This document shows positions 1 through 57,495 of a stretch of 57,495 nt of DNA, piece after piece. The stretch's first letter is position 1, and every line of letters begins with the position of its first letter. The stretch comes from a virus, in the IMG/VR virus record IMGVR_UViG_3300044742_000040, positions 1-57,495 of that record; one strand, written 5' to 3'. The notes under the pieces are model-generated. The model saw only the letters and a list, made by a program, of their open reading frames with translations, did not search any database and was not told the origin of the DNA. The position numbers were made by a program, and so were the translations under genes.

Positions 1-200
1 GCCGCGCAGCACAACCAATAAACCAATCATGTACGGAAAGGAATACAGATGGCCGATGCGAGAATCACGGTAAACTTCACTCCCGCAGAGTTTGATCTGA
101 TCCGAGAGTCTTTGGAGTGGGCACGTAGCAACCACGAACGGACTTCCAGGGATAACGAGAACGAGCGCATTTTGCGCGACCAGGCACGGAAGGACGCTTT
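1..200. repeat. Terminal direct repeat, left copy
   Basis: Bases 1-200 are repeated at 57296-57495 with one difference (G128 versus A57423). This is what a circular or terminally redundant genome looks like when linearised with overlap, so the unit is 57,295 bp. The mismatch changes residue 27 of the small protein at 49 from Ser to Asn. It may be real variation in the phage population or a sequencing error. A 200-base overlap may equally be an assembly artefact rather than a physical terminal repeat. Confidence 0.95.
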
Positions 201-234
201 CCTCCTCGGAGAGATTCTAGGCAAGCTCAAGTAG
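49..234 (+). CDS. Small unknown protein, 61 aa
   Basis: A GGAAAGGA ribosome site lies 6 bases before the ATG. The product is charged and probably helical, with a short start (ARITVNFTPAEFDLIRES) that suggests a strand then a helix. No family was recognised. Its 5' part recurs at the end of the window because the contig closes on itself. It is the last gene before the promoter at 239 and follows a 23-residue membrane peptide across the closure. Confidence 0.75.
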   Translation: MADARITVNFTPAEFDLIRESLEWARSNHERTSRDNENERILRDQARKDAFLLGEILGKLK

Positions 235-238
235 GGAC

Positions 239-267
239 TTGACAAATCCTGGTAAGTGTGGTACAAT
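239..267 (+). promoter_or_regulatory. Sigma70-type promoter
   Basis: A perfect -35 TTGACA (239-244), a 17-base spacer and a -10 TACAAT (262-267). The expected start is near 274, exactly where a perfect 7-bp hairpin begins, so the transcript would carry a 5'-terminal hairpin. It drives the DUF932 gene. Confidence 0.85.
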
Positions 268-273
268 GACTTT

Positions 274-366
274 AGTGCAGTCATGTCGGCTGCACTGAGC
301 TACGGTGACCGAATACATACGAAGTGCCTCGGGTGGACAAGCCCGGTTAGTAGGAATCGTAGCTCA
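274..366 (+). ncRNA. Structured leader of the DUF932 gene
   Basis: AGTGCAG (274-280) pairs with CTGCACT (290-296). TGAGCTACG (296-304) then pairs perfectly with CGTAGCTCA (358-366), enclosing a small CGGG/CCCG hairpin (330-345). The element starts at the predicted transcription start and ends 31 bases before the ribosome site ACAAGGGAGG (397-406). The string TAGCTCAGTGG resembles a tRNA D-arm, but no anticodon or T-arm follows. A role in translation or RNA stability is inferred. Confidence 0.55.
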
Positions 367-415
367 GTGGAGTCGGCAACAAGGGTGTCGGCCCAGACAA
401 GGGAGGTAAGACGGT

Positions 416-1423
416 ATGAGCCAGGAGACAATGGAGTGGCTCAACCTGAACACTCTGATTGGGTTTAGTGAAAAGCGTGGAAACGCTTGGCACTATCGTC
501 AGGAGCTTCAGGGGATCGAGTCAAACCATTATGTCGGCCCGGTTCCGGTTGACGACGTTTTGCGTCGTCTGTTCAACTTTGAAGTCGTGGATTCTCCCAT
601 GTACATTCGCAAGCCTACGGGCGAGTACGTGGAGATTCCAGGCCGCAAGGCTGTCGTCCGAGACGATAACGGTATTGTTCTCGGAGTCTTCAAGGATGGC
701 TACCGGGGTCATCAGTATCAGGAGTGGCTGCTTGAGAACGTTGCAACCATTCTGGACGATGATCTTGGTATCGGTTCGGCGGGTCTTCTCAGGTACGGTG
801 GACAGGCATGGGTTTCTGTCGAGGTTCCTGAGAATATCACTACACCTGAAGGTGTAGAGTTTCGTCCTAACCTTCTCGCTGCCACGTCTTTCGATGGTAC
901 TCTCGCAACCACGTTCAAGCGTGTTCGCACGGACGTAGTTTGTGACAATACCCGTGACATGGCACTCGGTGAGGAGGGTCAGCAGTTCAAGGTTAAGCAT
1001 ACAAAGTATTCAGGCTATCGTATCAATGACGCACGTGAGGCTTTGCAGATCGTGCATCAGATGGCCGATGAATTCGCAGAGGAGGTTGCTAACCTTACTG
1101 CATGGAAGGTGTCTGACGAGCAGTTTCTTAAGCACCTTCAGATCATGATTCCCGTGAACGATGAACTGTCCAAGGTTGCAATGACCAAGGCAGAGCATAA
1201 GCGAGCGGACATTGTGAATCTGTACAACAATGACTTGCGTGTGGCACCGTGGAGAGGTACAGCGTTCGGAGTTTCCGCAGCGTACAATACGTGGAGACTT
1301 CATCTTGGTACGATCCGCAAGGGTGTGCCTAGGCAGGTTCGCAACATGGAGAACCTGATCAATGGAAAGAACGGGCTTGAGGATACGCACGTTCTTGAGG
1401 TTCTCGCGGAAGTGACCGCGTAG
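416..1423 (+). CDS. DUF932 (phage/plasmid-like TIGR03299) protein
   Basis: 335 aa. It has the length and pattern of the DUF932/TIGR03299 family: a region with YRGHQYQEWL, a central beta-rich stretch (GGQAWVSVEVPE), TTFKRVRTDVVCDNT and a helical C-terminus ending in VRNMENLINGKNG. The family is common in phages and plasmids, and its biochemical role is not established. The ATG sits 9 bases after ACAAGGGAGG. It is the only gene before the next structured leader, so it is probably its own transcription unit. A perfect 8-bp hairpin (1412-1430) spans its stop codon. Confidence 0.85.
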   Translation: MSQETMEWLNLNTLIGFSEKRGNAWHYRQELQGIESNHYVGPVPVDDVLRRLFNFEVVDSPMYIRKPTGEYVEIPGRKAVVRDDNGIVLGVFKDGYRGHQYQEWLLENVATILDDDLGIGSAGLLRYGGQAWVSVEVPENITTPEGVEFRPNLLAATSFDGTLATTFKRVRTDVVCDNTRDMALGEEGQQFKVKHTKYSGYRINDAREALQIVHQMADEFAEEVANLTAWKVSDEQFLKHLQIMIPVNDELSKVAMTKAEHKRADIVNLYNNDLRVAPWRGTAFGVSAAYNTWRLHLGTIRKGVPRQVRNMENLINGKNGLEDTHVLEVLAEVTA

Positions 1424-1437
1424 CGGTCACGAAAATG

Positions 1438-1545
1438 CGGAGAGTGTACGTCAGGTCGAATACGTCGTCGTGCGGGATTGAAGCCCCGCGTCCCATGACT
1501 GAAAACAGGGATCAGCCTGGTATCCACCGATCCGTACACTCTCCG
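1438..1545 (+). ncRNA. Multi-branched structured RNA, CGGAGAGT-closed, copy 1
   Basis: CGGAGAGTGTACG (1438-1450) is perfectly complementary over 13 bp to CGTACACTCTCCG (1533-1545). The 82 bases inside hold further short inverted repeats (GCGGG/CCCGC, CAGG/CCTG, GGAT/ATCC), consistent with a multi-branched fold. It lies between the DUF932 gene and the metalloprotease gene, just before that gene's ribosome site. A second element with the same first 8 bp of closing stem and similar size occurs at 56812-56928. Confidence 0.65.
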
Positions 1546-1582
1546 TATAAATCTTCAGGAGAGAGAATCGGAACAATGAGAA

Positions 1583-2119
1583 TTGAAACTCAAAGCCGTT
1601 ATGATACTACTGTGTACAGTGGTAATTGTGGGTTCTCTCGCAGAAAGCAATCCTCGCCAATCAGTAGTTGAAAGACACAGCGAGATACTTGAGACAGAGT
1701 TGGTAGTTTCACAACTTCCCCCACTTGCTCAGGTAAAGCTGTTAACACAGTCTCTAGTCACCCTAGCAACATTCAAGGCAAACAAGTATTGGGGTGGCAC
1801 TCGTTGTACAAGTATCAAGTACAACTACCATTTGCTACCGGATAGTCAGATAGCAGCAGCACGATGGTATTCGTACAAGCGAAGTTCTGCTAAGTATTTC
1901 CAGTGTTCAGTTACGTTCAACACCAATCCTCAGAAGGTAGAGATATCCTTCTACCATTACTGCGGTGCTCTGATCCATGAGTTTGGTCACCTTGAGGGCT
2001 ACCATCAGATAGGTGGACTGGACGATGGATCGCATGCGCGTAACAAGCGGAACATCATGTATCCTGTGCTGTCGGATGCCAATATCCCCGAAACGTGCAA
2101 GGCACGAATATTTCCGTAA
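1583..2119 (+). CDS. Secreted zinc metalloprotease, metzincin-like
   Basis: 178 aa. The N-terminus is a signal peptide (KLKAVMILLCTVVIVGSLAES). Near residue 130 lies HEFGHLEGYH, an exact HExxHxxGxxH zinc site of metzincin proteases: three His ligands and a catalytic Glu. About 20 residues later, NIMYPVL supplies the expected Met-turn. Two or more Cys could form disulfides outside the cell. The start is TTG at 1583; AGGAG lies 21 bases upstream, and a downstream ATG at 1601 would shorten the signal peptide. A secreted protease in an early phage region is unusual; it might cut host surface or neighbouring proteins. The fold call is firm, the target unknown. Confidence 0.8.
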   Translation: MKLKAVMILLCTVVIVGSLAESNPRQSVVERHSEILETELVVSQLPPLAQVKLLTQSLVTLATFKANKYWGGTRCTSIKYNYHLLPDSQIAAARWYSYKRSSAKYFQCSVTFNTNPQKVEISFYHYCGALIHEFGHLEGYHQIGGLDDGSHARNKRNIMYPVLSDANIPETCKARIFP

Positions 2120-2135
2120 CCAAGGGAGATACAAA

Positions 2136-2369
2136 ATGAGCGACACAATTCGTATGGAGATTGAGCTTGAAGACCAGTCAGATAAGCCGCCGACAATCCT
2201 GCTAGGTTTTGAGATTGGATCGGCAACGCTAGATGATGGTCGCAAGCTCAGCATTACAGGATCAGGTAGAAAGCTTCGGTTTGAAGTCTTCAACACCGAG
2301 AGTCGCAAGATGATCAAGCAGTATGATCTTGACCTGACTCCGATTGCATCGGAGGTTGCACACCGATGA
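2136..2369 (+). CDS. Unknown protein, 77 aa
   Basis: It starts at the ATG 6 bases after CCAAGGGAGA, one of the extended ribosome sites. The product looks beta-rich (IRMEIELEDQSDKPPTILLG) and has no Cys. No family was recognised. Its stop overlaps the next start (ATGA), so it heads a run of translationally coupled genes reaching 3037. Confidence 0.7.
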   Translation: MSDTIRMEIELEDQSDKPPTILLGFEIGSATLDDGRKLSITGSGRKLRFEVFNTESRKMIKQYDLDLTPIASEVAHR

Positions 2370-2569
2370 GATACTCATGGACACAGCCGTGTTGCATGTC
2401 CTGTTGGGATGAAAGAAATCCGAATCGTCCAGCAATTCAAATGCGTGCGCCTACCCGCGTACTTGAAACTTGCGTGTATTGCGGTAGCGATACTAACGAT
2501 GGTATCTACGTTCGTCTTGATCCATCAACCGCACCGCATCCTACGTTGACCAAGGATGAAAGTATATGA
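2366..2569 (+). CDS. Small zinc-ribbon-like protein, 67 aa
   Basis: Two cysteine pairs, CCMSC near residue 9 and CVYC near residue 37, look like a four-Cys zinc site. It overlaps both neighbours by ATGA junctions, so it is translated with them. The function is unknown; such mini zinc ribbons are frequent in phages and may bind nucleic acid or protein. Confidence 0.7.
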   Translation: MRYSWTQPCCMSCWDERNPNRPAIQMRAPTRVLETCVYCGSDTNDGIYVRLDPSTAPHPTLTKDESI

Positions 2570-2874
2570 TCGACCAAGCTACATGCAGGCTATACGTGGG
2601 CGGCACAGTCGAGGTAGAATTAGAGGATCGTGTCTATCCTGACCGCACGTGTGGACAGTACGAGGCAGGATGGTGGGTCTACGATGTTGACGTTGCACCC
2701 GACAAGCATCCGATTGAATACTTCATGAGCGAGTCGGGAATTCTGTATGACTTTGACATTGTATCCGGCAGCTTCACACACCCCTGTGGGATTTGGCCGA
2801 AGCAGGCTCGCCGCATACGTGAGCAAGAAGCAAAGGACGAGCTAATCGAACGGAGCTTCGATGCCTACCGTTAG
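2566..2874 (+). CDS. Unknown protein, 102 aa
   Basis: ATGA overlap with the gene before. The product is acidic and aromatic (GQYEAGWWVYDVDVAPDKHP), probably beta-rich, with a helical C-terminus. No family was recognised. The 58-aa membrane protein that follows starts inside its last codons. Confidence 0.65.
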   Translation: MIDQATCRLYVGGTVEVELEDRVYPDRTCGQYEAGWWVYDVDVAPDKHPIEYFMSESGILYDFDIVSGSFTHPCGIWPKQARRIREQEAKDELIERSFDAYR

Positions 2875-3037
2875 TAGCGATATTGTGGATGCCATTCAAG
2901 ATTTCGGTATCGCAATCCTGATCTTTTACGTGATTCTGATTCACAACAAAATGTTGGATATGCAAGATGATATCGAGCGTATCCTAGAATCCAAATGGTT
3001 TCCAGAACCAAGGGAGGTAAGTGAAGATGAAGTATAA
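2861..3037 (+). CDS. One-helix membrane protein, 58 aa
   Basis: ATG at 2861 inside the end of the previous gene. Residues 16-28 (FGIAILIFYVILI) form a single membrane helix, followed by an amphipathic charged helix (MLDMQDDIERILESKW). The 3' end contains the CCAAGGGAGG ribosome site of the next gene. It is one of at least eight tiny membrane proteins in this genome. The role is unknown. Confidence 0.6.
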   Translation: MPTVSSDIVDAIQDFGIAILIFYVILIHNKMLDMQDDIERILESKWFPEPREVSEDEV

Positions 3038-3419
3038 GGAAGCACAGGAGCTTGCGGCAGGTCTGCGTGAGCTTGCAGATTTCGTGGATGCTCATGGAGT
3101 TGAGCTTCCCACGTTTACGCTTAATTCAACGTACAATTTTTTGTACGATGACTACAACGGTCGTACTGCGAAAGAGAAGGCACGTATCTGTGCCAAGACT
3201 CTCGCTAAGGGTGGCCGCGCCGATAAGAACTTTGAAGGTAACTATCTTGAGTTGTCTCGGAACTTCGGCCCGATCAAGGTTGAGTTCAATGTCGCACGTG
3301 AGCAAGTCTGCAACAAGCGTGTTGTGGAAGTTATTGAGCATCCCAAGCGCGTGATTAAAGCATGGAAAGAGGAAGTTGTCGAATGGGATTGCATCGATCC
3401 CCTGTTGAAAGCGAGCTAA
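3027..3419 (+). CDS. Unknown protein, 130 aa
   Basis: The ATG at 3027 was chosen because CCAAGGGAGG (3008-3017) sits 9 bases before it; the in-frame GTG at 3021 is too close. The product begins with a long helix (KEAQELAAGLRELADFVDAHG) and continues as a mixed alpha/beta chain. No family was recognised. Confidence 0.7.
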   Translation: MKYKEAQELAAGLRELADFVDAHGVELPTFTLNSTYNFLYDDYNGRTAKEKARICAKTLAKGGRADKNFEGNYLELSRNFGPIKVEFNVAREQVCNKRVVEVIEHPKRVIKAWKEEVVEWDCIDPLLKAS

Positions 3420-3421
3420 AT

Positions 3422-3751
3422 ATGAAAGAACTAGCTAAGAGTCATTGGTCGCCACCTGATACAGTTTCAAGTAGAGAGGCTGACGTGTTCGACCATAAGC
3501 ATAGGGATCGTGTGGATTTCCTAAATCCTATCGCTATGTCACAACTTCAGACAGCGGTGAAAGCAAAGAAGAAAACGGTAATCCTCAACGGTGAGAAGTT
3601 CGACATTACCTATGGGATTATCTATCACTCCAAAGTCACAGAGGATTACGAGCAGATCAAGCTTAAGCGATCCGATGGAAGCTATGCGCCTATGGCTTAT
3701 GTGAGACTAAGCAAGATTCTCGCGTATGACTTTGAGGAGGATAAGCGGTGA
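3422..3751 (+). CDS. Unknown protein, 109 aa
   Basis: It starts 3 bases after the previous stop, with no clear ribosome site, so coupling is likely. The sequence is basic in the middle (VKAKKKTVILNGEK) with beta-strand character after it. The stop overlaps the next gene's GTG. No family was recognised. Confidence 0.65.
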   Translation: MKELAKSHWSPPDTVSSREADVFDHKHRDRVDFLNPIAMSQLQTAVKAKKKTVILNGEKFDITYGIIYHSKVTEDYEQIKLKRSDGSYAPMAYVRLSKILAYDFEEDKR

Positions 3752-4041
3752 GCGAGGCTGAGCCGCTGTTTGAAGTAATCAGCGGAGACGAGTTTCGCAA
3801 GGAATCAATCTCGCGTACAAGACGTGAGGTTGTCACGGAGCCAAGACTTCAGACGATATGGTTTGCACTACCGACAGAACCAGGGTGGTGTACTGTCCGT
3901 ATTCATAAAGAAATACAAAGTTTGCTATCCCCGGAGAAACGTGTGATACGTGATCAATACCCGGTGAGACATGTCTTTGAGATTAGTCCTGGCTTGTTCG
4001 TATGCCGAGATTGCTTTATGGCCGAGGCTGACAAGGAATGA
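3748..4041 (+). CDS. Unknown protein with LFEVIS N-terminal motif, 97 aa
   Basis: GTG start overlapping the previous stop. Residues 7-19 read LFEVISGDEFRKE, a version of a short acidic motif also found at the N-termini of the proteins at 5005, 10106 and 16427. The C-terminus has a Cys pair (FVCRDCF). The body (LQTIWFALPTEPGWCTVRI) is not recognised. The shared motif suggests a common binding partner. Confidence 0.65.
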   Translation: MSEAEPLFEVISGDEFRKESISRTRREVVTEPRLQTIWFALPTEPGWCTVRIHKEIQSLLSPEKRVIRDQYPVRHVFEISPGLFVCRDCFMAEADKE

Positions 4042-4499
4042 AAGTCATTGTTTTTGAAAAGGAAAACAGTCTGCGTGTTTTAGTGGATGATGAAGATTAT
4101 CCACTCCTGTCTCGGCACAAGTGGTATCCGATGCGTGTGCGTCAGAGTGATAAAGTGTATGCACAGCGTAGAGTCACGTCATTTTGCACAGAACTAATGC
4201 ATCGCTTAATACTTGGTATGCCTCCATCCGGCATGGTTATCGATCATATCAATAACAATGGTTTAGATAACCAGAAAGAGAATCTGCGCTTTCTACTAAA
4301 TGCCGAAAATATCCGACGACGCTACGAAGATAACCCTGATACGGGTATCAAGCTCAAGGTGGATAAAATCGAGAATCCGTGGCAAGCGCAGGTTTCTCTA
4401 GGTGGTAAAACTCGTCACGTGGGCTACTTTCCAACTAAGGAAATTGCTATAGCCGCACGTGATAAAGCTATTGAGGACTATCTTCGGGAGAACCAATGA
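4038..4499 (+). CDS. HNH homing endonuclease with AP2-like DNA-binding domain
   Basis: 153 aa. The middle part, MHRLILGMPPSGMVIDHI followed by NNNGLDNQKENLR, is the HNH_3 core with catalytic His in VIDH and the second Asn/His region. The C-terminal part (PWQAQVSLGGKTRHVGYF, then a helix with AAARDKAI-like sequence) is an AP2/ERF-type DNA-binding domain. This is the usual layout of free-standing phage homing endonucleases. It fits between neighbours by ATGA overlaps, so it has been integrated into the operon without breaking a gene. Confidence 0.88.
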   Translation: MKVIVFEKENSLRVLVDDEDYPLLSRHKWYPMRVRQSDKVYAQRRVTSFCTELMHRLILGMPPSGMVIDHINNNGLDNQKENLRFLLNAENIRRRYEDNPDTGIKLKVDKIENPWQAQVSLGGKTRHVGYFPTKEIAIAARDKAIEDYLRENQ

Positions 4500-4948
4500 A
4501 CGAGACTCCCACCATCTTCTATCATATGACTCGCATGTACGACGAACTTGAGTCACGTGCAGCACTTGACAGCGATGGTAAACTAAAGTTTGAGGGATCG
4601 AAAGTTGAAGCCTTCCGCGCTCTGAACGTGAGCCAGGGCTATTACACAGAGATATTCGACTCCCTCACAGAGATGGGTTGTATTGAGCAAGTGAGGCGTG
4701 GAGCAGGGCATCAGGGTACCGTGATCTTCCTGCACCACAAACCCACGATGGATCAATTTACACAAATCTATCGGGGTGTCTTGACAAAAGCCTCCCCGCT
4801 TGATACGATCCGTCAACAGATAAACGACGTGAACAGGAGGTTGCCTGACATAGACCTTAAGAGTTTCATTTTGAGTCTTGATCAGAGGCTAGGAGCAATC
4901 GAGGCGCGACTAGACCAGATCGAGCGCAAGGCTAAAGGGAGGAAATAG
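4496..4948 (+). CDS. Unknown protein, winged-helix-like with C-terminal coiled coil
   Basis: 150 aa. Residues 35-80 (VEAFRALNVSQGYYTEIF, then LTEMGCIEQVRRGAGHQG) have the helix-helix-wing pattern of small winged-helix domains. The last 50 residues are a heptad-like helix (LDQRLGAIEARLDQIERK), suggesting oligomers. It may be a small DNA-binding regulator, an inference from pattern only. A possible promoter (4781-4809) lies inside its 3' half. Confidence 0.65.
   Translation: MNETPTIFYHMTRMYDELESRAALDSDGKLKFEGSKVEAFRALNVSQGYYTEIFDSLTEMGCIEQVRRGAGHQGTVIFLHHKPTMDQFTQIYRGVLTKASPLDTIRQQINDVNRRLPDIDLKSFILSLDQRLGAIEARLDQIERKAKGRK
4781..4809 (+). promoter_or_regulatory. Possible internal promoter
   Basis: TTGACA (4781-4786), a 17-base spacer and TACGAT (4804-4809) inside the coding region of the winged-helix-like gene. 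The geometry is identical to the intergenic promoters at 239 and 8726. It would serve the gene at 5005. Being within coding sequence, it may be chance. Confidence 0.45.
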
Positions 4949-5004
4949 ATTTGCCTCGTAGACGTAGTACACAATCCACAAGCACTACAAACGAAGGAGA
5001 GACA

Positions 5005-5343
5005 ATGAGCGATACGGCAGTCGAGAATCTCTTTGAGGAGATTTCGGCAGACGAGTGGCGCGAGGAGGGTGGCGGCGGCTCTGCGGAGCGTGGCCTCTAC
5101 ACGAAGGTTCTCGTTCAGTTCCACACTGGCGGTAAGCGGTATGCACGGATTCCGATGAATCGTGGCGTGTTCAATGGAAAGAAGTCTTCCTCGGTTGCTA
5201 CGGCACTGAAGAATGCGAAGGATTCCAAGAACGCACCTGACGGACTCGACACGATCAAGGTGTCTTCGCGTGGCGCGAATGACGAGAAGGGTATCGTCGG
5301 AATGGTGTTCCTTGAGAACACCGCTGTTTCGGACGAGAGCTAA
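5005..5343 (+). CDS. Unknown protein with LFEEIS N-terminal motif, 112 aa
   Basis: ATG chosen because AAGGAGAG lies 5 bases upstream. A TTG at 4951 with AAAGGGAGG before it would add 18 residues. Residues 9-21 read LFEEISADEWREE, the clearest copy of the motif shared with genes at 3748, 10106 and 16427. A Gly/Ser linker and a basic beta-rich body follow (YTKVLVQFHTGGKRYARI, then GVFNGKKSSSVATALKNA). The body may bind DNA, but no family was recognised. It is followed by a hairpin. Confidence 0.7.
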   Translation: MSDTAVENLFEEISADEWREEGGGGSAERGLYTKVLVQFHTGGKRYARIPMNRGVFNGKKSSSVATALKNAKDSKNAPDGLDTIKVSSRGANDEKGIVGMVFLENTAVSDES

Positions 5344-5360
5344 TCTCACTTAGTTGAATG

Positions 5361-5404
5361 AAGGGTGTCATGCAAAATTACGAGGCAAGTAGCGTGACAC
5401 CCTT
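5361..5404 (+). terminator. Hairpin after the 5005 gene, possible weak terminator
   Basis: AAGGGTGTCA (5361-5370) pairs perfectly with TGACACCCTT (5395-5404) around a 24-base loop. Only a broken T run (TTTGTTG) follows, so termination would be weak. It could instead protect the upstream mRNA end. Confidence 0.5.
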
Positions 5405-5426
5405 TGTTGAAATAACGGAGATTAAC

Positions 5427-5606
5427 ATGTGGCAACTCAATTATCATAACCGTCCTGACTTTCTCGATTATTTCGAGGACGAGCAGGACTACGTGGATGC
5501 CATGTTCATTCTCATTGTCTACCAGAACTTCGGCATCCTGCTTCGGCAGGATATGCTGATGCAAGATTGGGAGCCGACGGGCGACCATAGGGGTGTGGCT
5601 GAATAA
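5427..5606 (+). CDS. Unknown protein, 59 aa
   Basis: ATG 8 bases after CGGAG. The product is rich in aromatic and acidic residues (FLDYFEDEQDYVDAMF) with a short hydrophobic stretch (FILIVYQNFGILL), perhaps an amphipathic helix. No family was recognised. It is followed by 259 bases without a clear gene. Confidence 0.6.
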   Translation: MWQLNYHNRPDFLDYFEDEQDYVDAMFILIVYQNFGILLRQDMLMQDWEPTGDHRGVAE

Positions 5607-5629
5607 CGTCAGCACGATGGCGTAAAGCA

Positions 5630-5861
5630 CTACCGGCTCAGACATGAGTTCTCCGAATGGGGGAAACGGTAGGTTTCGGGGTTATTGATTATCTAATGGT
5701 AATCGTGCCCCCGGTTGTGGGTAAATCCATAATCCCACCATCCCACTAATTTCTAAGTTCGGGGGTAATGACGAGTACGGAGTTATGGCGACTAGCTCAG
5801 CGGCCAAGTCCATGACCGAGGAAAGGCTTTGCCCCCGAAGTTTGTGAGCGACCAAGGGAGG
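5630..5861 (+). promoter_or_regulatory. Switch-like structured leader with mutually exclusive helices
   Basis: The stretch 5607-5865 holds no good gene but many inverted repeats. CTACCG (5630-5635) pairs with CGGTAG (5667-5672), and GTGGG (5717-5721) with CCCAC (5734-5738). The core CGGGGG (5760-5765) can pair either with CCCCCG upstream (5708-5713) or with CCCCCG downstream (5832-5837), but not both. The extended ribosome site CCAAGGGAGG (5852-5861) follows at once. This is the architecture of a regulatory leader controlling the gene at 5866; the ligand or trigger is unknown. A 20-codon ORF at about 5784 is possible but unsupported. Confidence 0.5.
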
Positions 5862-5865
5862 TTAC

Positions 5866-6126
5866 ATGCTCACGTGGGACGAGACAAAAGCGGCTGTGCA
5901 TGAGGCACAGACAACTAGCAAAGAGGATTTTGAGCGGCATCTTGCAGACTATATCGTGCAGGATGCAGTCGGAAAGCTCATCGATGATTACGTGAAGATC
6001 ACCTTTGCGCGGTACGGTGGAGTCAATGAGGAAACTGCCGAAATCGTAGCTCACGAAGCTGCAATATTTATGACCGGAGTGCAGGTTGGCTGGTACATGG
6101 CCGAGCATGCATTCAAACGATCATGA
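5866..6126 (+). CDS. Unknown protein, 86 aa
   Basis: ATG 4 bases after CCAAGGGAGG. The product is mostly helical and acidic (WDETKAAVHEAQTTSKEDFE). No family was recognised. It is translated behind the folded leader at 5630-5861 and its stop overlaps the next start. Confidence 0.7.
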   Translation: MLTWDETKAAVHEAQTTSKEDFERHLADYIVQDAVGKLIDDYVKITFARYGGVNEETAEIVAHEAAIFMTGVQVGWYMAEHAFKRS

Positions 6127-7079
6127 GTAGGCATGATCAGGGCTGGCAGTGTGCGCTAGATACACAGATGGATCAGTTGAAGTGGCAGAAGCAACCTTTT
6201 GCCGAGAGACTGACCCGTAACTTCTTTGAAACTGTACTAGAGAAGACGAACGCACCTGCCGGTGCGATAGTTAACGATGTTAACACACTGACCAGAAATA
6301 TCAGTGAAGTCCTGTGGCGTGGTGATACGATGTACGTCACACAGGACATGCAGCACCTAATGATACAAGCTGCACACGATCTGCCTGAAGACTACCGATG
6401 GGATATGCACACTCTACTGTGCCCCTTCGGATTCTGCATGCTAGAGGAAACAATCTATGGCGAAGACGTACACGGTGAGACACTTGGTATGTCTGCAATG
6501 TCATGGAGCCTCTTGCGTCACAGCGATGATCAGCAAGTGCTAGCAATATACTTCTGGACTTCGACCAGTGACGTAGTAGATGCAGTCAATACCAAATTGA
6601 TACCGAAGATGCGCGCAGATGGGTTAGCCATAGGCCCACTCATGCTGAGTCACTACTATCTACTAGGTGACGGAGAAAGCGTGACCCCTGGTAAGGATGA
6701 CAACAACCCACAGGGGAGCGACCTTGTAGATGCAACTCTAGGATTGTTTGCGGCCATGAACATCTTGGCTCACCAGACAATCGGTGAACCTATCAAGCTG
6801 CCGCCCAATCGTGCAAGTCGAAAGCGTTATGCACGTGACTTCACGAATGCGCCAGAGCGTATGATTACACTGATTACGCTACGTCGCAAAACCGCACAGA
6901 AGCAAGACCCGGATGCCCCACCTGTGCCGTGGTCGAGGCGATGGGTCGTCCGTGGTCACTGGCGCAAGCAGCCTGACAAAGCCGGATGGCACTGGACGTA
7001 CATCTACGAATATATCAAAGGCCCGGAAGACAAACCGCTAATCGTCACAGAGCGCAGAGTATTCAACTTCAGGAGATAG
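6123..7079 (+). CDS. Conserved actinophage-type protein of unknown function, 318 aa
   Basis: The first two thirds form a globular domain without a known motif. The C-terminus has a basic block, RWVVRGHWRKQ, followed by YIYEYIKGPEDKPL. From general knowledge this RW-VRGHWR...KGPE-PL pattern is typical of proteins in actinobacterial phages, plasmids and genomes whose role is unresolved. It is one of the better pointers to an actinobacterial host. Its ATGA start overlap couples it to the gene at 5866. Confidence 0.75.
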   Translation: MSRHDQGWQCALDTQMDQLKWQKQPFAERLTRNFFETVLEKTNAPAGAIVNDVNTLTRNISEVLWRGDTMYVTQDMQHLMIQAAHDLPEDYRWDMHTLLCPFGFCMLEETIYGEDVHGETLGMSAMSWSLLRHSDDQQVLAIYFWTSTSDVVDAVNTKLIPKMRADGLAIGPLMLSHYYLLGDGESVTPGKDDNNPQGSDLVDATLGLFAAMNILAHQTIGEPIKLPPNRASRKRYARDFTNAPERMITLITLRRKTAQKQDPDAPPVPWSRRWVVRGHWRKQPDKAGWHWTYIYEYIKGPEDKPLIVTERRVFNFRR

Positions 7080-7080
7080 C

Positions 7081-7224
7081 ATGGATGCGCTAGATAAATT
7101 ACGGGAAGCAGCATTGGAAGCTGCTAAGGCAGGTTTCTACGGTGACTATATCGTCGCTGTAGTCCACACGGTACTGATCAAGAACAACGTAACCATGAAC
7201 CCAGGAGAGGACTCGCAGAAGTAG
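7081..7224 (+). CDS. Unknown protein, 47 aa
   Basis: ATG one base after the previous stop. Residues 1-20 form an Ala-rich amphipathic helix (DKLREAALEAAKAGFYGDY) and the chain ends in a polar tail. No family was recognised. It was found by reading the gap between two longer genes. Confidence 0.55.
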   Translation: MDALDKLREAALEAAKAGFYGDYIVAVVHTVLIKNNVTMNPGEDSQK

Positions 7225-7225
7225 T

Positions 7226-7453
7226 ATGGATATTACGGTACCTGATAGTGTTTCATTCTACACAGAGGAATATAGGAACGGCATGTGGAAATGGGGTAAC
7301 TACTGCTTCGCGCATGCTGTGCTTCGCGCTCTTGAAAGCGAGCAGATCAAGACGAAACTTGTGGAATCCTATCTTAGTCCTCCGTGCGATGATTGTACGA
7401 ACTTCGGTGACCCACAGTCGCACGAACTCTCGTCTCTCAGGAGGGAGCAGTAG
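7226..7453 (+). CDS. Unknown protein with Cys pair, 75 aa
   Basis: ATG immediately after the previous stop, with AGGAGAGG about 15 bases upstream. It contains PPCDDCTNFG, a CxxC pair, and an aromatic centre (MWKWGNYCFAHAVLRAL). A small metal-binding protein is possible. No family was recognised. Confidence 0.55.
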   Translation: MDITVPDSVSFYTEEYRNGMWKWGNYCFAHAVLRALESEQIKTKLVESYLSPPCDDCTNFGDPQSHELSSLRREQ

Positions 7454-7454
7454 T

Positions 7455-8018
7455 ATGGATATCGAAAAGAAACGCGCCGAGTACATGACGTGGGACAGGG
7501 AACGTCTCGCTGATTACATCATCAATCGGACTCTCAACAATTTCGTAGCTCGCTACGCAGATTATGGGGATGACGAGGATGGTGTTGTCCGTGATCATGA
7601 CAAGCGTATTCCCTATATCGGATGGTTCTGGCGGGACGTAGACTTTGCAAGTAGAGAGCCGTACATTCCGATTGGTAATTGTGGAGAATTCATCGGCTTC
7701 ATGGAGAACAACAAATGGGATTACCCGCAGCGTCGGCTTACTCCCGATGAAGTCAAGCAAGTTGTGGATATCGTGTGTGAGGCTCACCGTCTAAATAGAG
7801 AAGGTGGCTTGCTCTCTGATATCGAGAAGAACACAATTGCCAAGCTTGAGGAATTGTGGCCGGTAATGCAGACGTTCAAGATTGGGACTACGGGCTACTG
7901 GATTTACGGCCCACAGGGACAGGTCGGCCATGCTGACGACGCCGATGCTGCAAACACAATGATCGTAATGCTCCAAGAGGCGGCACCCGGACTGCGCTAC
8001 TGGAAGGAACCAGTGTAA
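7455..8018 (+). CDS. Unknown protein, 187 aa
   Basis: The ATG at 7455 was chosen because GGAGGGAG sits 7 bases upstream and it directly follows the previous stop. The chain is acidic with aromatic clusters (YIGWFWRDVDF) and a helix that resembles a short DNA-binding segment (RRLTPDEVKQVVDIVCEAHR). The C-terminus has GTTGYWIYGPQGQVGHAD. No family was recognised. Confidence 0.65.
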   Translation: MDIEKKRAEYMTWDRERLADYIINRTLNNFVARYADYGDDEDGVVRDHDKRIPYIGWFWRDVDFASREPYIPIGNCGEFIGFMENNKWDYPQRRLTPDEVKQVVDIVCEAHRLNREGGLLSDIEKNTIAKLEELWPVMQTFKIGTTGYWIYGPQGQVGHADDADAANTMIVMLQEAAPGLRYWKEPV

Positions 8019-8082
8019 TCGTTTTCCGTTCTGGCAACGCAGATTTCCGCGCGCATTTTTTCTAGGATTTAGGAGGGTAGGT

Positions 8083-8256
8083 ATGGCTAAGCGAACTAAG
8101 ATCATAAAGGTCAAGGGTCACTACCGTTCGATCCCTGACGAATCGACTGGACATTTCTATACCGATAGACTCGGACACGAAGTCTACATCGTCAAGATGA
8201 AGAAGATATACGTAAAGGGATACGACAAGATTGTGGTATACGACGATGGTACTTGA
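8083..8256 (+). CDS. Small basic protein, 57 aa
   Basis: A good GGAGGG ribosome site lies 6 bases before the ATG. The product is strongly basic, with Lys/Arg in the first ten residues and again in KMKKIYVKGYDK, and looks like a small beta barrel or sheet. Nucleic acid binding is plausible from charge only. Confidence 0.65.
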   Translation: MAKRTKIIKVKGHYRSIPDESTGHFYTDRLGHEVYIVKMKKIYVKGYDKIVVYDDGT

Positions 8257-8620
8257 TAATTCAACTCAGGATGGCGGCATGGAAGCTGACGAATTTTATG
8301 GGATGGCGAAGGAACCAGGCTTTCCTGATGAAATGATCTTTCAGATTCACGCAGCGAATCCAAAGAATGAAGGTACGTTCTCCCGTGAGGGTATAACTGA
8401 CACAGTTGAACTCATGGACGCCTTCATCATGGCGCGTGTCTTTGCGACTTGGAAGAAAACAGGGAACCCACCGAAGCATATGAAGATGCATGTCAAGATC
8501 GAATGGGAACCTGAAACTAACATTGCTTTGCAGATCGGTGATATTCCCTGGTTCGATGGCGACCTAGCTGGCAACGGCTTGACACAGGTAGATGGGGAGA
8601 ATAGAATCCCTCGCGCATGA
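8246..8620 (+). CDS. Unknown protein, 124 aa
   Basis: The ATG at 8246 lies just inside the previous gene; a later ATG at 8279 would also be possible. The product is acidic, with PPKHMKMHVKIEWEPETN in the second half, suggesting beta strands. No family was recognised. Its 3' end contains the promoter at 8579. Confidence 0.6.
   Translation: MVLDNSTQDGGMEADEFYGMAKEPGFPDEMIFQIHAANPKNEGTFSREGITDTVELMDAFIMARVFATWKKTGNPPKHMKMHVKIEWEPETNIALQIGDIPWFDGDLAGNGLTQVDGENRIPRA
8579..8607 (+). promoter_or_regulatory. Sigma70-type promoter
   Basis: TTGACA (8579-8584), 17 bases, TAGAAT (8602-8607). The expected start is about 8614, only a few bases before the ATG at 8617. A transcript from here would be leaderless or nearly so for the 39-aa membrane protein. 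Confidence 0.65.
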
Positions 8621-8736
8621 TCCGCAATCGAAAATGGCTATGGCTTGTGCCCGCCATATTCGTACTAGATTGGATAATTGGCCTGATCCTCATAGCTTGG
8701 GAAATCAATCTACTTAGAAAGATGCTTGACAACTAG
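8617..8736 (+). CDS. One-helix membrane protein, 39 aa
   Basis: ATGA overlap with the previous stop. A basic N-terminus (RNRKW) is followed by one membrane helix (LWLVPAIFVLDWIIGLILIAW) and a basic tail. No ribosome site is visible, in line with leaderless translation from the promoter at 8579. It is the last gene before the sRNA and transglycosylase region, so a holin-like or regulatory membrane role could be considered. The promoter at 8726 lies in its last codons. Confidence 0.6.
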   Translation: MIRNRKWLWLVPAIFVLDWIIGLILIAWEINLLRKMLDN

Positions 8737-8754
8737 GTAGCTTCATGCTAACGT
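8726..8754 (+). promoter_or_regulatory. Sigma70-type promoter of the sRNA
   Basis: TTGACA (8726-8731), 17 bases ending in TGC (an extended -10 TGn), and TAACGT (8749-8754). The expected start is 8760-8762, the first base of a hairpin. Promoter, 7-bp hairpin and terminator occupy only 100 bases. Confidence 0.75.
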
Positions 8755-8759
8755 GCGGT

Positions 8760-8825
8760 GTGTACCTCCCTTGGTACACGCTCAGGAGAGAGTCAGGGGT
8801 ATTCCTGGCTCTCTCCTTCGTTTTA
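8760..8825 (+). ncRNA. Predicted sRNA with anti-Shine-Dalgarno loop
   Basis: GTGTACC (8760-8766) pairs with GGTACAC (8773-8779), presenting TCCCTT in the loop. With the stem breathing, CCTCCCTTGG (8765-8774) is an exact complement of CCAAGGGAGG, the extended ribosome site of many genes in this genome. A terminator follows: AGGAGAGAG-T-CAGG (8784-8797) with CCTG-G-CTCTCTCCT (8804-8817), 14 bp with one wobble, then TCGTTTTA. It resembles in principle sRNAs that block ribosome sites through UCCC loops. The alternative is an attenuator in front of the transglycosylase gene. Confidence 0.7.
8784..8825 (+). terminator. Rho-independent terminator of the sRNA
   Basis: A 14-bp stem including one G-U pair, a 6-base loop and a TCGTTTTA tail. 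It is one of the strongest terminators in the window, and ends a transcript only about 65 bases long. Confidence 0.85.
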
Positions 8826-8841
8826 TGCAGATTTACAAATC

Positions 8842-8937
8842 CACGGGGCATCGATAAAAGGGTGGACACTCTCCCCCCTCCCCTCCGCGTACCCCCATGC
8901 GCGGAACCCCTGGAAGGGTGTCTACCCTAGCCCCGTG
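8842..8937 (+). ncRNA. Long hairpin RNA with C-rich single strands (6C-like)
   Basis: CACGGGGC (8842-8849) pairs perfectly with GCCCCGTG (8930-8937). Inside it AGGGTGGACAC (8859-8869) pairs with GTGTCTACCCT (8918-8928) with one G-U. The apex carries an 18-base pure pyrimidine run ending at 8886 and a hairpin CCGCG/CGCGG (8885-8904) with a CCCCC loop; another CCCC run follows. C-rich loops of this sort define the actinobacterial 6C sRNA class, which binds G-rich ribosome sites. Homology to 6C is not claimed; the likeness is architectural. Confidence 0.6.
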
Positions 8938-8942
8938 AGGTC

Positions 8943-8963
8943 ATGCAATCTAACAGGAGGTAG
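8943..8963 (+). other. Possible 6-codon upstream ORF ending in AGG AGG TAG
   Basis: ATG at 8943 opens a six-codon frame (MQSNRR) whose last two sense codons are AGG AGG, which together are the ribosome site of the next gene. Its TAG at 8961-8963 lies 5 bases before the proposed CTG start at 8969. Termination here could feed reinitiation. Its own ribosome site is weak. Confidence 0.4.
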
Positions 8964-8968
8964 CAGTC

Positions 8969-9562
8969 CTGCTAGCTTTCGCTGCCATACTAGTCGTACT
9001 ACTGCTTACCAGTAGTGGCGACGGCCAACAGCAAGCGTCACAGGAAAAGGTCAGGGTAATCGCTAACGGTACTAACGTAAGTAGCGTTAGGCAGGAATGC
9101 AAGTCGGCTGAAAAAGCCATAATTTACTACCGTGGTAAGACATGGAGTTACCAAAGGAAACTAGGTGAGACTCCGCTATCGACAAATCATCCCGAACGTA
9201 AAAAGAACGCTTGTGCATATAAGCGTTTCGTTGTCGGGAATTGGCGCAGACTTGCCAAAGCATACAGACAAGAGTACGCAAAATGGGAGTATAACTACGC
9301 ATGGTGGAAATGGCTCCCCTCCAAATGGCAAAGGATAGCTCACTGTGAAACTAGTAAAGGACACTACGTACCCGGAGACTGGCGACACAACAGTGGTACC
9401 TATCAAGGGGCATTCGGTTTCTACTACGGCACCTGGGACGCATACAAGCCAGCCGGTGCGCCTTCCGAAGCCTATCTCGCCACTCCACGGCAACAGTACC
9501 AAGCTGCCCTTAACGTCTATTCTGACCACGGCTACGGTGCGTGGGGATGCGGCGGGGCGTAG
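8969..9562 (+). CDS. Secreted transglycosylase-fold (Rpf-like) protein with CTG start
   Basis: 197 codons. The reading frame is open from 8954 to 9562 but holds no in-frame ATG, GTG or TTG. CTG at 8969, 8 bases after AGGAGG (8955-8960), is the best start. It gives a signal peptide (LAFAAILVVLLLTSSGDG), a Cys/Lys-rich middle, and a C-terminal domain of the resuscitation-promoting-factor/transglycosylase type. That domain has CETSKGHYVPGDW with the catalytic Glu, YQGAFGFYYGTWDAY, and an ending of HGYGAWGCGG. Such proteins cut peptidoglycan. It lies far from the main lysis cassette, in the early region, so it may remodel the wall early, exclude other phages, or be virion-associated. The family call is good, the start an inference. 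Confidence 0.75.
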   Translation: MLAFAAILVVLLLTSSGDGQQQASQEKVRVIANGTNVSSVRQECKSAEKAIIYYRGKTWSYQRKLGETPLSTNHPERKKNACAYKRFVVGNWRRLAKAYRQEYAKWEYNYAWWKWLPSKWQRIAHCETSKGHYVPGDWRHNSGTYQGAFGFYYGTWDAYKPAGAPSEAYLATPRQQYQAALNVYSDHGYGAWGCGGA

Positions 9563-9622
9563 GTGGCGAAGATTTCTGCAACGTATAGGATACTACAATA
9601 AAGTAGATCGCAAGCCCTGGTA

Positions 9623-10087
9623 GTGTCTGCGGTACCCGACCTAGAGGAGTTTTGTACCTCCTGTGGTGGTTGGGTATCGTATCTTCATTTCAACTACGAT
9701 ACAGGCTGGTGTATAGATTGTTCAGGTTCGATAGATCACCGAGCAAAGTGCATTCACTGTGGCAATGTACTAATCGGAAGCGACCTGTACCGCACTACGT
9801 GTCATACTTGTCGGCAAGAGCTTTGGTTAGAGAAACATGGCGACACGATAGAATTACTCATGATTGTCAGAGGCTACAGTTTTGCACAAGCAAGAGAAAC
9901 CGTAACAGAGCAAGCCCGTCCGATATGCCAAGCCTGTAATAAACCTATCAAGGGTGCCAAGGACGGGGCGCTGTTCCACAAAAGAAATGAGAACAACACT
10001 GCCTGCCATGCAGCGTATCTCAAATTCAAAGTGTTAACGAAGTCGGGCTTGACAATCACGGAAGCTCTTGCTATCATCCGTGGTTAA
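9623..10087 (+). CDS. Multi-zinc-finger protein, 154 aa
   Basis: GTG start at 9623. Cys pairs occur as CTSC, CIDC, CIHC, CHTC and CQAC, plus a final His/Cys near residue 130, enough for two or three zinc sites. The C-terminal half has a helix pair (AYLKFKVLTKSGLTITEA). It probably binds nucleic acid. It lies just upstream of the SNF2-type helicase, whose promoter is inside its 3' end. Confidence 0.7.
   Translation: MSAVPDLEEFCTSCGGWVSYLHFNYDTGWCIDCSGSIDHRAKCIHCGNVLIGSDLYRTTCHTCRQELWLEKHGDTIELLMIVRGYSFAQARETVTEQARPICQACNKPIKGAKDGALFHKRNENNTACHAAYLKFKVLTKSGLTITEALAIIRG
10049..10077 (+). promoter_or_regulatory. Sigma70-type promoter of the helicase gene
   Basis: TTGACA (10049-10054), 17 bases, TATCAT (10072-10077), in the last codons of the zinc-finger gene. 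The expected start is near 10084, placing the ribosome site CCAAGGGAGA (10093-10102) at the front of a short leader. Confidence 0.6.
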
Positions 10088-10105
10088 CCGTACCAAGGGA
10101 GAAAG

Positions 10106-11614
10106 ATGACAGAGCTATTGTTTGAGGATTTGATATCTGACGACCAGTATGAAAAACGAGATTGGCAAGAGAAGGACTTGCGTTACCTCTCGCCGATGCC
10201 ATACTCGGCCAACTGGTCACAGATGGGTTGTTTCAAAACCAGCACAGGATTGTGGCTGCTGGAAAAGAAACGAGTAAAGAACGCTCTTATCATTACGTCC
10301 AAGATGGGCAAGGGTGCGTACTTCTCGGACTTCTATAAGTGTCTGCCGGAATCATGGGAACTGTACAACCTCGGTATCCATGATGCCACGCTACGTATAG
10401 AGGACTTTGAGAAGGATACCACTATCAATGAACTGCTGTACACGATCAAGAGTGGACGGCACAACTACCCAATGGTGGTACTCGCACACTATGACGTGTT
10501 TACTACTGCTGCCAATACCAACTCTGCAAAGAAATCGAAAGATGGTATTGGCATCTTCGACAAGCTGAAGACAATCAAGTGGGATATGATTCTACCTGAT
10601 GAAGCTCACAGGTTGAAGAATCCTAAGACACAATGGACTAGGAATATCAAGAAACTCAAGGCTGAGAATAAGCATATCATGACCGGGACAGGCTTTGTCA
10701 ATAATCCTGCCGAAATGTGGTCACTGCTGAACTTCTTGAACCCTAACGAATTCTCTAGCTATTGGGCATTCCGTAACTACTTCTGCGATCAGTGGATGGA
10801 CGCACGTGGATTCAGATTCATACGTGGTATCCTCCCGCATAGACTTGAGGAGTTTCGTGCCCTACGTAAGAGACTTGGCCCTCGGCATACGATGGCTAAG
10901 GTTCACAGAGGTATTGCGAAGCCAATCGAGAGTGTTCACCCGGTTGAACTCAACGCAACACAGCGCCGTATGTACAATGAAATCAAGACGGTGCTGCGGA
11001 CGATGGATCAGAAGGGTGCCGATCTAACGTCACCGAACGTCTTGAGTCAGCTTAATCGACTGAGGCAGATTTCGGTAGCGACACCGAATGTACTCGGCCG
11101 TGAATTTAGTCAAAAGCAGAACCGTATGGTTACGGATATCGAACTGGTCGAGCCGTCGTCCAAGCTAGATGATGTAATGAAGATTCTTGAGGAGCTAGAC
11201 GAGCCTGAGCAGAAGGTGGTTGTGTTCAGTAACTTCAAAGACCCGCTCAAGCTACTCAAGGTCAGGTTGGATAAAGCCGATATCGGCTACCTACACTTGG
11301 AGCAGCATCATAGTGAATCAGAACGATACCGAATCTGGCACGACCTATTTCGTAAACCCGAATACCAAGTGTTTCTGTCTACCCTCGCATTGGGTGGCGA
11401 GTCTATTAACCTATCCTGCGCTCAGTATCTCATATTCCTCGACAGGTCTTGGTCGCCAAAGGATATGATGCAGGCAATAGGTAGAGTCTACCGACCAGGC
11501 CAACAGCATGCTTGTGAGGTTATCTACATTAACGCGGATCGCACGGTAGATTCCTACGTCAAGACCAAGCTCGATACCAAAGGAAGATGGTTCAATGAAA
11601 TCTTCGGAGACTAA
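10106..11614 (+). CDS. SNF2-family DNA helicase/ATPase
   Basis: 502 aa. Superfamily 2 motifs appear in order: motif I MGCFKTSTGLWLLEK, motif II LPDEAHRLKN (DEAH), motif III MTGTGFVNNPAEMW, then in the second domain FLSTLALGGESINLSCA and motif VI QAIGRVYRPGQ. This is the SNF2-like layout common in phage replication regions. It would use ATP to translocate on DNA, probably in replication or recombination. The N-terminus carries LFEDLISDDQYEK, a variant of the LFEEIS motif. ATG chosen 3-4 bases after CCAAGGGAGA. Confidence 0.92.
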   Translation: MTELLFEDLISDDQYEKRDWQEKDLRYLSPMPYSANWSQMGCFKTSTGLWLLEKKRVKNALIITSKMGKGAYFSDFYKCLPESWELYNLGIHDATLRIEDFEKDTTINELLYTIKSGRHNYPMVVLAHYDVFTTAANTNSAKKSKDGIGIFDKLKTIKWDMILPDEAHRLKNPKTQWTRNIKKLKAENKHIMTGTGFVNNPAEMWSLLNFLNPNEFSSYWAFRNYFCDQWMDARGFRFIRGILPHRLEEFRALRKRLGPRHTMAKVHRGIAKPIESVHPVELNATQRRMYNEIKTVLRTMDQKGADLTSPNVLSQLNRLRQISVATPNVLGREFSQKQNRMVTDIELVEPSSKLDDVMKILEELDEPEQKVVVFSNFKDPLKLLKVRLDKADIGYLHLEQHHSESERYRIWHDLFRKPEYQVFLSTLALGGESINLSCAQYLIFLDRSWSPKDMMQAIGRVYRPGQQHACEVIYINADRTVDSYVKTKLDTKGRWFNEIFGD

Positions 11615-12011
11615 TAACGTGGACTCTTTACCACATATCAGCCAGGACGGTGCGGCTTTCGACTTGGCAAACGTCGAGCAAGGGCTACGGGGTTGCGATG
11701 CCATCTATCCATACGACCAGGATCAGGCTTACCACGGCCTTCACGAATGGGCAGAGCTACTGATCGCGGATCGCAAGCGTCTCCTAGAGCAGTACGAGAA
11801 CGCGGAGACTTCCACCTGTCGTCACTGCGGCCTTGCAGGTTCTAGCACCTGCTGGTGTGGACGGTACGACGACAGAGAGGTAGGAAAGAATCCTACTTCT
11901 GATCCAGCCTCGGAACCCGCTCCCTGGACAACGCTCCATGATGGCGTTCTCGACCACATCGACCGCAAGCGAGCCGAGGGTTCTTCTCCAGCTTCGAGGC
12001 AGGACACATGA
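11595..12011 (+). CDS. Unknown protein with Cys-His cluster, 138 aa
   Basis: It starts inside the end of the helicase gene. Residues 73-90 hold CRHCGLAGSSTCWCG, a likely zinc site. The C-terminal 45 residues are Pro/Ser-rich and probably disordered, and their DNA is more GC-rich than the neighbours. The first half is helical. No family was recognised. Confidence 0.65.
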   Translation: MKSSETNNVDSLPHISQDGAAFDLANVEQGLRGCDAIYPYDQDQAYHGLHEWAELLIADRKRLLEQYENAETSTCRHCGLAGSSTCWCGRYDDREVGKNPTSDPASEPAPWTTLHDGVLDHIDRKRAEGSSPASRQDT

Positions 12012-12065
12012 CCAGGTTGTCATTGTAGGATTCCAAGTTAGATGCGAAAATCTATGGGAGGAAGA

Positions 12066-12467
12066 ATGAAAAAGCTACTGATCGGTCTAGCGATTGCAGC
12101 TAGTCTGATTTTCACAGTCGGCGCGAGTGGTGGAGGTTCCGCCACTTACAACATCGTGCTTACGTCGATTGATCCACAGCCTGATCTACAACACTATGGG
12201 ATTGCTCACTTTAATGTAAGCTTCTCAGATGGAAGATTCCATCAGTGCTGTGATTTCGTTCAAGTTGTAACGACATGCGACAATGGCTATACCGAAGGTG
12301 GTGGCCCTGCCAAAACTCTATGGTATACGGCACTCACTCCGATGATCGGTGTATTCTACAAGTACAACATGGTACCAACTACGTGCCATTCGTGGGTCGA
12401 GCGAATCACTGACCATAACAAGCGGCAGGGTGTGACTTCACCTATTGTCACTTACGCTACCGGCTAG
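12066..12467 (+). CDS. Secreted protein, 133 aa
   Basis: The ATG at 12066 has GGGAGGA 4 bases upstream. Residues 1-22 (KKLLIGLAIAASLIFTVGASG) form a signal peptide. The mature part is beta-rich with four Cys (HQCCDFVQVVTTC, VPTTCHSW) that could make disulfides. It is one of several secreted early proteins here (also 1583, 8969, 13883, 15816). The role is unknown. Confidence 0.7.
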   Translation: MKKLLIGLAIAASLIFTVGASGGGSATYNIVLTSIDPQPDLQHYGIAHFNVSFSDGRFHQCCDFVQVVTTCDNGYTEGGGPAKTLWYTALTPMIGVFYKYNMVPTTCHSWVERITDHNKRQGVTSPIVTYATG

Positions 12468-12469
12468 TC

Positions 12470-12595
12470 ATGGAAACTCAGAACGAATACAATAGCAACA
12501 TGAAGGCAGGAATCATCATTGCACTGTGTATTGCAGCATCGCTATTTGTCATCGGATTCCTATTTGGTATGGTTGTGGGCGTGTTGCTAGGATGA
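12470..12595 (+). CDS. One-helix membrane protein, 41 aa
   Basis: ATG 2 bases after the previous stop. A short polar N-terminus (ETQNEYNSNMKAG) is followed by one long helix (IIIALCIAASLFVIGFLFG) with Gly motifs, suitable for packing against other helices. The stop overlaps the next ATG. The role is unknown. Confidence 0.6.
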   Translation: METQNEYNSNMKAGIIIALCIAASLFVIGFLFGMVVGVLLG

Positions 12596-12783
12596 ACCAT
12601 CCAATCTGTCCACGTTGCCAGGAACCAGTTACACGTGATCCGCATGAATTGCAGATGGTTCTCGTTAATGCTCATGAGTCGGCTCCCGAGGATGCAACTA
12701 AACTTCACGCGACATTTCATGCCGCCTGTGCTGGTTTAGTATGGAATGGAACCCGTCGATACTGGTACGGAGAGGATAGGTAA
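12592..12783 (+). CDS. Small zinc-ribbon-like protein, 63 aa
   Basis: The ATG overlaps the previous stop (ATGA). The N-terminus is NHPICPRCQEPVTRD and a second ligand group, HATFHAACAGLVW, follows near residue 43, so a CxxC plus H/C zinc site is likely. Its TAATG junction couples it to the next gene. Confidence 0.65.
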   Translation: MNHPICPRCQEPVTRDPHELQMVLVNAHESAPEDATKLHATFHAACAGLVWNGTRRYWYGEDR

Positions 12784-13751
12784 TGAAAGGCGTTGGCATC
12801 TTCTTTAATATGCTGGAAGACCTAGAGAGATTTGAGGGTCTAACCAAACCTACCGCTACTGCTCCAAATGGTTACATCGATTGGGTAGCACCTATCATGG
12901 CACCCGACCAATCGTCTGTGCAACACAATAGGCCGTTGTGGGCAGAATGGAAAAAGCGTCTAGCGCCAGTCAAGTTTCTCCCGTGGCTATGGTGCGATGA
13001 TCCTGTTGTGGACATTCAAGCGGCAGGATGGATCGCAGATAACTATGAGATTGACGGGATGCTATTCAACTGCGAGAAGCCCTATGAGAGTGCTGGCCGG
13101 TGGAAAGCTTCCGTACTCGTTACTGGTATCATGCAGAATCCAAAGCTTGCAGCTAAGCCAAAGATTCTTTCATATGCAGGCATCGCTGAGATTCAGGATA
13201 TGGACTGGCGAACGTTTGAACGTGGCGGATTTACGTTCGCTCCACAAGCTTACTGGCTTGATCCGCAGAATGCGGCTAATGCCGATGCATACAAACCGTT
13301 CCCATTGTACAAGTCAGCTAACCTACCGAATCAGCTACATGTCGGATGGGACTATCGTATTCAGGTACAGGGAATCGTGGAGAAACATTGGTCGCGCATT
13401 GTTTCCTGGGATGGTGGTATCAATACAGTCGTCAAGGATATCCGTGCTAACAAGCTATATCGTATGCAGGTGGTTCCGCAGCAGGAGGGTGCGTATCACT
13501 ACTTTACTATCGCAGCCAATCGTGCTCTCTTGGACTACAAGACAGGTAAAGTGATAGTTGGTAAGATGCTTGGATTCCAGTCAGTTGACAAGATATTTCC
13601 AACAGTAGGTTACTATCCTGCCTGTCAACCTACACCCACGCAGGTTTCTGATGAACTTGATAGAATCAAGAATCTCAAGGGTGCGAGTCTGTATCTCGGT
13701 GAGACTTCACAATCGGAACACGTGAAGGCAATATGGTCAGCGATTCAGTAG
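12783..13751 (+). CDS. Glycoside-hydrolase-like TIM-barrel protein, 322 aa
   Basis: The alternation of hydrophobic strands and helices (KGVGIFFNM, KFLPWLWCDD, IDGMLFNCEKPYE, KPKILSYAGI, FTFAPQAYW, LHVGWDY, RIVSWDGGIN) is that of a TIM barrel. Acidic residues follow several strands (WCDDP, NCEKP), where glycosidases keep their catalytic pair. No signal peptide is present. It may act on host wall or capsule sugar, but the family could not be named with confidence. Confidence 0.5.
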   Translation: MKGVGIFFNMLEDLERFEGLTKPTATAPNGYIDWVAPIMAPDQSSVQHNRPLWAEWKKRLAPVKFLPWLWCDDPVVDIQAAGWIADNYEIDGMLFNCEKPYESAGRWKASVLVTGIMQNPKLAAKPKILSYAGIAEIQDMDWRTFERGGFTFAPQAYWLDPQNAANADAYKPFPLYKSANLPNQLHVGWDYRIQVQGIVEKHWSRIVSWDGGINTVVKDIRANKLYRMQVVPQQEGAYHYFTIAANRALLDYKTGKVIVGKMLGFQSVDKIFPTVGYYPACQPTPTQVSDELDRIKNLKGASLYLGETSQSEHVKAIWSAIQ

Positions 13752-13870
13752 ATTGGCTGAAGCACCTTACTGCCAGGAATGCCCTCAAATGGGGAGGGGT
13801 GATATTCGTTTACTTTATGGCAATCCTATGTATGATCGTGGCAGTACGTATTGTCGTCAGTATCTTCTAG
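13733..13870 (+). CDS. One-helix membrane protein, 45 aa
   Basis: ATG at 13733 inside the end of the previous gene. An amphipathic start (SDSVDWLKHLTARNALKWGG) precedes one membrane helix (VIFVYFMAILCMIVAVRIVV). The role is unknown. It sits between the barrel protein and the secreted Thr-rich protein. Confidence 0.55.
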   Translation: MVSDSVDWLKHLTARNALKWGGVIFVYFMAILCMIVAVRIVVSIF

Positions 13871-13882
13871 AGAGGATAGAGT

Positions 13883-14473
13883 ATGAAAAGAATCGCCTTA
13901 GCAGTAATGGTCTGTGTCATGGGGGTATTGGGATTGGCTGTAGCTGTCGCCCTAGCTGATCCTCCCCCCGGAGGCCCACCCGGACAGGGTGAGTGTGAAC
14001 ACGGCAATTCTCAGAAGCCGTGCAAGGATGACCCACAACCCAACCACGGACAGGATTGTGACGAACATGGCCCGAATAACGGCGGGGTCAATGAAGATCA
14101 TTGTAAGAATGAAACTACAACGACCGACACTACTACAACTACTGAAACTACGACTACTACGGAAACAACTACAGGAGAATCCACAACTACAGATACAACT
14201 ACAGACGGTACAACGACCACGCAAACGACGACGAACGAGCCGCCTGTAACCACCACGTTCAATGATTCGACAACTATCTCAACTACGACCAATCAGGAAA
14301 CGACCACTAATTCTGAGCCTGTTGTGGCACCGAAGCCTAAGCCGAAGCCGCACCATAAGCCGGTTCACCACTCGCCGGATATTTCTACAAATACCGCTAA
14401 GCAGAAGATGCCACCTGTGTGCCCTGTCGGTAAGCCGACCACGGGTAGCTGCGCTGTACAAGGAAGCGGGTAA
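13883..14473 (+). CDS. Secreted Thr-rich, mucin-like protein
   Basis: 196 aa. A signal peptide (KRIALAVMVCVMGVLGLAVAVALA) is followed by a His/Asp/Cys-rich part (residues 27-75). Residues 76-145 are almost entirely Thr with Glu, Asp and Ser, and a PKPKPKPHH stretch follows. Thr-rich linkers of this type occur in wall-associated proteins of actinobacteria and may be glycosylated. The C-terminus has two Cys. It would lie outside the membrane, perhaps as a shield against superinfection; this is inference. The ribosome site is weak (AGAGGATAG). Confidence 0.7.
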   Translation: MKRIALAVMVCVMGVLGLAVAVALADPPPGGPPGQGECEHGNSQKPCKDDPQPNHGQDCDEHGPNNGGVNEDHCKNETTTTDTTTTTETTTTTETTTGESTTTDTTTDGTTTTQTTTNEPPVTTTFNDSTTISTTTNQETTTNSEPVVAPKPKPKPHHKPVHHSPDISTNTAKQKMPPVCPVGKPTTGSCAVQGSG

Positions 14474-14483
14474 GTCAACCAAG

Positions 14484-14530
14484 CCCTTGACTTCGCACCC
14501 TGTCCCTGATAGGGTGCGAAGTTCCAAGGG
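14484..14530 (+). promoter_or_regulatory. Hairpin that hides the ribosome site of the nuclease gene
   Basis: CTTCGCACCCT (14491-14501) and AGGGTGCGAAG (14511-14521) are perfectly complementary around a 9-base loop. The flanks continue the pairing: CCCTTG (14484-14489) with CAAGGG (14525-14530), which is the core of the ribosome site CCAAGGGAGA (14524-14533). In the folded state the site is buried. No T run follows, so this is not an ordinary terminator. Confidence 0.65.
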
Positions 14531-14554
14531 AGAGCAATACCTGAACGGAGGGTG

Positions 14555-15826
14555 ATGGCACCCGAAACTGAAATCATTACAAGTACCCCGGACGTTCCGT
14601 CGAAGTGGGATATTATCCCTATCCACGGATCGGACGTTGCAAGTTACAAACGATGCAGACGGTATTGGGATTGGACTAGTCCTAGCCGGAACAACCTACG
14701 CAGGAAAGTGGAGATTCACGGTGTCAACCTACCTCTGTGGTTTGGCACGGGAGTCCACTTCGCACTAGAGCAATACTACGATCCCATCCTACGTCACGAT
14801 CCCGTCGAGTCTTTCAAGACGTGGTTTGAATACCAGTGGGAAGGCGGGATGGTCACAGAGGATTGGCTTGAGCGTACCTATGACGTGAACCCTCGTTATG
14901 GTGGCGACTGGATTGGCGATCCCGGTGACGTAGACACGCTTCACAAGACGTGGCATATTCGCGGTCTAAAGGAAATGCTGCCAAACGTTGAACTTGTCCA
15001 AGAGGATTTCGCTGCACACAAAGAACTCGGCATCGGGATGCTTACCTACTATAAGGAGTATGCCGAGAAGAATGACGAGTTTATTGTGGTCGCCGCTGAG
15101 TCATCGTATTCCATCCCCCTCGGGTTTGAAGCGGTGGACATACGTGAGGACAGCCCCAACTATGGACACAAGAGTGAGGTACACGCACGTGGTAAGCGTG
15201 ACGCTATCATATTCTTCCCCGAACAGAATAAGTATGGCATCATCGACCATAAAACTGCTGTAAGAATTGACGAGGACTACCATAAGAAACTAGAGAAGGA
15301 TGAACAGGTAAGCAACTATCTGTGGGCCACGATGCAGGAAGCAAAGCTGCATGACTATCCGTGGTCAGGGTATCTGGTAGATCGCGTGATCTACAATGCG
15401 CTCAAAAAGAACTTCCCGCATGAACCTACCGTACTCAAGAATGGTATGTTGTCAGTCGATAGACAGAACGAAGGCACTACGGCTGAGCTATTCCAAGCAG
15501 CGATCATTGGCAACGAAGACCGGGAATACTGGTTCCGTCACAATGAGAAGGCTCAGTCGTACTACTCGTACTTGTGTGAAATGGCCGATAGTCTGTTTAT
15601 CGAACGGACACCTGTAACGCGCAATAAGTATGAGGTTCAGGCGACAGGCGACCATCTGGTTATGATCGCTAAGGAAATGATTAGCGAGCCGACGATCTAC
15701 CCAAATCCCACAGGGGAGTTTCGCTGTATACAGTGTGCATTTCGCGCACCATGCATTGCATCCGACGACGGTAGCGATTGGCAAGGTATGCTCGCTGACG
15801 GTTACGAGGTTAACCGTGATCGCTAA
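14555..15826 (+). CDS. Cas4/RecB-like PD-(D/E)XK exonuclease
   Basis: 423 aa. Nuclease motifs: GTGVHFALEQYY (motif with His), GKRDAIIFF (Asp) then YGIIDHKTA (DxK), and DEQVSNYLWA (QxxxY). One Cys near the N-terminus (YKRCRRYW) and three at the C-terminus (CIQCAFRAPC) match the iron-sulfur cluster of Cas4/AddB-type nucleases. It lies one step upstream of the Sak4 and DUF669 genes, a usual phage recombination set. The start is uncertain: ATG 14555 and GTG 14552 are only 0-2 bases from CGGAGGG. ATA at 14537 stands 4 bases after CCAAGGGAG, the spacing used at 10106. Confidence 0.85.
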   Translation: MAPETEIITSTPDVPSKWDIIPIHGSDVASYKRCRRYWDWTSPSRNNLRRKVEIHGVNLPLWFGTGVHFALEQYYDPILRHDPVESFKTWFEYQWEGGMVTEDWLERTYDVNPRYGGDWIGDPGDVDTLHKTWHIRGLKEMLPNVELVQEDFAAHKELGIGMLTYYKEYAEKNDEFIVVAAESSYSIPLGFEAVDIREDSPNYGHKSEVHARGKRDAIIFFPEQNKYGIIDHKTAVRIDEDYHKKLEKDEQVSNYLWATMQEAKLHDYPWSGYLVDRVIYNALKKNFPHEPTVLKNGMLSVDRQNEGTTAELFQAAIIGNEDREYWFRHNEKAQSYYSYLCEMADSLFIERTPVTRNKYEVQATGDHLVMIAKEMISEPTIYPNPTGEFRCIQCAFRAPCIASDDGSDWQGMLADGYEVNRDR

Positions 15827-16088
15827 GCTGATCATCTTTGTCATTGCGGGAGTCTTGATAGGATCGACTGCTACAGCATCCGGGTTTGTTTACTGGAAAC
15901 GTGGTGGAGCTACCTATATGTGCGAAGGTACCGGCGTGAGTGTCTTCTGCAAAGAAACGAACTGGAAGCCTGCATATGAAATCGCGTTCATCCCCGGTGC
16001 AGTTGACGTGTCCTATGGTGGACGCCTGATCTTCAACTGCAACCGCAAACAGTCTCCGAATTACAACTGCTCGTACTACGGGAAATAA
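15816..16088 (+). CDS. Membrane-anchored or secreted small protein, 90 aa
   Basis: GTG at 15816 overlaps the nuclease gene by 11 bases. The N-terminus (AKLIIFVIAGVLIGSTATASG) is a signal peptide or anchor. The exported part has four Cys (YMCEGTGVSVFCKE, FNCNRKQSPNYNC), likely two disulfides. Its role is unknown. It ends just before the ribosome site AAAGGAGAG of the next gene. Confidence 0.65.
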   Translation: MIAKLIIFVIAGVLIGSTATASGFVYWKRGGATYMCEGTGVSVFCKETNWKPAYEIAFIPGAVDVSYGGRLIFNCNRKQSPNYNCSYYGK

Positions 16089-16098
16089 AGGAGAGAAC

Positions 16099-16437
16099 AT
16101 GGTACGACCGTCTATTTACGACGACAATGCTGCACTCGCTAAAGCACATAGCGAGAAGATCGCCAAGGGTGAATACGAAGTTGTCTCTGAGCTAGAACCA
16201 GAAGATATCGAGGAGTACGAGAATATTATCGCCGCAGGCTATGCTCATGATCGTGCAATAGATAGAGCTTTTAGAGCCTACTCCAATCATATGGCAAGCA
16301 ACTATAGGGACTTGACTGATTTTTACCAGAGGGTTTCAAAGTTGAGCAGATATGATCTTACCTATGCAGGTATGTTTATCACACGGCATGCAGGTAAGGT
16401 CGTTCTCGCACGTGATACCGAAAACAATGACGACTGA
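16099..16437 (+). CDS. Unknown protein, 112 aa
   Basis: A strong ribosome site (AAAGGAGAG) stands 3 bases before the ATG. The product is mainly helical and charged (AALAKAHSEKIAKGEYEVVS, then RAIDRAFRAYSNHMASNYRD). No family was recognised. It overlaps the next gene by 11 bases. Confidence 0.7.
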   Translation: MVRPSIYDDNAALAKAHSEKIAKGEYEVVSELEPEDIEEYENIIAAGYAHDRAIDRAFRAYSNHMASNYRDLTDFYQRVSKLSRYDLTYAGMFITRHAGKVVLARDTENNDD

Positions 16438-16624
16438 CCTATTTGAAGAAATCAGCGAGGAGGAATTCGCTGCTGAGCAAGCTGTGGGGGTAGACGTGTT
16501 TGATAACACGGTGGATACCGGGAGGCCCACTTCATCTACCCCCACTGATCTTGTCTATTGTAACTTTTGCAAGGGCTACTACAACGAGTACCACTTTGGA
16601 GATATCGATGAGCCAAGTAGGTGA
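16427..16624 (+). CDS. Small protein with LFEEIS N-terminal motif and Cys pair, 65 aa
   Basis: Residues 5-15 read LFEEISEEEFA, the shared motif of genes at 3748, 5005 and 10106. The C-terminal half has YCNFCKGYYNEYHF, a CxxC plus His that may bind zinc. The start ATG lies in the overlap with the previous gene. A small adaptor with a docking motif and a zinc knuckle is a reasonable guess. Confidence 0.6.
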   Translation: MTTDLFEEISEEEFAAEQAVGVDVFDNTVDTGRPTSSTPTDLVYCNFCKGYYNEYHFGDIDEPSR

Positions 16625-16721
16625 CCCAAGAAAGAAGATTTATGTTGAGCCGGTCGAGAATCCGGTTCCGTCGAAGGAACCTATCTCTGTGCCTGAGCCT
16701 GTAAAGGAACCCGCTAAGTAG
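16608..16721 (+). CDS. Pro/Glu-rich peptide, 37 aa
   Basis: ATG at 16608 overlapping the previous gene. The chain is short and probably disordered, with repeated V-E-P/K-E-P units (YVEPVENPVPSKEPISVPEP). Its stop is one base before the next start, which supports real coupling. The function is unknown. Confidence 0.5.
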   Translation: MSQVGDPRKKIYVEPVENPVPSKEPISVPEPVKEPAK

Positions 16722-16722
16722 C

Positions 16723-17718
16723 ATGGCGAAAGGTCTTAGCTTCCCTGGGCCAACCACTCAGGAATTGGCTCAAGTTCTTGCTGAGCTACAGGCAGGCTTG
16801 TGGGCTGTACGAAAGTGGGATAGAGGCTATTCTGCTGGCAATCCCTATGACGAGTACAGATTTGAAGTATTCGAGACACCGGCCAAATTTACAAGTTCGC
16901 AACCCGAAGATGAATTGAACCGAATGCTCTCTATTGCACTTGAGCAACTAAACGGAATTCATACCAATCCCACTCATGTCGGAATCACTTACTGGAACCT
17001 CGCGCAATCCTATACGCATATCAGGAACATGGGCAGCAGCAAGAATATAAATCTGAAAGCTGGTCGAGAACTTCAGGTCGAATTCCTTGTTGTCAACAAT
17101 GCGATGCAGACCTTCAATCAGGCTGCTAAGAATCTTAGTCACAGTTTTGCAACTATCGGACAAGCAATGCAAGGACTGTCAATGAATGTCATCCCGATGC
17201 CTCATGAGAAGTTGAAAGACCTCGGTGTAGGTATCGAGCCTATCGTCGGGTATCGTGACTTCTACGTGACTCTTGTTAATGGTGCGATGGTTCTCACGTC
17301 ACGTAACGGTGCAGTCTGGAATCCGATTGAGAAGCATCGCGCATTGTGTACTCCGCAGGGACAGACTGCACAACTACTCGATCTTCGTCATGACTCGCCA
17401 AATGAGTTTTGCAATTGTGGTATTTACGCATTCGATGCGCCCGACCATCATGACATGAAGATGAGCAATGCGGTGTGGGGCGAAGTAAATTTGTGGGGAA
17501 ACGTGCTGATCTGTGACTCCGGTTATAGAGCGCAGTTTGCCTACCCGAAGACTCTGTTTGTTGTCAACAACGGTACTGAAACGATCCATTGGGTTGTTGA
17601 GAAACTAACGGAGCTATATATGATTCCCGTATATCTTGTCGATAAGCGAGAGGGACAACTGCCCTCGGATATCATCGGCGGATTGATCGGTGACTTTATG
17701 AAAGGGGGTGATATCTAA
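16723..17718 (+). CDS. Unknown protein with actinobacterial-type C-terminal domain, 331 aa
   Basis: The first 180 residues are helical (TTQELAQVLAELQAGLWAVR). The rest (GYRDFYVTLVNGAMVLTSRN, ALCTPQG, CNCGIYAFDAPDHHD, VWGEVNLWGNVLICDSGYR, AQFAYPKTLFV) has a CxCGIYA...VWGEV-LWG...GYRA-YAYPK pattern. I know this pattern from many small proteins of actinobacteria and their phages, of unresolved function. Cys and His residues may bind a metal. It directly precedes the Sak4 gene. Confidence 0.65.
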   Translation: MAKGLSFPGPTTQELAQVLAELQAGLWAVRKWDRGYSAGNPYDEYRFEVFETPAKFTSSQPEDELNRMLSIALEQLNGIHTNPTHVGITYWNLAQSYTHIRNMGSSKNINLKAGRELQVEFLVVNNAMQTFNQAAKNLSHSFATIGQAMQGLSMNVIPMPHEKLKDLGVGIEPIVGYRDFYVTLVNGAMVLTSRNGAVWNPIEKHRALCTPQGQTAQLLDLRHDSPNEFCNCGIYAFDAPDHHDMKMSNAVWGEVNLWGNVLICDSGYRAQFAYPKTLFVVNNGTETIHWVVEKLTELYMIPVYLVDKREGQLPSDIIGGLIGDFMKGGDI

Positions 17719-18488
17719 TAGCTGCTACTGCGGAATTGAAGGAACGGCTAGGGGCACTCCCTCCCGCTGAATCAATCACGTGGCTCAACATGATGAACTA
17801 TGGTGAGCCAGGAGTAGGAAAGACGCATTTCCTGGGAACCGCACAGGATCATAAGGCCACGTCACCACTGTGCATTATCGATATCGATGGTGGCATCGCT
17901 ACCTTGCGCCATCGTAAGGATATTGACGTGATTCAGGTTCGATCAGTGAAGCAACTGGTATCAGCGTATCGTGAACTGTACAATGCTATCCCTTCCGACG
18001 GTAAGAAATTCCCGTATGGTACTGTCGGTATCGATACGCTCAGTGAGCTTCAGGCACTTGACCTTGTTGAAGTCATGAAGGAATTTAGCAAGGTCAATGA
18101 CAAGATCGATCCAGACGTGCCGGATCAGCGAGGGTATGGGAAGTCAAGTACGCATATGCGACAGCTAGTACGTGCGTTTCGTGACCTACCGTGTAATACC
18201 ATCTTCAACTGTCATGCAGGCTCCGACAGAGATAACAACATGAAGATGATTGTGTTCCCGAAGCTGGTCGGGAAGCTCCGCATTGACATTCCGGGGTTTC
18301 TTGATATTGTTGGCTACTACAGAGCGGAGAGTAATGGCGATGGAGTAACCAGATACATGCAGTTTCAGAAGACCGAGACTGCAATTGCGAAGGATAGAAC
18401 AGGAGCATTCGATCCTGTTGAGGTTGACCCAAGTATTCCTAGCTTGTGGGATAAGCTTCAGACTTCAAATGAAGGAGAGTCCAAGTGA
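17718..18488 (+). CDS. Sak4-like RecA-fold single-strand annealing ATPase
   Basis: 256 aa. Walker A is GEPGVGKT; LCIIDIDGG and YGTVGIDTLSELQAL provide the Walker B region. The short single-domain RecA/RadA-like layout beside a Cas4-like nuclease and a DUF669 protein is that of phage Sak4 annealing systems. Start: ATA at 17718 forms a TAATA junction with the previous stop, and AGGGGGTG is 8 bases upstream. TTG at 17736 (250 aa) is the conservative choice but has no ribosome site. It would load on or anneal single-stranded DNA in replication-linked recombination. Confidence 0.85.
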   Translation: MAATAELKERLGALPPAESITWLNMMNYGEPGVGKTHFLGTAQDHKATSPLCIIDIDGGIATLRHRKDIDVIQVRSVKQLVSAYRELYNAIPSDGKKFPYGTVGIDTLSELQALDLVEVMKEFSKVNDKIDPDVPDQRGYGKSSTHMRQLVRAFRDLPCNTIFNCHAGSDRDNNMKMIVFPKLVGKLRIDIPGFLDIVGYYRAESNGDGVTRYMQFQKTETAIAKDRTGAFDPVEVDPSIPSLWDKLQTSNEGESK

Positions 18489-18997
18489 GTGACTTGTTTG
18501 ACGGTACACTTGATCTAACCGGCTCCGATCCGGATGCAATCGGCTTTCCAGCGATTCCTTCGGGACGCTACGAGGCACACGTGGCGAAAGCAGAGTGGAA
18601 GTCAACGGACAACGTTGACGGCTCTAAGGCACTGCCTCACGCGACACCGTACCTTTCTCTAGGCATTCAGGTGAATGACGACGAGGAGGAGCGCGACGGA
18701 CAGAAGGTCGCCAACATGTACGCGGGATGGATCAATCTGTTCGTTCCGCCTGCGGACTACGATGCGACCAAGGCACAGTCCATGAAGAATCGTATGGCTA
18801 ACTTCCTTGCTGCAATCGGTGAGGATTGGCAGAAAAAGGGTTACAAGATGCCCTCGACCGATGATCTGGTCGGACGTGAGCTTACGGTTATCGTTCGCAA
18901 GAAGTTCGACAAGGTGAACGATAAGTACACTAACGATATCGAAGGCTTCAAGCCTGCTGGTTCGGCTGCAACTTCCGATAGCGGCCTGCTGGTCTGA
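18485..18997 (+). CDS. DUF669-family, SSB-like recombination accessory protein
   Basis: 170 aa. The pattern IPSGRYEAHVAKAEWKST, LSLGIQVNDDEE, NMYAGWINLF, LVGRELTVIVRKKFDKVNDK and a flexible acidic end is that of DUF669. These proteins have an OB-like fold and are often encoded next to Sak4 or other annealing proteins. A role in binding single-stranded DNA is inferred. GTG start overlapping the Sak4 stop. A strong terminator follows, so this ends the recombination operon. Confidence 0.75.
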   Translation: MSDLFDGTLDLTGSDPDAIGFPAIPSGRYEAHVAKAEWKSTDNVDGSKALPHATPYLSLGIQVNDDEEERDGQKVANMYAGWINLFVPPADYDATKAQSMKNRMANFLAAIGEDWQKKGYKMPSTDDLVGRELTVIVRKKFDKVNDKYTNDIEGFKPAGSAATSDSGLLV

Positions 18998-19008
18998 CAT
19001 AACGCACT

Positions 19009-19039
19009 AAGGGGCACCCCTTTAAGGGGGTGCCCTTTT
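19009..19039 (+). terminator. Rho-independent terminator after the recombination operon
   Basis: AAGGGGCACCCC (19009-19020), a short loop, and GGGGGTGCCCTTTT (19026-19039). A long GC stem followed by four T. Confidence 0.9.
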
Positions 19040-19053
19040 GTGTCTTTACAATC

Positions 19054-21276
19054 ATGCATGCCGCCATCGACGCGGAGAAGCGCGTTAGCTTGCTCGATTT
19101 CTTTGAGTACCTATTCAGGTACGACGAAGGCTACCTCGTCCTCGCAACAACAAGACCGCCAGCAAGACGGGATACGTTCAATGAGAAGTTCTTTGCATGG
19201 CCGTCAGAGAAAGAGGAAGCTGTAGAGTTTATCGACAGCGTGACTATGACGCACAACGTGTACTTTTGCGTCAACATCATGTCTGCAAAGAAACGTGTAA
19301 AGGCTAACGCTATTCCGCAGAATCTAGTATGGGCCGATCTGGATGCTTGTCGTCCGGATCAGCTTGAGCATCCCCCGCAATGCGTCATAGAATCATCGCC
19401 CAATAGGTATCAAGCGATCTGGCGCTTAGATCACAAGATCGATCCGCAACTTGCAGAGAACTATGCAAAGAGACTTGCCTACTACTATGCTGACCTTGGT
19501 GTAGATAAGTCGGGTTGGGATAACACTCAGCTTCTCCGCGTTCCTGACACGTACAATTATAAGTATCAGATGGACGAAGCTCCGTCTGTGAGGCTTTTGG
19601 CAAAAGTGGAGCTAGCCATTCCTAGCTCTACGTTCGATCTACTGCCACAGCCGGACGGCAATTCCGCTGTACCTGATGTAGACATGCCGAAGGTGGAGAA
19701 TCTACCTTCCGCCGACATGATCATCTATCGGTATCAGGAGCAGCTTCGGCATAAAGAGCTAGCGTCCATCTTTGTACGGTACTACTCAGAGGAACCTATC
19801 AGCGATTGGTCAGGCGCTCTGTGGCGACTACTATTGCTGTGCTTTGAACTCGGTATGACTGCCGATGAAGTTTTCGTAATTGCCAAGTCTGCAAAGTGCA
19901 ATAAGTATGAGCGTGACGGAAGGCCCGATTCTCACCTATGGCGCGAGGTTGTCAAGGCTGAGCTAGAACAGAAGTCTCTAGAGGTTCTACTCACCGATCA
20001 CAGAAGCCTCGTTATGCCTGCACTCCTCTCGCAGAAAGAGGAGGAAAAGCTTAAGCCTACAATCATTGACGATTACATGGAGTGGGCCGTCGATGTAACT
20101 GATGCCGTTCCGGACTTCCATGAGATTTCATGCGCCATCATCATGTCCGCACTCATGGCGACCACAGTGCGTCTACCGCGCTCACGTGGTCAATCCGTTG
20201 TGCCGAACCTATGGGCACTGATCATTGGCGAGACTTCGCTGACACGTAAGACTACAGCTATGGACATGGCGATGGACTTCATCATGGACGTAGACAGAGA
20301 TTTGATCCTCGCATCCGATGCAACCGCTGAAGGTCTTATGGCATCGCTCGCGCTACGTCCGAAGATGGTATCGATATTCTATCGTGACGAGGTAACAGGA
20401 TTCTTTGACGCTATCAATCGAAAGGAATATCTCGCATCGTTGCCGGAAATGATGACGAAGATGTACGACGTACCGAAGTACATGCTCCGGAAGCTACGGA
20501 AAGAATCGTTCGTAGTGAGCGAGCCTATCTTCATCTTTTTTGGCGGCGGTGTACCAGACAAGATGTACTCACTGATCGAGGAATCGTACTTTGCATCGGG
20601 ATTCATACCTCGCTTCCTTATCATGCGAGGCCATCAGGATACTAGTAAGCTACGCTTCGGGATCGATCCACCCGCCACAGAGAAGACGGACAAGCGTATC
20701 GACTTGCTATCTACGTTCCGCACGTACTACAACATGTACACGGATCAGCAAGTAACGGTAGAGCTTCACGATGGGCAGAAGATGATTACGACGCCCGACA
20801 TAGACGTGACGTTTCCGCCAGCCTACTACGAACGTGCTGCCAAGATAGAGCAACAGCTTACAGAGGCCGCAGAGGACTCGCCAGAGGCACACAAGGCGCT
20901 CCCTATGTTCACGCGAATGTTCACGTCCATGATTAAGCTCAGCATGCTATTCGCCGCATCCCGGCAGGAACCAAACGATTACAAGATAGAGGGCACACTG
21001 GACGATCTTCTCAATGCTGCCTACTACACTCAGAAGTGGGGTAAGCATGCTGTCGATCTGATTCAAAATTCTGGTATCACAAGTGACGAGTCGAAGATGA
21101 TGTCGATATTCAGAACGATTGAAAAGCATCCGGGTGTTCTACGCGGTGACATTATGCGGCGTCACCGTGTGAACGCCCGGATCATGGACGTGATAGAAGA
21201 TACGCTGATCCAACGTAACATGATGGAGTCGCGCCGGAAAGGAAAAGCGAAAACGTACTGGCCGTTGGGGGTTTAG
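19054..21276 (+). CDS. Primase-helicase (AEP-type primase plus DUF3987 ATPase)
   Basis: 740 aa. Residues 1-200 look like an archaeo-eukaryotic primase/RepB-type domain: LVWADLDACRP (catalytic DxD), VIESSPNRYQAIWRLDHK, and DNTQLLRVPDTYNYKY. Residues 340-620 form a DUF3987-type ATPase: LIIGETSLTRKTTAMDMA (Walker A) and MVSIFYRDEVTGFFD (Walker B). The C-terminus has a winged-helix look (PGVLRGDIMRRHRVNARIMD). The pair would unwind and prime phage DNA. ATG 19054 was chosen; a GTG at 19030 lies within the terminator. No ribosome site is visible. Function is inferred from domains. Confidence 0.85.
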   Translation: MHAAIDAEKRVSLLDFFEYLFRYDEGYLVLATTRPPARRDTFNEKFFAWPSEKEEAVEFIDSVTMTHNVYFCVNIMSAKKRVKANAIPQNLVWADLDACRPDQLEHPPQCVIESSPNRYQAIWRLDHKIDPQLAENYAKRLAYYYADLGVDKSGWDNTQLLRVPDTYNYKYQMDEAPSVRLLAKVELAIPSSTFDLLPQPDGNSAVPDVDMPKVENLPSADMIIYRYQEQLRHKELASIFVRYYSEEPISDWSGALWRLLLLCFELGMTADEVFVIAKSAKCNKYERDGRPDSHLWREVVKAELEQKSLEVLLTDHRSLVMPALLSQKEEEKLKPTIIDDYMEWAVDVTDAVPDFHEISCAIIMSALMATTVRLPRSRGQSVVPNLWALIIGETSLTRKTTAMDMAMDFIMDVDRDLILASDATAEGLMASLALRPKMVSIFYRDEVTGFFDAINRKEYLASLPEMMTKMYDVPKYMLRKLRKESFVVSEPIFIFFGGGVPDKMYSLIEESYFASGFIPRFLIMRGHQDTSKLRFGIDPPATEKTDKRIDLLSTFRTYYNMYTDQQVTVELHDGQKMITTPDIDVTFPPAYYERAAKIEQQLTEAAEDSPEAHKALPMFTRMFTSMIKLSMLFAASRQEPNDYKIEGTLDDLLNAAYYTQKWGKHAVDLIQNSGITSDESKMMSIFRTIEKHPGVLRGDIMRRHRVNARIMDVIEDTLIQRNMMESRRKGKAKTYWPLGV

Positions 21277-21938
21277 TGCAACCTACACAGAAGCAGATAG
21301 AGAACGGTACGTTCAAGTTGGTCGATGGCAAATGGCACAAGCGATGTACAGGGCCAGCCCATGAAGAACCAGAGTTTCTACCGGCCACGGATAAGTATTT
21401 TCATAAGCACTTGTCAGGATCAAAGAAGGGTCAGTATCTAACCCGATGCAGGCTGTGTATCAATTGGACAAAACTCAAGACTCGCGGCTCGCATCATGGT
21501 CTAGTGGAAGTCGAGAAGGTGTATCCGTTGTACGCCGAGGCAGTCAACCGTATCGGTATACGCGAGCTAGCCAAACGTGCGGGGGTATCCGAGGGACATA
21601 TCGAGCATGTCATACGCAACGAAACCAAGCATGTTCAGAAACGTCCTGTGCGCGCTGTGCTGTTGGAGCTTACGTCTCTCAAGCGCAAGAACGAGATATC
21701 ACGATCTGCGTCCCTACGGTGGCGCAACGACTCTCGCAATAACAATGGGATGGACACCTGTGCAGGGTGTGGTACTCCAAAGAGCAACATAACAAGGGGG
21801 TGTGAGAACTGTTGGAATAGATACTATGACATGTATCGTAGCAAGAAGATCACGAAGAAAGAATGGGAAAGAATCAAGCGTGAGAACTTCGTGGTCGATG
21901 GCAACGAGAAGGTGCATCTAGGAATCAAAGTAAAGTGA
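21276..21938 (+). CDS. HTH DNA-binding protein with zinc ribbon, 220 aa
   Basis: The GTG start overlaps the primase-helicase stop by one base. Three parts are visible: an N-terminal Cys-containing domain (HKRCTGPAHEEPEFLP, YLTRCRLC), a helix-turn-helix (RIGIRELAKRAGVSEGHIEH), and a C-terminal zinc ribbon (CAGCGTPK, GCENCWNR). It may regulate transcription or mark the replication origin. No named family was recognised. Confidence 0.75.
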   Translation: MQPTQKQIENGTFKLVDGKWHKRCTGPAHEEPEFLPATDKYFHKHLSGSKKGQYLTRCRLCINWTKLKTRGSHHGLVEVEKVYPLYAEAVNRIGIRELAKRAGVSEGHIEHVIRNETKHVQKRPVRAVLLELTSLKRKNEISRSASLRWRNDSRNNNGMDTCAGCGTPKSNITRGCENCWNRYYDMYRSKKITKKEWERIKRENFVVDGNEKVHLGIKVK

Positions 21939-21946
21939 GGAGAGAC

Positions 21947-22171
21947 ATGTCGGACGTTTACATTCCAGTCGGTATTGCCCTACTTCAGAAGGCTCATAAG
22001 CCTAAGCGTTGGCCGGGTGACGAGGGTGAGCCGTACTATTTCTTTAGCCTGATCGCTTACAACCATGAACCTATCTGTCAGTCCGAGCAGTATACGCAGA
22101 AGCACAATGCGACAGAAATCATCAACAAGTATTTTCACGAATTTGAGCTAAGCGACGAAACTGGTGAGTGA
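21947..22171 (+). CDS. Unknown protein, 74 aa
   Basis: The ATG at 21947 was preferred over a GTG at 21935 because GAGGAGAG ends 3 bases before it. The product has a hydrophobic-aromatic core (YYFFSLIAYNHEPICQSEQY) and an acidic end. No family was recognised. Confidence 0.65.
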   Translation: MSDVYIPVGIALLQKAHKPKRWPGDEGEPYYFFSLIAYNHEPICQSEQYTQKHNATEIINKYFHEFELSDETGE

Positions 22172-22274
22172 GCAACCCTTCCATGCTACTTGTTGTTGGT
22201 TAGCCCTAGCTAGCGTTGCCTTTGAAATTGTTGTAGTCTACATAGTCTGGAAGATGATCGAATGGTTGACCTAG
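22164..22274 (+). CDS. One-helix membrane protein, 36 aa
   Basis: GTG start inside the end of the previous gene. A single membrane helix (WLALASVAFEIVVVYIVWKM) follows a short start with two adjacent Cys. The following gene begins within its last codons. The role is unknown. Confidence 0.5.
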   Translation: MSEQPFHATCCWLALASVAFEIVVVYIVWKMIEWLT

Positions 22275-22489
22275 AAGGATACCCACGTACTGTATGGAAT
22301 GAGGACAATCCCGAGCTTCACTATGTTGTCAGCGGTCTATGCAAGAAGTGTGCCCGTATCGACCGGGGCAATTGGGATCGTCACTGGATATACAACATCT
22401 TTACCACTAAGATGCACTTCACAGGAGAAGATGAGTACACCCTGTGCGGTGTATCGGCAACGGAACCGCAATGGCTGTGGCAACTGTAG
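22262..22489 (+). CDS. Small Cys-containing protein, 75 aa
   Basis: ATG in the overlap with the membrane peptide. It contains CKKCARIDRG and one later Cys (YTLCGVSA), with many Trp/Tyr. It may be a small zinc-binding protein. It overlaps the polymerase gene start by 19 bases. Confidence 0.6.
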   Translation: MVDLEGYPRTVWNEDNPELHYVVSGLCKKCARIDRGNWDRHWIYNIFTTKMHFTGEDEYTLCGVSATEPQWLWQL

Positions 22490-24933
22490 CGCCTAAAGCA
22501 CCGGGCGCTCTATGCCATGAGTGTCCACTTGCAGACGCGCAATGCGTGAAGACAAAGAAGCCCACTCTGCATCCTGTGCGCGGTGCAATCGTTTCACGCT
22601 CACCCGGTAGACCCGAAGTTATCGCGGGAGAACCATTTGCAAGTCAGTACGGCAGTGGCAAGATTCTTGATTACCTACTAGGAATGAATGGGGTGAAGCG
22701 TGAGCAAGTCCTCCTCACCAACGTGGTACTCTGTGTTGCCCCGGAAGGCAAGATTCCTCCGGAAGCGATACGAGCATGCGCTCCTCGTCTTAGCGCCGAA
22801 CTCGCAGATATCGATACAGTTGTCGCGGCAGGAGATGAAGCAGTTAAGCTCCTTATTGGACGAGGCTCTATCGGACGATATAGGGGATATCGTCATGAAA
22901 TTAACGGACGGACGGTGGTGGCAACTAACAACCCTGCAATCGTCCTCCATGACGACTCCAAATTTCCCGACCTCAAGAGAGACTTCCAAAGAGCGTTCAA
23001 TCCGCTCCCTCCCCCCACCCTGCCACGAATAGAGGTAATCGAAGATGCCAGAGAAGCCGACGATATCCTCCGACAGCTATCAGACTCCGAATACATTGCT
23101 TGCGATATTGAGTCACGTGGAGGACTTACTCACAAAGCGACCCTTATATCCCTTCAGCTTGCAGATAGAGGAGATACTGCCTTTGTCATCGGAGAACGGG
23201 GAGGTATTTGGGACGATACCCGTTTCATTCAAGATCGACTACGGCCGTACCTTACCAATCCTGATAGAAAATACATCTGGCATGGAGGAAAGTTCGATAC
23301 CAAAATCCTCCGACATACATACGGAATCCAAGCAAGGGTAGATCATGACACTATGTTACTGTCATACGCGCTGGACGAACGATCCGGAACAGATGAAAGA
23401 GTGGGAGTACATGGGCTTGATTATCTCCTCATGGACACTTTCGGATGGCCGCACTACTCTAGCCCTGCTGTGGAACGTGCCAAGAAAACAGGAATCGTAG
23501 AAGACTATGACGAATTCTACGAGTATGCCGGTAGGGATGCCGGTGGTACTTTCCAGTTGTTCCAAGAACAGTATCCAAGGGCTGAGTCCGATGACGTTCT
23601 TAAACCATACAACCATCTATTGCTACGTGGTAACGCTTTCTGTACTGATGTAGAGCTAGACGGCATGATCTACGATGCCGACCGCGCTGGCGACATACAT
23701 GAGTTTGAGGTACTACCTGAGCTAGAGGAAATTCAGAAGCAGCTACAGCAGCATGCAGGCAATCCGTTGCTCAATGTCGCATCGCCTAAGCAAATGTCGC
23801 ATCTATACTATGACGTGTGGGGAATCAAGCATGCCATGCAGAAGCGTAAGCCCCTCAAGAATATGCCCAACCCAGAAAGGTCGATAGATGACTCAGCGCG
23901 TAAAGAGATTCTTGAAGGGCGGTTTAAGTTTCGTGGTGATACCGTCACGGAGAGAAGCGGAAATATCGTTAGACAGGTATCTGCGCTTGATGCGGACGAA
24001 AGAAGGACGTTCTATATTGGGTTTACGGAACTCTACGACCGATATCAAAAACTTGTCAAGCAAGACGGAACCTACCTCGTCGGACTTATCGCAAGAGCAG
24101 AGCTAGATGAAGATTCTAGGATTTACACTCAACTCAATCTACATGGCACAAACTCTGGACGGCTATCCTCATCGAAACCAAACCTTCAGAATATCACGCG
24201 GACAAAGAATGATCTCCCTGATATTCGTAAGCTATTCAGAGCCAGCCCAGGACGCCAGATTGTACAAGCCGACTTCTCTCAAGCGGAACTACGCTGTATC
24301 GCTCAATTTTCGGGGGACAAAGAGCTTACACGCATTTATCGTGACGACCTCTCGCTTCATCGGGAGACTGCAACCAGATTTTTCGGAGCAGATTACAAAC
24401 CCGAGGAGTACCAAACCTGCAAGAATGTAAATTTCGGGGTATTCTACGGTCAGAGTGCCGAGACATTCCAAGAGAAGCATGGAATCCCGAAGCGGCTAGC
24501 TGAGCCATACATAGCATGGGTATGGAAAACGTTTAAAGGCGTAGAAGAATGGGAGAATGAGGTAAGACGTGAAGTCAAAACCAAGCATGTACTCGTTTCA
24601 CCTTTCGGGAGAAAAAAGCGGTTCCATCTACTTACACGTGAAAACCTCCAAGCCGCTTTCAGGGAAGGAATTAACTTCTATCCGCAAAGCACTGCGTCCG
24701 ACCTCACCCTCTGTTCTGGCATTCGGCTTGCTGATGAAATCGATCGATCCAGAGCTTCAATTGGTATTCTGGTTCACGACTCAATCGTTGCAGACGTTGA
24801 GGAAGCGTACATCGAAGAATATTCCACCATCTGCGAACAAATAATGTCCTCTGTAGCCCTTGACGAACTAGGCTGGACACTTCCATTCAAGGCAGAATTC
24901 GGTGTCGGCCCAACATGGGGTGAAGCTAAGTGA
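22471..24933 (+). CDS. DNA polymerase I (family A) with N-terminal UDG-like domain
   Basis: 820 aa. Residues 1-175 resemble a uracil-DNA-glycosylase domain: CHECPLADAQC, PGRPEVIAGEPFASQYGSG, LLTNVVLC, and the APRLSAEL helix. The GE-PG-ED catalytic pattern of family 4 is incomplete, so activity is doubtful. Residues 190-370 are a 3'-5' exonuclease: CDIESRG, HGGKFDTKIL and YAGRDAGGT. The rest is family A polymerase: QADFSQAELRC (motif A), CKNVNFGVFYG (motif B) and VHDSIVAD (motif C, Ser in place of the usual Glu). Similar fusions are known in SPO1-type phages. It replicates the phage genome. Confidence 0.93.
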   Translation: MAVATVAPKAPGALCHECPLADAQCVKTKKPTLHPVRGAIVSRSPGRPEVIAGEPFASQYGSGKILDYLLGMNGVKREQVLLTNVVLCVAPEGKIPPEAIRACAPRLSAELADIDTVVAAGDEAVKLLIGRGSIGRYRGYRHEINGRTVVATNNPAIVLHDDSKFPDLKRDFQRAFNPLPPPTLPRIEVIEDAREADDILRQLSDSEYIACDIESRGGLTHKATLISLQLADRGDTAFVIGERGGIWDDTRFIQDRLRPYLTNPDRKYIWHGGKFDTKILRHTYGIQARVDHDTMLLSYALDERSGTDERVGVHGLDYLLMDTFGWPHYSSPAVERAKKTGIVEDYDEFYEYAGRDAGGTFQLFQEQYPRAESDDVLKPYNHLLLRGNAFCTDVELDGMIYDADRAGDIHEFEVLPELEEIQKQLQQHAGNPLLNVASPKQMSHLYYDVWGIKHAMQKRKPLKNMPNPERSIDDSARKEILEGRFKFRGDTVTERSGNIVRQVSALDADERRTFYIGFTELYDRYQKLVKQDGTYLVGLIARAELDEDSRIYTQLNLHGTNSGRLSSSKPNLQNITRTKNDLPDIRKLFRASPGRQIVQADFSQAELRCIAQFSGDKELTRIYRDDLSLHRETATRFFGADYKPEEYQTCKNVNFGVFYGQSAETFQEKHGIPKRLAEPYIAWVWKTFKGVEEWENEVRREVKTKHVLVSPFGRKKRFHLLTRENLQAAFREGINFYPQSTASDLTLCSGIRLADEIDRSRASIGILVHDSIVADVEEAYIEEYSTICEQIMSSVALDELGWTLPFKAEFGVGPTWGEAK

Positions 24934-25091
24934 GCAGGCCATACCTACTATCTATAGGTATGGGACTTCCTGTATTCGGCGTATGGATGCACCGATATAT
25001 CCCTGTTAACAGGAAGTATCCTGTACGTTCCTTTAGCAAGTTGGGAATTCACATCGTTTGGACTAGTTACAAAAGAATTGAGAAACTATGA
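24930..25091 (+). CDS. Small, possibly membrane-associated protein, 53 aa
   Basis: GTG start overlapping the polymerase stop, with its own stop overlapping the next ATG. A weak hydrophobic segment (YLLSIGMGLPVFGVW) is followed by a basic tail (HRYIPVNRKYPVRSFSK). The tail may bind membrane or nucleic acid. No family was recognised. Confidence 0.55.
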   Translation: MSRPYLLSIGMGLPVFGVWMHRYIPVNRKYPVRSFSKLGIHIVWTSYKRIEKL

Positions 25092-25420
25092 CCAAGCTAC
25101 CTGAAGGAACGAAGAACGATCAGGACAAGATTCCGATTGATCTTCTCTCCCCTGACTTCATAATAGGGATATCGAAGATTCTTCAGTTTGGCGCAGTTAA
25201 GTATGAGCCGTACAATTGGGCAAAGGGTATCAAGTATTCCCGTGTGTTCGCGGCGCTACAACGGCACCTGTGGGCATTTTGGGCAGGAGAGGAACTAGAT
25301 GATGAAACAGGTATGCCTCACCTGTGGCATGCAGGCTGTTGTCTCATGTTCCTGATACACTACGAAGCGCACCCTGAGCAATATGTAGAATTTAACGATA
25401 TACCGGGAGAAGCCAAGTGA
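25088..25420 (+). CDS. DUF5664, dATP/dGTP diphosphohydrolase-like
   Basis: 110 aa. The sequence KNDQDKIPIDLLSPDF, LQFGAVKYEPYNWAKGI, QRHLWAFWAGEELDDETGM, HLWHAGCCLMFLIHYE follows the DUF5664 pattern, a MazG-like all-helical fold with metal-binding Glu/Asp. Family members are annotated as dATP/dGTP diphosphohydrolases. It sits next to the polymerase, fitting a role in shaping the nucleotide pool. No PurZ-like gene was found, so it does not imply 2-aminoadenine DNA. Confidence 0.75.
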   Translation: MTKLPEGTKNDQDKIPIDLLSPDFIIGISKILQFGAVKYEPYNWAKGIKYSRVFAALQRHLWAFWAGEELDDETGMPHLWHAGCCLMFLIHYEAHPEQYVEFNDIPGEAK

Positions 25421-25629
25421 ATAAAATCGTTCGCGTAACAGAGTATGACAAACTCCAACTGGAAGAACTAACCGAGGTATGGGAAGTAGTTAGAGTGCTG
25501 AACAGGGACGAGGCCGGATATATGTACGTGTTGTTGGAGCGTAATGAAGAACAAAGCGCCGAGAGACAAAAAGCCCATGACGAATATCTGGATATTGTTA
25601 GTCGTATCGACTTTAGGAGAAGTCAATGA
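25417..25629 (+). CDS. Unknown protein, 70 aa
   Basis: GTG start overlapping the previous stop. A short beta part (NKIVRVTEYDKLQLEELTEV) is followed by a charged helix (NEEQSAERQKAHDEYLDIVS). No family was recognised. Confidence 0.6.
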   Translation: MNKIVRVTEYDKLQLEELTEVWEVVRVLNRDEAGYMYVLLERNEEQSAERQKAHDEYLDIVSRIDFRRSQ

Positions 25630-25871
25630 AAGATCAGCGCGATGCGACTGCACTTTACTACGAAATACTAGAAATGAAAACTGCGTGGAATTGCACGATC
25701 ATCGAGGCGGCGGACAGGGTTGAGAAGGCGCGGCAGGCCGGTCGCGGTGCCTGGTCTACAGTTGTCTCAGCCCCTCCGATCGGTTTCGCGGACGGCAGGC
25801 CGCAGCGCGGGGAAGCCCGTCAGAAGGGCGCACAGGAGAGCAATGGCCGACCCGAAGCGGAGGCGATTTAG
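25626..25871 (+). CDS. Unknown protein, 81 aa, GC-rich 3' half
   Basis: ATGA overlap with the gene before. The first 40 residues form a helix pair (ATALYYEILEMKTAWNCTII). The remaining part is Gly/Arg/Glu-rich and likely disordered, and bases 25705-25868 are clearly richer in GC than all flanking genes. The tail may have been acquired by recombination. No family was recognised. Confidence 0.55.
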   Translation: MKDQRDATALYYEILEMKTAWNCTIIEAADRVEKARQAGRGAWSTVVSAPPIGFADGRPQRGEARQKGAQESNGRPEAEAI

Positions 25872-25874
25872 CTC

Positions 25875-26384
25875 ATGGAAAGCATAATTGCACTAGACCC
25901 AGGAACCACTACAGGCGTATGTTTTGGGGTAAAGCGAAATGAGGAGGAAGTCCTATATGTAGCGCCGTATGAGCAAGCGTACTCACTTCAGGAATTGTAC
26001 CTTTTGCTACAGGACTTTCTCGGAATCCACTCAGCCGACCATGCGAATATCATCTATGAGGACTTCCAGTATCGCAATTATGCAAGAGCAGGACTAGACC
26101 TCACGCCTGTGAAAATGATAGGAATAATTGAATTGTTCATAGAACGGCATGAACCGATTATACTTGCAACCAAGCAATCACCCTCTACGGGCAAGTCATT
26201 CTACAAGGATGATGAGCTAAAGAGGATCGGCTGCTACAAAGTTGGTATGCAGCACGGGCGTGACGCTACCCGGCATCTATTGCAATGGGCCAACTTCGGA
26301 GCCGGTGGTCAATACTTCGATCATGCCAATCTACAGTATCAGATGTTGGAAGTCGATGCTATCTATAAGAAGATGCAATGGTAG
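25875..26384 (+). CDS. RuvC-like Holliday junction resolvase
   Basis: 169 aa. The RNase H-fold motifs are visible: IIALDPGTTTG (first Asp), NIIYEDFQYRN (Glu) and HGRDATRHLLQW (last Asp with basic neighbours). Phage RuvC-like nucleases cut branched DNA before packaging. It is the last gene of the rightward block and is followed by the bidirectional terminator. A 13-codon GTG frame directly after it was not accepted as a gene. Confidence 0.88.
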   Translation: MESIIALDPGTTTGVCFGVKRNEEEVLYVAPYEQAYSLQELYLLLQDFLGIHSADHANIIYEDFQYRNYARAGLDLTPVKMIGIIELFIERHEPIILATKQSPSTGKSFYKDDELKRIGCYKVGMQHGRDATRHLLQWANFGAGGQYFDHANLQYQMLEVDAIYKKMQW

Positions 26385-26427
26385 GGGGTGATTACTATAG
26401 ACGATTGGCCGACGCCTAGCGAATTAT

Positions 26428-26464
26428 AAGGGGGCACTCGCAGGAGAGAAACGAGTGCCCCCTT
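26428..26464. terminator. Bidirectional terminator between the converging operons
   Basis: AAGGGGGCACTCG (26428-26440) and CGAGTGCCCCCTT (26452-26464) are perfectly complementary over 13 bp. T residues occur on either side depending on strand. It serves the RuvC-side operon rightward and the lysis operon leftward. Confidence 0.9.
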
Positions 26465-26502
26465 GCTCCCACCCGAAACGCTAGAGCAGCACGTCTCAGA
26501 TG

Positions 26503-26600
26503 AATCAAGGTTGCAGCACCGAGCCGACCGCTACTTGGTCGTTTGCCCTCTATGGCCTTGATCCCATGAGTCTCCGGAGTTGCGGCTCATTGGAGACTCA
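26503..26600 (-). ncRNA. Structured 3' region of the late operon
   Basis: Between the terminator and the last leftward gene lie about 220 bases without a supported gene. Read leftward, TGAGTCTCC (RC of 26592-26600) pairs with GGAGACTCA (RC of 26567-26575). ATCAAGG and CCTTGAT (26503 and 26556 ends) enclose CGACC/GGTCG. The result is two stacked hairpin domains, perhaps a 3' UTR or a small RNA released from the late transcript. A rightward 69-codon frame at 26580 over this stretch is a shadow. Confidence 0.4.
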
Positions 26601-26686
26601 CGCTTAGACAAACCATCCTTGCCAGATGCAGAGTTCTACAAGAAAAATCAGCAACAGCAAGATATTAGTGGCATTGATATCGACTT

Positions 26687-26767
26687 TCATGCACCGTCAC
26701 CACCATCATCGGGTGCAGGCTCAGGCTCAGGAGCAGGCTCAGGAGCGGGTTCGTCTTCCCAACGCAT
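26687..26767 (-). CDS. Pro/Glu repeat peptide, 26 aa
   Basis: An excellent ribosome site (AAAGGAGG) lies 5 bases before the ATG. The product has repeated PEPAP units between an acidic start and a Gly/Asp tail. It is the last gene of the lysis cassette. Its size and disorder allow no functional call, but the ribosome site makes translation likely. Confidence 0.6.
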   Translation of the reverse strand: MRWEDEPAPEPAPEPEPAPDDGGDGA

Positions 26768-26781
26768 GTTAACCTCCTTTC

Positions 26782-27033
26782 CTAGCTAGTAGGGGGTGGC
26801 TCGATAACCGGCTGTCCGATTAGCGAGCCTGTATCATCGGCACCAGTATTCTGACCGATGACAACTTTCAAAACTGAGATAGCCGTCGCGGTGAGGACAA
26901 ACGTACCGAACACCTGCCAGGTGAAATCAGTACCATTTGTCAAGAACACCACAGCGGCACCGGCCGCAGCTTGAATGGCCGTCCAACCACAACGGTCAAG
27001 CAAGTCGAGCCACTTATTAACAACAGGATTCAT
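26782..27033 (-). CDS. Holin
   Basis: 83 aa with two membrane helices (WTAIQAAAGAAVVFLT, and TWQVFGTFVLTATAISVLKV) and an acidic, Pro-rich C-terminus. It sits immediately after the endolysin gene, overlapping by ATGA, with AAGGAGG as ribosome site. This size, topology and position are those of actinophage holins. It would form the membrane lesion that times lysis. Confidence 0.8.
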   Translation of the reverse strand: MNPVVNKWLDLLDRCGWTAIQAAAGAAVVFLTNGTDFTWQVFGTFVLTATAISVLKVVIGQNTGADDTGSLIGQPVIEPPPTS

Positions 27034-27854
27034 ACAGCCTCCTTAACGAGCGGTGGACGAACAACGAACATGAATTCATCGGGGAATCTATTGTACGAAC
27101 GAAGTTTGACAAGTTCGGGCGCTCCTTCCCAACCGTTTGACCCCCACTCTGCGGTATCGATATTACCCTCCTTAATGCATTGGATGACATGCCGTTCTGA
27201 GTGGAAATGAGCAAGATCACCAATGCGATATGGACTGCCAATTTTGGGCCAGTCGTCCTCAAACTGATCAGTATTGCCAAAGCCTGAGAAGTTCTGCTTT
27301 GCGGGATCAATAACCTCTACGCCAGCTTTGTTACCCGCGTAGCGAACTGCGATCACAGGTGTAGCAGAACAATCAGCGAAGACGCTCTTGGCTTTCGGAT
27401 CAACGTCAACTTTGAATGCGCGAGCCTGTGAGTAGTGCCATGCAGGTTCATTCGCCATTGCCTTGAGCCAGAAGTCACGGATATGAAACTGCACAAGTGC
27501 CATATCATCGCTATCGCTGGTAACCTTGGCTTCGTCCTGAACGATCTTTCGTGCATAGAAGTCGAAGCAATACTCACCGGCATTAGGTCTACCGGCAGGC
27601 ACTTTCTGCGCTCGCATCTTGGCCCATACAAGCTTGCCATATGAAGGATCGCTAGGTAGTCCATGCTTGGACTTGTACTTCCGCATCGCATCGCCAACGA
27701 TGATATTCCAATGTCTATCATAGTCGTTCCATTCGATATAACCTAGCCGACCAAAGAATCTCTTGCATGCTTCGGCAGTCGGGCCTTTCGATCTGTATGG
27801 GCCAATAGGCAAACCATAGTTCTCAGTCCACGGAAACTGTCGTTCGGTAAGCAT
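27030..27854 (-). CDS. Endolysin, NlpC/P60-like peptidase with N-terminal wall-binding region
   Basis: 274 aa. Residues 25-75 (EACKRFFGRLGYIEWNDYD, AMRKYKSKHGLPSDPSYGKL) look like a PG_binding_1 domain. The C-terminal 130 residues carry FADCSATPVIAVRYAG (nucleophile Cys), IGDLAHFHSERHVIQCI (catalytic His region) and DTAEWGSNGWEG. That is the Cys-His layout of NlpC/P60 peptidases, which cut peptidoglycan stem peptides. No signal peptide is present, so it depends on the holin. ATG overlaps the stop of the 23-aa peptide (TGATG), and no separate ribosome site is seen. Confidence 0.82.
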   Translation of the reverse strand: MLTERQFPWTENYGLPIGPYRSKGPTAEACKRFFGRLGYIEWNDYDRHWNIIVGDAMRKYKSKHGLPSDPSYGKLVWAKMRAQKVPAGRPNAGEYCFDFYARKIVQDEAKVTSDSDDMALVQFHIRDFWLKAMANEPAWHYSQARAFKVDVDPKAKSVFADCSATPVIAVRYAGNKAGVEVIDPAKQNFSGFGNTDQFEDDWPKIGSPYRIGDLAHFHSERHVIQCIKEGNIDTAEWGSNGWEGAPELVKLRSYNRFPDEFMFVVRPPLVKEAV

Positions 27855-27925
27855 CAGCGTAGGTGGTTAACGATCCAAACAACAGCGACGATAATCAGTA
27901 GAACTATGAGAATTGTCCAGAGCAT
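27854..27925 (-). CDS. One-helix membrane peptide, 23 aa
   Basis: A very good ribosome site (AGGAGGG) lies 4 bases before the ATG. Nearly the whole chain is hydrophobic (LWTILIVLLIIVAVVW) with a short basic end. The stop is joined to the endolysin start as TGATG, so its translation feeds that of the endolysin. It may help the holin or act as a leader peptide. Confidence 0.65.
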   Translation of the reverse strand: MLWTILIVLLIIVAVVWIVNHLR

Positions 27926-27937
27926 ATTTCCCTCCTG

Positions 27938-28579
27938 TTATGGCTTGCATGGTGGCTTAGGTTTCTTAGGCGGCGGCTTTGGACAAGGCGGTGTAGTCGG
28001 TGGTGGAATAACAGGCGGTGGTTGTCCAGGTGGATTACCAGGTGGGCCGGGTGGTTGTCCTGGGGGATTATTACCATTCTCACCTGGGTCACCTTTTGGC
28101 CCTTGTGGGCCTGCTGGCCCTTGACACACAGAAGGATTGTCACGGCAGAAACTACGAATTGCTGCAATCAATTGATCCTGTGTTAAAGTCTGACCATTTG
28201 CACCTTGTGATCCGGTTGCACCTTTACCTCCCGTATTGCCTTTCGCACCTTTCGCACCTTTATCACCTTTGGCACCCTTCGGGCCTTGTATGCCTTGTAT
28301 ACCCTGTATACCCTGCGCCCCTTGTGGGCCTCTTACGCCGACTTCACCTGGTTTACCCTTCTGTGCCTGTAATCGTCGGGTTAGAGCAACTAGACATTCT
28401 CTACTTTCAAGCTCTGCACAGACGCCCTTCTTGATAACTTGTTGTACTATCTTAACGTCTTTCTCAGTTTGAAATTGACGATATGCGGCCACGCCTTGTG
28501 CGGTTGCGACAAGTAGGAATAGTCCGATGACCACAACCGTCAATACGGTTGTGATACGTGGGTTAACCGAGTTGTTCAT
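27938..28579 (-). CDS. Membrane-anchored collagen-like protein, 213 aa
   Basis: An N-terminal membrane helix ([19 protein letters not shown]) is followed by a short Cys-containing helix region and about 20 collagen-type Gly-X-Y triplets ([19 protein letters not shown]). After a globular-looking insert ([17 protein letters not shown]) come more GXY triplets and a Pro-rich end. Collagen triplets are usual in phage fibres, but a membrane anchor in the lysis cassette suggests a trimeric envelope protein instead, for example a spanin-like or holin-regulating factor. The function is unproven. Confidence 0.7.
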
Positions 28580-28751
28580 TGGCGATATGAGTCTCCAACA
28601 CTTCTATGCGTTTCTGTGCAAGCTCAACATCGGCTTGTGCTTTCGTCAATGTCGAATTGACAAGGTTGTGAATCACTTGTAGTTGTCGATTGCCGATATA
28701 TCCCATTATGATGATAGTGGCGAGGGTGACTACGTTGAGTAGATAGTTCAT
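28563..28751 (-). CDS. Membrane protein with coiled coil, 62 aa
   Basis: A membrane helix ([14 protein letters not shown]) is followed by a heptad-like helix ([20 protein letters not shown]). This arrangement resembles small lysis-cassette proteins and holin partners. It overlaps both neighbours slightly, and a ribosome site (AGGTC) is weak. Confidence 0.65.
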
Positions 28752-28990
28752 GAGTTTGACCTCCTTTCTCTATCCGCACTATCGATACGTTCTGCATTTT
28801 CTAGCGCACGTTGTGCTATATCGGCATTCTTGTAAACTAGCATCATCGCACGATCCCTTTCCTCAATCACTCGCATATGCGCTGCTCCTGATACAACCCA
28901 TCCACGCAGAAATGCCAGCACCGCTGCTGCCAAGATGCCAAGTGATCCAGCATTCGATAGCCATTGCAGTAGAGGATCAGTATTTTGCAT
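28748..28990 (-). CDS. Membrane protein, 80 aa, holin-like
   Basis: One clear helix (NAGSLGILAAAVLAFLRGWV) and a long charged helix after it (MRVIEERDRAMMLVYKNADI). It is the first gene of the lysis cassette after the minor tail genes. It could be a second holin or an inhibitor of the holin; this rests on topology and position only. Confidence 0.6.
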   Translation of the reverse strand: MQNTDPLLQWLSNAGSLGILAAAVLAFLRGWVVSGAAHMRVIEERDRAMMLVYKNADIAQRALENAERIDSADRERRSNS

Positions 28991-29014
28991 AAATTTGCGA
29001 TGAACTTGGCCTAC

Positions 29015-29824
29015 TCACGCTTGATGTTGGATCGTACCCGCTGCTGCACCATAATCGTACTCATACAGTAGATGAATCTCTGTCATGCAATCTAGAAAAC
29101 CAATGGTACCACCGGAGTTATTGGCGAATGTCCATCGGAGATTTTTTGGCATTGGAGAAGTTGCAAGATCAGAGTTACCGCCTCCGCTATCATTATACCA
29201 TATCGGAGGAAAACTCTGGATAAATGACCAGGCCCACATTCCTGAGCTATTGTCGCCAGCACGTTCCGATGCCGTAAACTGATGGAACGGTGCCGGATAG
29301 AATTCAGAAGTCGCGCCCTCCAATGCTACACCGAAGTTACCTGTAAACGGACTTGGATTTGAGAAATCAAACATGATACTAAAAGAGTAGAGTCCGTGTA
29401 CCTTGAGATTGATACGGTTGAAGAAGTCGGGAGTACCAGCCTGCCAACCATCGGAGTCAATCTTCGATGAATCACTCGTCTGATAGCGGTCGAACTGAAT
29501 ATATATGTCTTGTGTGTTTGGGTTCGACTGAGTGGCAGCATTCCAACGGTATGCGCGGAAAAATGGAATGGTCAGTCCACCGGCTTTTCGCCACTGGCCG
29601 TTTGAGTACCACATATGCTGTTCATCAGCAGGATCAACAGCACGTTGACCCTCATAGGGATTCAGATAGGTGACTGGATCGACTCTTGATATAGGTGCAG
29701 GCGAGTCGAAGTTTGCGATCTGTCGTTCTAGATCGGTTATATGGGATTCAAGCGCAGCTTGACGACGTAGCAATTCACCGATAACATCGGGGTCTGCGTT
29801 ATTAAACCATTTACTGTTAGTCAT
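29015..29824 (-). CDS. Minor tail protein or tail fibre, 269 aa
   Basis: A short coiled-coil start (GELLRRQAALESHITDLERQ) is followed by a linker and a beta-rich domain (IYIQFDRYQ, LKVHGLYSFSIMFDF, LRWTFANNSGGTIGFLD). A coiled coil leading into a beta sandwich is typical of phage adhesion proteins. It is the last tail gene, where receptor-binding proteins are usual. The receptor is unknown. Confidence 0.65.
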   Translation of the reverse strand: MTNSKWFNNADPDVIGELLRRQAALESHITDLERQIANFDSPAPISRVDPVTYLNPYEGQRAVDPADEQHMWYSNGQWRKAGGLTIPFFRAYRWNAATQSNPNTQDIYIQFDRYQTSDSSKIDSDGWQAGTPDFFNRINLKVHGLYSFSIMFDFSNPSPFTGNFGVALEGATSEFYPAPFHQFTASERAGDNSSGMWAWSFIQSFPPIWYNDSGGGNSDLATSPMPKNLRWTFANNSGGTIGFLDCMTEIHLLYEYDYGAAAGTIQHQA

Positions 29825-31016
29825 AGATTTGCTGCAATCCTAGAGTCAATTTCCACTCCTCGCCTTCACTGTTATACGTCTGCTCATTGATCCAGAAGTA
29901 GGCGTTGACTTCATGGTAAGGTGGAAAATCCCATACTAGACGTACAACATCTCCGATATGATTCTTGAATCCAGTGCTAAGGAGTGAAGGTAGCACTACA
30001 ATCTTCAAGTCTTTCTGTGGATGAAGATAGTCCAGACCGTCGAGAGCATGGAGCATATCCTGTCCTCGCCAGTATTGATCACCGAGAGTTTCGATACGCA
30101 GCCATTCTCTGTAACGGTTTATGCTGTCCTGGTCAATCTTATGCCACCATGCACCAGGGCTACCGTTCGATACGCCAACCAAGTGCGCTGCCAGAGGCCC
30201 GTTGTTAGTCCAATCTATTTCCATTAGTGGATTCTCAGCTAGCCCACCAATGATCTGATCCTTTGTGATAGTCCAGATTGGATTTGGCGCATGCTTGACT
30301 TCTTTGCGTGGGCCGAAGAACTCCATTTGCTTATTCGGATTCATCGTCCAATCGAATCCGTAGGGTTCATCGAATGCAGCGATGTTATTGATATGCTGAA
30401 GGATTGTAGTCTGATCTTGGAACTGAATGATTAGTGAACTCTTTGTAAAGTTAGCACTGCCTGCCGTACCTGTAAAGACAGGAGTGATCGGAACATAGTT
30501 TCCAGGCGTAAGAGTCCAACGACCGTCAGGCTGAGTATTATTGATTAGCTGTCGAATAATATTGCTCTGAAGTACAGGAGGATAGAATGCGACGGCTGCT
30601 ACAGTCTCAGTAATACCCGGTGGGTATGCACGATTCTCGTCAATAATATCTTGTAGATTAGTGTCGTCGAGATAGTCATACAGATAGTATTCAAACCAGT
30701 ATGGTTGTTCAAGCCAGTGTGACCAATCCTTGCCAGCAACATTGATAGCATCCTCGTCGTTCTTTAGATTGACTGGAACATGGATGCCACCCATGATGTT
30801 CTCGTATGCACCACCAGCGGGGTTTGCATACTGAAGCATGAAGTCAGTAAAGTAGGGTGCGAAAGCATCGCGGGTAATACCGCCAATGCTATTCGCTAGC
30901 TGATAGGAAATGTCGCCAGGTGCGCCTGCACGAAAAGTGTAGCTAAGTGATCCTCCGACCATCTGATGCTCGGCAACAAGACCCCCGGCGTGGTTCAGGT
31001 GGCGGATACGGAACAT
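29817..31016 (-). CDS. Minor tail protein, 399 aa
   Basis: The beginning (MFRIRHLNHAGGLVAEHQMV, SLSYTFRAGAPGDISYQLAN) and later parts (TVVAVAFYPPVLQSNIIRQL, YGFDWTMNPNKQMEFFGPRK) suggest a baseplate hub or Gp37-like minor tail protein of siphoviruses: an early beta domain and a later part resembling phage lysis-hub proteins. It sits after the Dit-like gene, where hub proteins are found. The exact family is not certain. Confidence 0.7.
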   Translation of the reverse strand: MFRIRHLNHAGGLVAEHQMVGGSLSYTFRAGAPGDISYQLANSIGGITRDAFAPYFTDFMLQYANPAGGAYENIMGGIHVPVNLKNDEDAINVAGKDWSHWLEQPYWFEYYLYDYLDDTNLQDIIDENRAYPPGITETVAAVAFYPPVLQSNIIRQLINNTQPDGRWTLTPGNYVPITPVFTGTAGSANFTKSSLIIQFQDQTTILQHINNIAAFDEPYGFDWTMNPNKQMEFFGPRKEVKHAPNPIWTITKDQIIGGLAENPLMEIDWTNNGPLAAHLVGVSNGSPGAWWHKIDQDSINRYREWLRIETLGDQYWRGQDMLHALDGLDYLHPQKDLKIVVLPSLLSTGFKNHIGDVVRLVWDFPPYHEVNAYFWINEQTYNSEGEEWKLTLGLQQIYD

Positions 31017-31505
31017 CTAGCTGCAAATCGTGAAGCCGTTAGAGTTTGTGATCGTAATGTTCGTTCCGTTCGGAATGACATACGCACCCTGATACAGCAA
31101 GTCATGGGCGGTAACAGGAATGATGTTCGCGTCCGTACCTGATGTAGTATCACTGTCATAGCAAACGAGAAGCTTTGCCCAGGTATCTCCCGCACCAATG
31201 GTAGCAAACGTAATCGGCGTGGGGAGGAAAAGCTGAGTACGATCATTAGCATCATCGACCGTATAAGCTGTTAGATCAGCGTCAGTCCATGTCTTACGTG
31301 CATAGCTAGAGTTGGTAGCTTCATCGTTGGCGGCAGCTAGGATCGCAGATAGAGTGTCATAGTCCTTCAAAATGCTATCAGATTCAATATTCGCAGCCCT
31401 AACGACAACCCCGATTAGAGCAGCGTTAGCAGGATCGTTACCATCGACTCTCTGATAGTATTCTACTTCTCGTCCGAGAGATACGTTAAATGTAAAGTCA
31501 GCCAT
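31017..31505 (-). CDS. Tail-associated structural protein, 162 aa
   Basis: It starts with ADFTFNVSLGREVEYYQRVD and has a beta-rich middle (DDANDRTQLFLPTPITFATI). From position it is probably a component of the tail tip. It has two Cys near the end. No named family was recognised. Confidence 0.65.
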   Translation of the reverse strand: MADFTFNVSLGREVEYYQRVDGNDPANAALIGVVVRAANIESDSILKDYDTLSAILAAANDEATNSSYARKTWTDADLTAYTVDDANDRTQLFLPTPITFATIGAGDTWAKLLVCYDSDTTSGTDANIIPVTAHDLLYQGAYVIPNGTNITITNSNGFTICS

Positions 31506-31506
31506 T

Positions 31507-31674
31507 TCAGTCTACCGGAAGCCGTTGTGCGGGATTGATATTAATGGGAATATAGTTCGTGCCCATAAATACCGTTAGCTGCTGAGCCTGCGAGACTGCC
31601 TCGGTTGCACGAATATCGATGGTCTGCGGTGACGGCATAGATACCGTTAGCTGTTGTGCTACTGATTGCGCCAT
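31507..31674 (-). CDS. Small tail-region protein with internal repeat, 55 aa
   Basis: A strong ribosome site (AGGAGG) lies 5 bases before the ATG. The chain contains AQQLTVSMPSPQTIDI and later AQQLTVFMG, a short repeated beta unit that ends in INPAQRLPVD. It lies in the tail operon between two structural genes. Function unknown; a small tail component is likely. Confidence 0.65.
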   Translation of the reverse strand: MAQSVAQQLTVSMPSPQTIDIRATEAVSQAQQLTVFMGTNYIPININPAQRLPVD

Positions 31675-31682
31675 TATTCCTC

Positions 31683-32162
31683 CTAGATGAAGGCGACTGC
31701 ATTGTTGGACAGTTTACGCCAGTATCCAAAAACATTTTCCCACTGGAACTGGAAGGGAGATACTGAGTACCCATCTGTGGACATAGGTTCCTCATGCTCC
31801 TTCAAAATTACATAAGAGTAGTACGTTTCGGAGTCGCCATCGATCTTAATATCTAGTCGGTGGTGATATCTGTATAGATGTAGATAGGCAGGATTAGGAA
31901 TGACTACTGCAAGTAGCTCTTTTCGATTTACCCAATAGTCAGTCGTACTATTACCGAGGATATGGCCTTCCATGTTGATAGACATAACTTCAACATCGCT
32001 AAAGCGAGGATGCTGACCCGGTTCCTCCATCTTCGGAAGTGCGTCACCCTTTGTCGGTTGCGTCCACGTGAACCCCTGCACAGGAAAGCGCACAGGATTG
32101 TTCTCGTTAAGCAGACACGACGAGGTAAGGGGTGCATTGAATATCTTGACCATCGAGAGCAT
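31683..32162 (-). CDS. Distal tail (Dit-like) or baseplate protein, 159 aa
   Basis: It directly follows the tape measure gene, where siphoviruses place the distal tail protein. The chain is beta-rich (ELLAVVIPNPAYLHLYRY, YYSYVILKEHEEPMS) and ends in SPFQFQWENVFGYW. The start overlaps the tape measure stop. The assignment rests mostly on position. Confidence 0.65.
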   Translation of the reverse strand: MLSMVKIFNAPLTSSCLLNENNPVRFPVQGFTWTQPTKGDALPKMEEPGQHPRFSDVEVMSINMEGHILGNSTTDYWVNRKELLAVVIPNPAYLHLYRYHHRLDIKIDGDSETYYSYVILKEHEEPMSTDGYSVSPFQFQWENVFGYWRKLSNNAVAFI

Positions 32163-35100
32163 TACTTGGCCGTTGTACCTTTCTTGTGCTTATGCTTCTT
32201 TGCAAAGGCAAGCTTTTGAATTGCCCTGTTGACTGCGGCGGGAGTTGCTCCATCTGCATGAATAGTCACAGTGTCGCCACCGTAAGTAATCGTATATGCA
32301 GCATTCGGCTTGTGTGTACCTGCTGCACCCTGTGAGCGTAGTTGCCCCATGATCGACTTTCTTTCACGCGCTAGTGCCGCTCGCTGGCGTCTATAGCGGT
32401 TCTGCAAATTGATCTGCTGCTGTTGAAGTTTCAAGATGGCTCGATCTTCCGGCCCTGTGATTGTTGAACCGCCAGGACTACGAGGATCGACGGCCCATTG
32501 ACCCATTACTCTGATAGCAGCCATTCTAGAACTAAGTGCGGTTCCTGTTGTACGAAGTTGCGATGGAGTAATAAAGCTCGTTCCGCGTCTACCATGTCTG
32601 CCGCCTCTGCCGCCTGTACCGCCCGTACCGGGTGTCATAGGTGGAATAGGCGTAGGTGCCATAGTAGCTGCGGCTTTCATATCGGCCAAGCCCTTAGCGA
32701 TAGCGGCTTGCACGTCCTTGTTGTACTGATCCTTCAGAATAGCGCCATACGTGTTCTTTACGTATTCGCGGTACATCTTCTGAATCTTGAAAGTTTGTGG
32801 TCTATCGACAACACCCATGATAGTCGCCCATGCAGCATTCTTACCAAAGGTGTTCCAATAGGTAAGCTGGCGAGCCATGTCCTGCTTGGTTGCATTGTCG
32901 AGAAGTGTCTGTCCTTCCTTCCACTTCGCAATGATACCGCGCCATGCAGACTTAGGTGCTTGCAACAATCCTTGCAAAATTGGCCCACCCTTCTCTGGCC
33001 CCATAGCCTGAAGTTGTTGTATCATCTCAAAAGGCGCACCGCGTCTGAGTGCCCGTGTAATATCTGTGCGCCACTTCTTGAAGTACAGCACAGATTGATC
33101 GAGGTCTTGCTTTAGGATATTGAAAGGCACAGGAATCTGCACACCGAACTGCCGTAGGGTATCATTGATATTGCTGAAGACGTTGCCGAGAATACCCGAC
33201 ATGGTTGGCCCTTGGAATAGACTGCCGAGTGCCTGTTCATTGGCTTGTCGCATAGTCTGATATTGTCGGACGAGATTATCCGTAGCCGTCTTGACCGTGG
33301 CCGTCATGTTCTTCATAGCTTCTTGCATGGCGTTGGTATGGAGCTTCGCAAGGTCTGCGGCTTTCTGCGTATTATCGCCAATGTTGTTAGCCCAATCATC
33401 CCACGCCTTGCGCTGATCCTCGGTAAGCAGTCCCGCTGTTAGCTTTCCGACACGCTTCATGAAGTCGAGGCCAAACAAGTCCTTGTTCTTTTTCTTTCGG
33501 TCGTTTGCATACTTCGTCATGAGATTATTGTACTTCTTGCCCCATTGCTCAACGAAGTCAGTGCTCTGAAGCATTTTATTGCCTGCCGCTTCAATTCCAC
33601 TAGCAGCAGCATGTAGCGGGTTAACAAACTTCATGAACTTGCCGATAACGGGAATTCTTTTCTCAAGCTGATAGAATGGATCAACCATCATGGCAAGACC
33701 CTTGAGAGAGATACCCGCAAGATATTTCATAGTTTCTGACCAACTTGCTACAATAGTCTGCCCAAGAGAGATAAAGAATGCGCGAACCTTATCCCAATGA
33801 TTCATGACGTACAAGGCTGCTAGACCGGCAGCAACTACGAGCGCACCCCATCCTGTAGAAACGAGGGCAGCATCGAAAGCTTCACCAATAGTGGCCGCAC
33901 CTGCTACAGACGCCGCTACTACAAATGCAATCGACTGGAGAGCTTTCACTTTCCAGAGCAGCCATACAGTTGTCATAGCGACTACAGCATCCCGTAGTCC
34001 GAAAACTTGTTCGATCAGTATGAATAGACCAACACCCGCTATACCACCGATTACAGTTCGCAGTCTAATGAAGCTTGCGGTAGCTGCGTTTCCTGCTTCG
34101 GCGGCGAGTATTGCACGTGTCCGCATCGCTGCAAGATTGGCCGCAACTTGCGTCATTGATCCCGCGAGGCTCAAACCCACGCCAGCAAGCAAAGTGAACA
34201 CAGAGGCCAATGCTGCTATGTGGATGATTGATCCCCGCGTCCCACTATTCATACGGTGGAGCCACTGGACGAAACCACTGATAACCTCGCCCATTCTCAA
34301 AAATACAGGCAGGGCTTCCTGACCAATAATCAGTACAAGTGCCTTCAATCTGTTCTTCATGATTTCCCACTGCACACCGGGGTCAGCCATTCGCGCTCTA
34401 AATGCGTTCTCAAGCTCATTTCTGTTACGGGCGACTTCTCCCGCAACTTCGTTGTAAGTCACCATATGCGTTACAAGCTGCTCAAATGCGCGACGTGCCT
34501 GAATGGTACCCTGAATACCTGCCTTAGTCTTACCACTTGCCTTGGAAACCTGAATGAAGAACTGCAAGGCGGAAGTTTGACCCGACACAAGGTCAGGACG
34601 CCTCTTGGCAATATCATTCATGATCTGATTCAATGGGCGAAGCTGTCCATTGGCTTTCTCCACATCGACACCCATTTTTGCGAAACCCTCTTTGAACACA
34701 GGATTTCGGAAAATCTCGATCAATCGGCCAAGACCCGCCGCTGCTCTATCTGGTTGCATAAAGAGTGTGAGTGAAGCAAAGGCTCCACCAACATCTTTGA
34801 GTGTCAAACCTGAAGACTTAGCAACTGCGGAGAATGACGTAAAGGCCCGAGATAGATCATCTACGCGCAACTTACCATAACGAACAATGTTCATCATGGT
34901 ATCCATCGTGCCTGTAACGTCCCTCAAGTTTGGATCAAAGGTGTTCAGAGCAACGATCATGGCATTGGTTGCTTCGGCCAGATCGACCTGTCCTGCTACG
35001 GCGATCTTGTTAGCGACACCGAGAAGCTTCAAGCCTCCCTGTACGTTCATGACACCGTTATGCATTAGGTTCATGGACGAGTAGATATCGTATGCCGCCT

Positions 35101-36112
35101 TAGTCATATCGTCGGCAGAGGAAGGAAACTGCATCGACATGTCGATAATTGCAGCGCGCAGTTCCTTCGACCGATTGACGGCTTGCTGCATTGGCGCACC
35201 TAGATCGCGCATCTGCGTTCCGGCAGTTGCAGCACTCGCGGAGAACCTGGCAAACGAGTTAGCAGATAGTGCAAAGATACCTGTGCTGATTCCACCGACA
35301 AGCTGCATGGTACGACCAATGCCCGAAAGAGCCGCACCCAGGTCATGAAGACGCTGAGTTGGCATCCTCCTTAGAGCATTGTTGTACGCAATCTGCGCCT
35401 GTTCAGCCTTGCCGAGATTATGGTACGCACTCTCTAATTCTCGGTTTGCCTTCATAGTTGCACTATTAAAGGCATACTGGCTTGTTGCAGCACTACGTAG
35501 CCAGCCTGGTAACTTGGATACCGCCTGTCCGTATCTAGCAACCCTGTTGGTAGCAGAAGAATAGGCAGACCCCAATCCCTTTACTCGTCGTTCAAGGTCT
35601 TGGATCATCTGCCCTCTAGCCAAGGTACCTTTCGCAGCTTCGTTCAGTGCTTTGGTACCGGCTCTGATTCGTGCCTCTGCTCCTGCGATACCCGCCGCTC
35701 TCTGTGCAGGGCTTACAAGTTTGCGCGACGCAACCTCTCTGATCTTCCGGAAGGTCTGAAGCTCCTGCATGCCCATAGCAATTTCCTGCCGTGCTGCTTG
35801 CATGCCAATAGCACGGGCACCACGTGCCTTTGTCAGTGCAGTCTGTGCATCTGCAAGCTTACGGAATGTAGCGGCCTGCTGATCCAGCGCCCCTCTATAT
35901 GCTTGCACACTGCGAAGCGCCTGCATATTTGCTTCGGCGCTTGCAACAGCGGACTTGGCTAGTCGCATTTGGTTAGCTACTGCGTTCCCGCGAGAGGCCA
36001 TAGCCTGTGCGCGGGACATGCCAGCTAGCTCACCGCTGACTCTATGGAGGGTGCGCGAGGCAAAGTCCTGTGCGCGAACCACAACCATCAGTTCACCCAC
36101 ACGAACTGCCAC
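32162..36112 (-). CDS. Tape measure protein
   Basis: 1316 aa. The N-terminus (MVVVRAQDFASRTLHRVSGE) and the following 250 helical residues rich in Ala, Arg and Gln match TP901-type tape measures. A central region has hydrophobic segments (IIHIAALASVFTLLAGVGLS, VGLFILIEQVFGL), and the C-terminal part is basic. At about 0.15 nm per residue the tail would be close to 200 nm. GTG start at 36112, joined to the stop of the frameshifted chaperone as TAGTG. It is the longest gene of the window. Confidence 0.95.
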   Translation of the reverse strand: MAVRVGELMVVVRAQDFASRTLHRVSGELAGMSRAQAMASRGNAVANQMRLAKSAVASAEANMQALRSVQAYRGALDQQAATFRKLADAQTALTKARGARAIGMQAARQEIAMGMQELQTFRKIREVASRKLVSPAQRAAGIAGAEARIRAGTKALNEAAKGTLARGQMIQDLERRVKGLGSAYSSATNRVARYGQAVSKLPGWLRSAATSQYAFNSATMKANRELESAYHNLGKAEQAQIAYNNALRRMPTQRLHDLGAALSGIGRTMQLVGGISTGIFALSANSFARFSASAATAGTQMRDLGAPMQQAVNRSKELRAAIIDMSMQFPSSADDMTKAAYDIYSSMNLMHNGVMNVQGGLKLLGVANKIAVAGQVDLAEATNAMIVALNTFDPNLRDVTGTMDTMMNIVRYGKLRVDDLSRAFTSFSAVAKSSGLTLKDVGGAFASLTLFMQPDRAAAGLGRLIEIFRNPVFKEGFAKMGVDVEKANGQLRPLNQIMNDIAKRRPDLVSGQTSALQFFIQVSKASGKTKAGIQGTIQARRAFEQLVTHMVTYNEVAGEVARNRNELENAFRARMADPGVQWEIMKNRLKALVLIIGQEALPVFLRMGEVISGFVQWLHRMNSGTRGSIIHIAALASVFTLLAGVGLSLAGSMTQVAANLAAMRTRAILAAEAGNAATASFIRLRTVIGGIAGVGLFILIEQVFGLRDAVVAMTTVWLLWKVKALQSIAFVVAASVAGAATIGEAFDAALVSTGWGALVVAAGLAALYVMNHWDKVRAFFISLGQTIVASWSETMKYLAGISLKGLAMMVDPFYQLEKRIPVIGKFMKFVNPLHAAASGIEAAGNKMLQSTDFVEQWGKKYNNLMTKYANDRKKKNKDLFGLDFMKRVGKLTAGLLTEDQRKAWDDWANNIGDNTQKAADLAKLHTNAMQEAMKNMTATVKTATDNLVRQYQTMRQANEQALGSLFQGPTMSGILGNVFSNINDTLRQFGVQIPVPFNILKQDLDQSVLYFKKWRTDITRALRRGAPFEMIQQLQAMGPEKGGPILQGLLQAPKSAWRGIIAKWKEGQTLLDNATKQDMARQLTYWNTFGKNAAWATIMGVVDRPQTFKIQKMYREYVKNTYGAILKDQYNKDVQAAIAKGLADMKAAATMAPTPIPPMTPGTGGTGGRGGRHGRRGTSFITPSQLRTTGTALSSRMAAIRVMGQWAVDPRSPGGSTITGPEDRAILKLQQQQINLQNRYRRQRAALARERKSIMGQLRSQGAAGTHKPNAAYTITYGGDTVTIHADGATPAAVNRAIQKLAFAKKHKHKKGTTAK

Positions 36113-36767
36113 TACGCACCCCCTTTCTGCTTCATCCTATTACGCGCTGAGTCTCGTCTACCCTCTAGTTCTTCAACATTGTTAAAAGCTTCCATGATCG
36201 CACTGAGGTACATCATTTCATTCCCAGGTTGATCTAGTACACCGCCTGCGCGGGGAAGCACGTGTAAGACCTTACACAGAGTGCCAATTTTGATCCACTT
36301 GTAGGCTTCTCTTACGGTGAGAGAATCGTACTGTCTGTCGGCTTTGTCTCCCCATCCTGCAAGGATGAGGTAAGCTGCTTCTCCAAAGGGACTACAGAGG
36401 TTTCATCCTCCTGATTCATCTGCTCGATGTAGCGATCAATCTCCGATCCGATCTTCGGATTGAGAATCGAAAGCGACATGGGATTGGAGAAGTCAAGCAG
36501 ATTACCGTCATCATCTTCAAGGTTGTGATCGACAATGCACGTCTTGAATTCAAACTCCATGATCGCAACATTGACAACTTCCATGTACTGCCGGATCGTT
36601 TCTTGCGTGACATTCTGCCTGGTCGAAACATCTGCATACATACGAGAAGCGATATCACGTCGCTTCATCATTTCAGCCCAAGAAAGCTGGCGAAGCTCAA
36701 CAAACCCGCCAGGGCATGACTTGAGTTCGTGGCGCTCGTTCTCGGTGCTAACAGTTGCCTTTGGCAT
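36112..36767 (-). CDS. Tail assembly chaperone, frameshifted long form (gpGT-like)
   Basis: Same start as the short form. A -1 shift at CCCTTTG (36384-36390 on the complementary strand) opens a frame that reads PFGEAAYLILAGWGDKADRQ, then LTVREAYKWIKIGTLCKVL, and stops at 36112, giving about 218 aa. The new part continues smoothly as a helical domain. This is the classic G/GT layout just upstream of the tape measure gene. The long form would coat the tape measure and recruit tail tube subunits. Confidence 0.8.
36312..36767 (-). CDS. Tail assembly chaperone, short form (gpG-like)
   Basis: 151 aa. The ATG at 36767 follows AAAGGAGAG by 4 bases; an upstream in-frame ATG at 36815 is in a hairpin and less likely. 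The product (ELKSCPGGFVELRQLSWAEM, MKRRDIASRMY) follows the pattern of siphovirus tail chaperones. It lies between tail tube and tape measure, as expected. Confidence 0.85.
   Translation of the reverse strand: MPKATVSTENERHELKSCPGGFVELRQLSWAEMMKRRDIASRMYADVSTRQNVTQETIRQYMEVVNVAIMEFEFKTCIVDHNLEDDDGNLLDFSNPMSLSILNPKIGSEIDRYIEQMNQEDETSVVPLEKQLTSSLQDGETKPTDSTILSP
36384..36390 (-). promoter_or_regulatory. Programmed -1 frameshift site CCCTTTG
   Basis: In the short frame the codons read GTC CCT TTG, that is C CCT TTG, an exact X XXY YYZ slippery heptamer. After a -1 slip the frame is open for 93 codons. Confidence 0.75.
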
Positions 36768-36782
36768 AACTCTCTCCTTTGT

Positions 36783-36817
36783 GAGTGTCGGGGCTAGCAT
36801 AATGCTAGCCCCCACTC
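36783..36817 (-). promoter_or_regulatory. Strong hairpin between tail tube and chaperone genes
   Basis: GGGGCTAGCA (36790-36799) is perfectly complementary to TGCTAGCCCC (36803-36812), and GAGTG/CACTC extend the stem to 15 bp. No T run follows on the leftward strand. It may act as a partial terminator or mRNA stabiliser that lowers chaperone expression relative to tail tube. Confidence 0.6.
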
Positions 36818-36819
36818 GT

Positions 36820-37809
36820 TTACGTAATAGTCGCCGGTGATTTCACCACGATCTGATATGCGTTACCGGCTGTGATACCAACTGCACGTCCAGTAAAGCC
36901 TGCCATGATTAGATCACCCATACCGGAAAGACCGATATCGTAGGTGTCATAGCTGACTCTGTTGCCCTGAATCTGGATACCGCTTGATGCGGCTGCGAAC
37001 GTAGCGCCACCATTGACGCTTTCCAGCTTGATAGCTCTCTGCGTGTTTGCCACGAAGTTGTCGTAGTCGGTTCTATTGAGGAAATCAAGCTCCGACTCAA
37101 ACTCAGCCTCAGTGATACCGAAGCTGATATAGCTTGCAGAACGAACAGCAACGATTCTATTCTGTGCCTCTGCATTGTGATTAGCACGGAACGTGAATCC
37201 GTTGAAGCCCGTATCGACTGCACCGAACGTAGGTGTAGCCGCCGAAGCTGCAAGATACACGTTGTGCGCGGTTGCACCGAGAAGATCGGGGGCAGACCAC
37301 GTGGGAGAAGGTGCAGACTGAACAGCCTCGGCAATACCGAGAACCGTCATCGTACAACGAAGAACGGCATCCGTAATCGTGTACTCAAAGTTGCCGACCA
37401 CACACCCTGTATAACCAAAAACAATACCGTTACGAACAACAGTGATTGAAAGCGTCTTTGGAGTCGTAGCCCCTGCTGCGGTAGATGCAGAACCCGCACT
37501 TGAAGGGATAAACGTATAAATAGCCGGTGGCCCTGTAACTTTGCTCGGCGTATGTCGTGAAGCATACAACCAGTACGGATGGTTAGTCGGATCGACTTCC
37601 ATTTCGATATCGCCCTCGACGTGGTAGTAACCCGACTTAACGTCGGAAACCATCGTCTGCTGACGAATCTGCTCTGAGTAGTATTTCTCCTCGCGGTAGA
37701 CAAGGCTTTCACTCAGAATAGGAACGAAGATCGAGGGAGCCACGTAGGTTCCCATAGTAGTTTCAAAGGCGATACCTACCTTACCGCCACCACCTAGACC
37801 CGCTGGCAT
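36820..37809 (-). CDS. Major tail (tube) protein
   Basis: 329 aa. It starts with PAGLGGGGKVGIAFETTMGT and continues with EKYYSEQIRQQTMVSDVKSG and IEMEVDPTNHPYWLYASR, the pattern of phage tail tube proteins. A second half rich in beta strands could form an Ig-like or additional tube domain. Position before the chaperones and tape measure supports the call. Confidence 0.88.
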   Translation of the reverse strand: MPAGLGGGGKVGIAFETTMGTYVAPSIFVPILSESLVYREEKYYSEQIRQQTMVSDVKSGYYHVEGDIEMEVDPTNHPYWLYASRHTPSKVTGPPAIYTFIPSSAGSASTAAGATTPKTLSITVVRNGIVFGYTGCVVGNFEYTITDAVLRCTMTVLGIAEAVQSAPSPTWSAPDLLGATAHNVYLAASAATPTFGAVDTGFNGFTFRANHNAEAQNRIVAVRSASYISFGITEAEFESELDFLNRTDYDNFVANTQRAIKLESVNGGATFAAASSGIQIQGNRVSYDTYDIGLSGMGDLIMAGFTGRAVGITAGNAYQIVVKSPATIT

Positions 37810-38030
37810 TAACTGTCACCCCCTTTGCTACCAGTCAACTTGATATATTCAGGAACGTCCTTATGACCGAATACCTGCTTGACGGTTAGTCCGCCAGAAC
37901 GCGCAAAAATGGCACCTTCATCTTCTTCTGTAAGAGTAGTTGAACCACCATTCTTTACGAGAACACCGTCACAATCGAATTCCCAATCCTTTGGGAAATC
38001 CGGATGATTTACCTCTAGCTTATATGCCAT
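37809..38030 (-). CDS. Small head-tail region protein, 73 aa
   Basis: Its stop overlaps the tail tube start by one base, and AGGAGG lies 5 bases before the ATG. The sequence (YKLEVNHPDFPKDWEFDCDG) is beta-rich with an acidic middle. No family was recognised. It may be a minor connector or virion component. Confidence 0.65.
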   Translation of the reverse strand: MAYKLEVNHPDFPKDWEFDCDGVLVKNGGSTTLTEEDEGAIFARSGGLTVKQVFGHKDVPEYIKLTGSKGGDS

Positions 38031-38038
38031 TGATCCTC

Positions 38039-38494
38039 CTACCCGGCCTCATAGGGAACACGATTCTCGCCCATCCATGTTAGACGAGTTGTCACAACAG
38101 TTGCCACAGCACCGCTTACAAGTCTGTTTGTGATTCCTGGGAATTCTCCATCTATAAAGCCGAAGATGATATGACCGTCCAGTGTGTACTGGCTATGAAC
38201 TAGTTTTCGCACGGCCGTTGCTAGCTCGATATCCTTGCGGGAACGTGCCGCTTGACCGATAGACATATCAGCATGGAAAATCCAGAAGTCGAGATGGAAG
38301 ACCTTTCGGAATAACCCTGTAGCATGTTGTGTTGTAACCGTTCTGTCTGTCTGTATCAGTATTGCAGGATACTGTGGGATCAGGTCTTCTTCATGTTGAG
38401 CAATATAGCGTAGGCCCAGGGTCGCCTTGTTATCGTTAAACAAGTCGAATAGGAAATCATGCGGCTGAAGGATATCGTAGTAGTCTTGAGCCAC
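38039..38494 (-). CDS. Tail terminator-like protein, 151 aa
   Basis: Length, alpha/beta pattern (FLFDLFNDNKATLGL, FRKVFHLDFWIFHADMSIG, ELATAVRKLVHSQY) and position between the morphogenesis protein and the tail tube gene match tail terminator proteins, which cap the tube and join it to the head. Assigned chiefly by context. Confidence 0.7.
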   Translation of the reverse strand: MAQDYYDILQPHDFLFDLFNDNKATLGLRYIAQHEEDLIPQYPAILIQTDRTVTTQHATGLFRKVFHLDFWIFHADMSIGQAARSRKDIELATAVRKLVHSQYTLDGHIIFGFIDGEFPGITNRLVSGAVATVVTTRLTWMGENRVPYEAG

Positions 38495-38497
38495 AAT

Positions 38498-39064
38498 TTA
38501 TAGACCTGCCGCTGATCGTGGTAGAAAGAAACCTCCACCGCCGACTGCCCTAAATGAATGTCGAGTCTTTACACCACCGGGAGTAGGATACAAGCGAATG
38601 ATATCATCGAACCATTCCCCAAATAGGCCATAGATGGTAGCAGCGGATTCATCCGAAAGCCCAAGAAATGCACGTTGGGGGAGAGAGTTCTTTCTATCCA
38701 TAAGTCCTGATTCATGAGCTAGACCGTAGTGTGGAAGATTCCCTGTCTCATAGAAAACTGTATCATTAGTAATCAGTGTTGCACTTGTAGAAATGGCTGC
38801 ACGAAACAGATCACCTGACTGCTTTAGAATACCCTCATTCGGATATGCCATCGCCGTAGGAGTATACGACTGTGACCAGTCCTCCCACTTCTTGCCCTGG
38901 GGATCAGTTTCAGTTTCAAACCTTCGCTGAATATCCGCACGTACAACCGAACCTGCCGCTGCTATAGGAACTACAGTATTCTCAAGCAGCGATGCTTGCA
39001 TCATAAACGTGTTAGCATAGATAGTGGGATCAGGTTCCCACGTGAAGGTAATTGCAGCAGTCAA
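38498..39064 (-). CDS. Phage virion morphogenesis (Mu gpG-like) protein, 188 aa
   Basis: The pattern ADIQRRFETETDPQGKKWED, ILKQSGDLFRAAI, HYGLAHESG and PQRAFLGLSDES is that of the phage virion morphogenesis family (PF05069, Mu gpG). Members act in head-tail joining or tail completion. Confidence 0.82.
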   Translation of the reverse strand: MTAAITFTWEPDPTIYANTFMMQASLLENTVVPIAAAGSVVRADIQRRFETETDPQGKKWEDWSQSYTPTAMAYPNEGILKQSGDLFRAAISTSATLITNDTVFYETGNLPHYGLAHESGLMDRKNSLPQRAFLGLSDESAATIYGLFGEWFDDIIRLYPTPGGVKTRHSFRAVGGGGFFLPRSAAGL

Positions 39065-39492
39065 TATCTACTATCCATTGCGAACTTAGGTTCGCCAGTT
39101 GAATCATTAGGGAAGAAGTATGTATTGTCAAACTGAACGGTAATTACACCAGTAACAATAATACTTCCATCGACAATCCCTTGCAGCATTGCCAATCCTT
39201 CGTTGTACTTGTTCTGTGCAAACTGTGGATCATCTAGGGACTGCTCCGAATATCGTGTACGATAAATAAGAGCAGCACAGAGGCGACCAGCAGCCGCACG
39301 GATTACTTCCGGTACATCGTCAGGATCGATCCACAGTGCCATATCCGCTGTCGGAATGACACCCGCGAGGTAGCCCCTGACGATCCGCTCCGTGTCTAAC
39401 TTGCACTTTGCTAGATCGTCAGGGATTTCCTCGATCTTTAGCTTGTCAACGGGCAGATGAACTTGAACATCATCATCGCTGACAATAGCCAT
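39061..39492 (-). CDS. Head-tail connector-like protein, 143 aa
   Basis: Helical N-terminal part with DDVQVHLPVDKLKIEEIPDD and VPEVIRAAAGRLCAALIYRT, as in gp6-type connector (adaptor) proteins, and a short beta end. It lies after the capsid region, in the usual connector position. It overlaps the next gene by ATGA. Confidence 0.7.
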   Translation of the reverse strand: MAIVSDDDVQVHLPVDKLKIEEIPDDLAKCKLDTERIVRGYLAGVIPTADMALWIDPDDVPEVIRAAAGRLCAALIYRTRYSEQSLDDPQFAQNKYNEGLAMLQGIVDGSIIVTGVITVQFDNTYFFPNDSTGEPKFAMDSRY

Positions 39493-39494
39493 TA

Positions 39495-39875
39495 TTACTT
39501 AACTCCAACCGGCTTGGTTAGTTCTGCTTCCTCGTCGGCAGGTGGATTGATCGGTGCAGGCTGTTGCAATGCAAGCTCAAGCAGCATGTCCTGATTAATC
39601 TCGCCACCCTGTGATAGCCGTGAGAGAACAGCCTGAGTAGGAGAAGTAACGTCATCAGCCTCCTCGGGCATTGGATAGGGACGAATAGACCCACCTTCGA
39701 TATATCTGTCCCATTCCTCATCCGAACACTTGAGCTTAGCCTTTGTAACCTTTTCACCAGCAGGAGTGATATTCCTGCTAACTACAACAGTCTTCTTCAC
39801 ACCTTGCAGGGCCGTGTCAATTTCCTTGACTTCGCCCCCGTTATAGATAGGACTCCAAACATAGAAATCCGGCAT
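39495..39875 (-). CDS. Unknown head-region protein, 126 aa
   Basis: A compact beta start (FYVWSPIYNGGEVKEIDTAL) is followed by a helix and a Pro/Glu-rich tail. It lies directly after the capsid gene. A head-associated minor protein is likely. No family was recognised. Confidence 0.65.
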   Translation of the reverse strand: MPDFYVWSPIYNGGEVKEIDTALQGVKKTVVVSRNITPAGEKVTKAKLKCSDEEWDRYIEGGSIRPYPMPEEADDVTSPTQAVLSRLSQGGEINQDMLLELALQQPAPINPPADEEAELTKPVGVK

Positions 39876-39890
39876 CTGTATCCTCTCCTA

Positions 39891-40895
39891 TTACCAAGCG
39901 GTAGAACTGAAGGCGTCCTTGATCAGATAGCCTGCAACGGACGACGTAACCTTCAGATCGTATTTCCACGAAGTACGAACCAGATCGGACTTGCGATCTT
40001 CCTCGCGCCAACGGTCAGTCGGCCGAGTCGAGCCATCCGGATAGAGTTGTGCGAACGTCTTACCGAATGAAAGATCGTTAAGCTCCATGTCGGGATTGAC
40101 ATACGCAAGGATAACGTCCTTGCCCCATGCAAACAACGCATTCTCAGTTGCTTCCTGAATATCGTTGTCGTTATACCTATCGTCACCGACAATAACCATT
40201 TCACCATCGAAGCCGGTGAGGATTCTCCACGCTTCGGGATCAGCAAGGCTGATAGACGCGAAACGTGCAACAACGTCAGGATGCTCTGCAAGCCAACCGA
40301 CGCCCATAGAACCGACCAGCATACGGTTAGGTGCAACACCGATGAGACTTTGAATCTTCCTAACCGCAGACTGAATGATCGTGAGCGGATTGGAAGTTGC
40401 ACCTGCATAGTTATCCCATTGATCTGCTGCTGCAAGCGTAATCGTGTTGCCCACGGGATACGTTGCAGTGTTCTTGAGCAACGATGCAACTGCAAGTTCA
40501 TGCTCAAGAAGGAGTGAATTAAGAACAAGCTCGGTAGCATCCTGCTCAGGGTTAAGCTGCAACGCGCCACCGAAAGTTGGATTGGCGAGTCCGCCCTGAG
40601 AATTAAGCTCCTGCCTTTCCTCGTCCGCAACTGCGGCCTGAAGTGAATGCTCCACAGTCTTGAACGTATCTTCACTCCAACGGCCTCCGCGCACTTCATT
40701 GGCGACCGTACCAGGCTCACGCCTTGAGAAGAAACGAACACGCTTGCTTCTATCGAAAACGCGATACCTACCAGACTGCGTATTAACCGCCGCCTGTGGC
40801 ATCATGCGAAGCCCTACAAAAGTAGGACTTGCGTACCCGACCGAGAAATCCGTAAGGATGGGGTCGGAGTACAGAGTACCAGGATCATACATCAT
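39891..40895 (-). CDS. Major capsid protein
   Basis: 334 aa. It starts with YDPGTLYSDPILTDFSVGY and has an HK97-like order: an extended N-arm (SGRYRVFDRSKRVRFFSRRE), a helical spine region (ATELVLNSLLLEHELAVASL), and an A-domain with IQSLIGVAPNRMLVGSMGVG. It resembles a gpE-type capsid family. The neighbouring decoration and protease-scaffold genes support this. It forms the shell. Confidence 0.88.
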   Translation of the reverse strand: MMYDPGTLYSDPILTDFSVGYASPTFVGLRMMPQAAVNTQSGRYRVFDRSKRVRFFSRREPGTVANEVRGGRWSEDTFKTVEHSLQAAVADEERQELNSQGGLANPTFGGALQLNPEQDATELVLNSLLLEHELAVASLLKNTATYPVGNTITLAAADQWDNYAGATSNPLTIIQSAVRKIQSLIGVAPNRMLVGSMGVGWLAEHPDVVARFASISLADPEAWRILTGFDGEMVIVGDDRYNDNDIQEATENALFAWGKDVILAYVNPDMELNDLSFGKTFAQLYPDGSTRPTDRWREEDRKSDLVRTSWKYDLKVTSSVAGYLIKDAFSSTAW

Positions 40896-40915
40896 GACTC
40901 TAAATCACCCCTTCC

Positions 40916-41314
40916 TTACGCAGTTCCAGCAACATCGCCATCGAGCGAAAGATGCACACGGCAGAATTCTCCTGCACCGGATGCAGCCTCGACACAATGA
41001 CCAATGATGCGGTTACCAGTTGTCCGAGTAAGTGCGCGACCATCAGCGGCGAGACAAACCTGAACGCCAATGGCAATTGCACCTGCGGCTTCCATGATCG
41101 TATCGCCTTCGACAGCAATAGATGCGCCCTTGCCCTTGAGAATCTCGCCGGACGTAACATCATGCTGAACGACGCCAGCAACAGTATCAGTGATAGCAGT
41201 TACAGGCGTAACAGTTTCAGCGGCAGAGAACTTCACTGCACGGAATTTCGTCAGTGCTGCGGCAGCGTTATATCCCTTATGCTGAATGTAGTTCGCAGTT
41301 ACACTAGCAGGCAT
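40916..41314 (-). CDS. Head decoration protein, DUF2190-like
   Basis: 132 aa. The sequence is Ala/Gly/Thr-rich and beta-type (ITDTVAGVVQHDVTSGEILK, GAIAIGVQVCLAADGRALT, VHLSLDG), as in DUF2190 proteins that sit on capsids. It lies between the scaffold fusion and the capsid gene. It would stabilise the head. Confidence 0.8.
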   Translation of the reverse strand: MPASVTANYIQHKGYNAAAALTKFRAVKFSAAETVTPVTAITDTVAGVVQHDVTSGEILKGKGASIAVEGDTIMEAAGAIAIGVQVCLAADGRALTRTTGNRIIGHCVEAASGAGEFCRVHLSLDGDVAGTA

Positions 41315-41328
41315 TTATTTCCTCCTCT

Positions 41329-43068
41329 CTACTTTCCGACGTGACCGTAAAGGTACGACTGTGCCAGATCAGGATTTTGCTGAGAAACGTGAGCGATTGC
41401 AGCATCCTGGCTGAGATTGTCCTCAGTCATTGCAGTTCTGACAAGATCAGCAAACCGCTTGCGATCTTCGACAAAGTTGCGCGTAGGTGCAACATTCTCG
41501 GTCTGCTCGCTGTCACCCTCACGCGATGAACCTTCCTCGCCCCACTCCACAACGGCTTCCTTGGAAGACGTAAGGGTAAGAAGTTCTTTCAGATCATCCT
41601 GCGTGAACTGGCGAAGTGCAACACTCTTGTGTGCTTCCTCGATCTTCCCACGAACGAGAGTAGAGTAACCCTTCTTCTCACCCTCAAATCGTGCGAAGCC
41701 CTCCGCAAACGTGTGAGCAGCAGAATTGCGATCCTTCGTAGTAAGCTCCGCGAGAAGCGCAGCCTGCTCCGGATACTTGTCTGCAAACTCACGCTGCTTC
41801 ACGGCGTCGGCCGTCGCGGTATTGAGCGGGACGATGATTTCATCGACGCGAGTTGCAATCAAACCTGCAAGATCATCGTCGCTAACATCTTCGCTAAACG
41901 CAATACCGAGGACGGTCGCCCTAGCTTCCATCCATTCTCTATTCACTGCAAATTCCTCCGTTTCCTGTACTTCATAGGCAATTGGTGGCGGATCACGCCT
42001 CCATCCTCCTTCGATGGCTTTGTCGTCTTTGCTCGGAGACTCACGTGGAGTAGGTTCGCCTCCAAGCCCTGTGCCTGGTTCCGAGTGTTCCTTCGATGCT
42101 TCATATTGCAGACGACCAGGGACACCCCAACCGTCAGGCCAATTAGTGTTATCACTCGTTGTCGTAACAGTTAGTGGACTAGTGATAGTTCCACTAATCA
42201 TCGGAACCACTAGGCTAGTCTGATATCCTGATCCACCACCCCCTACTGTAGTTGGTAGAGACATACTCTCAAGAACTTCATCGAAGGTTGCAATACCGTC
42301 AACCATGCCAGCTTCAAGAGCTTGGTCAGGACTGACAATGCCACCCTCACCGAAGTTTTCACGGACATACGCATCATCCACACCCCGACCACGCGCAACT
42401 GCGCTAACGAACTTATCGTTCGTCTGGTCAACGAGACTTTGTAGATGACCTTCAGATTCAGGCGTAAGTGGCTCAAATGGAATAGCCTTAAAACGACCAG
42501 CCTTGATAATCGTTTGCTTTACGCCTGCCTGCTCACGTGCCTGACTTTCATCGGTATGCACCATAAACGTACCGATAGAGCCAATCTGACCTGATGGAGT
42601 CACGTACATCTTACTAGCCTGAGAAGCCAGGTAGTACGCAGCGGAGTTAGCGGCAGTATTGGCAACTGAGATAACTGGCTTGATTTCATTAGCCGCATGA
42701 ATCTCGCTCGCCATCTCGTCAACCATATCGCTGAGTCCACCAGGCGAATCGATATCAAGAAGAATGGACTTGACCGCATCATCATGTAGAAGTCCATTGA
42801 ACTCGTTACGAAACTGCTGAAGCGATGTAGCTCCACTCATTTCCGTCATCATGTTGGCCTTTGGGAAGATCGGCCCACTCAAGGACAAAACCCCCACAGA
42901 GCCTACACGCATTGCGAGTGGAGCATTGGCATTGTCAGGTGCATCAAATACCATTTGCTTGCCTGACATATGCTGATCCAGAATATCGAGGATCATACGC
43001 AACGCCGTGGGTGTTATCATCCACGGAGTAGACGTAACCTTGGTAACGATCTGTGAATAATCTTTCAT
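41329..43068 (-). CDS. Prohead protease (S49/SppA-like) fused to scaffold
   Basis: 579 aa. Residues 60-290 are an S49 peptidase: LLDIDSPGGLSDMVDEMAS, NTAANSAAYYLAS (nucleophile Ser), GSIGTFMVHTDE, and IIKAGRFKAIPFEPLT (catalytic Lys). A Thr/Pro/Gly-rich linker follows (about 290-355). The last 190 residues are helical and acidic (AFSEDVSDDDLAGLIATRV, GKIEEAHKSVALRQFTQDDL), as expected of a scaffold. In such fusions the protease degrades the scaffold during maturation. Confidence 0.88.
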   Translation of the reverse strand: MKDYSQIVTKVTSTPWMITPTALRMILDILDQHMSGKQMVFDAPDNANAPLAMRVGSVGVLSLSGPIFPKANMMTEMSGATSLQQFRNEFNGLLHDDAVKSILLDIDSPGGLSDMVDEMASEIHAANEIKPVISVANTAANSAAYYLASQASKMYVTPSGQIGSIGTFMVHTDESQAREQAGVKQTIIKAGRFKAIPFEPLTPESEGHLQSLVDQTNDKFVSAVARGRGVDDAYVRENFGEGGIVSPDQALEAGMVDGIATFDEVLESMSLPTTVGGGGSGYQTSLVVPMISGTITSPLTVTTTSDNTNWPDGWGVPGRLQYEASKEHSEPGTGLGGEPTPRESPSKDDKAIEGGWRRDPPPIAYEVQETEEFAVNREWMEARATVLGIAFSEDVSDDDLAGLIATRVDEIIVPLNTATADAVKQREFADKYPEQAALLAELTTKDRNSAAHTFAEGFARFEGEKKGYSTLVRGKIEEAHKSVALRQFTQDDLKELLTLTSSKEAVVEWGEEGSSREGDSEQTENVAPTRNFVEDRKRFADLVRTAMTEDNLSQDAAIAHVSQQNPDLAQSYLYGHVGK

Positions 43069-43075
43069 AGCACTC

Positions 43076-44557
43076 CTACGGGTTAGTTTGATCGGCCGGG
43101 AGGTTGCTATTACCGTTGTTCTGTGAAGTCACGTCACCTTTCGTGGCAGGGTTATCTACGGGAGGCACACCCGGTGTGAGAGGAGCATCGATAATTTCGC
43201 GTACCCACTCCTCTGTTTCCGGTGTCCAATTGACAAGACCCTGTGCTTTCAGGTTTGCCATTGCAGACGCCCACTGTTGCAAGTCCTTCGTTTCGCCTAG
43301 ATTCCTCGCACGAAGTTTCGGAAACTTGTCCGTAGTGAAATTGTAACCCACAAGGTAGGGGATGCAGTAGAGGTTGATCGCATCGCAGATTTGGTTCGCC
43401 ACATAACGCAGTGACTTGTTGAACATGTCTTGCTGGCTTCCAGAAGTAGCACGTCCACCCCCTGCCCCGGAGATTCCGAGTAGCAAGAATTGTGTCATTG
43501 TATTGAGCATGATCTGGCCGTTGTGATGCTCAATCGATTCCATCACGTTCACAGGCTGACCCGGCAACTCAAGAAAGCGCAGAACCCACTTAGGCGGAAT
43601 AACTGCGCCACCATGTTCGTTAGTGCGAATATTACGAACAAGCTCGGTGGCTGCAAGTACATCTGCATCCTTGTAACCTGGCGGAAGCTCAACAACCGGG
43701 AAGCCCATACCATGACGTTCCTTCTGAATACCGTCAATATTGTATAGGTTAGCCTTGAAGTACCAACTCCTGTACGCAGTTCTCAGGAGGGACTTCCCTT
43801 CCAGATTTCCACCCTTCCGATTATGCGTGAAGATGACAAGCTTTTCGATTGGAATTGTCTTCTCGACAGGCTTACCATCGGCCTGTACAGCATTCTGAAT
43901 AACCTGCACTGGCCCACCGTTATTGTCATACTCAATCTCCTTGACTGTGGCGGTAGGACGAGGAGATAGCTTTCGCAGCATCGTGTAGACGCGCCTATTA
44001 GCCCCGGTTGCTTTGGGCGACCATTCGCGCTCCTCGTATACCTTCTCCATTACCGAGAACCCGAATTCATACATTCTGAGGATATCCTCAAGAACGTTCA
44101 GGAATGGGGAATTGGAACCTTCAAGAAGATTGTACTCTACGAACTCTGCAATAATCTGAGCTTCCTCAGATTCATCGAAAGCCTCTACGAAGTAGTTGGC
44201 TCCCATAACCGGCATCTTTGCAGCCCGGAGAGAAACGTCAACGGCAGCATCGCCGTTTGCCATTTCGTCATAGGTTAGGAACGCCTGTGATCGGTTAGCT
44301 AGAGCCGGAACTACGTCGCGTATAAGTCCACCACGCGACGAACCTAGCTCAACCCCCACAGCTTGCGCCTGGATTGACCCTTTGGCATTGTATGACGTGC
44401 CGCTGACGACTCTCCGAGGATCAGTAGTCGCAGTTGCCTGACGACCATTAATCCTATCCCACAGGGACGGCTTGCTTGGCGGCGTAAGAATCAAACCCGC
44501 GTACTGCGGATTCTCTAGTACATACTCAACTAGTTCGGTATCTGTGATCGTACTCAA
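43076..44557 (-). CDS. Portal protein, DUF935-like
   Basis: 493 aa. The run from LWDRINGRQ through DGAAVDVSLRAAKMPV-like sequence, LLEGSNSPFLNVLEDILRMY, EFGFSVMEKVYEEREW and LVIFTHNRKGGNLEGKSLLR follows the DUF935 (Mu gp29-like) portal family. A Pro/Asn-rich tail ends the chain. Its stop lies 8 bases upstream of the protease-scaffold start. It forms the DNA entry ring. Confidence 0.9.
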   Translation of the reverse strand: MSTITDTELVEYVLENPQYAGLILTPPSKPSLWDRINGRQATATTDPRRVVSGTSYNAKGSIQAQAVGVELGSSRGGLIRDVVPALANRSQAFLTYDEMANGDAAVDVSLRAAKMPVMGANYFVEAFDESEEAQIIAEFVEYNLLEGSNSPFLNVLEDILRMYEFGFSVMEKVYEEREWSPKATGANRRVYTMLRKLSPRPTATVKEIEYDNNGGPVQVIQNAVQADGKPVEKTIPIEKLVIFTHNRKGGNLEGKSLLRTAYRSWYFKANLYNIDGIQKERHGMGFPVVELPPGYKDADVLAATELVRNIRTNEHGGAVIPPKWVLRFLELPGQPVNVMESIEHHNGQIMLNTMTQFLLLGISGAGGGRATSGSQQDMFNKSLRYVANQICDAINLYCIPYLVGYNFTTDKFPKLRARNLGETKDLQQWASAMANLKAQGLVNWTPETEEWVREIIDAPLTPGVPPVDNPATKGDVTSQNNGNSNLPADQTNP

Positions 44558-45951
44558 AATCTCGCGTTCCTTGCCATAGGTGCATTATTTTGAAAAAACG
44601 TAAATGCCTCTGTCGGCTTGCCAGCACCGTAGATATCGCTCAGGGACGATCCGGCACCTGACTCGAAATACTGACCGACCAAGTAACGAAGTGCGTCAGG
44701 CCCGTGATCGTCATGCTTATGTTGACCTTCAGGGGCATTCTTGCCTTCCTTCGGGTCAGGAGCATGCAACTGATCCATCTGCCGAATCAAGTTTGTACAC
44801 GACGGATCGATTGTCAACTTAGGCAGACCATTCGGTTGTACCTTCAGCAGACGCTTTACATGTTCGACACCGAGAGTCCACGACTCATGGGCGTTACCTT
44901 CTCCGATATCGCTACTGTATATCTGCACACCCGTGAGGATGGAGACAGTATTAGCCTGATCTGGCCCTCGGGGATCGCCTCCTCCCCAATCGACGTGATA
45001 ATCGGGGGGATTGTCGGCACGTTGCAGGAGCAGATTTGCATGCTCAAAAGTGGTCTTCTCGGACACCTGATACTCGCGCCATACATGGAAGTTATCCTCC
45101 TGATCAATCATAACGTCGAGGCAGACGAACTGGTTTGTCCAACCATAGTCAAGTGCCCACACGTTAGTATTGAGCGGGTTGTACTCGATATGACGGACGT
45201 GGATACGCTGGTCGAATTCATCGTAAATCTTGCCAGCGTATGCAGTAAACTCAGCCGCAATCTCCTGTGCGAACCACTGCGGAGACTGACGAGCTTCCAT
45301 TTCAATAATCTCGGAGTCCTCACGGCCGTCAGGATAAACGATAGGATTCTCCCATGCAGGCAAGCGCCATGATTCGTAGTTGGGATACGTCTCTCGATCC
45401 TGACCTAGCATCCACAAGCCCTGATACCAGTTGTATCCGCGAGGGGTAGATGCGAAAATTGCCCAACCACGTTTGTCTGCCAGCGCGGGACGTACATACT
45501 GTTCCCATGTTTCAGAGGTATGCCGTGCGGCTTCTGCCATTACAACGCCTGATAGCCCTTCACCCAAAAGGGTATCTTGACGTTCGGCTGATTTGACCTC
45601 AAGGATCGAACCCCACGGCATTTCGATCACCATGTCGCCCTGCTTGATATTGTACGATTTCTTGATTTTGTTGCCGAGTTTCAGTTTTCGTACAATGTTG
45701 GCAAAGACGACACGGAACTCTTTTTCACCTAGTGTGTACTTCGGGCCGACGATCCAATACCAGCCGGGATCGTCGTAGTCCATGAGAGCCGCAGTTAATT
45801 CATTACCGCCGAACGTGGTCTTTCCATAACGACGGCCACAGGCGAGGATTTTGAACCGTGCATCGGACTCATGGATCGCGGCCTGCTTAGGTGAGTGGGG
45901 CGTATAGCCCAACTGATCGAAGACATACGCTTTACGTTCTGGATCAATCAT
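44554..45951 (-). CDS. Terminase large subunit
   Basis: 465 aa. ATPase motifs: ILACGRRYGKTT (Walker A) and LSGVVMAEAA (Walker B with catalytic Glu), then IFASTPRGYN (motif III). The nuclease domain shows VWALDYGWTNQFVCLDV (Asp) and DDHGPDALRYLV (late Asp). It packages DNA with the portal. The start overlaps the previous small gene by ATGA. Confidence 0.95.
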   Translation of the reverse strand: MIDPERKAYVFDQLGYTPHSPKQAAIHESDARFKILACGRRYGKTTFGGNELTAALMDYDDPGWYWIVGPKYTLGEKEFRVVFANIVRKLKLGNKIKKSYNIKQGDMVIEMPWGSILEVKSAERQDTLLGEGLSGVVMAEAARHTSETWEQYVRPALADKRGWAIFASTPRGYNWYQGLWMLGQDRETYPNYESWRLPAWENPIVYPDGREDSEIIEMEARQSPQWFAQEIAAEFTAYAGKIYDEFDQRIHVRHIEYNPLNTNVWALDYGWTNQFVCLDVMIDQEDNFHVWREYQVSEKTTFEHANLLLQRADNPPDYHVDWGGGDPRGPDQANTVSILTGVQIYSSDIGEGNAHESWTLGVEHVKRLLKVQPNGLPKLTIDPSCTNLIRQMDQLHAPDPKEGKNAPEGQHKHDDHGPDALRYLVGQYFESGAGSSLSDIYGAGKPTEAFTFFQNNAPMARNARF

Positions 45952-46148
45952 GTAATCAAGTTCATGACGAACGTTTCGTCATATCCTTTTTCTTTGCAAT
46001 CCTTCATGACCTTGTTCGCATAGCGATAGTCAATGGGGAGCTTGGCGAGAATGGTGGCATTGCGCTTAGTGAATCCACCATGACGAAGCCACTCGACGCG
46101 CCACGTAATTTCGTCGGTTGGCTTATCTATATCGACGGCAGCTTTCAT
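45948..46148 (-). CDS. Small protein before terminase, 66 aa
   Basis: The chain is helical (DEITWRVEWLRHGGFTKRNA, DYRYANKVMKDCKEKGYDE) and looks like a short HTH-type protein. Small proteins of this kind precede TerL in many actinophages. A role as small terminase or packaging helper is possible but not shown. Confidence 0.6.
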   Translation of the reverse strand: MKAAVDIDKPTDEITWRVEWLRHGGFTKRNATILAKLPIDYRYANKVMKDCKEKGYDETFVMNLIT

Positions 46149-46459
46149 CAGTCGTCCTCCACCCTAAAGAAGATTGGCCCGAGGATAGGAGCTTCAGTAC
46201 CAGACGTATACTTGAGATACAGCTTGTATTCTTCAGCCGGATCATACGCCGAGAGAGTAGTAGTGATCTTGCAAACTGCCGTCATTGGATAGTCCGTATC
46301 CAATAGCGCAACGATGTTGGTTTCACAAGCAGCGTTATCTGACTTCTTCTTGGTATCGAACGTCAGATTGCTCACGGCAGTAAGCGTGGTGACATTGTTG
46401 AGTCTATCGCCAAGGGCGACTAGAAGTGACTCGACCGATCCTTTCTTTATAACCTCCAT
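46148..46459 (-). CDS. Unknown structural-type protein, 103 aa
   Basis: A beta-rich chain (TLTAVSNLTFDTKKKSDNAA, YPMTAVCKITTTLSAYDPAE, YKLYLKYTSGTEAPILGPIF), with AGGAGG before the ATG. It lies in the block upstream of TerL. Probably a virion or tail accessory protein; no family recognised. Confidence 0.65.
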   Translation of the reverse strand: MEVIKKGSVESLLVALGDRLNNVTTLTAVSNLTFDTKKKSDNAACETNIVALLDTDYPMTAVCKITTTLSAYDPAEEYKLYLKYTSGTEAPILGPIFFRVEDD

Positions 46460-46659
46460 AGCATCCTCCTAGTCTCCATTACGACCCAACGTGCTGCATG
46501 CACGATAACTTGCCAACGACTAGTAACTCCAATAACATGCCATCGCGTCTGTGGTTGTGCAATTGTCCATCTACGTGTGTAGCCAACAATCTCAAGCTCC
46601 ATCTGAGGAATCTCAGCAGCTTGGGTAGACCTCGGATGCCAGAGAAGTAGAAGGGGCAT
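46447..46659 (-). CDS. Small protein with RW beta repeats, 70 aa
   Basis: ATG directly after the stop of the 591-aa gene and overlapping the next gene by 13 bases. Residues 24-70 repeat a unit of nine to ten residues: RRWTIAQPQT, TRWHVIGVTS, SRWQVIVHAA, ARWVVMETRR. Such RW-strand repeats suggest a small beta structure, and similar ones occur in phage structural regions. If it were not a gene, 200 bases in this tight operon would be empty. Confidence 0.55.
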   Translation of the reverse strand: MPLLLLWHPRSTQAAEIPQMELEIVGYTRRWTIAQPQTRWHVIGVTSRWQVIVHAARWVVMETRRMLWRL

Positions 46660-48435
46660 TTAACCTTGTGTGGGATAGTAACCTGCACCGACATAGGGGA
46701 ACGGATCTTCTGTAGCACCACCGCCTCCACCTGCTTCGGTAAGTGTCTGCGAGAATTGCAACCATGAATCACCAGCAGCCGATGAGGATGGGCCATCTAG
46801 AGAGATTGCGCCATAGTTTGTGCCAGTCTGTAGTGATCCCTGAATATCATCTGAACAATAGTAAACGCGCAATCGGATTCGCTGATTGGCTGTAATGCTT
46901 CGATCATCGCCAGCAAACCACATCGTATAAGCGGTATCCGTAGTCGTTCCTGACATTCGCCCTAGTGCCGATGAGTTCAATTTCGCATTGGCCCAAACTA
47001 CTGCACTAGTTCCATCATCATTGCAAACAGCGAGTTCAGCCCAGATTGAAAAGATATTGCTTGAGCCAGTGCCTTGACGTGCGCGAATGTTCATTTTAAC
47101 CAGACCGGACAAAGTTTGTGCAGCGAGTGCAGGTGTATACCAATCGACAGGATAGCCATAGGTCACTACAAGGGACATGTCCTTGGCGGAATCCGTAGTC
47201 CATGAACCACCGCTGTTATTCGACGTGGCATAGATGCCATCAGCGTATGTACCCGTGGAAAATCCGTTTGGAGTAATGTCGAATACTCCTGCCGTATCGT
47301 TTTTCAGAACACCCCAATACTGCGTACCCTTAACGAGAGTTTCGTGATTAGCAAACCTACAAAAGTTGTTAGGCCCGTAGCCAGTAAACGTACTAGCAGC
47401 AATCGATGAGCCTGGTTGTCCTGAACTATCCGCATGAACGTCCATCAGTGGGCCATCGTCAGGGCCAATAATATTGATGCTCATATGCATCTGACGAATA
47501 TCGGGATCGCCCCAACCCGTAGGAATCTGGAAGCCCTGAGCGTTTCGACGTGCAGTAGTCGTATTGGAATCCATTGCGATAACACCACTACCACCGGCAG
47601 CGACATAAGCATGCTCACTACGAAAAGGAATGACACTTTGGTAAAGATCATTGTCGTTGTCAGCACCCGCTGTACCAGTACCCGCTGACCAGGCGGCAAG
47701 ACTCTCTACGGAAGTCGAACCGCGAGTAGTTAGCAGCTTTCTTGCGCTTCTTTTCGTCACGACCGGCGTATCTGCGTCAGTACGAAGGTAGTAAGTTGAG
47801 CCTGACGGTGTAGTTGTCAAAAATGTAACTGTTTCATTGATCTGAACCCAACTATCACCATCGGCACCGCCAGTACCACCATCGATACCAATGTTGCAGC
47901 TACCACCAGCACCCATTGTGCCTGCATCATCAATCCATATGATAGCCATAATACGATCGCCCTTATTAAACGCCGTAGAAGTAGGCGTTGCAGTCCAAGT
48001 ATAGAGCGCCCTTGTCGTAACGGCTACCTCGGTAACATTTGCCGAAACCTTCACTACCGTGACAGTATCACTATCAGCGGAAAACTTGTAAAGATCACAC
48101 TGAAGCGAAATGTTGTCGGCCATGTTATTCTCAGCGGCCCAGAAGTTGAACGTTAGTGTTCCTGAGAGCGTAAAGTCGGCGCTCACAGGCTCGCTAATCC
48201 AACATGCGGGAACCGTTCCTGAGCCGTAGGTCGTTCCTCCACCAAATTCAAGTCCGGCAGTTGGGCCAGCTACCGATGCCCTGGTAAAAGAAGTAGCTGC
48301 ACCACCAGCAGTTGTAGACAATGCCAAATTTACATACGGCCCACTGCCGATCTTCTTCGGCCACTGTACGTTGGTAATTCCAGGCTTGCGTGTACTACTT
48401 GCTAGAGCATTGCGGAAAAATAGCTTGGTAGCCAT
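46660..48435 (-). CDS. Large beta-rich structural protein, 591 aa
   Basis: It contains at least three jelly-roll-like segments (FTLSGTLTFNFWAAENNMAD, ISLQCDLYKFSADSDTV, QTLSGLVKMNIRARQGTGSS) with two similar ends near GDSWVQINETVTFL and GDSWLQFSQTLTEA. A Gly-rich hinge leads to an aromatic end (PFPYVGAGYYPTQG). Similar sequences occur in phage fibres and decoration proteins. Its place upstream of TerL is unusual for a fibre. Confidence 0.65.
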   Translation of the reverse strand: MATKLFFRNALASSTRKPGITNVQWPKKIGSGPYVNLALSTTAGGAATSFTRASVAGPTAGLEFGGGTTYGSGTVPACWISEPVSADFTLSGTLTFNFWAAENNMADNISLQCDLYKFSADSDTVTVVKVSANVTEVAVTTRALYTWTATPTSTAFNKGDRIMAIIWIDDAGTMGAGGSCNIGIDGGTGGADGDSWVQINETVTFLTTTPSGSTYYLRTDADTPVVTKRSARKLLTTRGSTSVESLAAWSAGTGTAGADNDNDLYQSVIPFRSEHAYVAAGGSGVIAMDSNTTTARRNAQGFQIPTGWGDPDIRQMHMSINIIGPDDGPLMDVHADSSGQPGSSIAASTFTGYGPNNFCRFANHETLVKGTQYWGVLKNDTAGVFDITPNGFSTGTYADGIYATSNNSGGSWTTDSAKDMSLVVTYGYPVDWYTPALAAQTLSGLVKMNIRARQGTGSSNIFSIWAELAVCNDDGTSAVVWANAKLNSSALGRMSGTTTDTAYTMWFAGDDRSITANQRIRLRVYYCSDDIQGSLQTGTNYGAISLDGPSSSAAGDSWLQFSQTLTEAGGGGGATEDPFPYVGAGYYPTQG

Positions 48436-48641
48436 CAGCTAGTCCACCATCGTCGCCAGGGTCGCCACTCTGGTTTCTCCGCATTCAAGTTCTTCTGACC
48501 GGGCCAGCCGTCTATGCGAAAGAGTACGCGCTTCCATAACGGTGTTTGTAGAGTTAGCATTCGCTTCTCTAGATCGCGTATTATTCGCCATTGTTCAGTT
48601 TGATTTACCTGTAGATTCTCAATTTCTGGATCAGAACTCAT
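48435..48641 (-). CDS. Small structural-region protein, 68 aa
   Basis: A helical part (DPEIENLQVNQTEQWRIIRD) is followed by a Trp/Arg-rich end (LWKRVLFRIDGWPGQ, EWRPWRRWW). This WPG...WRPWRRWW ending is, from general knowledge, frequent in small actinophage virion proteins. Its role is unknown. Confidence 0.65.
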   Translation of the reverse strand: MSSDPEIENLQVNQTEQWRIIRDLEKRMLTLQTPLWKRVLFRIDGWPGQKNLNAEKPEWRPWRRWWTS

Positions 48642-49485
48642 ATCCCCACACGTTTACTGTGAGTGGGTTAATCGCAGCCGATGTAGTCAAGTGGATTTCC
48701 TCGTCGGGGATGCCATGCCAAAAACCTTGTGCTGACCAACCCGGCTTGAGCGTTGCTGATGATGCGAATTCACCGTCGAAGATTGCACGATCAGTACCAC
48801 GTGTGTAAGTGGTATCAGCGGTAAGTCCAAACCAAAGCTGCACAGCGCCAGCAACCGTTCCACCAGCTTGTATCTGAACGCTGGTTACACCGATGCGCTT
48901 ACCCGATGCAGGCGACCAAACATCTGATCCTGTCTGCGTCGTCGTGGTCTGCACAACCTTGTTAATGATCGCATACGGAATCTCATGTGGAGCAGGTTGT
49001 GCAGCCGGATATCCAAAGTGAGCAGTCGTCTTGATTGCAGTAGTTGCACCAAGCGTCGTAACAGTACGAACACGATGCTGTCGCCAACCACTAGTCTTGA
49101 CTCGATAGACTTTGCCCGAGGTCGGTGTTGGGTTAGTTCCGGTCAAACCAATACCAACTGGTTCCTCTATGAATTCTGCACCGACCCAGTTTGTATCGTC
49201 CGCCGTAACTTCAAAGGTAAGTGTACCCGACGTAGATGTACCAACATAGTATGAAACAACGTCGGCACCATCGACGTTGCGGGTAATCGCAGAGTTTACA
49301 GCAGTACCGAGGTTAGACGGATCGGCCTTGATATCGAATCCAGGGCCGATACCAAAGATCGGTACTGTTGGCGCAGTCGTCGTATTGGGAGCAGTAGCCA
49401 TAGCAGCAATGCTTGTAACAGGCTGCCACGCCGATCCATCCCATACGTAACCTTGTGATTGTGGACTTGGCCTAACGTCCGCCAT
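48631..49485 (-). CDS. Beta-rich structural protein, 284 aa
   Basis: It starts with ADVRPSPQSQGYVWDGSAWQ, like other phage surface proteins, and continues with beta segments (STSGTLTFEVTADDTNW, AGAVQLWFGLTADTTYTRG). No enzymatic motif is present. A GAGAG ribosome site precedes it, and an upstream terminator-like hairpin separates it from the 539-aa gene. Confidence 0.65.
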   Translation of the reverse strand: MADVRPSPQSQGYVWDGSAWQPVTSIAAMATAPNTTTAPTVPIFGIGPGFDIKADPSNLGTAVNSAITRNVDGADVVSYYVGTSTSGTLTFEVTADDTNWVGAEFIEEPVGIGLTGTNPTPTSGKVYRVKTSGWRQHRVRTVTTLGATTAIKTTAHFGYPAAQPAPHEIPYAIINKVVQTTTTQTGSDVWSPASGKRIGVTSVQIQAGGTVAGAVQLWFGLTADTTYTRGTDRAIFDGEFASSATLKPGWSAQGFWHGIPDEEIHLTTSAAINPLTVNVWGYEF

Positions 49486-49502
49486 ATCTCTCCATTATGT
49501 AA

Positions 49503-49528
49503 GGGGGTGGAGTTTCCCCCACCCCCTA
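49503..49528 (-). terminator. Intra-operon terminator-like hairpin
   Basis: GGGGGTGG (49503-49510) is complementary to CCACCCCC (49519-49526). Read leftward the stem is followed by TTACAT. It would partly reduce transcription from the 539-aa gene into the rest of the late operon. Confidence 0.6.
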
Positions 49529-49542
49529 TGTTGTTAGCTGGA

Positions 49543-51162
49543 TTAGCCTGCGTGCATAACTGCCGAATAAACGTCAGCAGCTTCAGAAGCATCGAGGTTT
49601 GTACGAATCAATCTGAAACCATCGAGTCCTGCGGTTGCAGAAAACGTGTGCTTCCAGAAATCAGGATGCTCAGGCTTGAAAGTCTGAGTCTGTCCTGCGG
49701 CAGTGAAGAACACTGCGAGAGTCGTACCAACGGAGTTATCGACGTACTGAAGCTCACCCTTCATCGGCACCGAAGCACCCATGATAACGGAGTAGACGGA
49801 CTTCGTTGCGGCACCGAAATCAGCCGAGTCATGGTTGGACGTTGAGCCTGCCGCAAGAGAAGCGGCAGTGTTGTAGTTGGGGGTCGGAGAAGTAGGTGGA
49901 GAAGCAGCGCCGCCACCCGTGATTACATCGACCTGCAAGCGGCCGGTGTTTGCGGTACGAACACGATCCCACGTCGTTCCATTGAATCCCATCAGGAAGA
50001 CTTGGTTCTGTGCAAGCCCCGCACCGGGGTTAGCGAGTGCGTCAGCAAGAGTAGCTGCACTCTTGGCCCTGATCCAGTTAGTCGAACCATCCCACAACAT
50101 TCCGGCTGCACCAATCATGGAAGTAGTGGGGTTACCAGTCGTATCCGACAAAGCTGCGGCGGCAGGCAACTCAGTGTCAACCGTCACAGTTGCAGAAGAT
50201 GCGGTAAGGTTAACGCTCAGTCGGCCGGATGCGTCAACTGCACTTCTCTGACCGCGAGTGGTCGCATCCTCAATGACCATAACCTGCGCTCGCTTGGAAT
50301 CGATACGTGCTGCGGCTGTATCGTTCTCGGTGAGTCCAGTACCAGCGGTTTCATCGAAGATGAATCCTGCAACCCCCACAGAGGAGGTACCGTCTGTGAA
50401 GGCAGCATTGTCAACCAACACGTTTGCAGGAGTACCGCCACCGCCTGTAATCACGTCAACTTGCAGACGCCCTGTGTTAGCTGTGCGGACGCGATCCCAC
50501 GTAGTGCCGTTGAAGCCCATGAGGAAGACCTGACCCTGTGCAAGTCCAGTACCAGGGTTAGCAAGCGCATCGGCCAGCGTTGCTGCACCTTTTGCACGAT
50601 CCCATGTAGTTCCATTGAATACATGACTGAACACACCGACACTTGTAGTCGTCGGGTTAGCAGTTGCATCGGCAAGTGCAGCAGTAGCAGGAAGTTCCGA
50701 GTCAACCGTGACCGTACCCGTAACCGTGGTTGACGTGAGAGAAACAGGAACAACCGTACCGGATGCAACACCTTCAATCAGTAGTGCGCGACGAGTAGAC
50801 AGACGAAGGTTCGCAAACTGGTTTTCTGTAACCGTCGTCGTACCAGTATCGTCAAGCTGTGCCTGAATACCGACTGCCTGAATTCCTGTACCAGTGGAAT
50901 CCTGGGCAGTAGCGGCGGACTTTGCACGATCCCACGTTGTACCGTTCCACGTGAGATTCGCTGCACCGACCATACCGGCGGTCGGGTTTCCTGCACCGTC
51001 TGCCAAAGCAGCAGCAGTTGAAAGCTCTGTATCTACTGTGACAGTTGCAGATGACGCTGTTAGATTGACGGAGAGACGACCGGACGCATCGACTGCAACT
51101 TGCTGCGATGGAGTAGTTGCATCCGAAATCTTCACGTCGGGGAGTACGCGAACGTCAGCCAT
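49543..51162 (-). CDS. Repetitive structural protein, 539 aa
   Basis: The chain is built from repeated beta units: VDASGRLSVNLTASSATVTV occurs twice, and a unit ending in QVFLMGFNGTTWDRVRTAN then TGRLQVDVITGGG occurs twice, with shorter variants of NGTTWDRAK. The last 100 residues differ (MKGELQYVDNSVGTTLAVFF) and may be a separate head. Identical residues are coded by different codons in the two copies. A virion fibre, decoration or adhesion protein is likely. Confidence 0.7.
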   Translation of the reverse strand: MADVRVLPDVKISDATTPSQQVAVDASGRLSVNLTASSATVTVDTELSTAAALADGAGNPTAGMVGAANLTWNGTTWDRAKSAATAQDSTGTGIQAVGIQAQLDDTGTTTVTENQFANLRLSTRRALLIEGVASGTVVPVSLTSTTVTGTVTVDSELPATAALADATANPTTTSVGVFSHVFNGTTWDRAKGAATLADALANPGTGLAQGQVFLMGFNGTTWDRVRTANTGRLQVDVITGGGGTPANVLVDNAAFTDGTSSVGVAGFIFDETAGTGLTENDTAAARIDSKRAQVMVIEDATTRGQRSAVDASGRLSVNLTASSATVTVDTELPAAAALSDTTGNPTTSMIGAAGMLWDGSTNWIRAKSAATLADALANPGAGLAQNQVFLMGFNGTTWDRVRTANTGRLQVDVITGGGAASPPTSPTPNYNTAASLAAGSTSNHDSADFGAATKSVYSVIMGASVPMKGELQYVDNSVGTTLAVFFTAAGQTQTFKPEHPDFWKHTFSATAGLDGFRLIRTNLDASEAADVYSAVMHAG

Positions 51163-51389
51163 TAGCCTTCCTCACCCCCTTCGGGTGGATTGTCGAGTGC
51201 TTCCAAGTTGCTCTCCTGTTTCTGAATCTCAAGCTTCGATGCCTCGATATTTTCCTTGTTTCGTTCGATCTTCTCGTAAGTTTCCATTATCTCAAGCTCT
51301 TGTGATTCGATCATGAACTCAAGGCGCTTGATTTCAGCGGAAATCCGCTTACGAATCAAATCCTGTGGGCCTGGGCCTTTATCAGCCAT
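51162..51389 (-). CDS. Coiled-coil protein, 75 aa
   Basis: Residues 10-65 form an uninterrupted charged helix with heptads (EIKRLEFMIESQELEIMETY), ending in an acidic Gly tail. It overlaps its neighbours by one base. It may trimerise a neighbouring beta protein or act as a small scaffold; this is inference. Confidence 0.65.
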   Translation of the reverse strand: MADKGPGPQDLIRKRISAEIKRLEFMIESQELEIMETYEKIERNKENIEASKLEIQKQESNLEALDNPPEGGEEG

Positions 51390-51580
51390 CAGTCATCGTC
51401 TACAGGAACACCGAACTTGTCCTGCGCTTCTTGTAAATGAACCGGGTGCGCCAGTTCATTGAGTGAAGTAGCTGCAACGACAATCGAATCCCGCTTTGAT
51501 CTTTTCTCGACTGTGGCTTTGGCGGCGTCGGGAGAAGCCGCTGAAACCTCAAAAAGTTCATACACGACCATTTTGGGCAT
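51389..51580 (-). CDS. Unknown protein, 63 aa
   Basis: Short alpha/beta chain (KMVVYELFEVSAASPDAAKA). No family was recognised. It starts within the end of the previous gene. Confidence 0.55.
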   Translation of the reverse strand: MPKMVVYELFEVSAASPDAAKATVEKRSKRDSIVVAATSLNELAHPVHLQEAQDKFGVPVDDD

Positions 51581-51857
51581 CGGGTTCCTCCCTCTCGGTT
51601 ATGATGCCTGTCTCGATATTCAGATCGAACCTCTGTGGTAGACCATACTCCTCGATCAGTGCATTCTGGAAGACCTCTACATAGTTGCTCGCAGCGTGGT
51701 ATTCCATATTCTTTGAAAGCAGGAGCCTATGTCGATTCTCATACTCTAGTCTTTCGTCCTCAGTCAGAGTATGCAAGACCTTAGGCTTTCTCTTTCTCTT
51801 AACAGGGGCTTTGGTCGGCGCGACCTTCCCTGATTTATCTCTCCTAACGTCAGCCAT
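51558..51857 (-). CDS. Unknown protein, 99 aa
   Basis: A basic N-terminus (APTKAPVKRKRKPK) followed by a helical part (LTEDERLEYENRHRLLLSKN) and a short acidic end. The basic tail may bind DNA or the capsid. The start repeats the ADVR beginning seen in the genes at 48631 and 49543. Confidence 0.6.
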   Translation of the reverse strand: MADVRRDKSGKVAPTKAPVKRKRKPKVLHTLTEDERLEYENRHRLLLSKNMEYHAASNYVEVFQNALIEEYGLPQRFDLNIETGIITEREEPDAQNGRV

Positions 51858-52321
51858 TACGGTGTGACCTCATCCCAAAATAGTGTTGTACGAACATCGG
51901 CTGCTTGGTTAACATCAAGGTTCGTGATTGATACTCCAAACGCTTTACCAGCGCCCCCTGCTAGTTCAATCCATTTCCCTCCTATCGGAACGCGCCAGGG
52001 GAACGTTTCACCTGGGCCTGTATAAATTGAAGTCCGTGTAGTTCGTGCGCCATTGACTACTTGGATATCACATCGAATCGGCACAGAGCAACCAATGTCA
52101 GCACCTAGTAATCTACCGACCCTACCAGTAGCAATATCCGCTGCTGTCAAATCAACATTGCCTCCTGCTGATAGGTTTGTCGATACAAGGATTTGATCAT
52201 GAGGAGACTGTACAGCAAAGCCGATAAGCTGTATCTGACCAAATGCACCAGCATCATCGGTTGCAACCTTGACAGCAACATCGCCTGCGCCGGTAAGTGG
52301 TAGGTTAACGCCATCAGCCAT
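51857..52321 (-). CDS. Beta-rich structural protein, 154 aa
   Basis: The pattern (NVDLTAADIATGRVGRLLGA, TSIYTGPGETFPWRVPIGGK, VNQAADVRTTLFWDEV) is all-beta, and the end resembles that of the 539-aa protein (DASEAADVYS). It is probably a virion surface protein of the same block. Confidence 0.65.
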   Translation of the reverse strand: MADGVNLPLTGAGDVAVKVATDDAGAFGQIQLIGFAVQSPHDQILVSTNLSAGGNVDLTAADIATGRVGRLLGADIGCSVPIRCDIQVVNGARTTRTSIYTGPGETFPWRVPIGGKWIELAGGAGKAFGVSITNLDVNQAADVRTTLFWDEVTP

Positions 52322-52521
52322 TATTCAATGCCCTTCAGTCGCTCGATCAGTGACAAGAATTCGTCGGCTGGCGATAACAACGAATGTAAAAAGTCCTCAT
52401 AGCTCTGTTCTATCGACTTCCCTGTGAATCCTTCTGCTTTTGCTCTTGAAACCTTTGATACTGTAGGAAACGGTACTTCGTGGCATCTAGTGAAGGGATT
52501 GTAAGCAACTCTAGCTCCCAC
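52321..52521 (-). CDS. Unknown protein, 66 aa, overlapping the HTH gene
   Basis: GTG start at 52521, inside the LuxR-type gene in another frame (111-base overlap). The chain is basic then helical (YEDFLHSLLSPADEFLSLIE). The frame is already open upstream to about 52560, so it may instead be the end of a -1 frameshift product of the HTH gene. Confidence 0.45.
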   Translation of the reverse strand: MGARVAYNPFTRCHEVPFPTVSKVSRAKAEGFTGKSIEQSYEDFLHSLLSPADEFLSLIERLKGIE

Positions 52522-52751
52522 GCGGCGATTATTAGTTCCAGTTTGCTGCTTACCCTCTTTTGAGCCTTGAGTTTCACTTTCGTTCTCAAGTGCTTCAAAT
52601 GACTCTTGACTGTCTCGGTACTGATAAATAGTACCTTTCCTATCTCCGGGTTTGTCAGTCCTAATGCTGCAAAGTGCAGTACCTCTAGTTCCCTAGAGGT
52701 AGGTACGTCTCGTCCAGCATAATCAATATCGTCTGGAAACCTGGAAGTCAC
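52410..52751 (-). CDS. LuxR/GerE-type HTH protein, 113 aa
   Basis: Residues 17-65 (TSRELEVLHFAALGLTNPEI, KVLFISTETVKSHLKHLRTK) are a clear LuxR-type HTH with the usual T-SRE start and the recognition helix TVKSHLKHL. No receiver domain is present. It lies in the late operon near its promoter end and could regulate late genes or host genes. The C-terminal 40 residues are basic and polar. Confidence 0.75.
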   Translation of the reverse strand: MTSRFPDDIDYAGRDVPTSRELEVLHFAALGLTNPEIGKVLFISTETVKSHLKHLRTKVKLKAQKRVSSKLELIIAAWELELLTIPSLDATKYRFLQYQRFQEQKQKDSQGSR

Positions 52752-52771
52752 TAGCTGACGGCACGGCTAGC

Positions 52772-53419
52772 CTAGGAGGTAAAGACACGAACATCGACAG
52801 ATGCAGAGTTTGTACCATCGGTAGCAGTGACCCGATATGTACCTTCCTCAGTCGGCGTCCAATCCAACGGCTTTGCAAGCGCAGCCGCACCACCAGTCAG
52901 AGTACCGGCACCGAATGCGTTGGTTGTCAGTGTCTCAGTGCTAACAATACTATTACCGACAGTTCCAGGCTGACGTGCATAAAACACAATCGTGGTAGCC
53001 GTCTTTGGCCCTGCGAAAACGTCGTTATTCTTGGGCGTACCAAGTCCGTAAGTAACACCCTCACCCGCACCGTTGTTGACTGCGGCCTTGATATTGTCGA
53101 GTGTATCGGTCGCGGCAGCACCAATACGAATCTCGTTAGGCAGAAGCGTATTCGTTCCTGACCTAAGCGTATAAACCTGTGTACCAAGTGTGAGTGTCTC
53201 ACTCGTCGAGGGCTGTCCCGTCGAGGTAAGCGTCACAGTGGCATGATCTGCTAGTCCTGCACTACTAAATGCCCCTGCCGCTGACGATGTAATTTCAGAC
53301 TTCACACCTGGCCCAACAACCTCAACTACGCATTCTGTCGAGTTAGCAAATCCCTCACCCAAAATTGCAATAGGCTTACCTACGATGCCCGGATTGGGTG
53401 TTGCAGTAAGTGATGCCAT
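52772..53419 (-). CDS. Ig-like structural protein with inserted domain, 215 aa
   Basis: Residues 1-45 (ATPNPGIVGKPIAILGEGFA) and 180-215 (TPTEEGTYRVTATDGTNSAS) look like the two halves of one Ig-like or IPT domain. The 130 residues between them (GTQVYTLRSGTNTLLPNEIR, VFYARQPGTVGNSIVSTETL, GAGTLTGGAAA) form a separate beta unit seen in many phage tail proteins. It is probably displayed on the capsid or tail. Confidence 0.7.
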   Translation of the reverse strand: MASLTATPNPGIVGKPIAILGEGFANSTECVVEVVGPGVKSEITSSAAGAFSSAGLADHATVTLTSTGQPSTSETLTLGTQVYTLRSGTNTLLPNEIRIGAAATDTLDNIKAAVNNGAGEGVTYGLGTPKNNDVFAGPKTATTIVFYARQPGTVGNSIVSTETLTTNAFGAGTLTGGAAALAKPLDWTPTEEGTYRVTATDGTNSASVDVRVFTS

Positions 53420-53434
53420 AAATACCCCTTTCGC

Positions 53435-53764
53435 CTAGTCCTTTTGTTTGACGGTTGCCCGTGCGCCTTCCATACCTTCGATCAGTTCGCGGATCGGATC
53501 GACAGACGCCTTACCCTGATCAAGCAACTTGTCGTATCCCCACATTGCAACTTTGGCTTTGAGCGCGTCAGACTGGCTGTGTCGCACAGTATGACGTAGG
53601 GCTTGCAGAAAGTCAGACTTCAGGTCTTCGATATCACTAAGTGCAGACTTGCTGGTAGAGCCTTCTGCTTCGTTATCAAGGAATTCGCTTTCAAGTGCAT
53701 CCTTCAGTTCCTTGAGGCGATCGGACTCGTCTGCATTAAGTCCAAGATCGTCGTTAATCGACAT
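53435..53764 (-). CDS. Unknown helical protein, 109 aa, possible small terminase
   Basis: All-helical and acidic (ESDRLKELKDALESEFLDNE, ALKAKVAMWGYDKLLDQGKA). It stands at the head of the late operon, where small terminase genes are often found, but no DNA-binding motif can be named. The alternative is an early structural or regulatory protein. Confidence 0.6.
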   Translation of the reverse strand: MSINDDLGLNADESDRLKELKDALESEFLDNEAEGSTSKSALSDIEDLKSDFLQALRHTVRHSQSDALKAKVAMWGYDKLLDQGKASVDPIRELIEGMEGARATVKQKD

Positions 53765-53888
53765 TATCTACCACCACCCTCTCGACATACGCGACGGCGA
53801 TAATTGGAAGTGCATATCGCCAGGGAACGCGGTTCATTGCACACGACGATACACGTGGCCCAGGGCTTGTATCAATTGTCACATGCAA
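53754..53888 (-). CDS. Small protein at the head of the late operon, 44 aa
   Basis: TTG at 53888 with GGGGGTG about 8 bases upstream. It reads TIDTSPGPRVSSCAMNRVPW and ends as YALPIIAVAYVERVVVDNVD, overlapping the next ATG by 11 bases. The overlap and sensible composition support it, while the weak start lowers confidence. Confidence 0.5.
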   Translation of the reverse strand: MHVTIDTSPGPRVSSCAMNRVPWRYALPIIAVAYVERVVVDNVD

Positions 53889-54126
53889 GTTTACACCCCC
53901 ATGTAGTTTAAGAACAACGGTAGTGGACTATTTGGCTCTGCGACGAAAGAATGCTTCTTAAATCCAAGACTTTCGGCCAGGCTTGACGGATGGTCGTGTT
54001 GCCAATCCTGCAAATATGCAATTACCCTGCAAATGACCACTATGCAAGTAATAGTTTTGCTCAACCATGCATAAATGCAATGATTCGTCTGTGGCACAGA
54101 ACGCAACCACAACCGAGGGAGGCTCC
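53889..54126. promoter_or_regulatory. Divergent control region with TGCAA repeats
   Basis: The region between the leftward and rightward operons has CCTGCAAAT at 54007-54015 and again at 54026-54034 (19 bases apart), ATGCAATTA at 54016 and ATGCAAGTA at 54042, and a further TGCAA near 54076. The reverse complement ATTTGCAGG appears at 55046-55054. This looks like an operator array for a regulator of both directions. No canonical -35/-10 pair was found for the late operon. Confidence 0.5.
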
Positions 54127-54516
54127 ATGCAGACGCTACGGCGCTTGCAAGTTCGCTCCTTGCATGCTCACGGCCGCAAGAGGGTCAACGCTGATAGTTG
54201 GCTCACGGCGCTTGAATCGCGCTATGCGGAGAACATGCAGGCAACCGGGCAGATTGTCCGGGCAATGGCTCACGAATCGGACAATGACGGACGCGGGACG
54301 GTTGCGGACTCCGCGCTAGGGGTCAACGCAACCGAGGTTAGGCACAGTGAGCGATGGCTAGGCAAGCGGGACGAAAGCAAGGATTACGGTTGCTATTCGA
54401 TCCGGCCGGATGGCACTAGGGTGCCATTCGAGCCAAGCTCCGACGACAAGCCTAGGCAAGCTCCGAAACCAGCACCAGCCAAGCCGTACACCAGACTCCG
54501 GAAAACCTACCTTTAG
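54127..54516 (+). CDS. Unknown basic, GC-rich protein, 129 aa
   Basis: ATG 4 bases after CCGAGGGAGG. An Arg-rich start (QTLRRLQVRSLHAHGRKRVN) precedes a helical middle and a Pro/Lys-rich end (DDKPRQAPKPAPAKPYTRLR). It is the first rightward gene after the divergent region and has its own strong terminator, so it is a one-gene unit, possibly a regulator or host-takeover factor. Its GC content is higher than nearby genes. Confidence 0.65.
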   Translation: MQTLRRLQVRSLHAHGRKRVNADSWLTALESRYAENMQATGQIVRAMAHESDNDGRGTVADSALGVNATEVRHSERWLGKRDESKDYGCYSIRPDGTRVPFEPSSDDKPRQAPKPAPAKPYTRLRKTYL

Positions 54517-54525
54517 CAACCAGCC

Positions 54526-54559
54526 AAGCTAGGCAGGGATCACACCCTGCCTAGCTTTT
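54526..54559 (+). terminator. Rho-independent terminator
   Basis: AAGCTAGGCAGGG (54526-54538) and CCCTGCCTAGCTTTT (54545-54559): a perfect 13-bp stem with a 6-base loop and four T. Confidence 0.92.
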
Positions 54560-54574
54560 ACCCTATCCCTACAA

Positions 54575-54634
54575 CCAAGGAGGCACGGCGCTACATACGC
54601 GCAAAAGCGACCGTAAATTTCGTGCCAAGGGAGG
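54575..54634 (+). promoter_or_regulatory. Folded leader of the 54643 gene
   Basis: GGCACG (from 54582) pairs with CGTGCC (54621-54626), enclosing TACGCGC-AAAA-GCG...CGTA. An AAGGAGG lies at its 5' side and the extended ribosome site CCAAGGGAGG (54625-54634) overlaps its 3' arm. Folding would restrict access to that site. Confidence 0.45.
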
Positions 54635-54642
54635 AACACAAA

Positions 54643-54867
54643 ATGCGTGGTAATAGCACCATGAAATCTAAGCGTGTTCATGGTCAGTCTGCGAATACGA
54701 TCATGAATTTGCAGATTGCGATGGAACACTGTAAAGAGCCGGGATGCAAGAATCCCGTAATTGCAACACGTAACCCGAACGGGGTTACGAAAATCCGGGC
54801 ATGCATCGAACACGTCTGCACAGGTGTGAATCCGCGTAGGAAAGTCGAGCTTCCCTACTACCACTAG
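54643..54867 (+). CDS. Small Cys-containing protein, 74 aa
   Basis: ATG 8 bases after CCAAGGGAGG. It contains HCKEPGCKNP and ACIEHVC, a likely zinc site, within a basic chain. It may bind nucleic acid. It is the last gene before a 301-base structured gap. Confidence 0.65.
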   Translation: MRGNSTMKSKRVHGQSANTIMNLQIAMEHCKEPGCKNPVIATRNPNGVTKIRACIEHVCTGVNPRRKVELPYYH

Positions 54868-55168
54868 AACAGACGTTCGATCCTTTACAAATCCATCATA
54901 TGATGTGAGTATGCGTATACTCACATTTGCCTGAAAACCCCTGCAAAACAGGGGTTTGTACAGCGAATATATGAAGTTTGCAATCTTCGCTAAAAGGTCT
55001 GATGGAAACTGGTAAAGAGTGACCACTATCCTTTGGAAAGGGGTGATTTGCAGGCTGTTTACCAGTAGTTACTAGTTCATACGTAAGGTATACGGGTGCT
55101 TATCCTGAAATCGAGGATGAAATTTACGTTATTTTGCAAGTCGGAAACCCCTAAATAGGAGAACAATC
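54868..55168 (+). other. Gene-free stretch packed with hairpins
   Basis: No gene was supported here. Six inverted repeats fill it: TGTGAGTAT/ATACTCACA (54904-54925), AAACCCCTG/CAGGGGTTT (54935-54957, terminator-like), AGCGAA/TTCGCT (54962-54991), ACTGGTAAA/TTTACCAGT (55008-55066, enclosing CCTTT/AAAGG), and ACGTAA/TTACGT (55081-55129, enclosing ATCCT/AGGAT). ATTTGCAGG (55046-55054) is the reverse of the repeats at 54007 and 54026. It could be a non-coding RNA or a control region. Confidence 0.5.
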
Positions 55169-55279
55169 ATGAAAGTCCTGTACGGTTTCGTAGGATTGCG
55201 TATCCTACTCTACTACTCGCTCTTGCGAGGCAACACAGCCGATCCGCATACGTGGAATTTGCCTAGCGTTACAAGGTAA
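55169..55279 (+). CDS. Small hydrophobic protein, 36 aa
   Basis: AGGAGA lies 7 bases before the ATG. A mildly hydrophobic N-terminal half (KVLYGFVGLRILLYYSLL) may insert in the membrane, and the C-terminus is polar. The role is unknown. Confidence 0.5.
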   Translation: MKVLYGFVGLRILLYYSLLRGNTADPHTWNLPSVTR

Positions 55280-55289
55280 ACTCGTACCC

Positions 55290-55320
55290 TTGACAGCCAT
55301 GCTACAATGAAATTAGGAGG
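55290..55320 (+). promoter_or_regulatory. Compact TTGACA-N7-TACAAT element, copy 1
   Basis: TTGACA (55290-55295) and TACAAT (55303-55308) are separated by only 7 bases, followed by GAAATTAGGAGG. The same arrangement recurs at 55503. The spacing is 10 bases, about one helical turn, shorter than in the other promoters of this genome. Confidence 0.45.
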
Positions 55321-55339
55321 GCAAACACGAAAGGACACC

Positions 55340-55456
55340 ATGCCACGTAGCGTATGGATACAGATTCAGAAAGTCATTCAGGATCGTATCGAACAGTATC
55401 CGACAAGCGAGAGTTACCGCGAAGGATGCGGATATATAAAGGGTCATGGATCGTAA
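55340..55456 (+). CDS. Unknown protein, 38 aa
   Basis: AAAGGA lies 5 bases before the ATG. An amphipathic helix (VWIQIQKVIQDRIEQYPTSE) makes up most of the chain. No family was recognised. A hairpin follows at once. Confidence 0.5.
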   Translation: MPRSVWIQIQKVIQDRIEQYPTSESYREGCGYIKGHGS

Positions 55457-55465
55457 GCTTCGCAA

Positions 55466-55485
55466 GCTACACCGTAAGGTGTAGC
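55466..55485 (+). terminator. Hairpin with GTAA tetraloop
   Basis: GCTACACC (55466-55473), GTAA loop, GGTGTAGC (55478-55485). A perfect 8-bp stem with a GNRA-type tetraloop. No T run follows, so it may be an RNA stability or processing element rather than a true terminator. Confidence 0.55.
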
Positions 55486-55502
55486 ATGCAAATCCTACGA
55501 AC

Positions 55503-55533
55503 TTGACAGCGTAGGTACAATAGAAATAGGGAG
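55503..55533 (+). promoter_or_regulatory. Compact TTGACA-N7-TACAAT element, copy 2
   Basis: TTGACA (55503-55508), 7 bases, TACAAT (55516-55521), then AGAAATAGGGAGG. Aligned with the copy at 55290 the two agree at TTGACAGC, TACAAT, GAAAT and GGAGG. Confidence 0.45.
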
Positions 55534-55542
55534 GAGGTTAAC

Positions 55543-55734
55543 ATGCCTAGCAAGCTCATTCTTGATATGGCACCCGTCAAGCAGACTGACAACACTGTTG
55601 TGTTTTCAGAGAAGCTGGACGAGTCAAATCCGCTGAGCTTCCGCCGCGTTTCTGGACTCTACATTCAGAAGCGTGACCTGAAGGATATGGGTTGGACGGG
55701 AGACAGCTTCAAGCTGACCATCGAGGCCAGCTAA
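55543..55734 (+). CDS. Unknown protein, 63 aa
   Basis: An excellent ribosome site (GGGAGGAGG) stands 6 bases before the ATG, which suggests high expression. The product is a compact beta-type chain (LILDMAPVKQTDNTVVFSEK, LYIQKRDLKDMGWTGDSFKL). No family was recognised. Confidence 0.7.
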   Translation: MPSKLILDMAPVKQTDNTVVFSEKLDESNPLSFRRVSGLYIQKRDLKDMGWTGDSFKLTIEAS

Positions 55735-55790
55735 GCAAGTCACAGGGGTAACACTGAACTTGAGCATCCTGAAATAACTTAGGGGGTACG

Positions 55791-56009
55791 ATGATCACCA
55801 TAGAGGAAGCCAAACAACTTCAGCACCGTGATAGATTGATTGACTCACGGGATGGCGCACGTTGGTATGTAAACGGTAGAATACAAACATGGAAGCGTGA
55901 CGCTAGTAGAATCCGCGTTCCACTAAAGCATGGACTCTACCAGTACGGTGCGCTGCATGATTCTGACTTCACGAATGGAGTCTGTGCGTACATGACCAAG
56001 GAAGGGTGA
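55791..56009 (+). CDS. Unknown protein, 72 aa
   Basis: The ATG follows GGGGGT. The chain is mixed alpha/beta with many basic and aromatic residues (RDGARWYVNGRIQTWKRDAS). No family was recognised. Confidence 0.65.
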   Translation: MITIEEAKQLQHRDRLIDSRDGARWYVNGRIQTWKRDASRIRVPLKHGLYQYGALHDSDFTNGVCAYMTKEG

Positions 56010-56010
56010 A

Positions 56011-56247
56011 ATGTTTACGAGTCAGCACTACAACGCGGTTGCGAAAGTCTTGCATGACTCGCGCAATGCCGCGATAGAATCGGAGAATTCGACACAGGCT
56101 GTACCGTACAAGTTTTGGTATGACCACGTGTATACGCCTATCGTGAAACTCTTTGAGGAAGACAATCCTCGCTTCTCCACTGTGAGCTTTTGCTATGCGG
56201 TGGCGACCGGCGAATACGTGTCGAGGCGAATGGACAAGAAATCATGA
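56011..56247 (+). CDS. Unknown protein, 78 aa
   Basis: Starts one base after the previous stop, with AAGGAAGGG upstream. Helical, with an aromatic centre (VPYKFWYDHVYTPIVKLFEE). It is coupled to the next gene by ATGA. Confidence 0.6.
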   Translation: MFTSQHYNAVAKVLHDSRNAAIESENSTQAVPYKFWYDHVYTPIVKLFEEDNPRFSTVSFCYAVATGEYVSRRMDKKS

Positions 56248-56477
56248 CCGAGCAACAGCGTAAGAGACTTGCCGAGTACCTCGATGATGAGAATATCGAG
56301 ATACGTACCATCGAGTATCCATCGGGACTTTCCAAGGATGGAAGGGCATTACTGGATGCTGTCAAAGTGTACTATCACATGACAATTCCTGAACGTGGAG
56401 AGAAGCGTGGGTACATCGATTGGTATGGCCCTGATGGATGGCATGTCAACACAGAATACAAGGGGGTCATTGCATGA
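56244..56477 (+). CDS. Unknown protein, 77 aa
   Basis: ATGA overlap with the gene before. A helical N-terminus (TEQQRKRLAEYLDDENIEIR) is followed by a basic-aromatic end (GYIDWYGPDGWHVNTEYKG). No family was recognised. Confidence 0.6.
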   Translation: MTEQQRKRLAEYLDDENIEIRTIEYPSGLSKDGRALLDAVKVYYHMTIPERGEKRGYIDWYGPDGWHVNTEYKGVIA

Positions 56478-56806
56478 AGATCGTGGAAGATCATATCATG
56501 GAGGAATCCGAGGAGAAGCGTTACCGTATGTGTGAACCTCTGGTACAGGATATCGATACAACTATCTTCGATCCGGAATCACCTACGCTTGTCGGAGATA
56601 TCTTCCGATATTCGCAAAAGGAATTCGGCCGATGCGTAAGCAAAGTCTACCAAGATACCAAGGATGGCGTGAAAGCTGTCGGATGGGTATTTCAGAAGCG
56701 TGAGCGTTATGAAGATTCACGTGAGACATTCATCCATGAAACGTGGGTAAGTCTTTATGATGAATGGCAACCGACAATCATAAAGAAACCACACTTCATT
56801 GCGTAG
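56474..56806 (+). CDS. Unknown protein, 110 aa
   Basis: ATGA overlap. It has the look of a compact beta domain (GRCVSKVYQDTKDGVKAVGW, then FQKRERYEDSRETFIHETWV) with an acidic N-terminus. No family was recognised. It is the last gene before the structured RNA at 56812. Confidence 0.65.
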   Translation: MKIVEDHIMEESEEKRYRMCEPLVQDIDTTIFDPESPTLVGDIFRYSQKEFGRCVSKVYQDTKDGVKAVGWVFQKRERYEDSRETFIHETWVSLYDEWQPTIIKKPHFIA

Positions 56807-56811
56807 ATTGA

Positions 56812-56928
56812 ACGGAGAGTAGCGGCATACGCCCGGTACAGGTATTAGGATGAGGCTTAGTCCAAGACTCCGAATCCTTCAATCCGACGGGATTGGCTTA
56901 GGGCCGGAAACGCCCCGCTACTCTCCGT
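56812..56928 (+). ncRNA. Multi-branched structured RNA, CGGAGAGT-closed, copy 2
   Basis: ACGGAGAGTAGCGG (56812-56825) is perfectly complementary over 14 bp to CCGCTACTCTCCGT (56915-56928). Inside lie AGGAT/ATCCT with GAG/CTC, AATCC/GGATT with a GACG loop, and CCGG/CCGG. The extended ribosome site CCAAGGGAGG (56937-56946) follows 8 bases later. It shares the CGGAGAGT closing sequence and size with the element at 1438-1545. Confidence 0.65.
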
Positions 56929-56950
56929 AGAATCTACCAAGGGAGGCAAC

Positions 56951-57187
56951 ATGTCATTTACTCAGGGTACATTCGCTGAGCGTCCTTTGCTTGGTTGGCC
57001 CGGTATTACTATGCGTATGACTTTGATGCATGGTAAGTTCGTTGTCACATGTACCAACGACAACACAGGGCAGGCTAAGTTTCTCTACGAGGGCACAGAG
57101 TTCGGTAGCGCAGCTACCTGCTATAAGCATCCGTTCGTGACTTCGTTCGATGAAGTCAGTGAGATTACTGATCTGGTCACAGCCTAA
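56951..57187 (+). CDS. Unknown protein, 78 aa
   Basis: ATG 4 bases after CCAAGGGAGG. A beta-type chain (MTLMHGKFVVTCTNDNTGQA) with two Cys. No family was recognised. Its translation is probably governed by the folded leader. Confidence 0.65.
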   Translation: MSFTQGTFAERPLLGWPGITMRMTLMHGKFVVTCTNDNTGQAKFLYEGTEFGSAATCYKHPFVTSFDEVSEITDLVTA

Positions 57188-57258
57188 TGGATATCGCAAT
57201 TGCTATAGCAATCGTGATACTTCTAGCAGGATTACTGGCAATTAGCAGGGGGCAGTAG
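57187..57258 (+). CDS. One-helix membrane peptide, 23 aa
   Basis: TAATG junction with the gene before. Almost the whole chain is a membrane helix (AIAIAIVILLAGLLAI) with a basic end. It is comparable in size to the peptide at 27854. The role is unknown. Confidence 0.55.
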   Translation: MDIAIAIAIVILLAGLLAISRGQ

Positions 57259-57295
57259 CTTTATCCTACCAGGCAATAAGGGACTGCTTTACACG

Positions 57296-57495
57296 GCCGC
57301 GCAGCACAACCAATAAACCAATCATGTACGGAAAGGAATACAGATGGCCGATGCGAGAATCACGGTAAACTTCACTCCCGCAGAGTTTGATCTGATCCGA
57401 GAGTCTTTGGAGTGGGCACGTAACAACCACGAACGGACTTCCAGGGATAACGAGAACGAGCGCATTTTGCGCGACCAGGCACGGAAGGACGCTTT
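57296..57495. repeat. Terminal direct repeat, right copy
   Basis: Repeats bases 1-200 with one mismatch (A57423 versus G128). See the left copy for interpretation. Confidence 0.95.
57344..57495 (+). CDS. Second, partial copy of the 61-aa gene
   Basis: The first 50 codons of the gene at 49, with Asn in place of Ser at residue 27, cut off by the window end. It is the same gene seen again through the overlap, not a duplication. Confidence 0.85.
   Translation, partial: MADARITVNFTPAEFDLIRESLEWARNNHERTSRDNENERILRDQARKDA

Follow-up and report, generated by a model that had tools for sequence, protein, structure and literature searches.

The window analysed here, an IMG/VR phage contig of 57.5 kb (57,495 nt, 50% GC), is likely to encode a trans-acting antisense sRNA of ~65 nt that would mask the SD sites of a phage early regulon. 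Comparative evidence strongly supports this sRNA-regulon interpretation; i.e., the loop of the predicted RNA and the ribosome sites of the genes that it would regulate match each other in the window and change together in related phages.

Non-structural genes occupy the plus strand of the window (1-26.4 kb, plus the final part from about 54.1 kb onward), with the structural (late) genes on the minus strand. The Rpf-type transglycosylase domain of the lysozyme gene located after the sRNA points to a host that is probably actinobacterial. At 22471-24933, the window encodes a fusion of a family A DNA polymerase with a 3'-5' exonuclease and, at the N terminus, a uracil-DNA glycosylase-like domain. 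Helicase and sRNA searches of cultured-phage collections returned no close relative, the genome contig collection yielded no prophage relative, and literature searches turned up no description of such an RNA from a phage of this kind. Relatives were gathered through an SNF2 helicase search, giving eight and then fifteen independent IMG/VR contigs, to which a second helicase profile added none; pattern-scan returns L010, L014-L016, and L018 were discarded, as they either contained the promoter pattern by chance or were unrelated. Gene starts were assigned with a simple home-made caller and not with Prodigal.

The predicted sRNA locus and its complementary sites in the window

A stand-alone sRNA of ~65 nt would be encoded from position 8760 to about 8824. 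The anatomy proposed for this locus in the initial annotation was borne out: a sigma70-like promoter is followed by a 7-bp hairpin and then by a second, strong hairpin resembling a terminator (Table 1); the promoter and terminator are consensus and structure matches that are kept as structures in relatives. Folding of positions 8760-8824 gave -39 kcal/mol (z = -8.3), with none of 200 shuffles equally stable. Though described earlier as a 14-bp terminator, the second hairpin was counted at 15 pairs, and it is probably the 3' end of the sRNA. The 5' hairpin carries CCTCCCTTGG, the perfect complement of CCAAGGGAGG. The earlier claim that the loop is this exact complement thus holds for the 10-nt match itself but not for the loop proper, as only 6 nt are unpaired and the remainder of the 10-nt complement belongs to the two uppermost base pairs of the stem. 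At the Rfam gathering threshold, neither the sRNA locus of the window nor those of seven relatives gave a match, and with E values up to 5, positions 8700-8980 returned only a chance microRNA match.

With at most one change allowed, CCAAGGGAGG has 11 matches on both strands of the window, compared to 2.27 +/- 1.44 expected and a maximum of 7 in 100 shuffles. The sole antisense copy is that in the sRNA hairpin (8765-8774). The other 10 of the 11 are in the sense orientation before plus-strand early genes and comprise, as initially annotated, four exact copies and six with one change, and no site of this type is found in front of the late minus-strand genes. Nine of the 10 sense sites are 3-9 nt before an ATG; the exception, at 14524, lies ~20 nt from its start, with a second SD nearer. 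In addition, CCAAGGGAG, the core of CCAAGGGAGG, outnumbers every other 9-mer upstream of start codons in the window. When all genome hairpins were compared with all start regions, the sRNA hairpin was among the top, beaten only by the reverse strand of a target site itself, and complementarity to the loop extends over 9-13 contiguous nt at seven genes (ten sites, unlinked genes). Among one-base variants in the interior of the site, four of five are A>G changes opposite a U, in which a G-U pair is kept. Among the products of the putative targets are a DUF932 protein and an SNF2 helicase, along with numerous small early proteins without assigned function. Upstream of the target gene at 5866, a manA RNA motif (Rfam RF01745, 59.3 bits) is present at 5568-5748, and it is absent at the gathering threshold from the relatives searched.

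Table 1. Positions of the predicted sRNA elements, proposed target sites, and associated features (window coordinates unless a phage is named)
Feature	Position	Strand	Remarks
sRNA promoter TTGACA-N17-TAACGT	8726..8754	+	-35 at 8726-8731, -10 at 8749-8754; extended form TGCTAnCGT
5' hairpin GTGTACC-TCCCTT-GGTACAC	8760..8779	+	7-bp stem, 6-nt loop TCCCTT
Antisense site CCTCCCTTGG	8765-8774	+	top of 5' hairpin
Terminator-like hairpin and T-rich tail	8784..8825	+	15 pairs at 8784-8817, then TTCGTTTT
Lysozyme gene, Rpf/transglycosylase-like	8969..9562	+	downstream of sRNA; CTG start; non-target, site AACAGGAGG
Target site ACAAGGGAGG	397..406	+	one change; before DUF932 gene 416-1423
Target site CCAAGGGAGA	2120..2129	+	one change; before gene 2136-2369
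Target site CCAAGGGAGG	3008..3017	+	exact; before gene 3027-3419
Target site CCAAGGGAGG	5852..5861	+	exact; before gene 5866-6126
Sigma70-like promoter TTGACA-N17-TATCAT	10049..10077	+	just 5' of helicase target site; also in G001, G002, G008
Target site CCAAGGGAGA	10093..10102	+	one change; 12-nt complement GTACCAAGGGAG; before SNF2 helicase gene 10106-11614
Possible target site CCAAGGGAGA	14524..14533	+	one change; upstream of PDDEXK nuclease gene 14555-15826; own promoter at 14487
Target site CCGAGGGAGG	54113..54122	+	one change; G-U compatible; before gene 54127-54516
Target site CCAAGGGAGG	54625..54634	+	exact; before gene 54643-54867
Weaker target site CCAAGGAAGG	55996..56005	+	one change; before gene 56011-56247
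Target site CCAAGGGAGG	56937..56946	+	exact; before gene 56951-57187
Reverse SAS copy, Anaya (L063)	39871-39883		
Reverse SAS copy, CrimD (L064)	38836-38848		

Predicted loop-site duplexes amount to -15 to -23 kcal/mol at targets, before the cost of opening the sRNA stem, and to -7 to -11 kcal/mol at non-targets; the 16S anti-SD at the same target sites gives -9 to -15 kcal/mol. As the site includes the SD core, part of the loop match is to be expected anyway. The repeated site could be no more than the SD preferred by this group of phages, with the hairpin constituting a chance anti-SD-like sequence or a decoy for 16S rRNA, the 3' tail of which has an ACCUCC-like sequence: the site indeed contains GGAGG, and the hairpin contains ACCUCC. 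We nevertheless consider this explanation very improbable. Matches of at least 9 contiguous nt to the 16S tail are found at 0-1 genes per main-group carrier, versus 3-10 genes for the loop (in the larger contigs). Moreover, the CCAA/CAGG/GTAACA flanks lie outside the anti-SD or match it poorly, yet co-vary with the loop (see below), and neighbouring non-target genes use AAGGAG.

The predicted RNA and its sites in related phages

In ten related lineages (L002/L003, L005, L006/L007, L008, L009, L019, L020/L021, L022, L023, and G014), the sRNA is found at the same place, between an upstream gene block and the Rpf-like lysozyme gene. Helicase identity in this series is 90% for L002/L003, 83% for L005, 73% for L006/L007, 71% for L008, and 67% for L009, with L023 at its end (63%); G014 is a more distant carrier (61% for DUF932, 54% for the helicase). 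All carriers other than G014 keep a TTGAC(A/G) -35, a TGCTAnCGT-like -10, and a C-rich loop exposed by the 5' hairpin, with the complete TTGACA-N14-TGCTAnCGT arrangement kept in L002, L003, L005, L006, L007, and L009 and slightly changed in L008, L019, L020, and L023. The second strong hairpin is likewise kept in almost all relatives, the lowest-energy fold of the longer L019 stretch preferring another pairing. The T-tract that follows this hairpin is weak in several relatives (L005, L006, L020, and L023), rendering termination and the existence of a discrete RNA uncertain. Relatives without such a hairpin (G012, G013, G015, G016, and G018-G020) lack the site set and display ordinary, unlike sites; with the exception of G014, relatives at 46-62% DUF932 identity contain neither site set nor hairpin in the available sequence.

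At least three lineages carry a changed loop (CTCCCTGG; CTCCCCGG; TGTTACCTCCC), and in each the phage's own ribosome sites change to match (CAGGGAGG; GGGGAGGTG; GGGAGGTAACA). In phages with the CTCCCTTGG loop (the window, G001, G002, G006, G007, G008, and G010), the sites read CCAAGGGAGG. The L006/L007 loop, CTCCCTGG, has lost one T, and in L006 five genes have [A/C]CAGGGAGG-type sites (two of them ACCAGGGAGG), with matches of 8-13 nt and no occurrence of CCAAGGGAG. For L022, the hairpin is ACACCTCCCCGGTGT with loop CACCTCCCCGG, and GGGGAGGTG is the site of the gene orthologous to window gene 6123; this contig has a single site of at least 9 nt. The G014 hairpin, CTGTTACCTCCCAAACGTAACAG (with TGTTACCTCCC), occupies the syntenic place after TTGACA-N17-TAACAC; the corresponding sites, GGGAGGTAAC(A), number 11 in the sense orientation and 1 in the antisense, and the conserved block now lies on the opposite side of the SD, a shift shared by the hairpin. 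When loops were compared with gene starts in a cross-matrix, the phage's own loop was best in G003, G006, G010, and G014. Sites of the DUF932 and helicase orthologues switch along with the loop, and AAGGAG-type sites are kept almost throughout by two non-targets, gene 5005 and the lysozyme gene. A relative in which the loop changes while the sites stay the same, i.e., the observation that would speak against the initial proposal, was sought; changed loops were always accompanied by matching site changes where gene content sufficed. No called gene with a matching site was found in L008 (4.5 kb, too few genes).

The stem also displays compensatory change. Across six distinct UCCCUU-loop hairpins, the six stem pairs are 94% paired, with both-side changes in four of the six; the covariation score of 0.756 compares to 0.235 in shuffles (0/500) and breaks down once the columns are shifted by one. 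Some stem variants have G-U pairs, and in the UCCCUU set no variation is seen in the loop or in the two C-G pairs that close it, with the rest of the stem varying freely. Loop-site co-variation, compensatory stem changes, and the keeping of both promoter and second hairpin thus support the sRNA and matched site set originally put forward.

An alternative at the level of DNA would have CC-N5/6-GG palindromes, the sRNA hairpin among them, serve as operators that bind a phage repressor at promoters, including that of the sRNA. Phage stoperators provide a precedent for scattered, oriented sites, and the sRNA copy and some target sites do lie just 3' of sigma70-like promoters: TTGACN-N17-TANNNT occurs no more than a few tens of nt from target sites, at 10049 and 14487 in the window, as well as in G001 (11234, 15236), G002 (33722, 41946), G008 (21895), and G010 (4258). 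For a regulon controlled by an sRNA, promoters directly 5' of several target sites would give part of the gene set very short 5' UTRs. Operator function strikes us as quite improbable, given that the sites occupy the SD position, in most cases 3-10 nt from the start, and have a single orientation save for the sRNA copy, that a DNA site would have no need of compensatory and G-U changes in the stem arms flanking this copy, and that the conserved block in G014 moves across the SD together with the hairpin; it would also leave the adjoining second hairpin unexplained.

The adjacent lysozyme gene

The lysozyme gene appears to start with CTG (window and G001) or TTG (several other phages), following a conserved TGTAAnCTAACAAGGAG-like leader (window 8954-8974). 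Between it and the sRNA lies a second conserved RNA element (window 8836-8945; L002 8773-8893; L005 8617-8760; L007 635-780; L020 1013-1110), in which a long outer stem is clearly re-paired with a different sequence in each relative, around a C-rich interior (CUCCCC runs). This element is absent in L008 and L009, and a similar one is present elsewhere in the L020 genome.

The position of the sRNA is relevant to a further possibility, already entertained in the initial annotation, that the hairpin and terminator-like stem are a cis-acting leader or attenuator controlling read-through into 8969-9562, matches to other genes being incidental. The RNA lies directly 5' of an Rpf/lysozyme-type gene in all carriers, G014 included. 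An imperfect terminator tract in several carriers makes read-through plausible, and in L008 and L009 a few tens of nt separate the terminator from the SD that follows. Against this, changes in the loop are not mirrored by the ribosome site of the lysozyme gene, which is AACAAGGAG/AACAGGAGG in nearly all; the sites of distant genes have followed the loop in three or more independent changes, and an incidental match would not co-vary in this manner. A purely cis-acting role is thus weakened and, in our view, unlikely, though the constant adjacency to the lysozyme gene leaves it some weight. The RNA may also act as a leader for this gene alongside its proposed role in trans.

Proposed mode of action and comparison with known systems

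Together, the sRNA and its sites probably constitute a phage-internal translational switch, a reading based on the concerted change of loop and sites in related phages. In this mechanism, the UCCCUU exposed by the 5' hairpin would make a loop-first (kissing) contact with AAGGGA, with pairing then spreading into the top of the stem until 9-13 nt were paired with the SD region. Such pairing at about ten early mRNAs would block ribosome binding in trans across the whole group, the expected effect being repression. This might serve to silence or adjust early-gene expression at about the stage when the adjacent lysozyme gene is used; as its ribosome site differs, the lysozyme gene itself would be exempt.

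Staphylococcal sRNAs of the RsaE/UCCC-motif type pair a UCCC loop with the SD sites of several mRNAs; they differ from the window sRNA in being cellular, in having metabolic targets, and in not being known to have a matched, repeated ribosome site. The mycobacterial sRNA 6C/B11 is similar in being actinobacterial, in having C-rich loops, and in repressing several mRNAs with a G-rich 5' UTR/SD; B11 represses eccB4, and loss of this repression required mutation of both B11 loops (PMC10470900). However, 6C/B11 is host-encoded and uses two C-tract loops against host targets, whereas the window sRNA is phage-encoded and would use one loop, with a 10-nt sequence-specific match, against targets in the same phage; the 6C (B11) Rfam covariance model gave no match to it at the gathering threshold. 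The RNAs OOP, sar, aQ, DicF, and 24B_1 are likewise phage-encoded and affect translation or message stability through base pairing, but each targets one or few messages, often as a cis-antisense RNA; none is described in the available part of PMC12197685 as acting on a matched set of ribosome sites in the same phage.

The nearest parallel in architecture, a possible one for which the evidence is mixed, is provided by the Start-Associated Sequence (SAS) of Cluster K mycobacteriophages, GGGATAGGAGCCC, a highly conserved extended ribosome site found in one orientation at 11-19 non-structural genes, with one reverse copy away from gene starts in four K1 phages; in 2011 the authors, who also mention stoperators, left undecided whether RNA or protein binds the SAS (PMC3203893). 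Similar start sites are present in cluster EF Microbacterium phages (PMC7302621). The SAS differs in sequence from CCAAGGGAGG. An arrangement like that of the window, in which numerous sense sites at starts are accompanied by a single antisense copy within a hairpin loop, is seen in K1 phages but is changed or absent in other phages examined. The loop of a long hairpin holds the reverse copy in Anaya, CrimD, Amelie, Shaobing, and LastHope; this strong K1 hairpin, with a 10-nt loop, is near the right genome end and is often unannotated, and 149 phage records match the region that contains it. In Bryler, Hammy, and SirPhilip, the loops are different with the SAS unchanged. The expectation that the SAS would follow the loop in Bryler and Hammy thus failed, for which reason the parallel is kept as a lead only; the right arms of TM4, Pixie, and AnnaSerena yielded no antisense SAS copy. 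That actinobacteriophages possess a general class of self-directed, lock-and-key sRNA/ribosome-site regulons, with the Cluster K SAS as another case, is a tentative and somewhat doubtful proposition.

The timing of phage gene expression is usually explained by transcription. Here, a phage seems to own a translational regulator RNA together with a matched code in the ribosome sites of a gene set, and this code shifts in step across relatives, a form of lock-and-key co-evolution seldom seen among the sRNAs of bacteria or phages. The system thereby suggests orthogonal RBS/sRNA pairs that could be put to use in the laboratory, and it offers a testable hypothesis on the start-associated sequences conserved in other actinobacteriophages.

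Follow-up and report, generated by a model that had tools for sequence, protein, structure and literature searches.

A non-coding region of an uncultured phage that may supply an antisense RNA against the phage's own gene starts and that carries a C-rich leader insert

Upstream of a gene for an Rpf-like transglycosylase in a viral genome lies a compact, C-rich stretch with long stems, which raises the question of what this stretch is, and whether it or its surroundings could act on the ribosome-binding sites of phage genes. The DNA analyzed (hereafter, the window) is a single virus record from IMG/VR with a length of 57,495 bases. Relatives of the locus, all of them metagenomic, were collected by way of the helicase gene located 1.1 kb downstream of the C-rich element. 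Three records (L004, L005, and L033) duplicate L003 and L034 in whole or in part and were excluded from the element statistics, the layout comparison of 11 records, the duplex comparison, and the ortholog count. Named phages yielded no DNA relatives, either for window positions 8730–9580 with 11-base words or for positions 1–25000 with megablast, and the helicase search in bacterial genomes returned none. The phage is uncultured and probably infects Actinobacteria; the whole basis of this assignment is that the 29 matches in bacterial genome contigs were all to Actinobacteria, together with the Rpf-like domain. The features of the locus are as follows.

8726..8754, + strand: promoter-like site TTGACA-N17-TAACGT with TG before the second hexamer, as read from the sequence (putative)
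8757..8782, + strand: hairpin 1, a 10-bp stem with loop UCCCUU closed by ACC/GGU (fold, comparison, and stem covariation)
8784..8824, + strand: hairpin 2 (15 bp) followed by UCGUUUU, terminator-like (terminator scan and fold)
8842..8937, + strand: C-rich element, consisting of an outer stem, an A-rich 9-nt/1-nt internal loop, an 11-bp inner stem, a C-rich 5' strand, and an apical C-loop hairpin (fold and comparison)
8869..8886, + strand: 18-base pyrimidine run (sequence)
8955..8960, + strand: Shine-Dalgarno sequence AGGAGG of the downstream gene (sequence)
8969..9562, + strand: Rpf-like transglycosylase gene (domain match to PF06737, E-value 3.4e-11)

The analysis confirms that the C-rich element is a genuine structured RNA in which C-rich strands remain unpaired. 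Its outer stem (8842–8849 with 8930–8937) is a perfect 8-bp helix, and its inner stem (8859–8869 with 8918–8928) has 11 bp with one G·U pair. The ends of the pyrimidine run join both stems, so that its unpaired part is slightly shorter than 18 bases, and the apical hairpin (8885–8904) displays ACCCCCA. The predicted fold of 8826–8975 reached −65.6 kcal/mol, compared with −45.5 ± 4.1 for shuffled sequences (z = −4.9), and none of 200 shuffles equaled it. Thus, the nested stems of 8 and 11 bp, the 18-base pyrimidine run, and the CCCCC loop reported in the preliminary description of this stretch, which was made from the sequence alone, are all present. When the C-rich pattern CYCCCCCYYCCC was searched in the window with at most one mismatch, it occurred at only two places, in this element and at 23005 inside the DNA polymerase gene.

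The preliminary description had staked its interpretation on conserved pairing in homologous phage regions, and such pairing was found, with the stems kept in four lineages. The layout of the C-rich element recurs in 4 of the 10 phage lineages with different letters and with compensatory changes in the stems; L003 and L006 have the same architecture as the window, and L007/L008 have it in part (L004 is a near copy of L003, and L008 of L007). In the window, L003, L006, and L007, the element follows hairpin 2 and precedes the rpf-like gene. The inner-stem strand, each with its complement, is AGGGUGGACAC in the window, AGGAUGGACUA in L003, GUGGCGAGC in L006, and GGUAGGCGCG in L007, with several positions altered on both sides when the stems were set by hand. 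The carriers have in common an A-rich 5' linker, which faces a single base or a few, and a C-rich 5' strand; L007 is without a clear outer stem and without the C-loop apical hairpin. In the stem comparison, L008 was dropped because it nearly duplicates L007, and the outer and apical stems were compared without L007. Because the RNAalifold covariation term on a MAFFT alignment of the element was weak (−0.28), the covariation support for it rests on the hand-set stems. No such element was found in L009, L010, L031, L034, L035, or L036, in which the ribosome site lies closely 3' of hairpin 2, and a search of viral contigs for its exact stem pattern gave 0 matches. Judging from this comparison, the element is a real but lineage-specific insert in the rpf leader, 3' of hairpin 2 and 5' of the Shine-Dalgarno site.

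Some smaller features of this leader were also recorded. The sequence GAGGTC(A/G)TG is conserved shortly 5' of the rpf Shine-Dalgarno site (window 8936–8955, L003, and L006), and in L003 and L006 its ATG/GTG is directly followed by TAA, a start-stop-like arrangement. By eye, the strand opposite the C-rich element in L003 and L006 has four runs of at least three G separated by short spacers and is G-quadruplex-like; the fit of the window copy is poorer. The Rpf-like gene apparently starts with CTG in the window (8969) and L003 (6901), where no in-frame ATG, GTG, or TTG is near its Shine-Dalgarno site, and with TTG in L006, L007, L009, and L031.

The unpaired bases of the C-rich element in the four lineages comprise 46–57% C and 11–17% G, and no loop sequence is common to the lineages. 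Because C-richness has been kept but no loop sequence has, action through composition is suggested, rather than sequence-specific antisense pairing. The element most likely acts through its composition, either by way of a C-preferring protein, of which we take Rho to be a candidate, or by protecting or insulating the leader. The preliminary description had favored other roles. It had likened the element to the 6C sRNA of Actinobacteria (B11), which according to the cited texts has two C-rich stem-loops and forms an Rfam family (PMC8628891, PMC6582537), and which would imply trans antisense action of C-rich loops on G-rich mRNA sites. The element shares with 6C a compact RNA with C-rich loops, and G-rich sites AAGGGGGTGA are found on late-strand genes of the window, L003, and L006. 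However, neither RNA at this locus matches the 6C model: no 6C match was obtained at the gathering threshold over the whole window, and none at E ≤ 10 over 8600–9100, where Rfam as a whole gave no match either. Instead of two stem-loops with C-rich loops, the element forms one nested structure with a C-rich asymmetric loop and a single apical C loop. Moreover, its loops differ in every lineage, though a common target would keep them, and by eye the strands are without the UCACCCCC expected against the G-rich site. We consider a 6C or 6C-like role very unlikely. It is doubtful, too, that the C-rich strand pairs with AGGAGG and hides the rpf Shine-Dalgarno site as a translational switch in cis. 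A pairing of 5–6 bp is feasible in all four lineages (CCUCC/GGAGG, UCUCC/GGAGA, GUCUCC/GGAGAC), and the summed duplex energy was borderline against shuffles (P = 0.048); nevertheless, the longest match did not exceed that of shuffles (P = 0.22), the strands paired equally well with the sites of other phages, and in the minimum-energy fold of 8826–8975 AGGAGG (8955–8960) was unpaired with the C-rich strand. A coding function is extremely unlikely, because the frame that is open at 8758–9015 (85 aa) in the window is not kept in relatives: L003, L007, L009, L031, and L034 have stop codons in each of the three frames, and the length of the stretch varies among relatives. The earlier interpretation therefore stands as regards a structured RNA with conserved pairing, falls as regards 6C identity, and finds little support as regards sequestration of AGGAGG.

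The G-rich motif AAGGGGGTGA mentioned above is common to the starts of late genes on the − strand of the window (e.g., 36112, 37809, 40895, and 51162). It also occurs in L003 and L006, and its 7-mers were not top-ranked in L034 or L036.

The preliminary description had further placed the element second in a cluster of RNAs acting on ribosome sites. The cluster is present: the first C-rich RNA, just upstream, is real (8740–8835 folds with z = −5.9). The clear evidence for a relation to ribosome sites belongs to hairpin 1 of this first RNA, outside 8842–8937. Its loop region, ACCUCCCUUGGU, is perfectly complementary to the gene-start element ACCAAGGGAGGU. This arrangement of a promoter-like site followed by hairpin 1 and another long hairpin is found in 11 records representing 10 lineages, and TTGAC with a TAnnnT second hexamer precedes hairpin 1 in all 11; a strict sigma-70 scan (four of six positions per hexamer) did not list 8726–8754. 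Hairpin 2 is the only terminator-like site in 8600–9100. Among 11 stretches with a relaxed promoter-and-loop pattern, L045, L047, L049, and L050 were rejected as chance matches, as they have no gene-start set or second hairpin. In L038 (9364), a distant relative, a promoter-like site, a hairpin with UCCUCCC in its loop, and a terminator-like hairpin precede a gene resembling window gene 14552, with no matching start element.

The hairpin 1 loop region ACCTCCCTTGGT occurs exactly once on the + strand of the window, at 8764. When its complement was searched with at most two mismatches, 9 of the 10 + strand sites were before start codons, 2–8 bases 5' of open frames of 74–502 codons; the tenth site, at 49726, is not at a gene start. 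The sequence ACCAAGGGAGGT is thus a Shine-Dalgarno element of the following nine window genes.

396..407, + strand: gene-start element GACAAGGGAGGT, before the DUF932 gene at 416
2119..2130, + strand: gene-start element ACCAAGGGAGAT, before the gene at 2136 (77 aa)
3007..3018, + strand: gene-start element ACCAAGGGAGGT, exact, before the gene at 3021 (132 aa)
5851..5862, + strand: gene-start element ACCAAGGGAGGT, exact, before the gene at 5866 (86 aa)
10092..10103, + strand: gene-start element ACCAAGGGAGAA, before the SNF2-type helicase gene at 10106
54112..54123, + strand: gene-start element ACCGAGGGAGGC, before a 129-aa ORF
54624..54635, + strand: gene-start element GCCAAGGGAGGA, before a 74-aa ORF
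55995..56006, + strand: gene-start element ACCAAGGAAGGG, before a 78-aa ORF
56936..56947, + strand: gene-start element ACCAAGGGAGGC, before a 78-aa ORF

About 100 bases 5' of the element at 5851, the window also has a match to the manA RNA (RF01745; 59.3 bits with a cut-off of 55.2) at 5568–5748 on the + strand.

The same element was enriched before genes in the relatives. In the seven type-A records, to which this count refers, it was present at 10 or more of its 12 positions before 40 of 813 ORFs of at least 50 aa on the hairpin strand, compared with 2 of 827 on the opposite strand. For 60 control 12-mers that keep GGAGG, some of which are close to the element itself, 3.3 were expected (sum of means), and the best single control reached 2–6 per record. 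Furthermore, pieces of the element were among the commonest 7-mers before long hairpin-strand genes in all five records in which 7-mers were ranked, the hairpin not being used as the query. With at most three mismatches to each record's own loop, the element was present before 7 of 7 DUF932 genes and 9 of 11 helicase orthologs (L007 and L008 each counted), as against 0 of 28 control genes (Zn-finger, 0/11; polymerase, 0/4; Cas4-like, 0/5; rpf, 0/8). The helicase of L036 and the 318-aa gene of the window and L003 are without it. The helicases that carry the element share as little as about 67% identity. These counts indicate that the element is gene-specific and has been kept over a large divergence.

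In hairpin 1 itself, the loop is conserved and the stem co-varies. The loop UCCCUU is present in all seven type-A records, with variants in L007, L009, and L035; the ten central bases, CCUCCCUUGG, are invariant in 7 of 7, and the outer arms vary with pairing kept. In the stem, 82% of cells were paired, and the covariation score was 0.577 compared with 0.205 for shuffles (0 of 500) and at most 0.149 for slid controls. This score covers the 7 of the 10 lineages whose loop has six bases; L007/L008, L009, and L035 were excluded because MAFFT put their loops out of register. In L007/L008, the loop ACCUCCCUGGU is one U shorter, and the gene-start elements, ACCAGGGAGGT and the like, are one A shorter; in L007, six of the seven sites of the shortened element are at gene starts, and type-A sites number 0. 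L035 has the loop CCUCCCCGG and one matching element, ACCTGGGGAGGT, before its 325-aa gene, the orthologs of which in L010, L034, and L036 carry type-A elements. In 10 of 11 typed examples, no loop bound more strongly than the record's own, the sole exception being the L035 helicase, for which the type-A loop was slightly better (−20.2 versus −19.2 for its own). The loop of L009 is changed too, and its 4.5 kb contain no element to match. The loop and the gene-start element therefore change together in L007/L008 and at one L035 site, not in L009; the independent changes are few, L007/L008 being one lineage and L035 one site.

Our preferred reading, to which we assign a probability of roughly 0.6, is that 8726–8960 is a non-coding RNA region from which the phage may direct an antisense RNA at the starts of its own genes, with a C-rich insert in the leader. 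The hairpins and their covariation, the common gene-start element, its restriction to particular genes, and its change along with the loop are visible in the sequences themselves, whereas the promoter, transcription, termination, and repression in this scheme, and any function of the C-rich element, are what we infer from them. The site at 8726–8754 would start an RNA with hairpin 1 at its 5' end. Hairpin 2 would terminate some of the transcripts, yielding an RNA roughly 65 nt long, and those that pass it would become the mRNA of the Rpf-like gene. A short RNA of its own may be lacking in some relatives, because several of the 11 records have a weak U-rich tail behind hairpin 2 or none. The loop of hairpin 1 would contact AAGGGA of the gene-start element, which is flanked by ACC and GGT, and the contact would extend to 10–12 bp, cover the Shine-Dalgarno sequence, and block ribosome entry. 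In this way, one RNA could tune about nine phage genes in trans, including those for the DUF932 protein, the SNF2 helicase, and small proteins. The position of the pairing at gene starts suggests repression as the direction. Transcription of this RNA could, speculatively, mark the switch from replication to lysis, since it may continue into the rpf-like gene.

The 12-mer could instead be a DNA operator with no antisense RNA involved; a phage repressor would then recognize ACC-N6-GGT both at the 8726 promoter and where genes start. The 12-mer is partly symmetric; the site at 8764 is just downstream of the promoter-like site, and the helicase element is also close behind one (10049–10077; also in L031 and L033). 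The co-change of loop and element would likewise follow from a changed repressor. However, the asymmetric centre of hairpin 1 is invariant and its arms vary yet remain complementary, the reverse of what is expected for a dimer operator, and almost all copies share the orientation of the genes and have Shine-Dalgarno spacing. In addition, TTGAC is present within 70 nt upstream of only one of the nine window elements (10092). An operator is quite unlikely on these grounds. We also judge it unlikely that ACCAAGGGAGGT is merely a good ribosome site and hairpin 1 an unrelated leader hairpin complementary to it by chance. Shine-Dalgarno sites resemble each other, anti-Shine-Dalgarno-like loops are easily found, and our screen contained many weak hairpins. 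Nevertheless, by chance a single strand of 57 kb would contain the exact antisense 12-mer about 0.003 times, and loop and element change together. Some of the positions that the element keeps also have no pairing partner at the 3' end of 16S rRNA.

An antisense RNA of the preferred kind would act by a type of mechanism that is already known. In LhrC of Listeria and in the Gram-positive UCCC-motif sRNAs RNAIII, RsaE, SprD, and FsrA, as described in the cited text, CUCCC/UCCC loops pair with GGGAG at the Shine-Dalgarno sequence and block initiation (PMC4132741), which is the action of UCCC-loop sRNAs in both Listeria and Staphylococcus. Hairpin 1 is similar in that UCCC is in a loop predicted to be exposed and is complementary to the Shine-Dalgarno sites of its targets. 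Those sRNAs are bacterial genes with bacterial targets, whereas here the RNA and its apparent targets are in one phage genome, and the targets have one element in common, which follows the changes of the loop. The c4 RNA of phages P1 and P7, the loops of which pair at a ribosome site of phage mRNA (review PMC12197685), is likewise a phage RNA acting at a phage ribosome site; however, the cited text describes one target (ant), not an element common to many genes. In the portions of the literature searched, we found no report of a phage RNA with its own target set sharing one co-changing tag. Because the antisense hairpin occurs once per genome and changes with the element, an RNA-controlled phage regulon is directly testable.

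The Start-Associated Sequences (SAS) of cluster K mycobacteriophages are the closest parallel on the target side: a Shine-Dalgarno-containing 13-mer before many genes, extended beyond 16S pairing, for which the authors left RNA or protein binding open in 2011 (PMC3203893). According to the text of a 2025 paper, the role of start-associated sequences in actinophages is still unverified (PMC12699233). The SAS consensus GGGATAGGAGCCC differs from the window element ACCAAGGGAGGT. Both are repeated, conserved sequences right before starts and are longer than 16S pairing presumably needs. In 2011, such actinophage sequences had no known partner (PMC3203893), and hairpin 1 is the exact antisense of an element of this kind. 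A broader proposal would be that the leader hairpin of a lysis-type gene silences in trans all genes with a start element, which serves as a co-evolving regulon tag; cluster K SAS and the hairpins of L085 and L105 (below) would be independent versions, and the C-rich element a second, composition-reading part. We regard this generalization as tentative and rather unlikely.

An intergenic hairpin with a SAS-antisense loop was found in Anaya, Validus, Amelie, and CrimD, exact in 4 of the 13 phages sampled. In Anaya (L056 29871, about 59870), the single opposite-strand SAS found in 30000–60835 lies in the intergenic hairpin loop CUCCUAUCC; this hairpin adjoins a terminator-like hairpin, and the region was matched in 181 records. 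In Ekdilam and Unicorn, the loop drifts and the SAS stays. Cluster K was rejected as a second case of co-change, since the SAS is unchanged where the loop changes, and the loops of Keshu, Pixie, Scarlett, SirPhilip, and Omnicron do not fit. The cluster K hairpin is thus a lead, not support, for an anti-start RNA.

DUF932 loci numbered 37 in other phages; six were already in our set, L088 and L095 were dropped as near copies, and 29 were screened. Nothing comparable was found in 29 bacterial DUF932 loci. The screen flagged a promoter in L104, and a match in L100 was rejected because it does not fold as the hairpin of L085 and L105, the only two of the screened phage loci with a strong hairpin whose loop is antisense to start sites. 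In these distant phages (L085 3440–3530 and L105 1930–2020), two tandem hairpins have identical C-rich loops, UUCCCUUCUCC and UGCCUCCUG, and their stems differ yet stay paired, with no Rfam match. Loop 2 is antisense to CAGGAGGCA, which is present before the DUF932 gene of L085.
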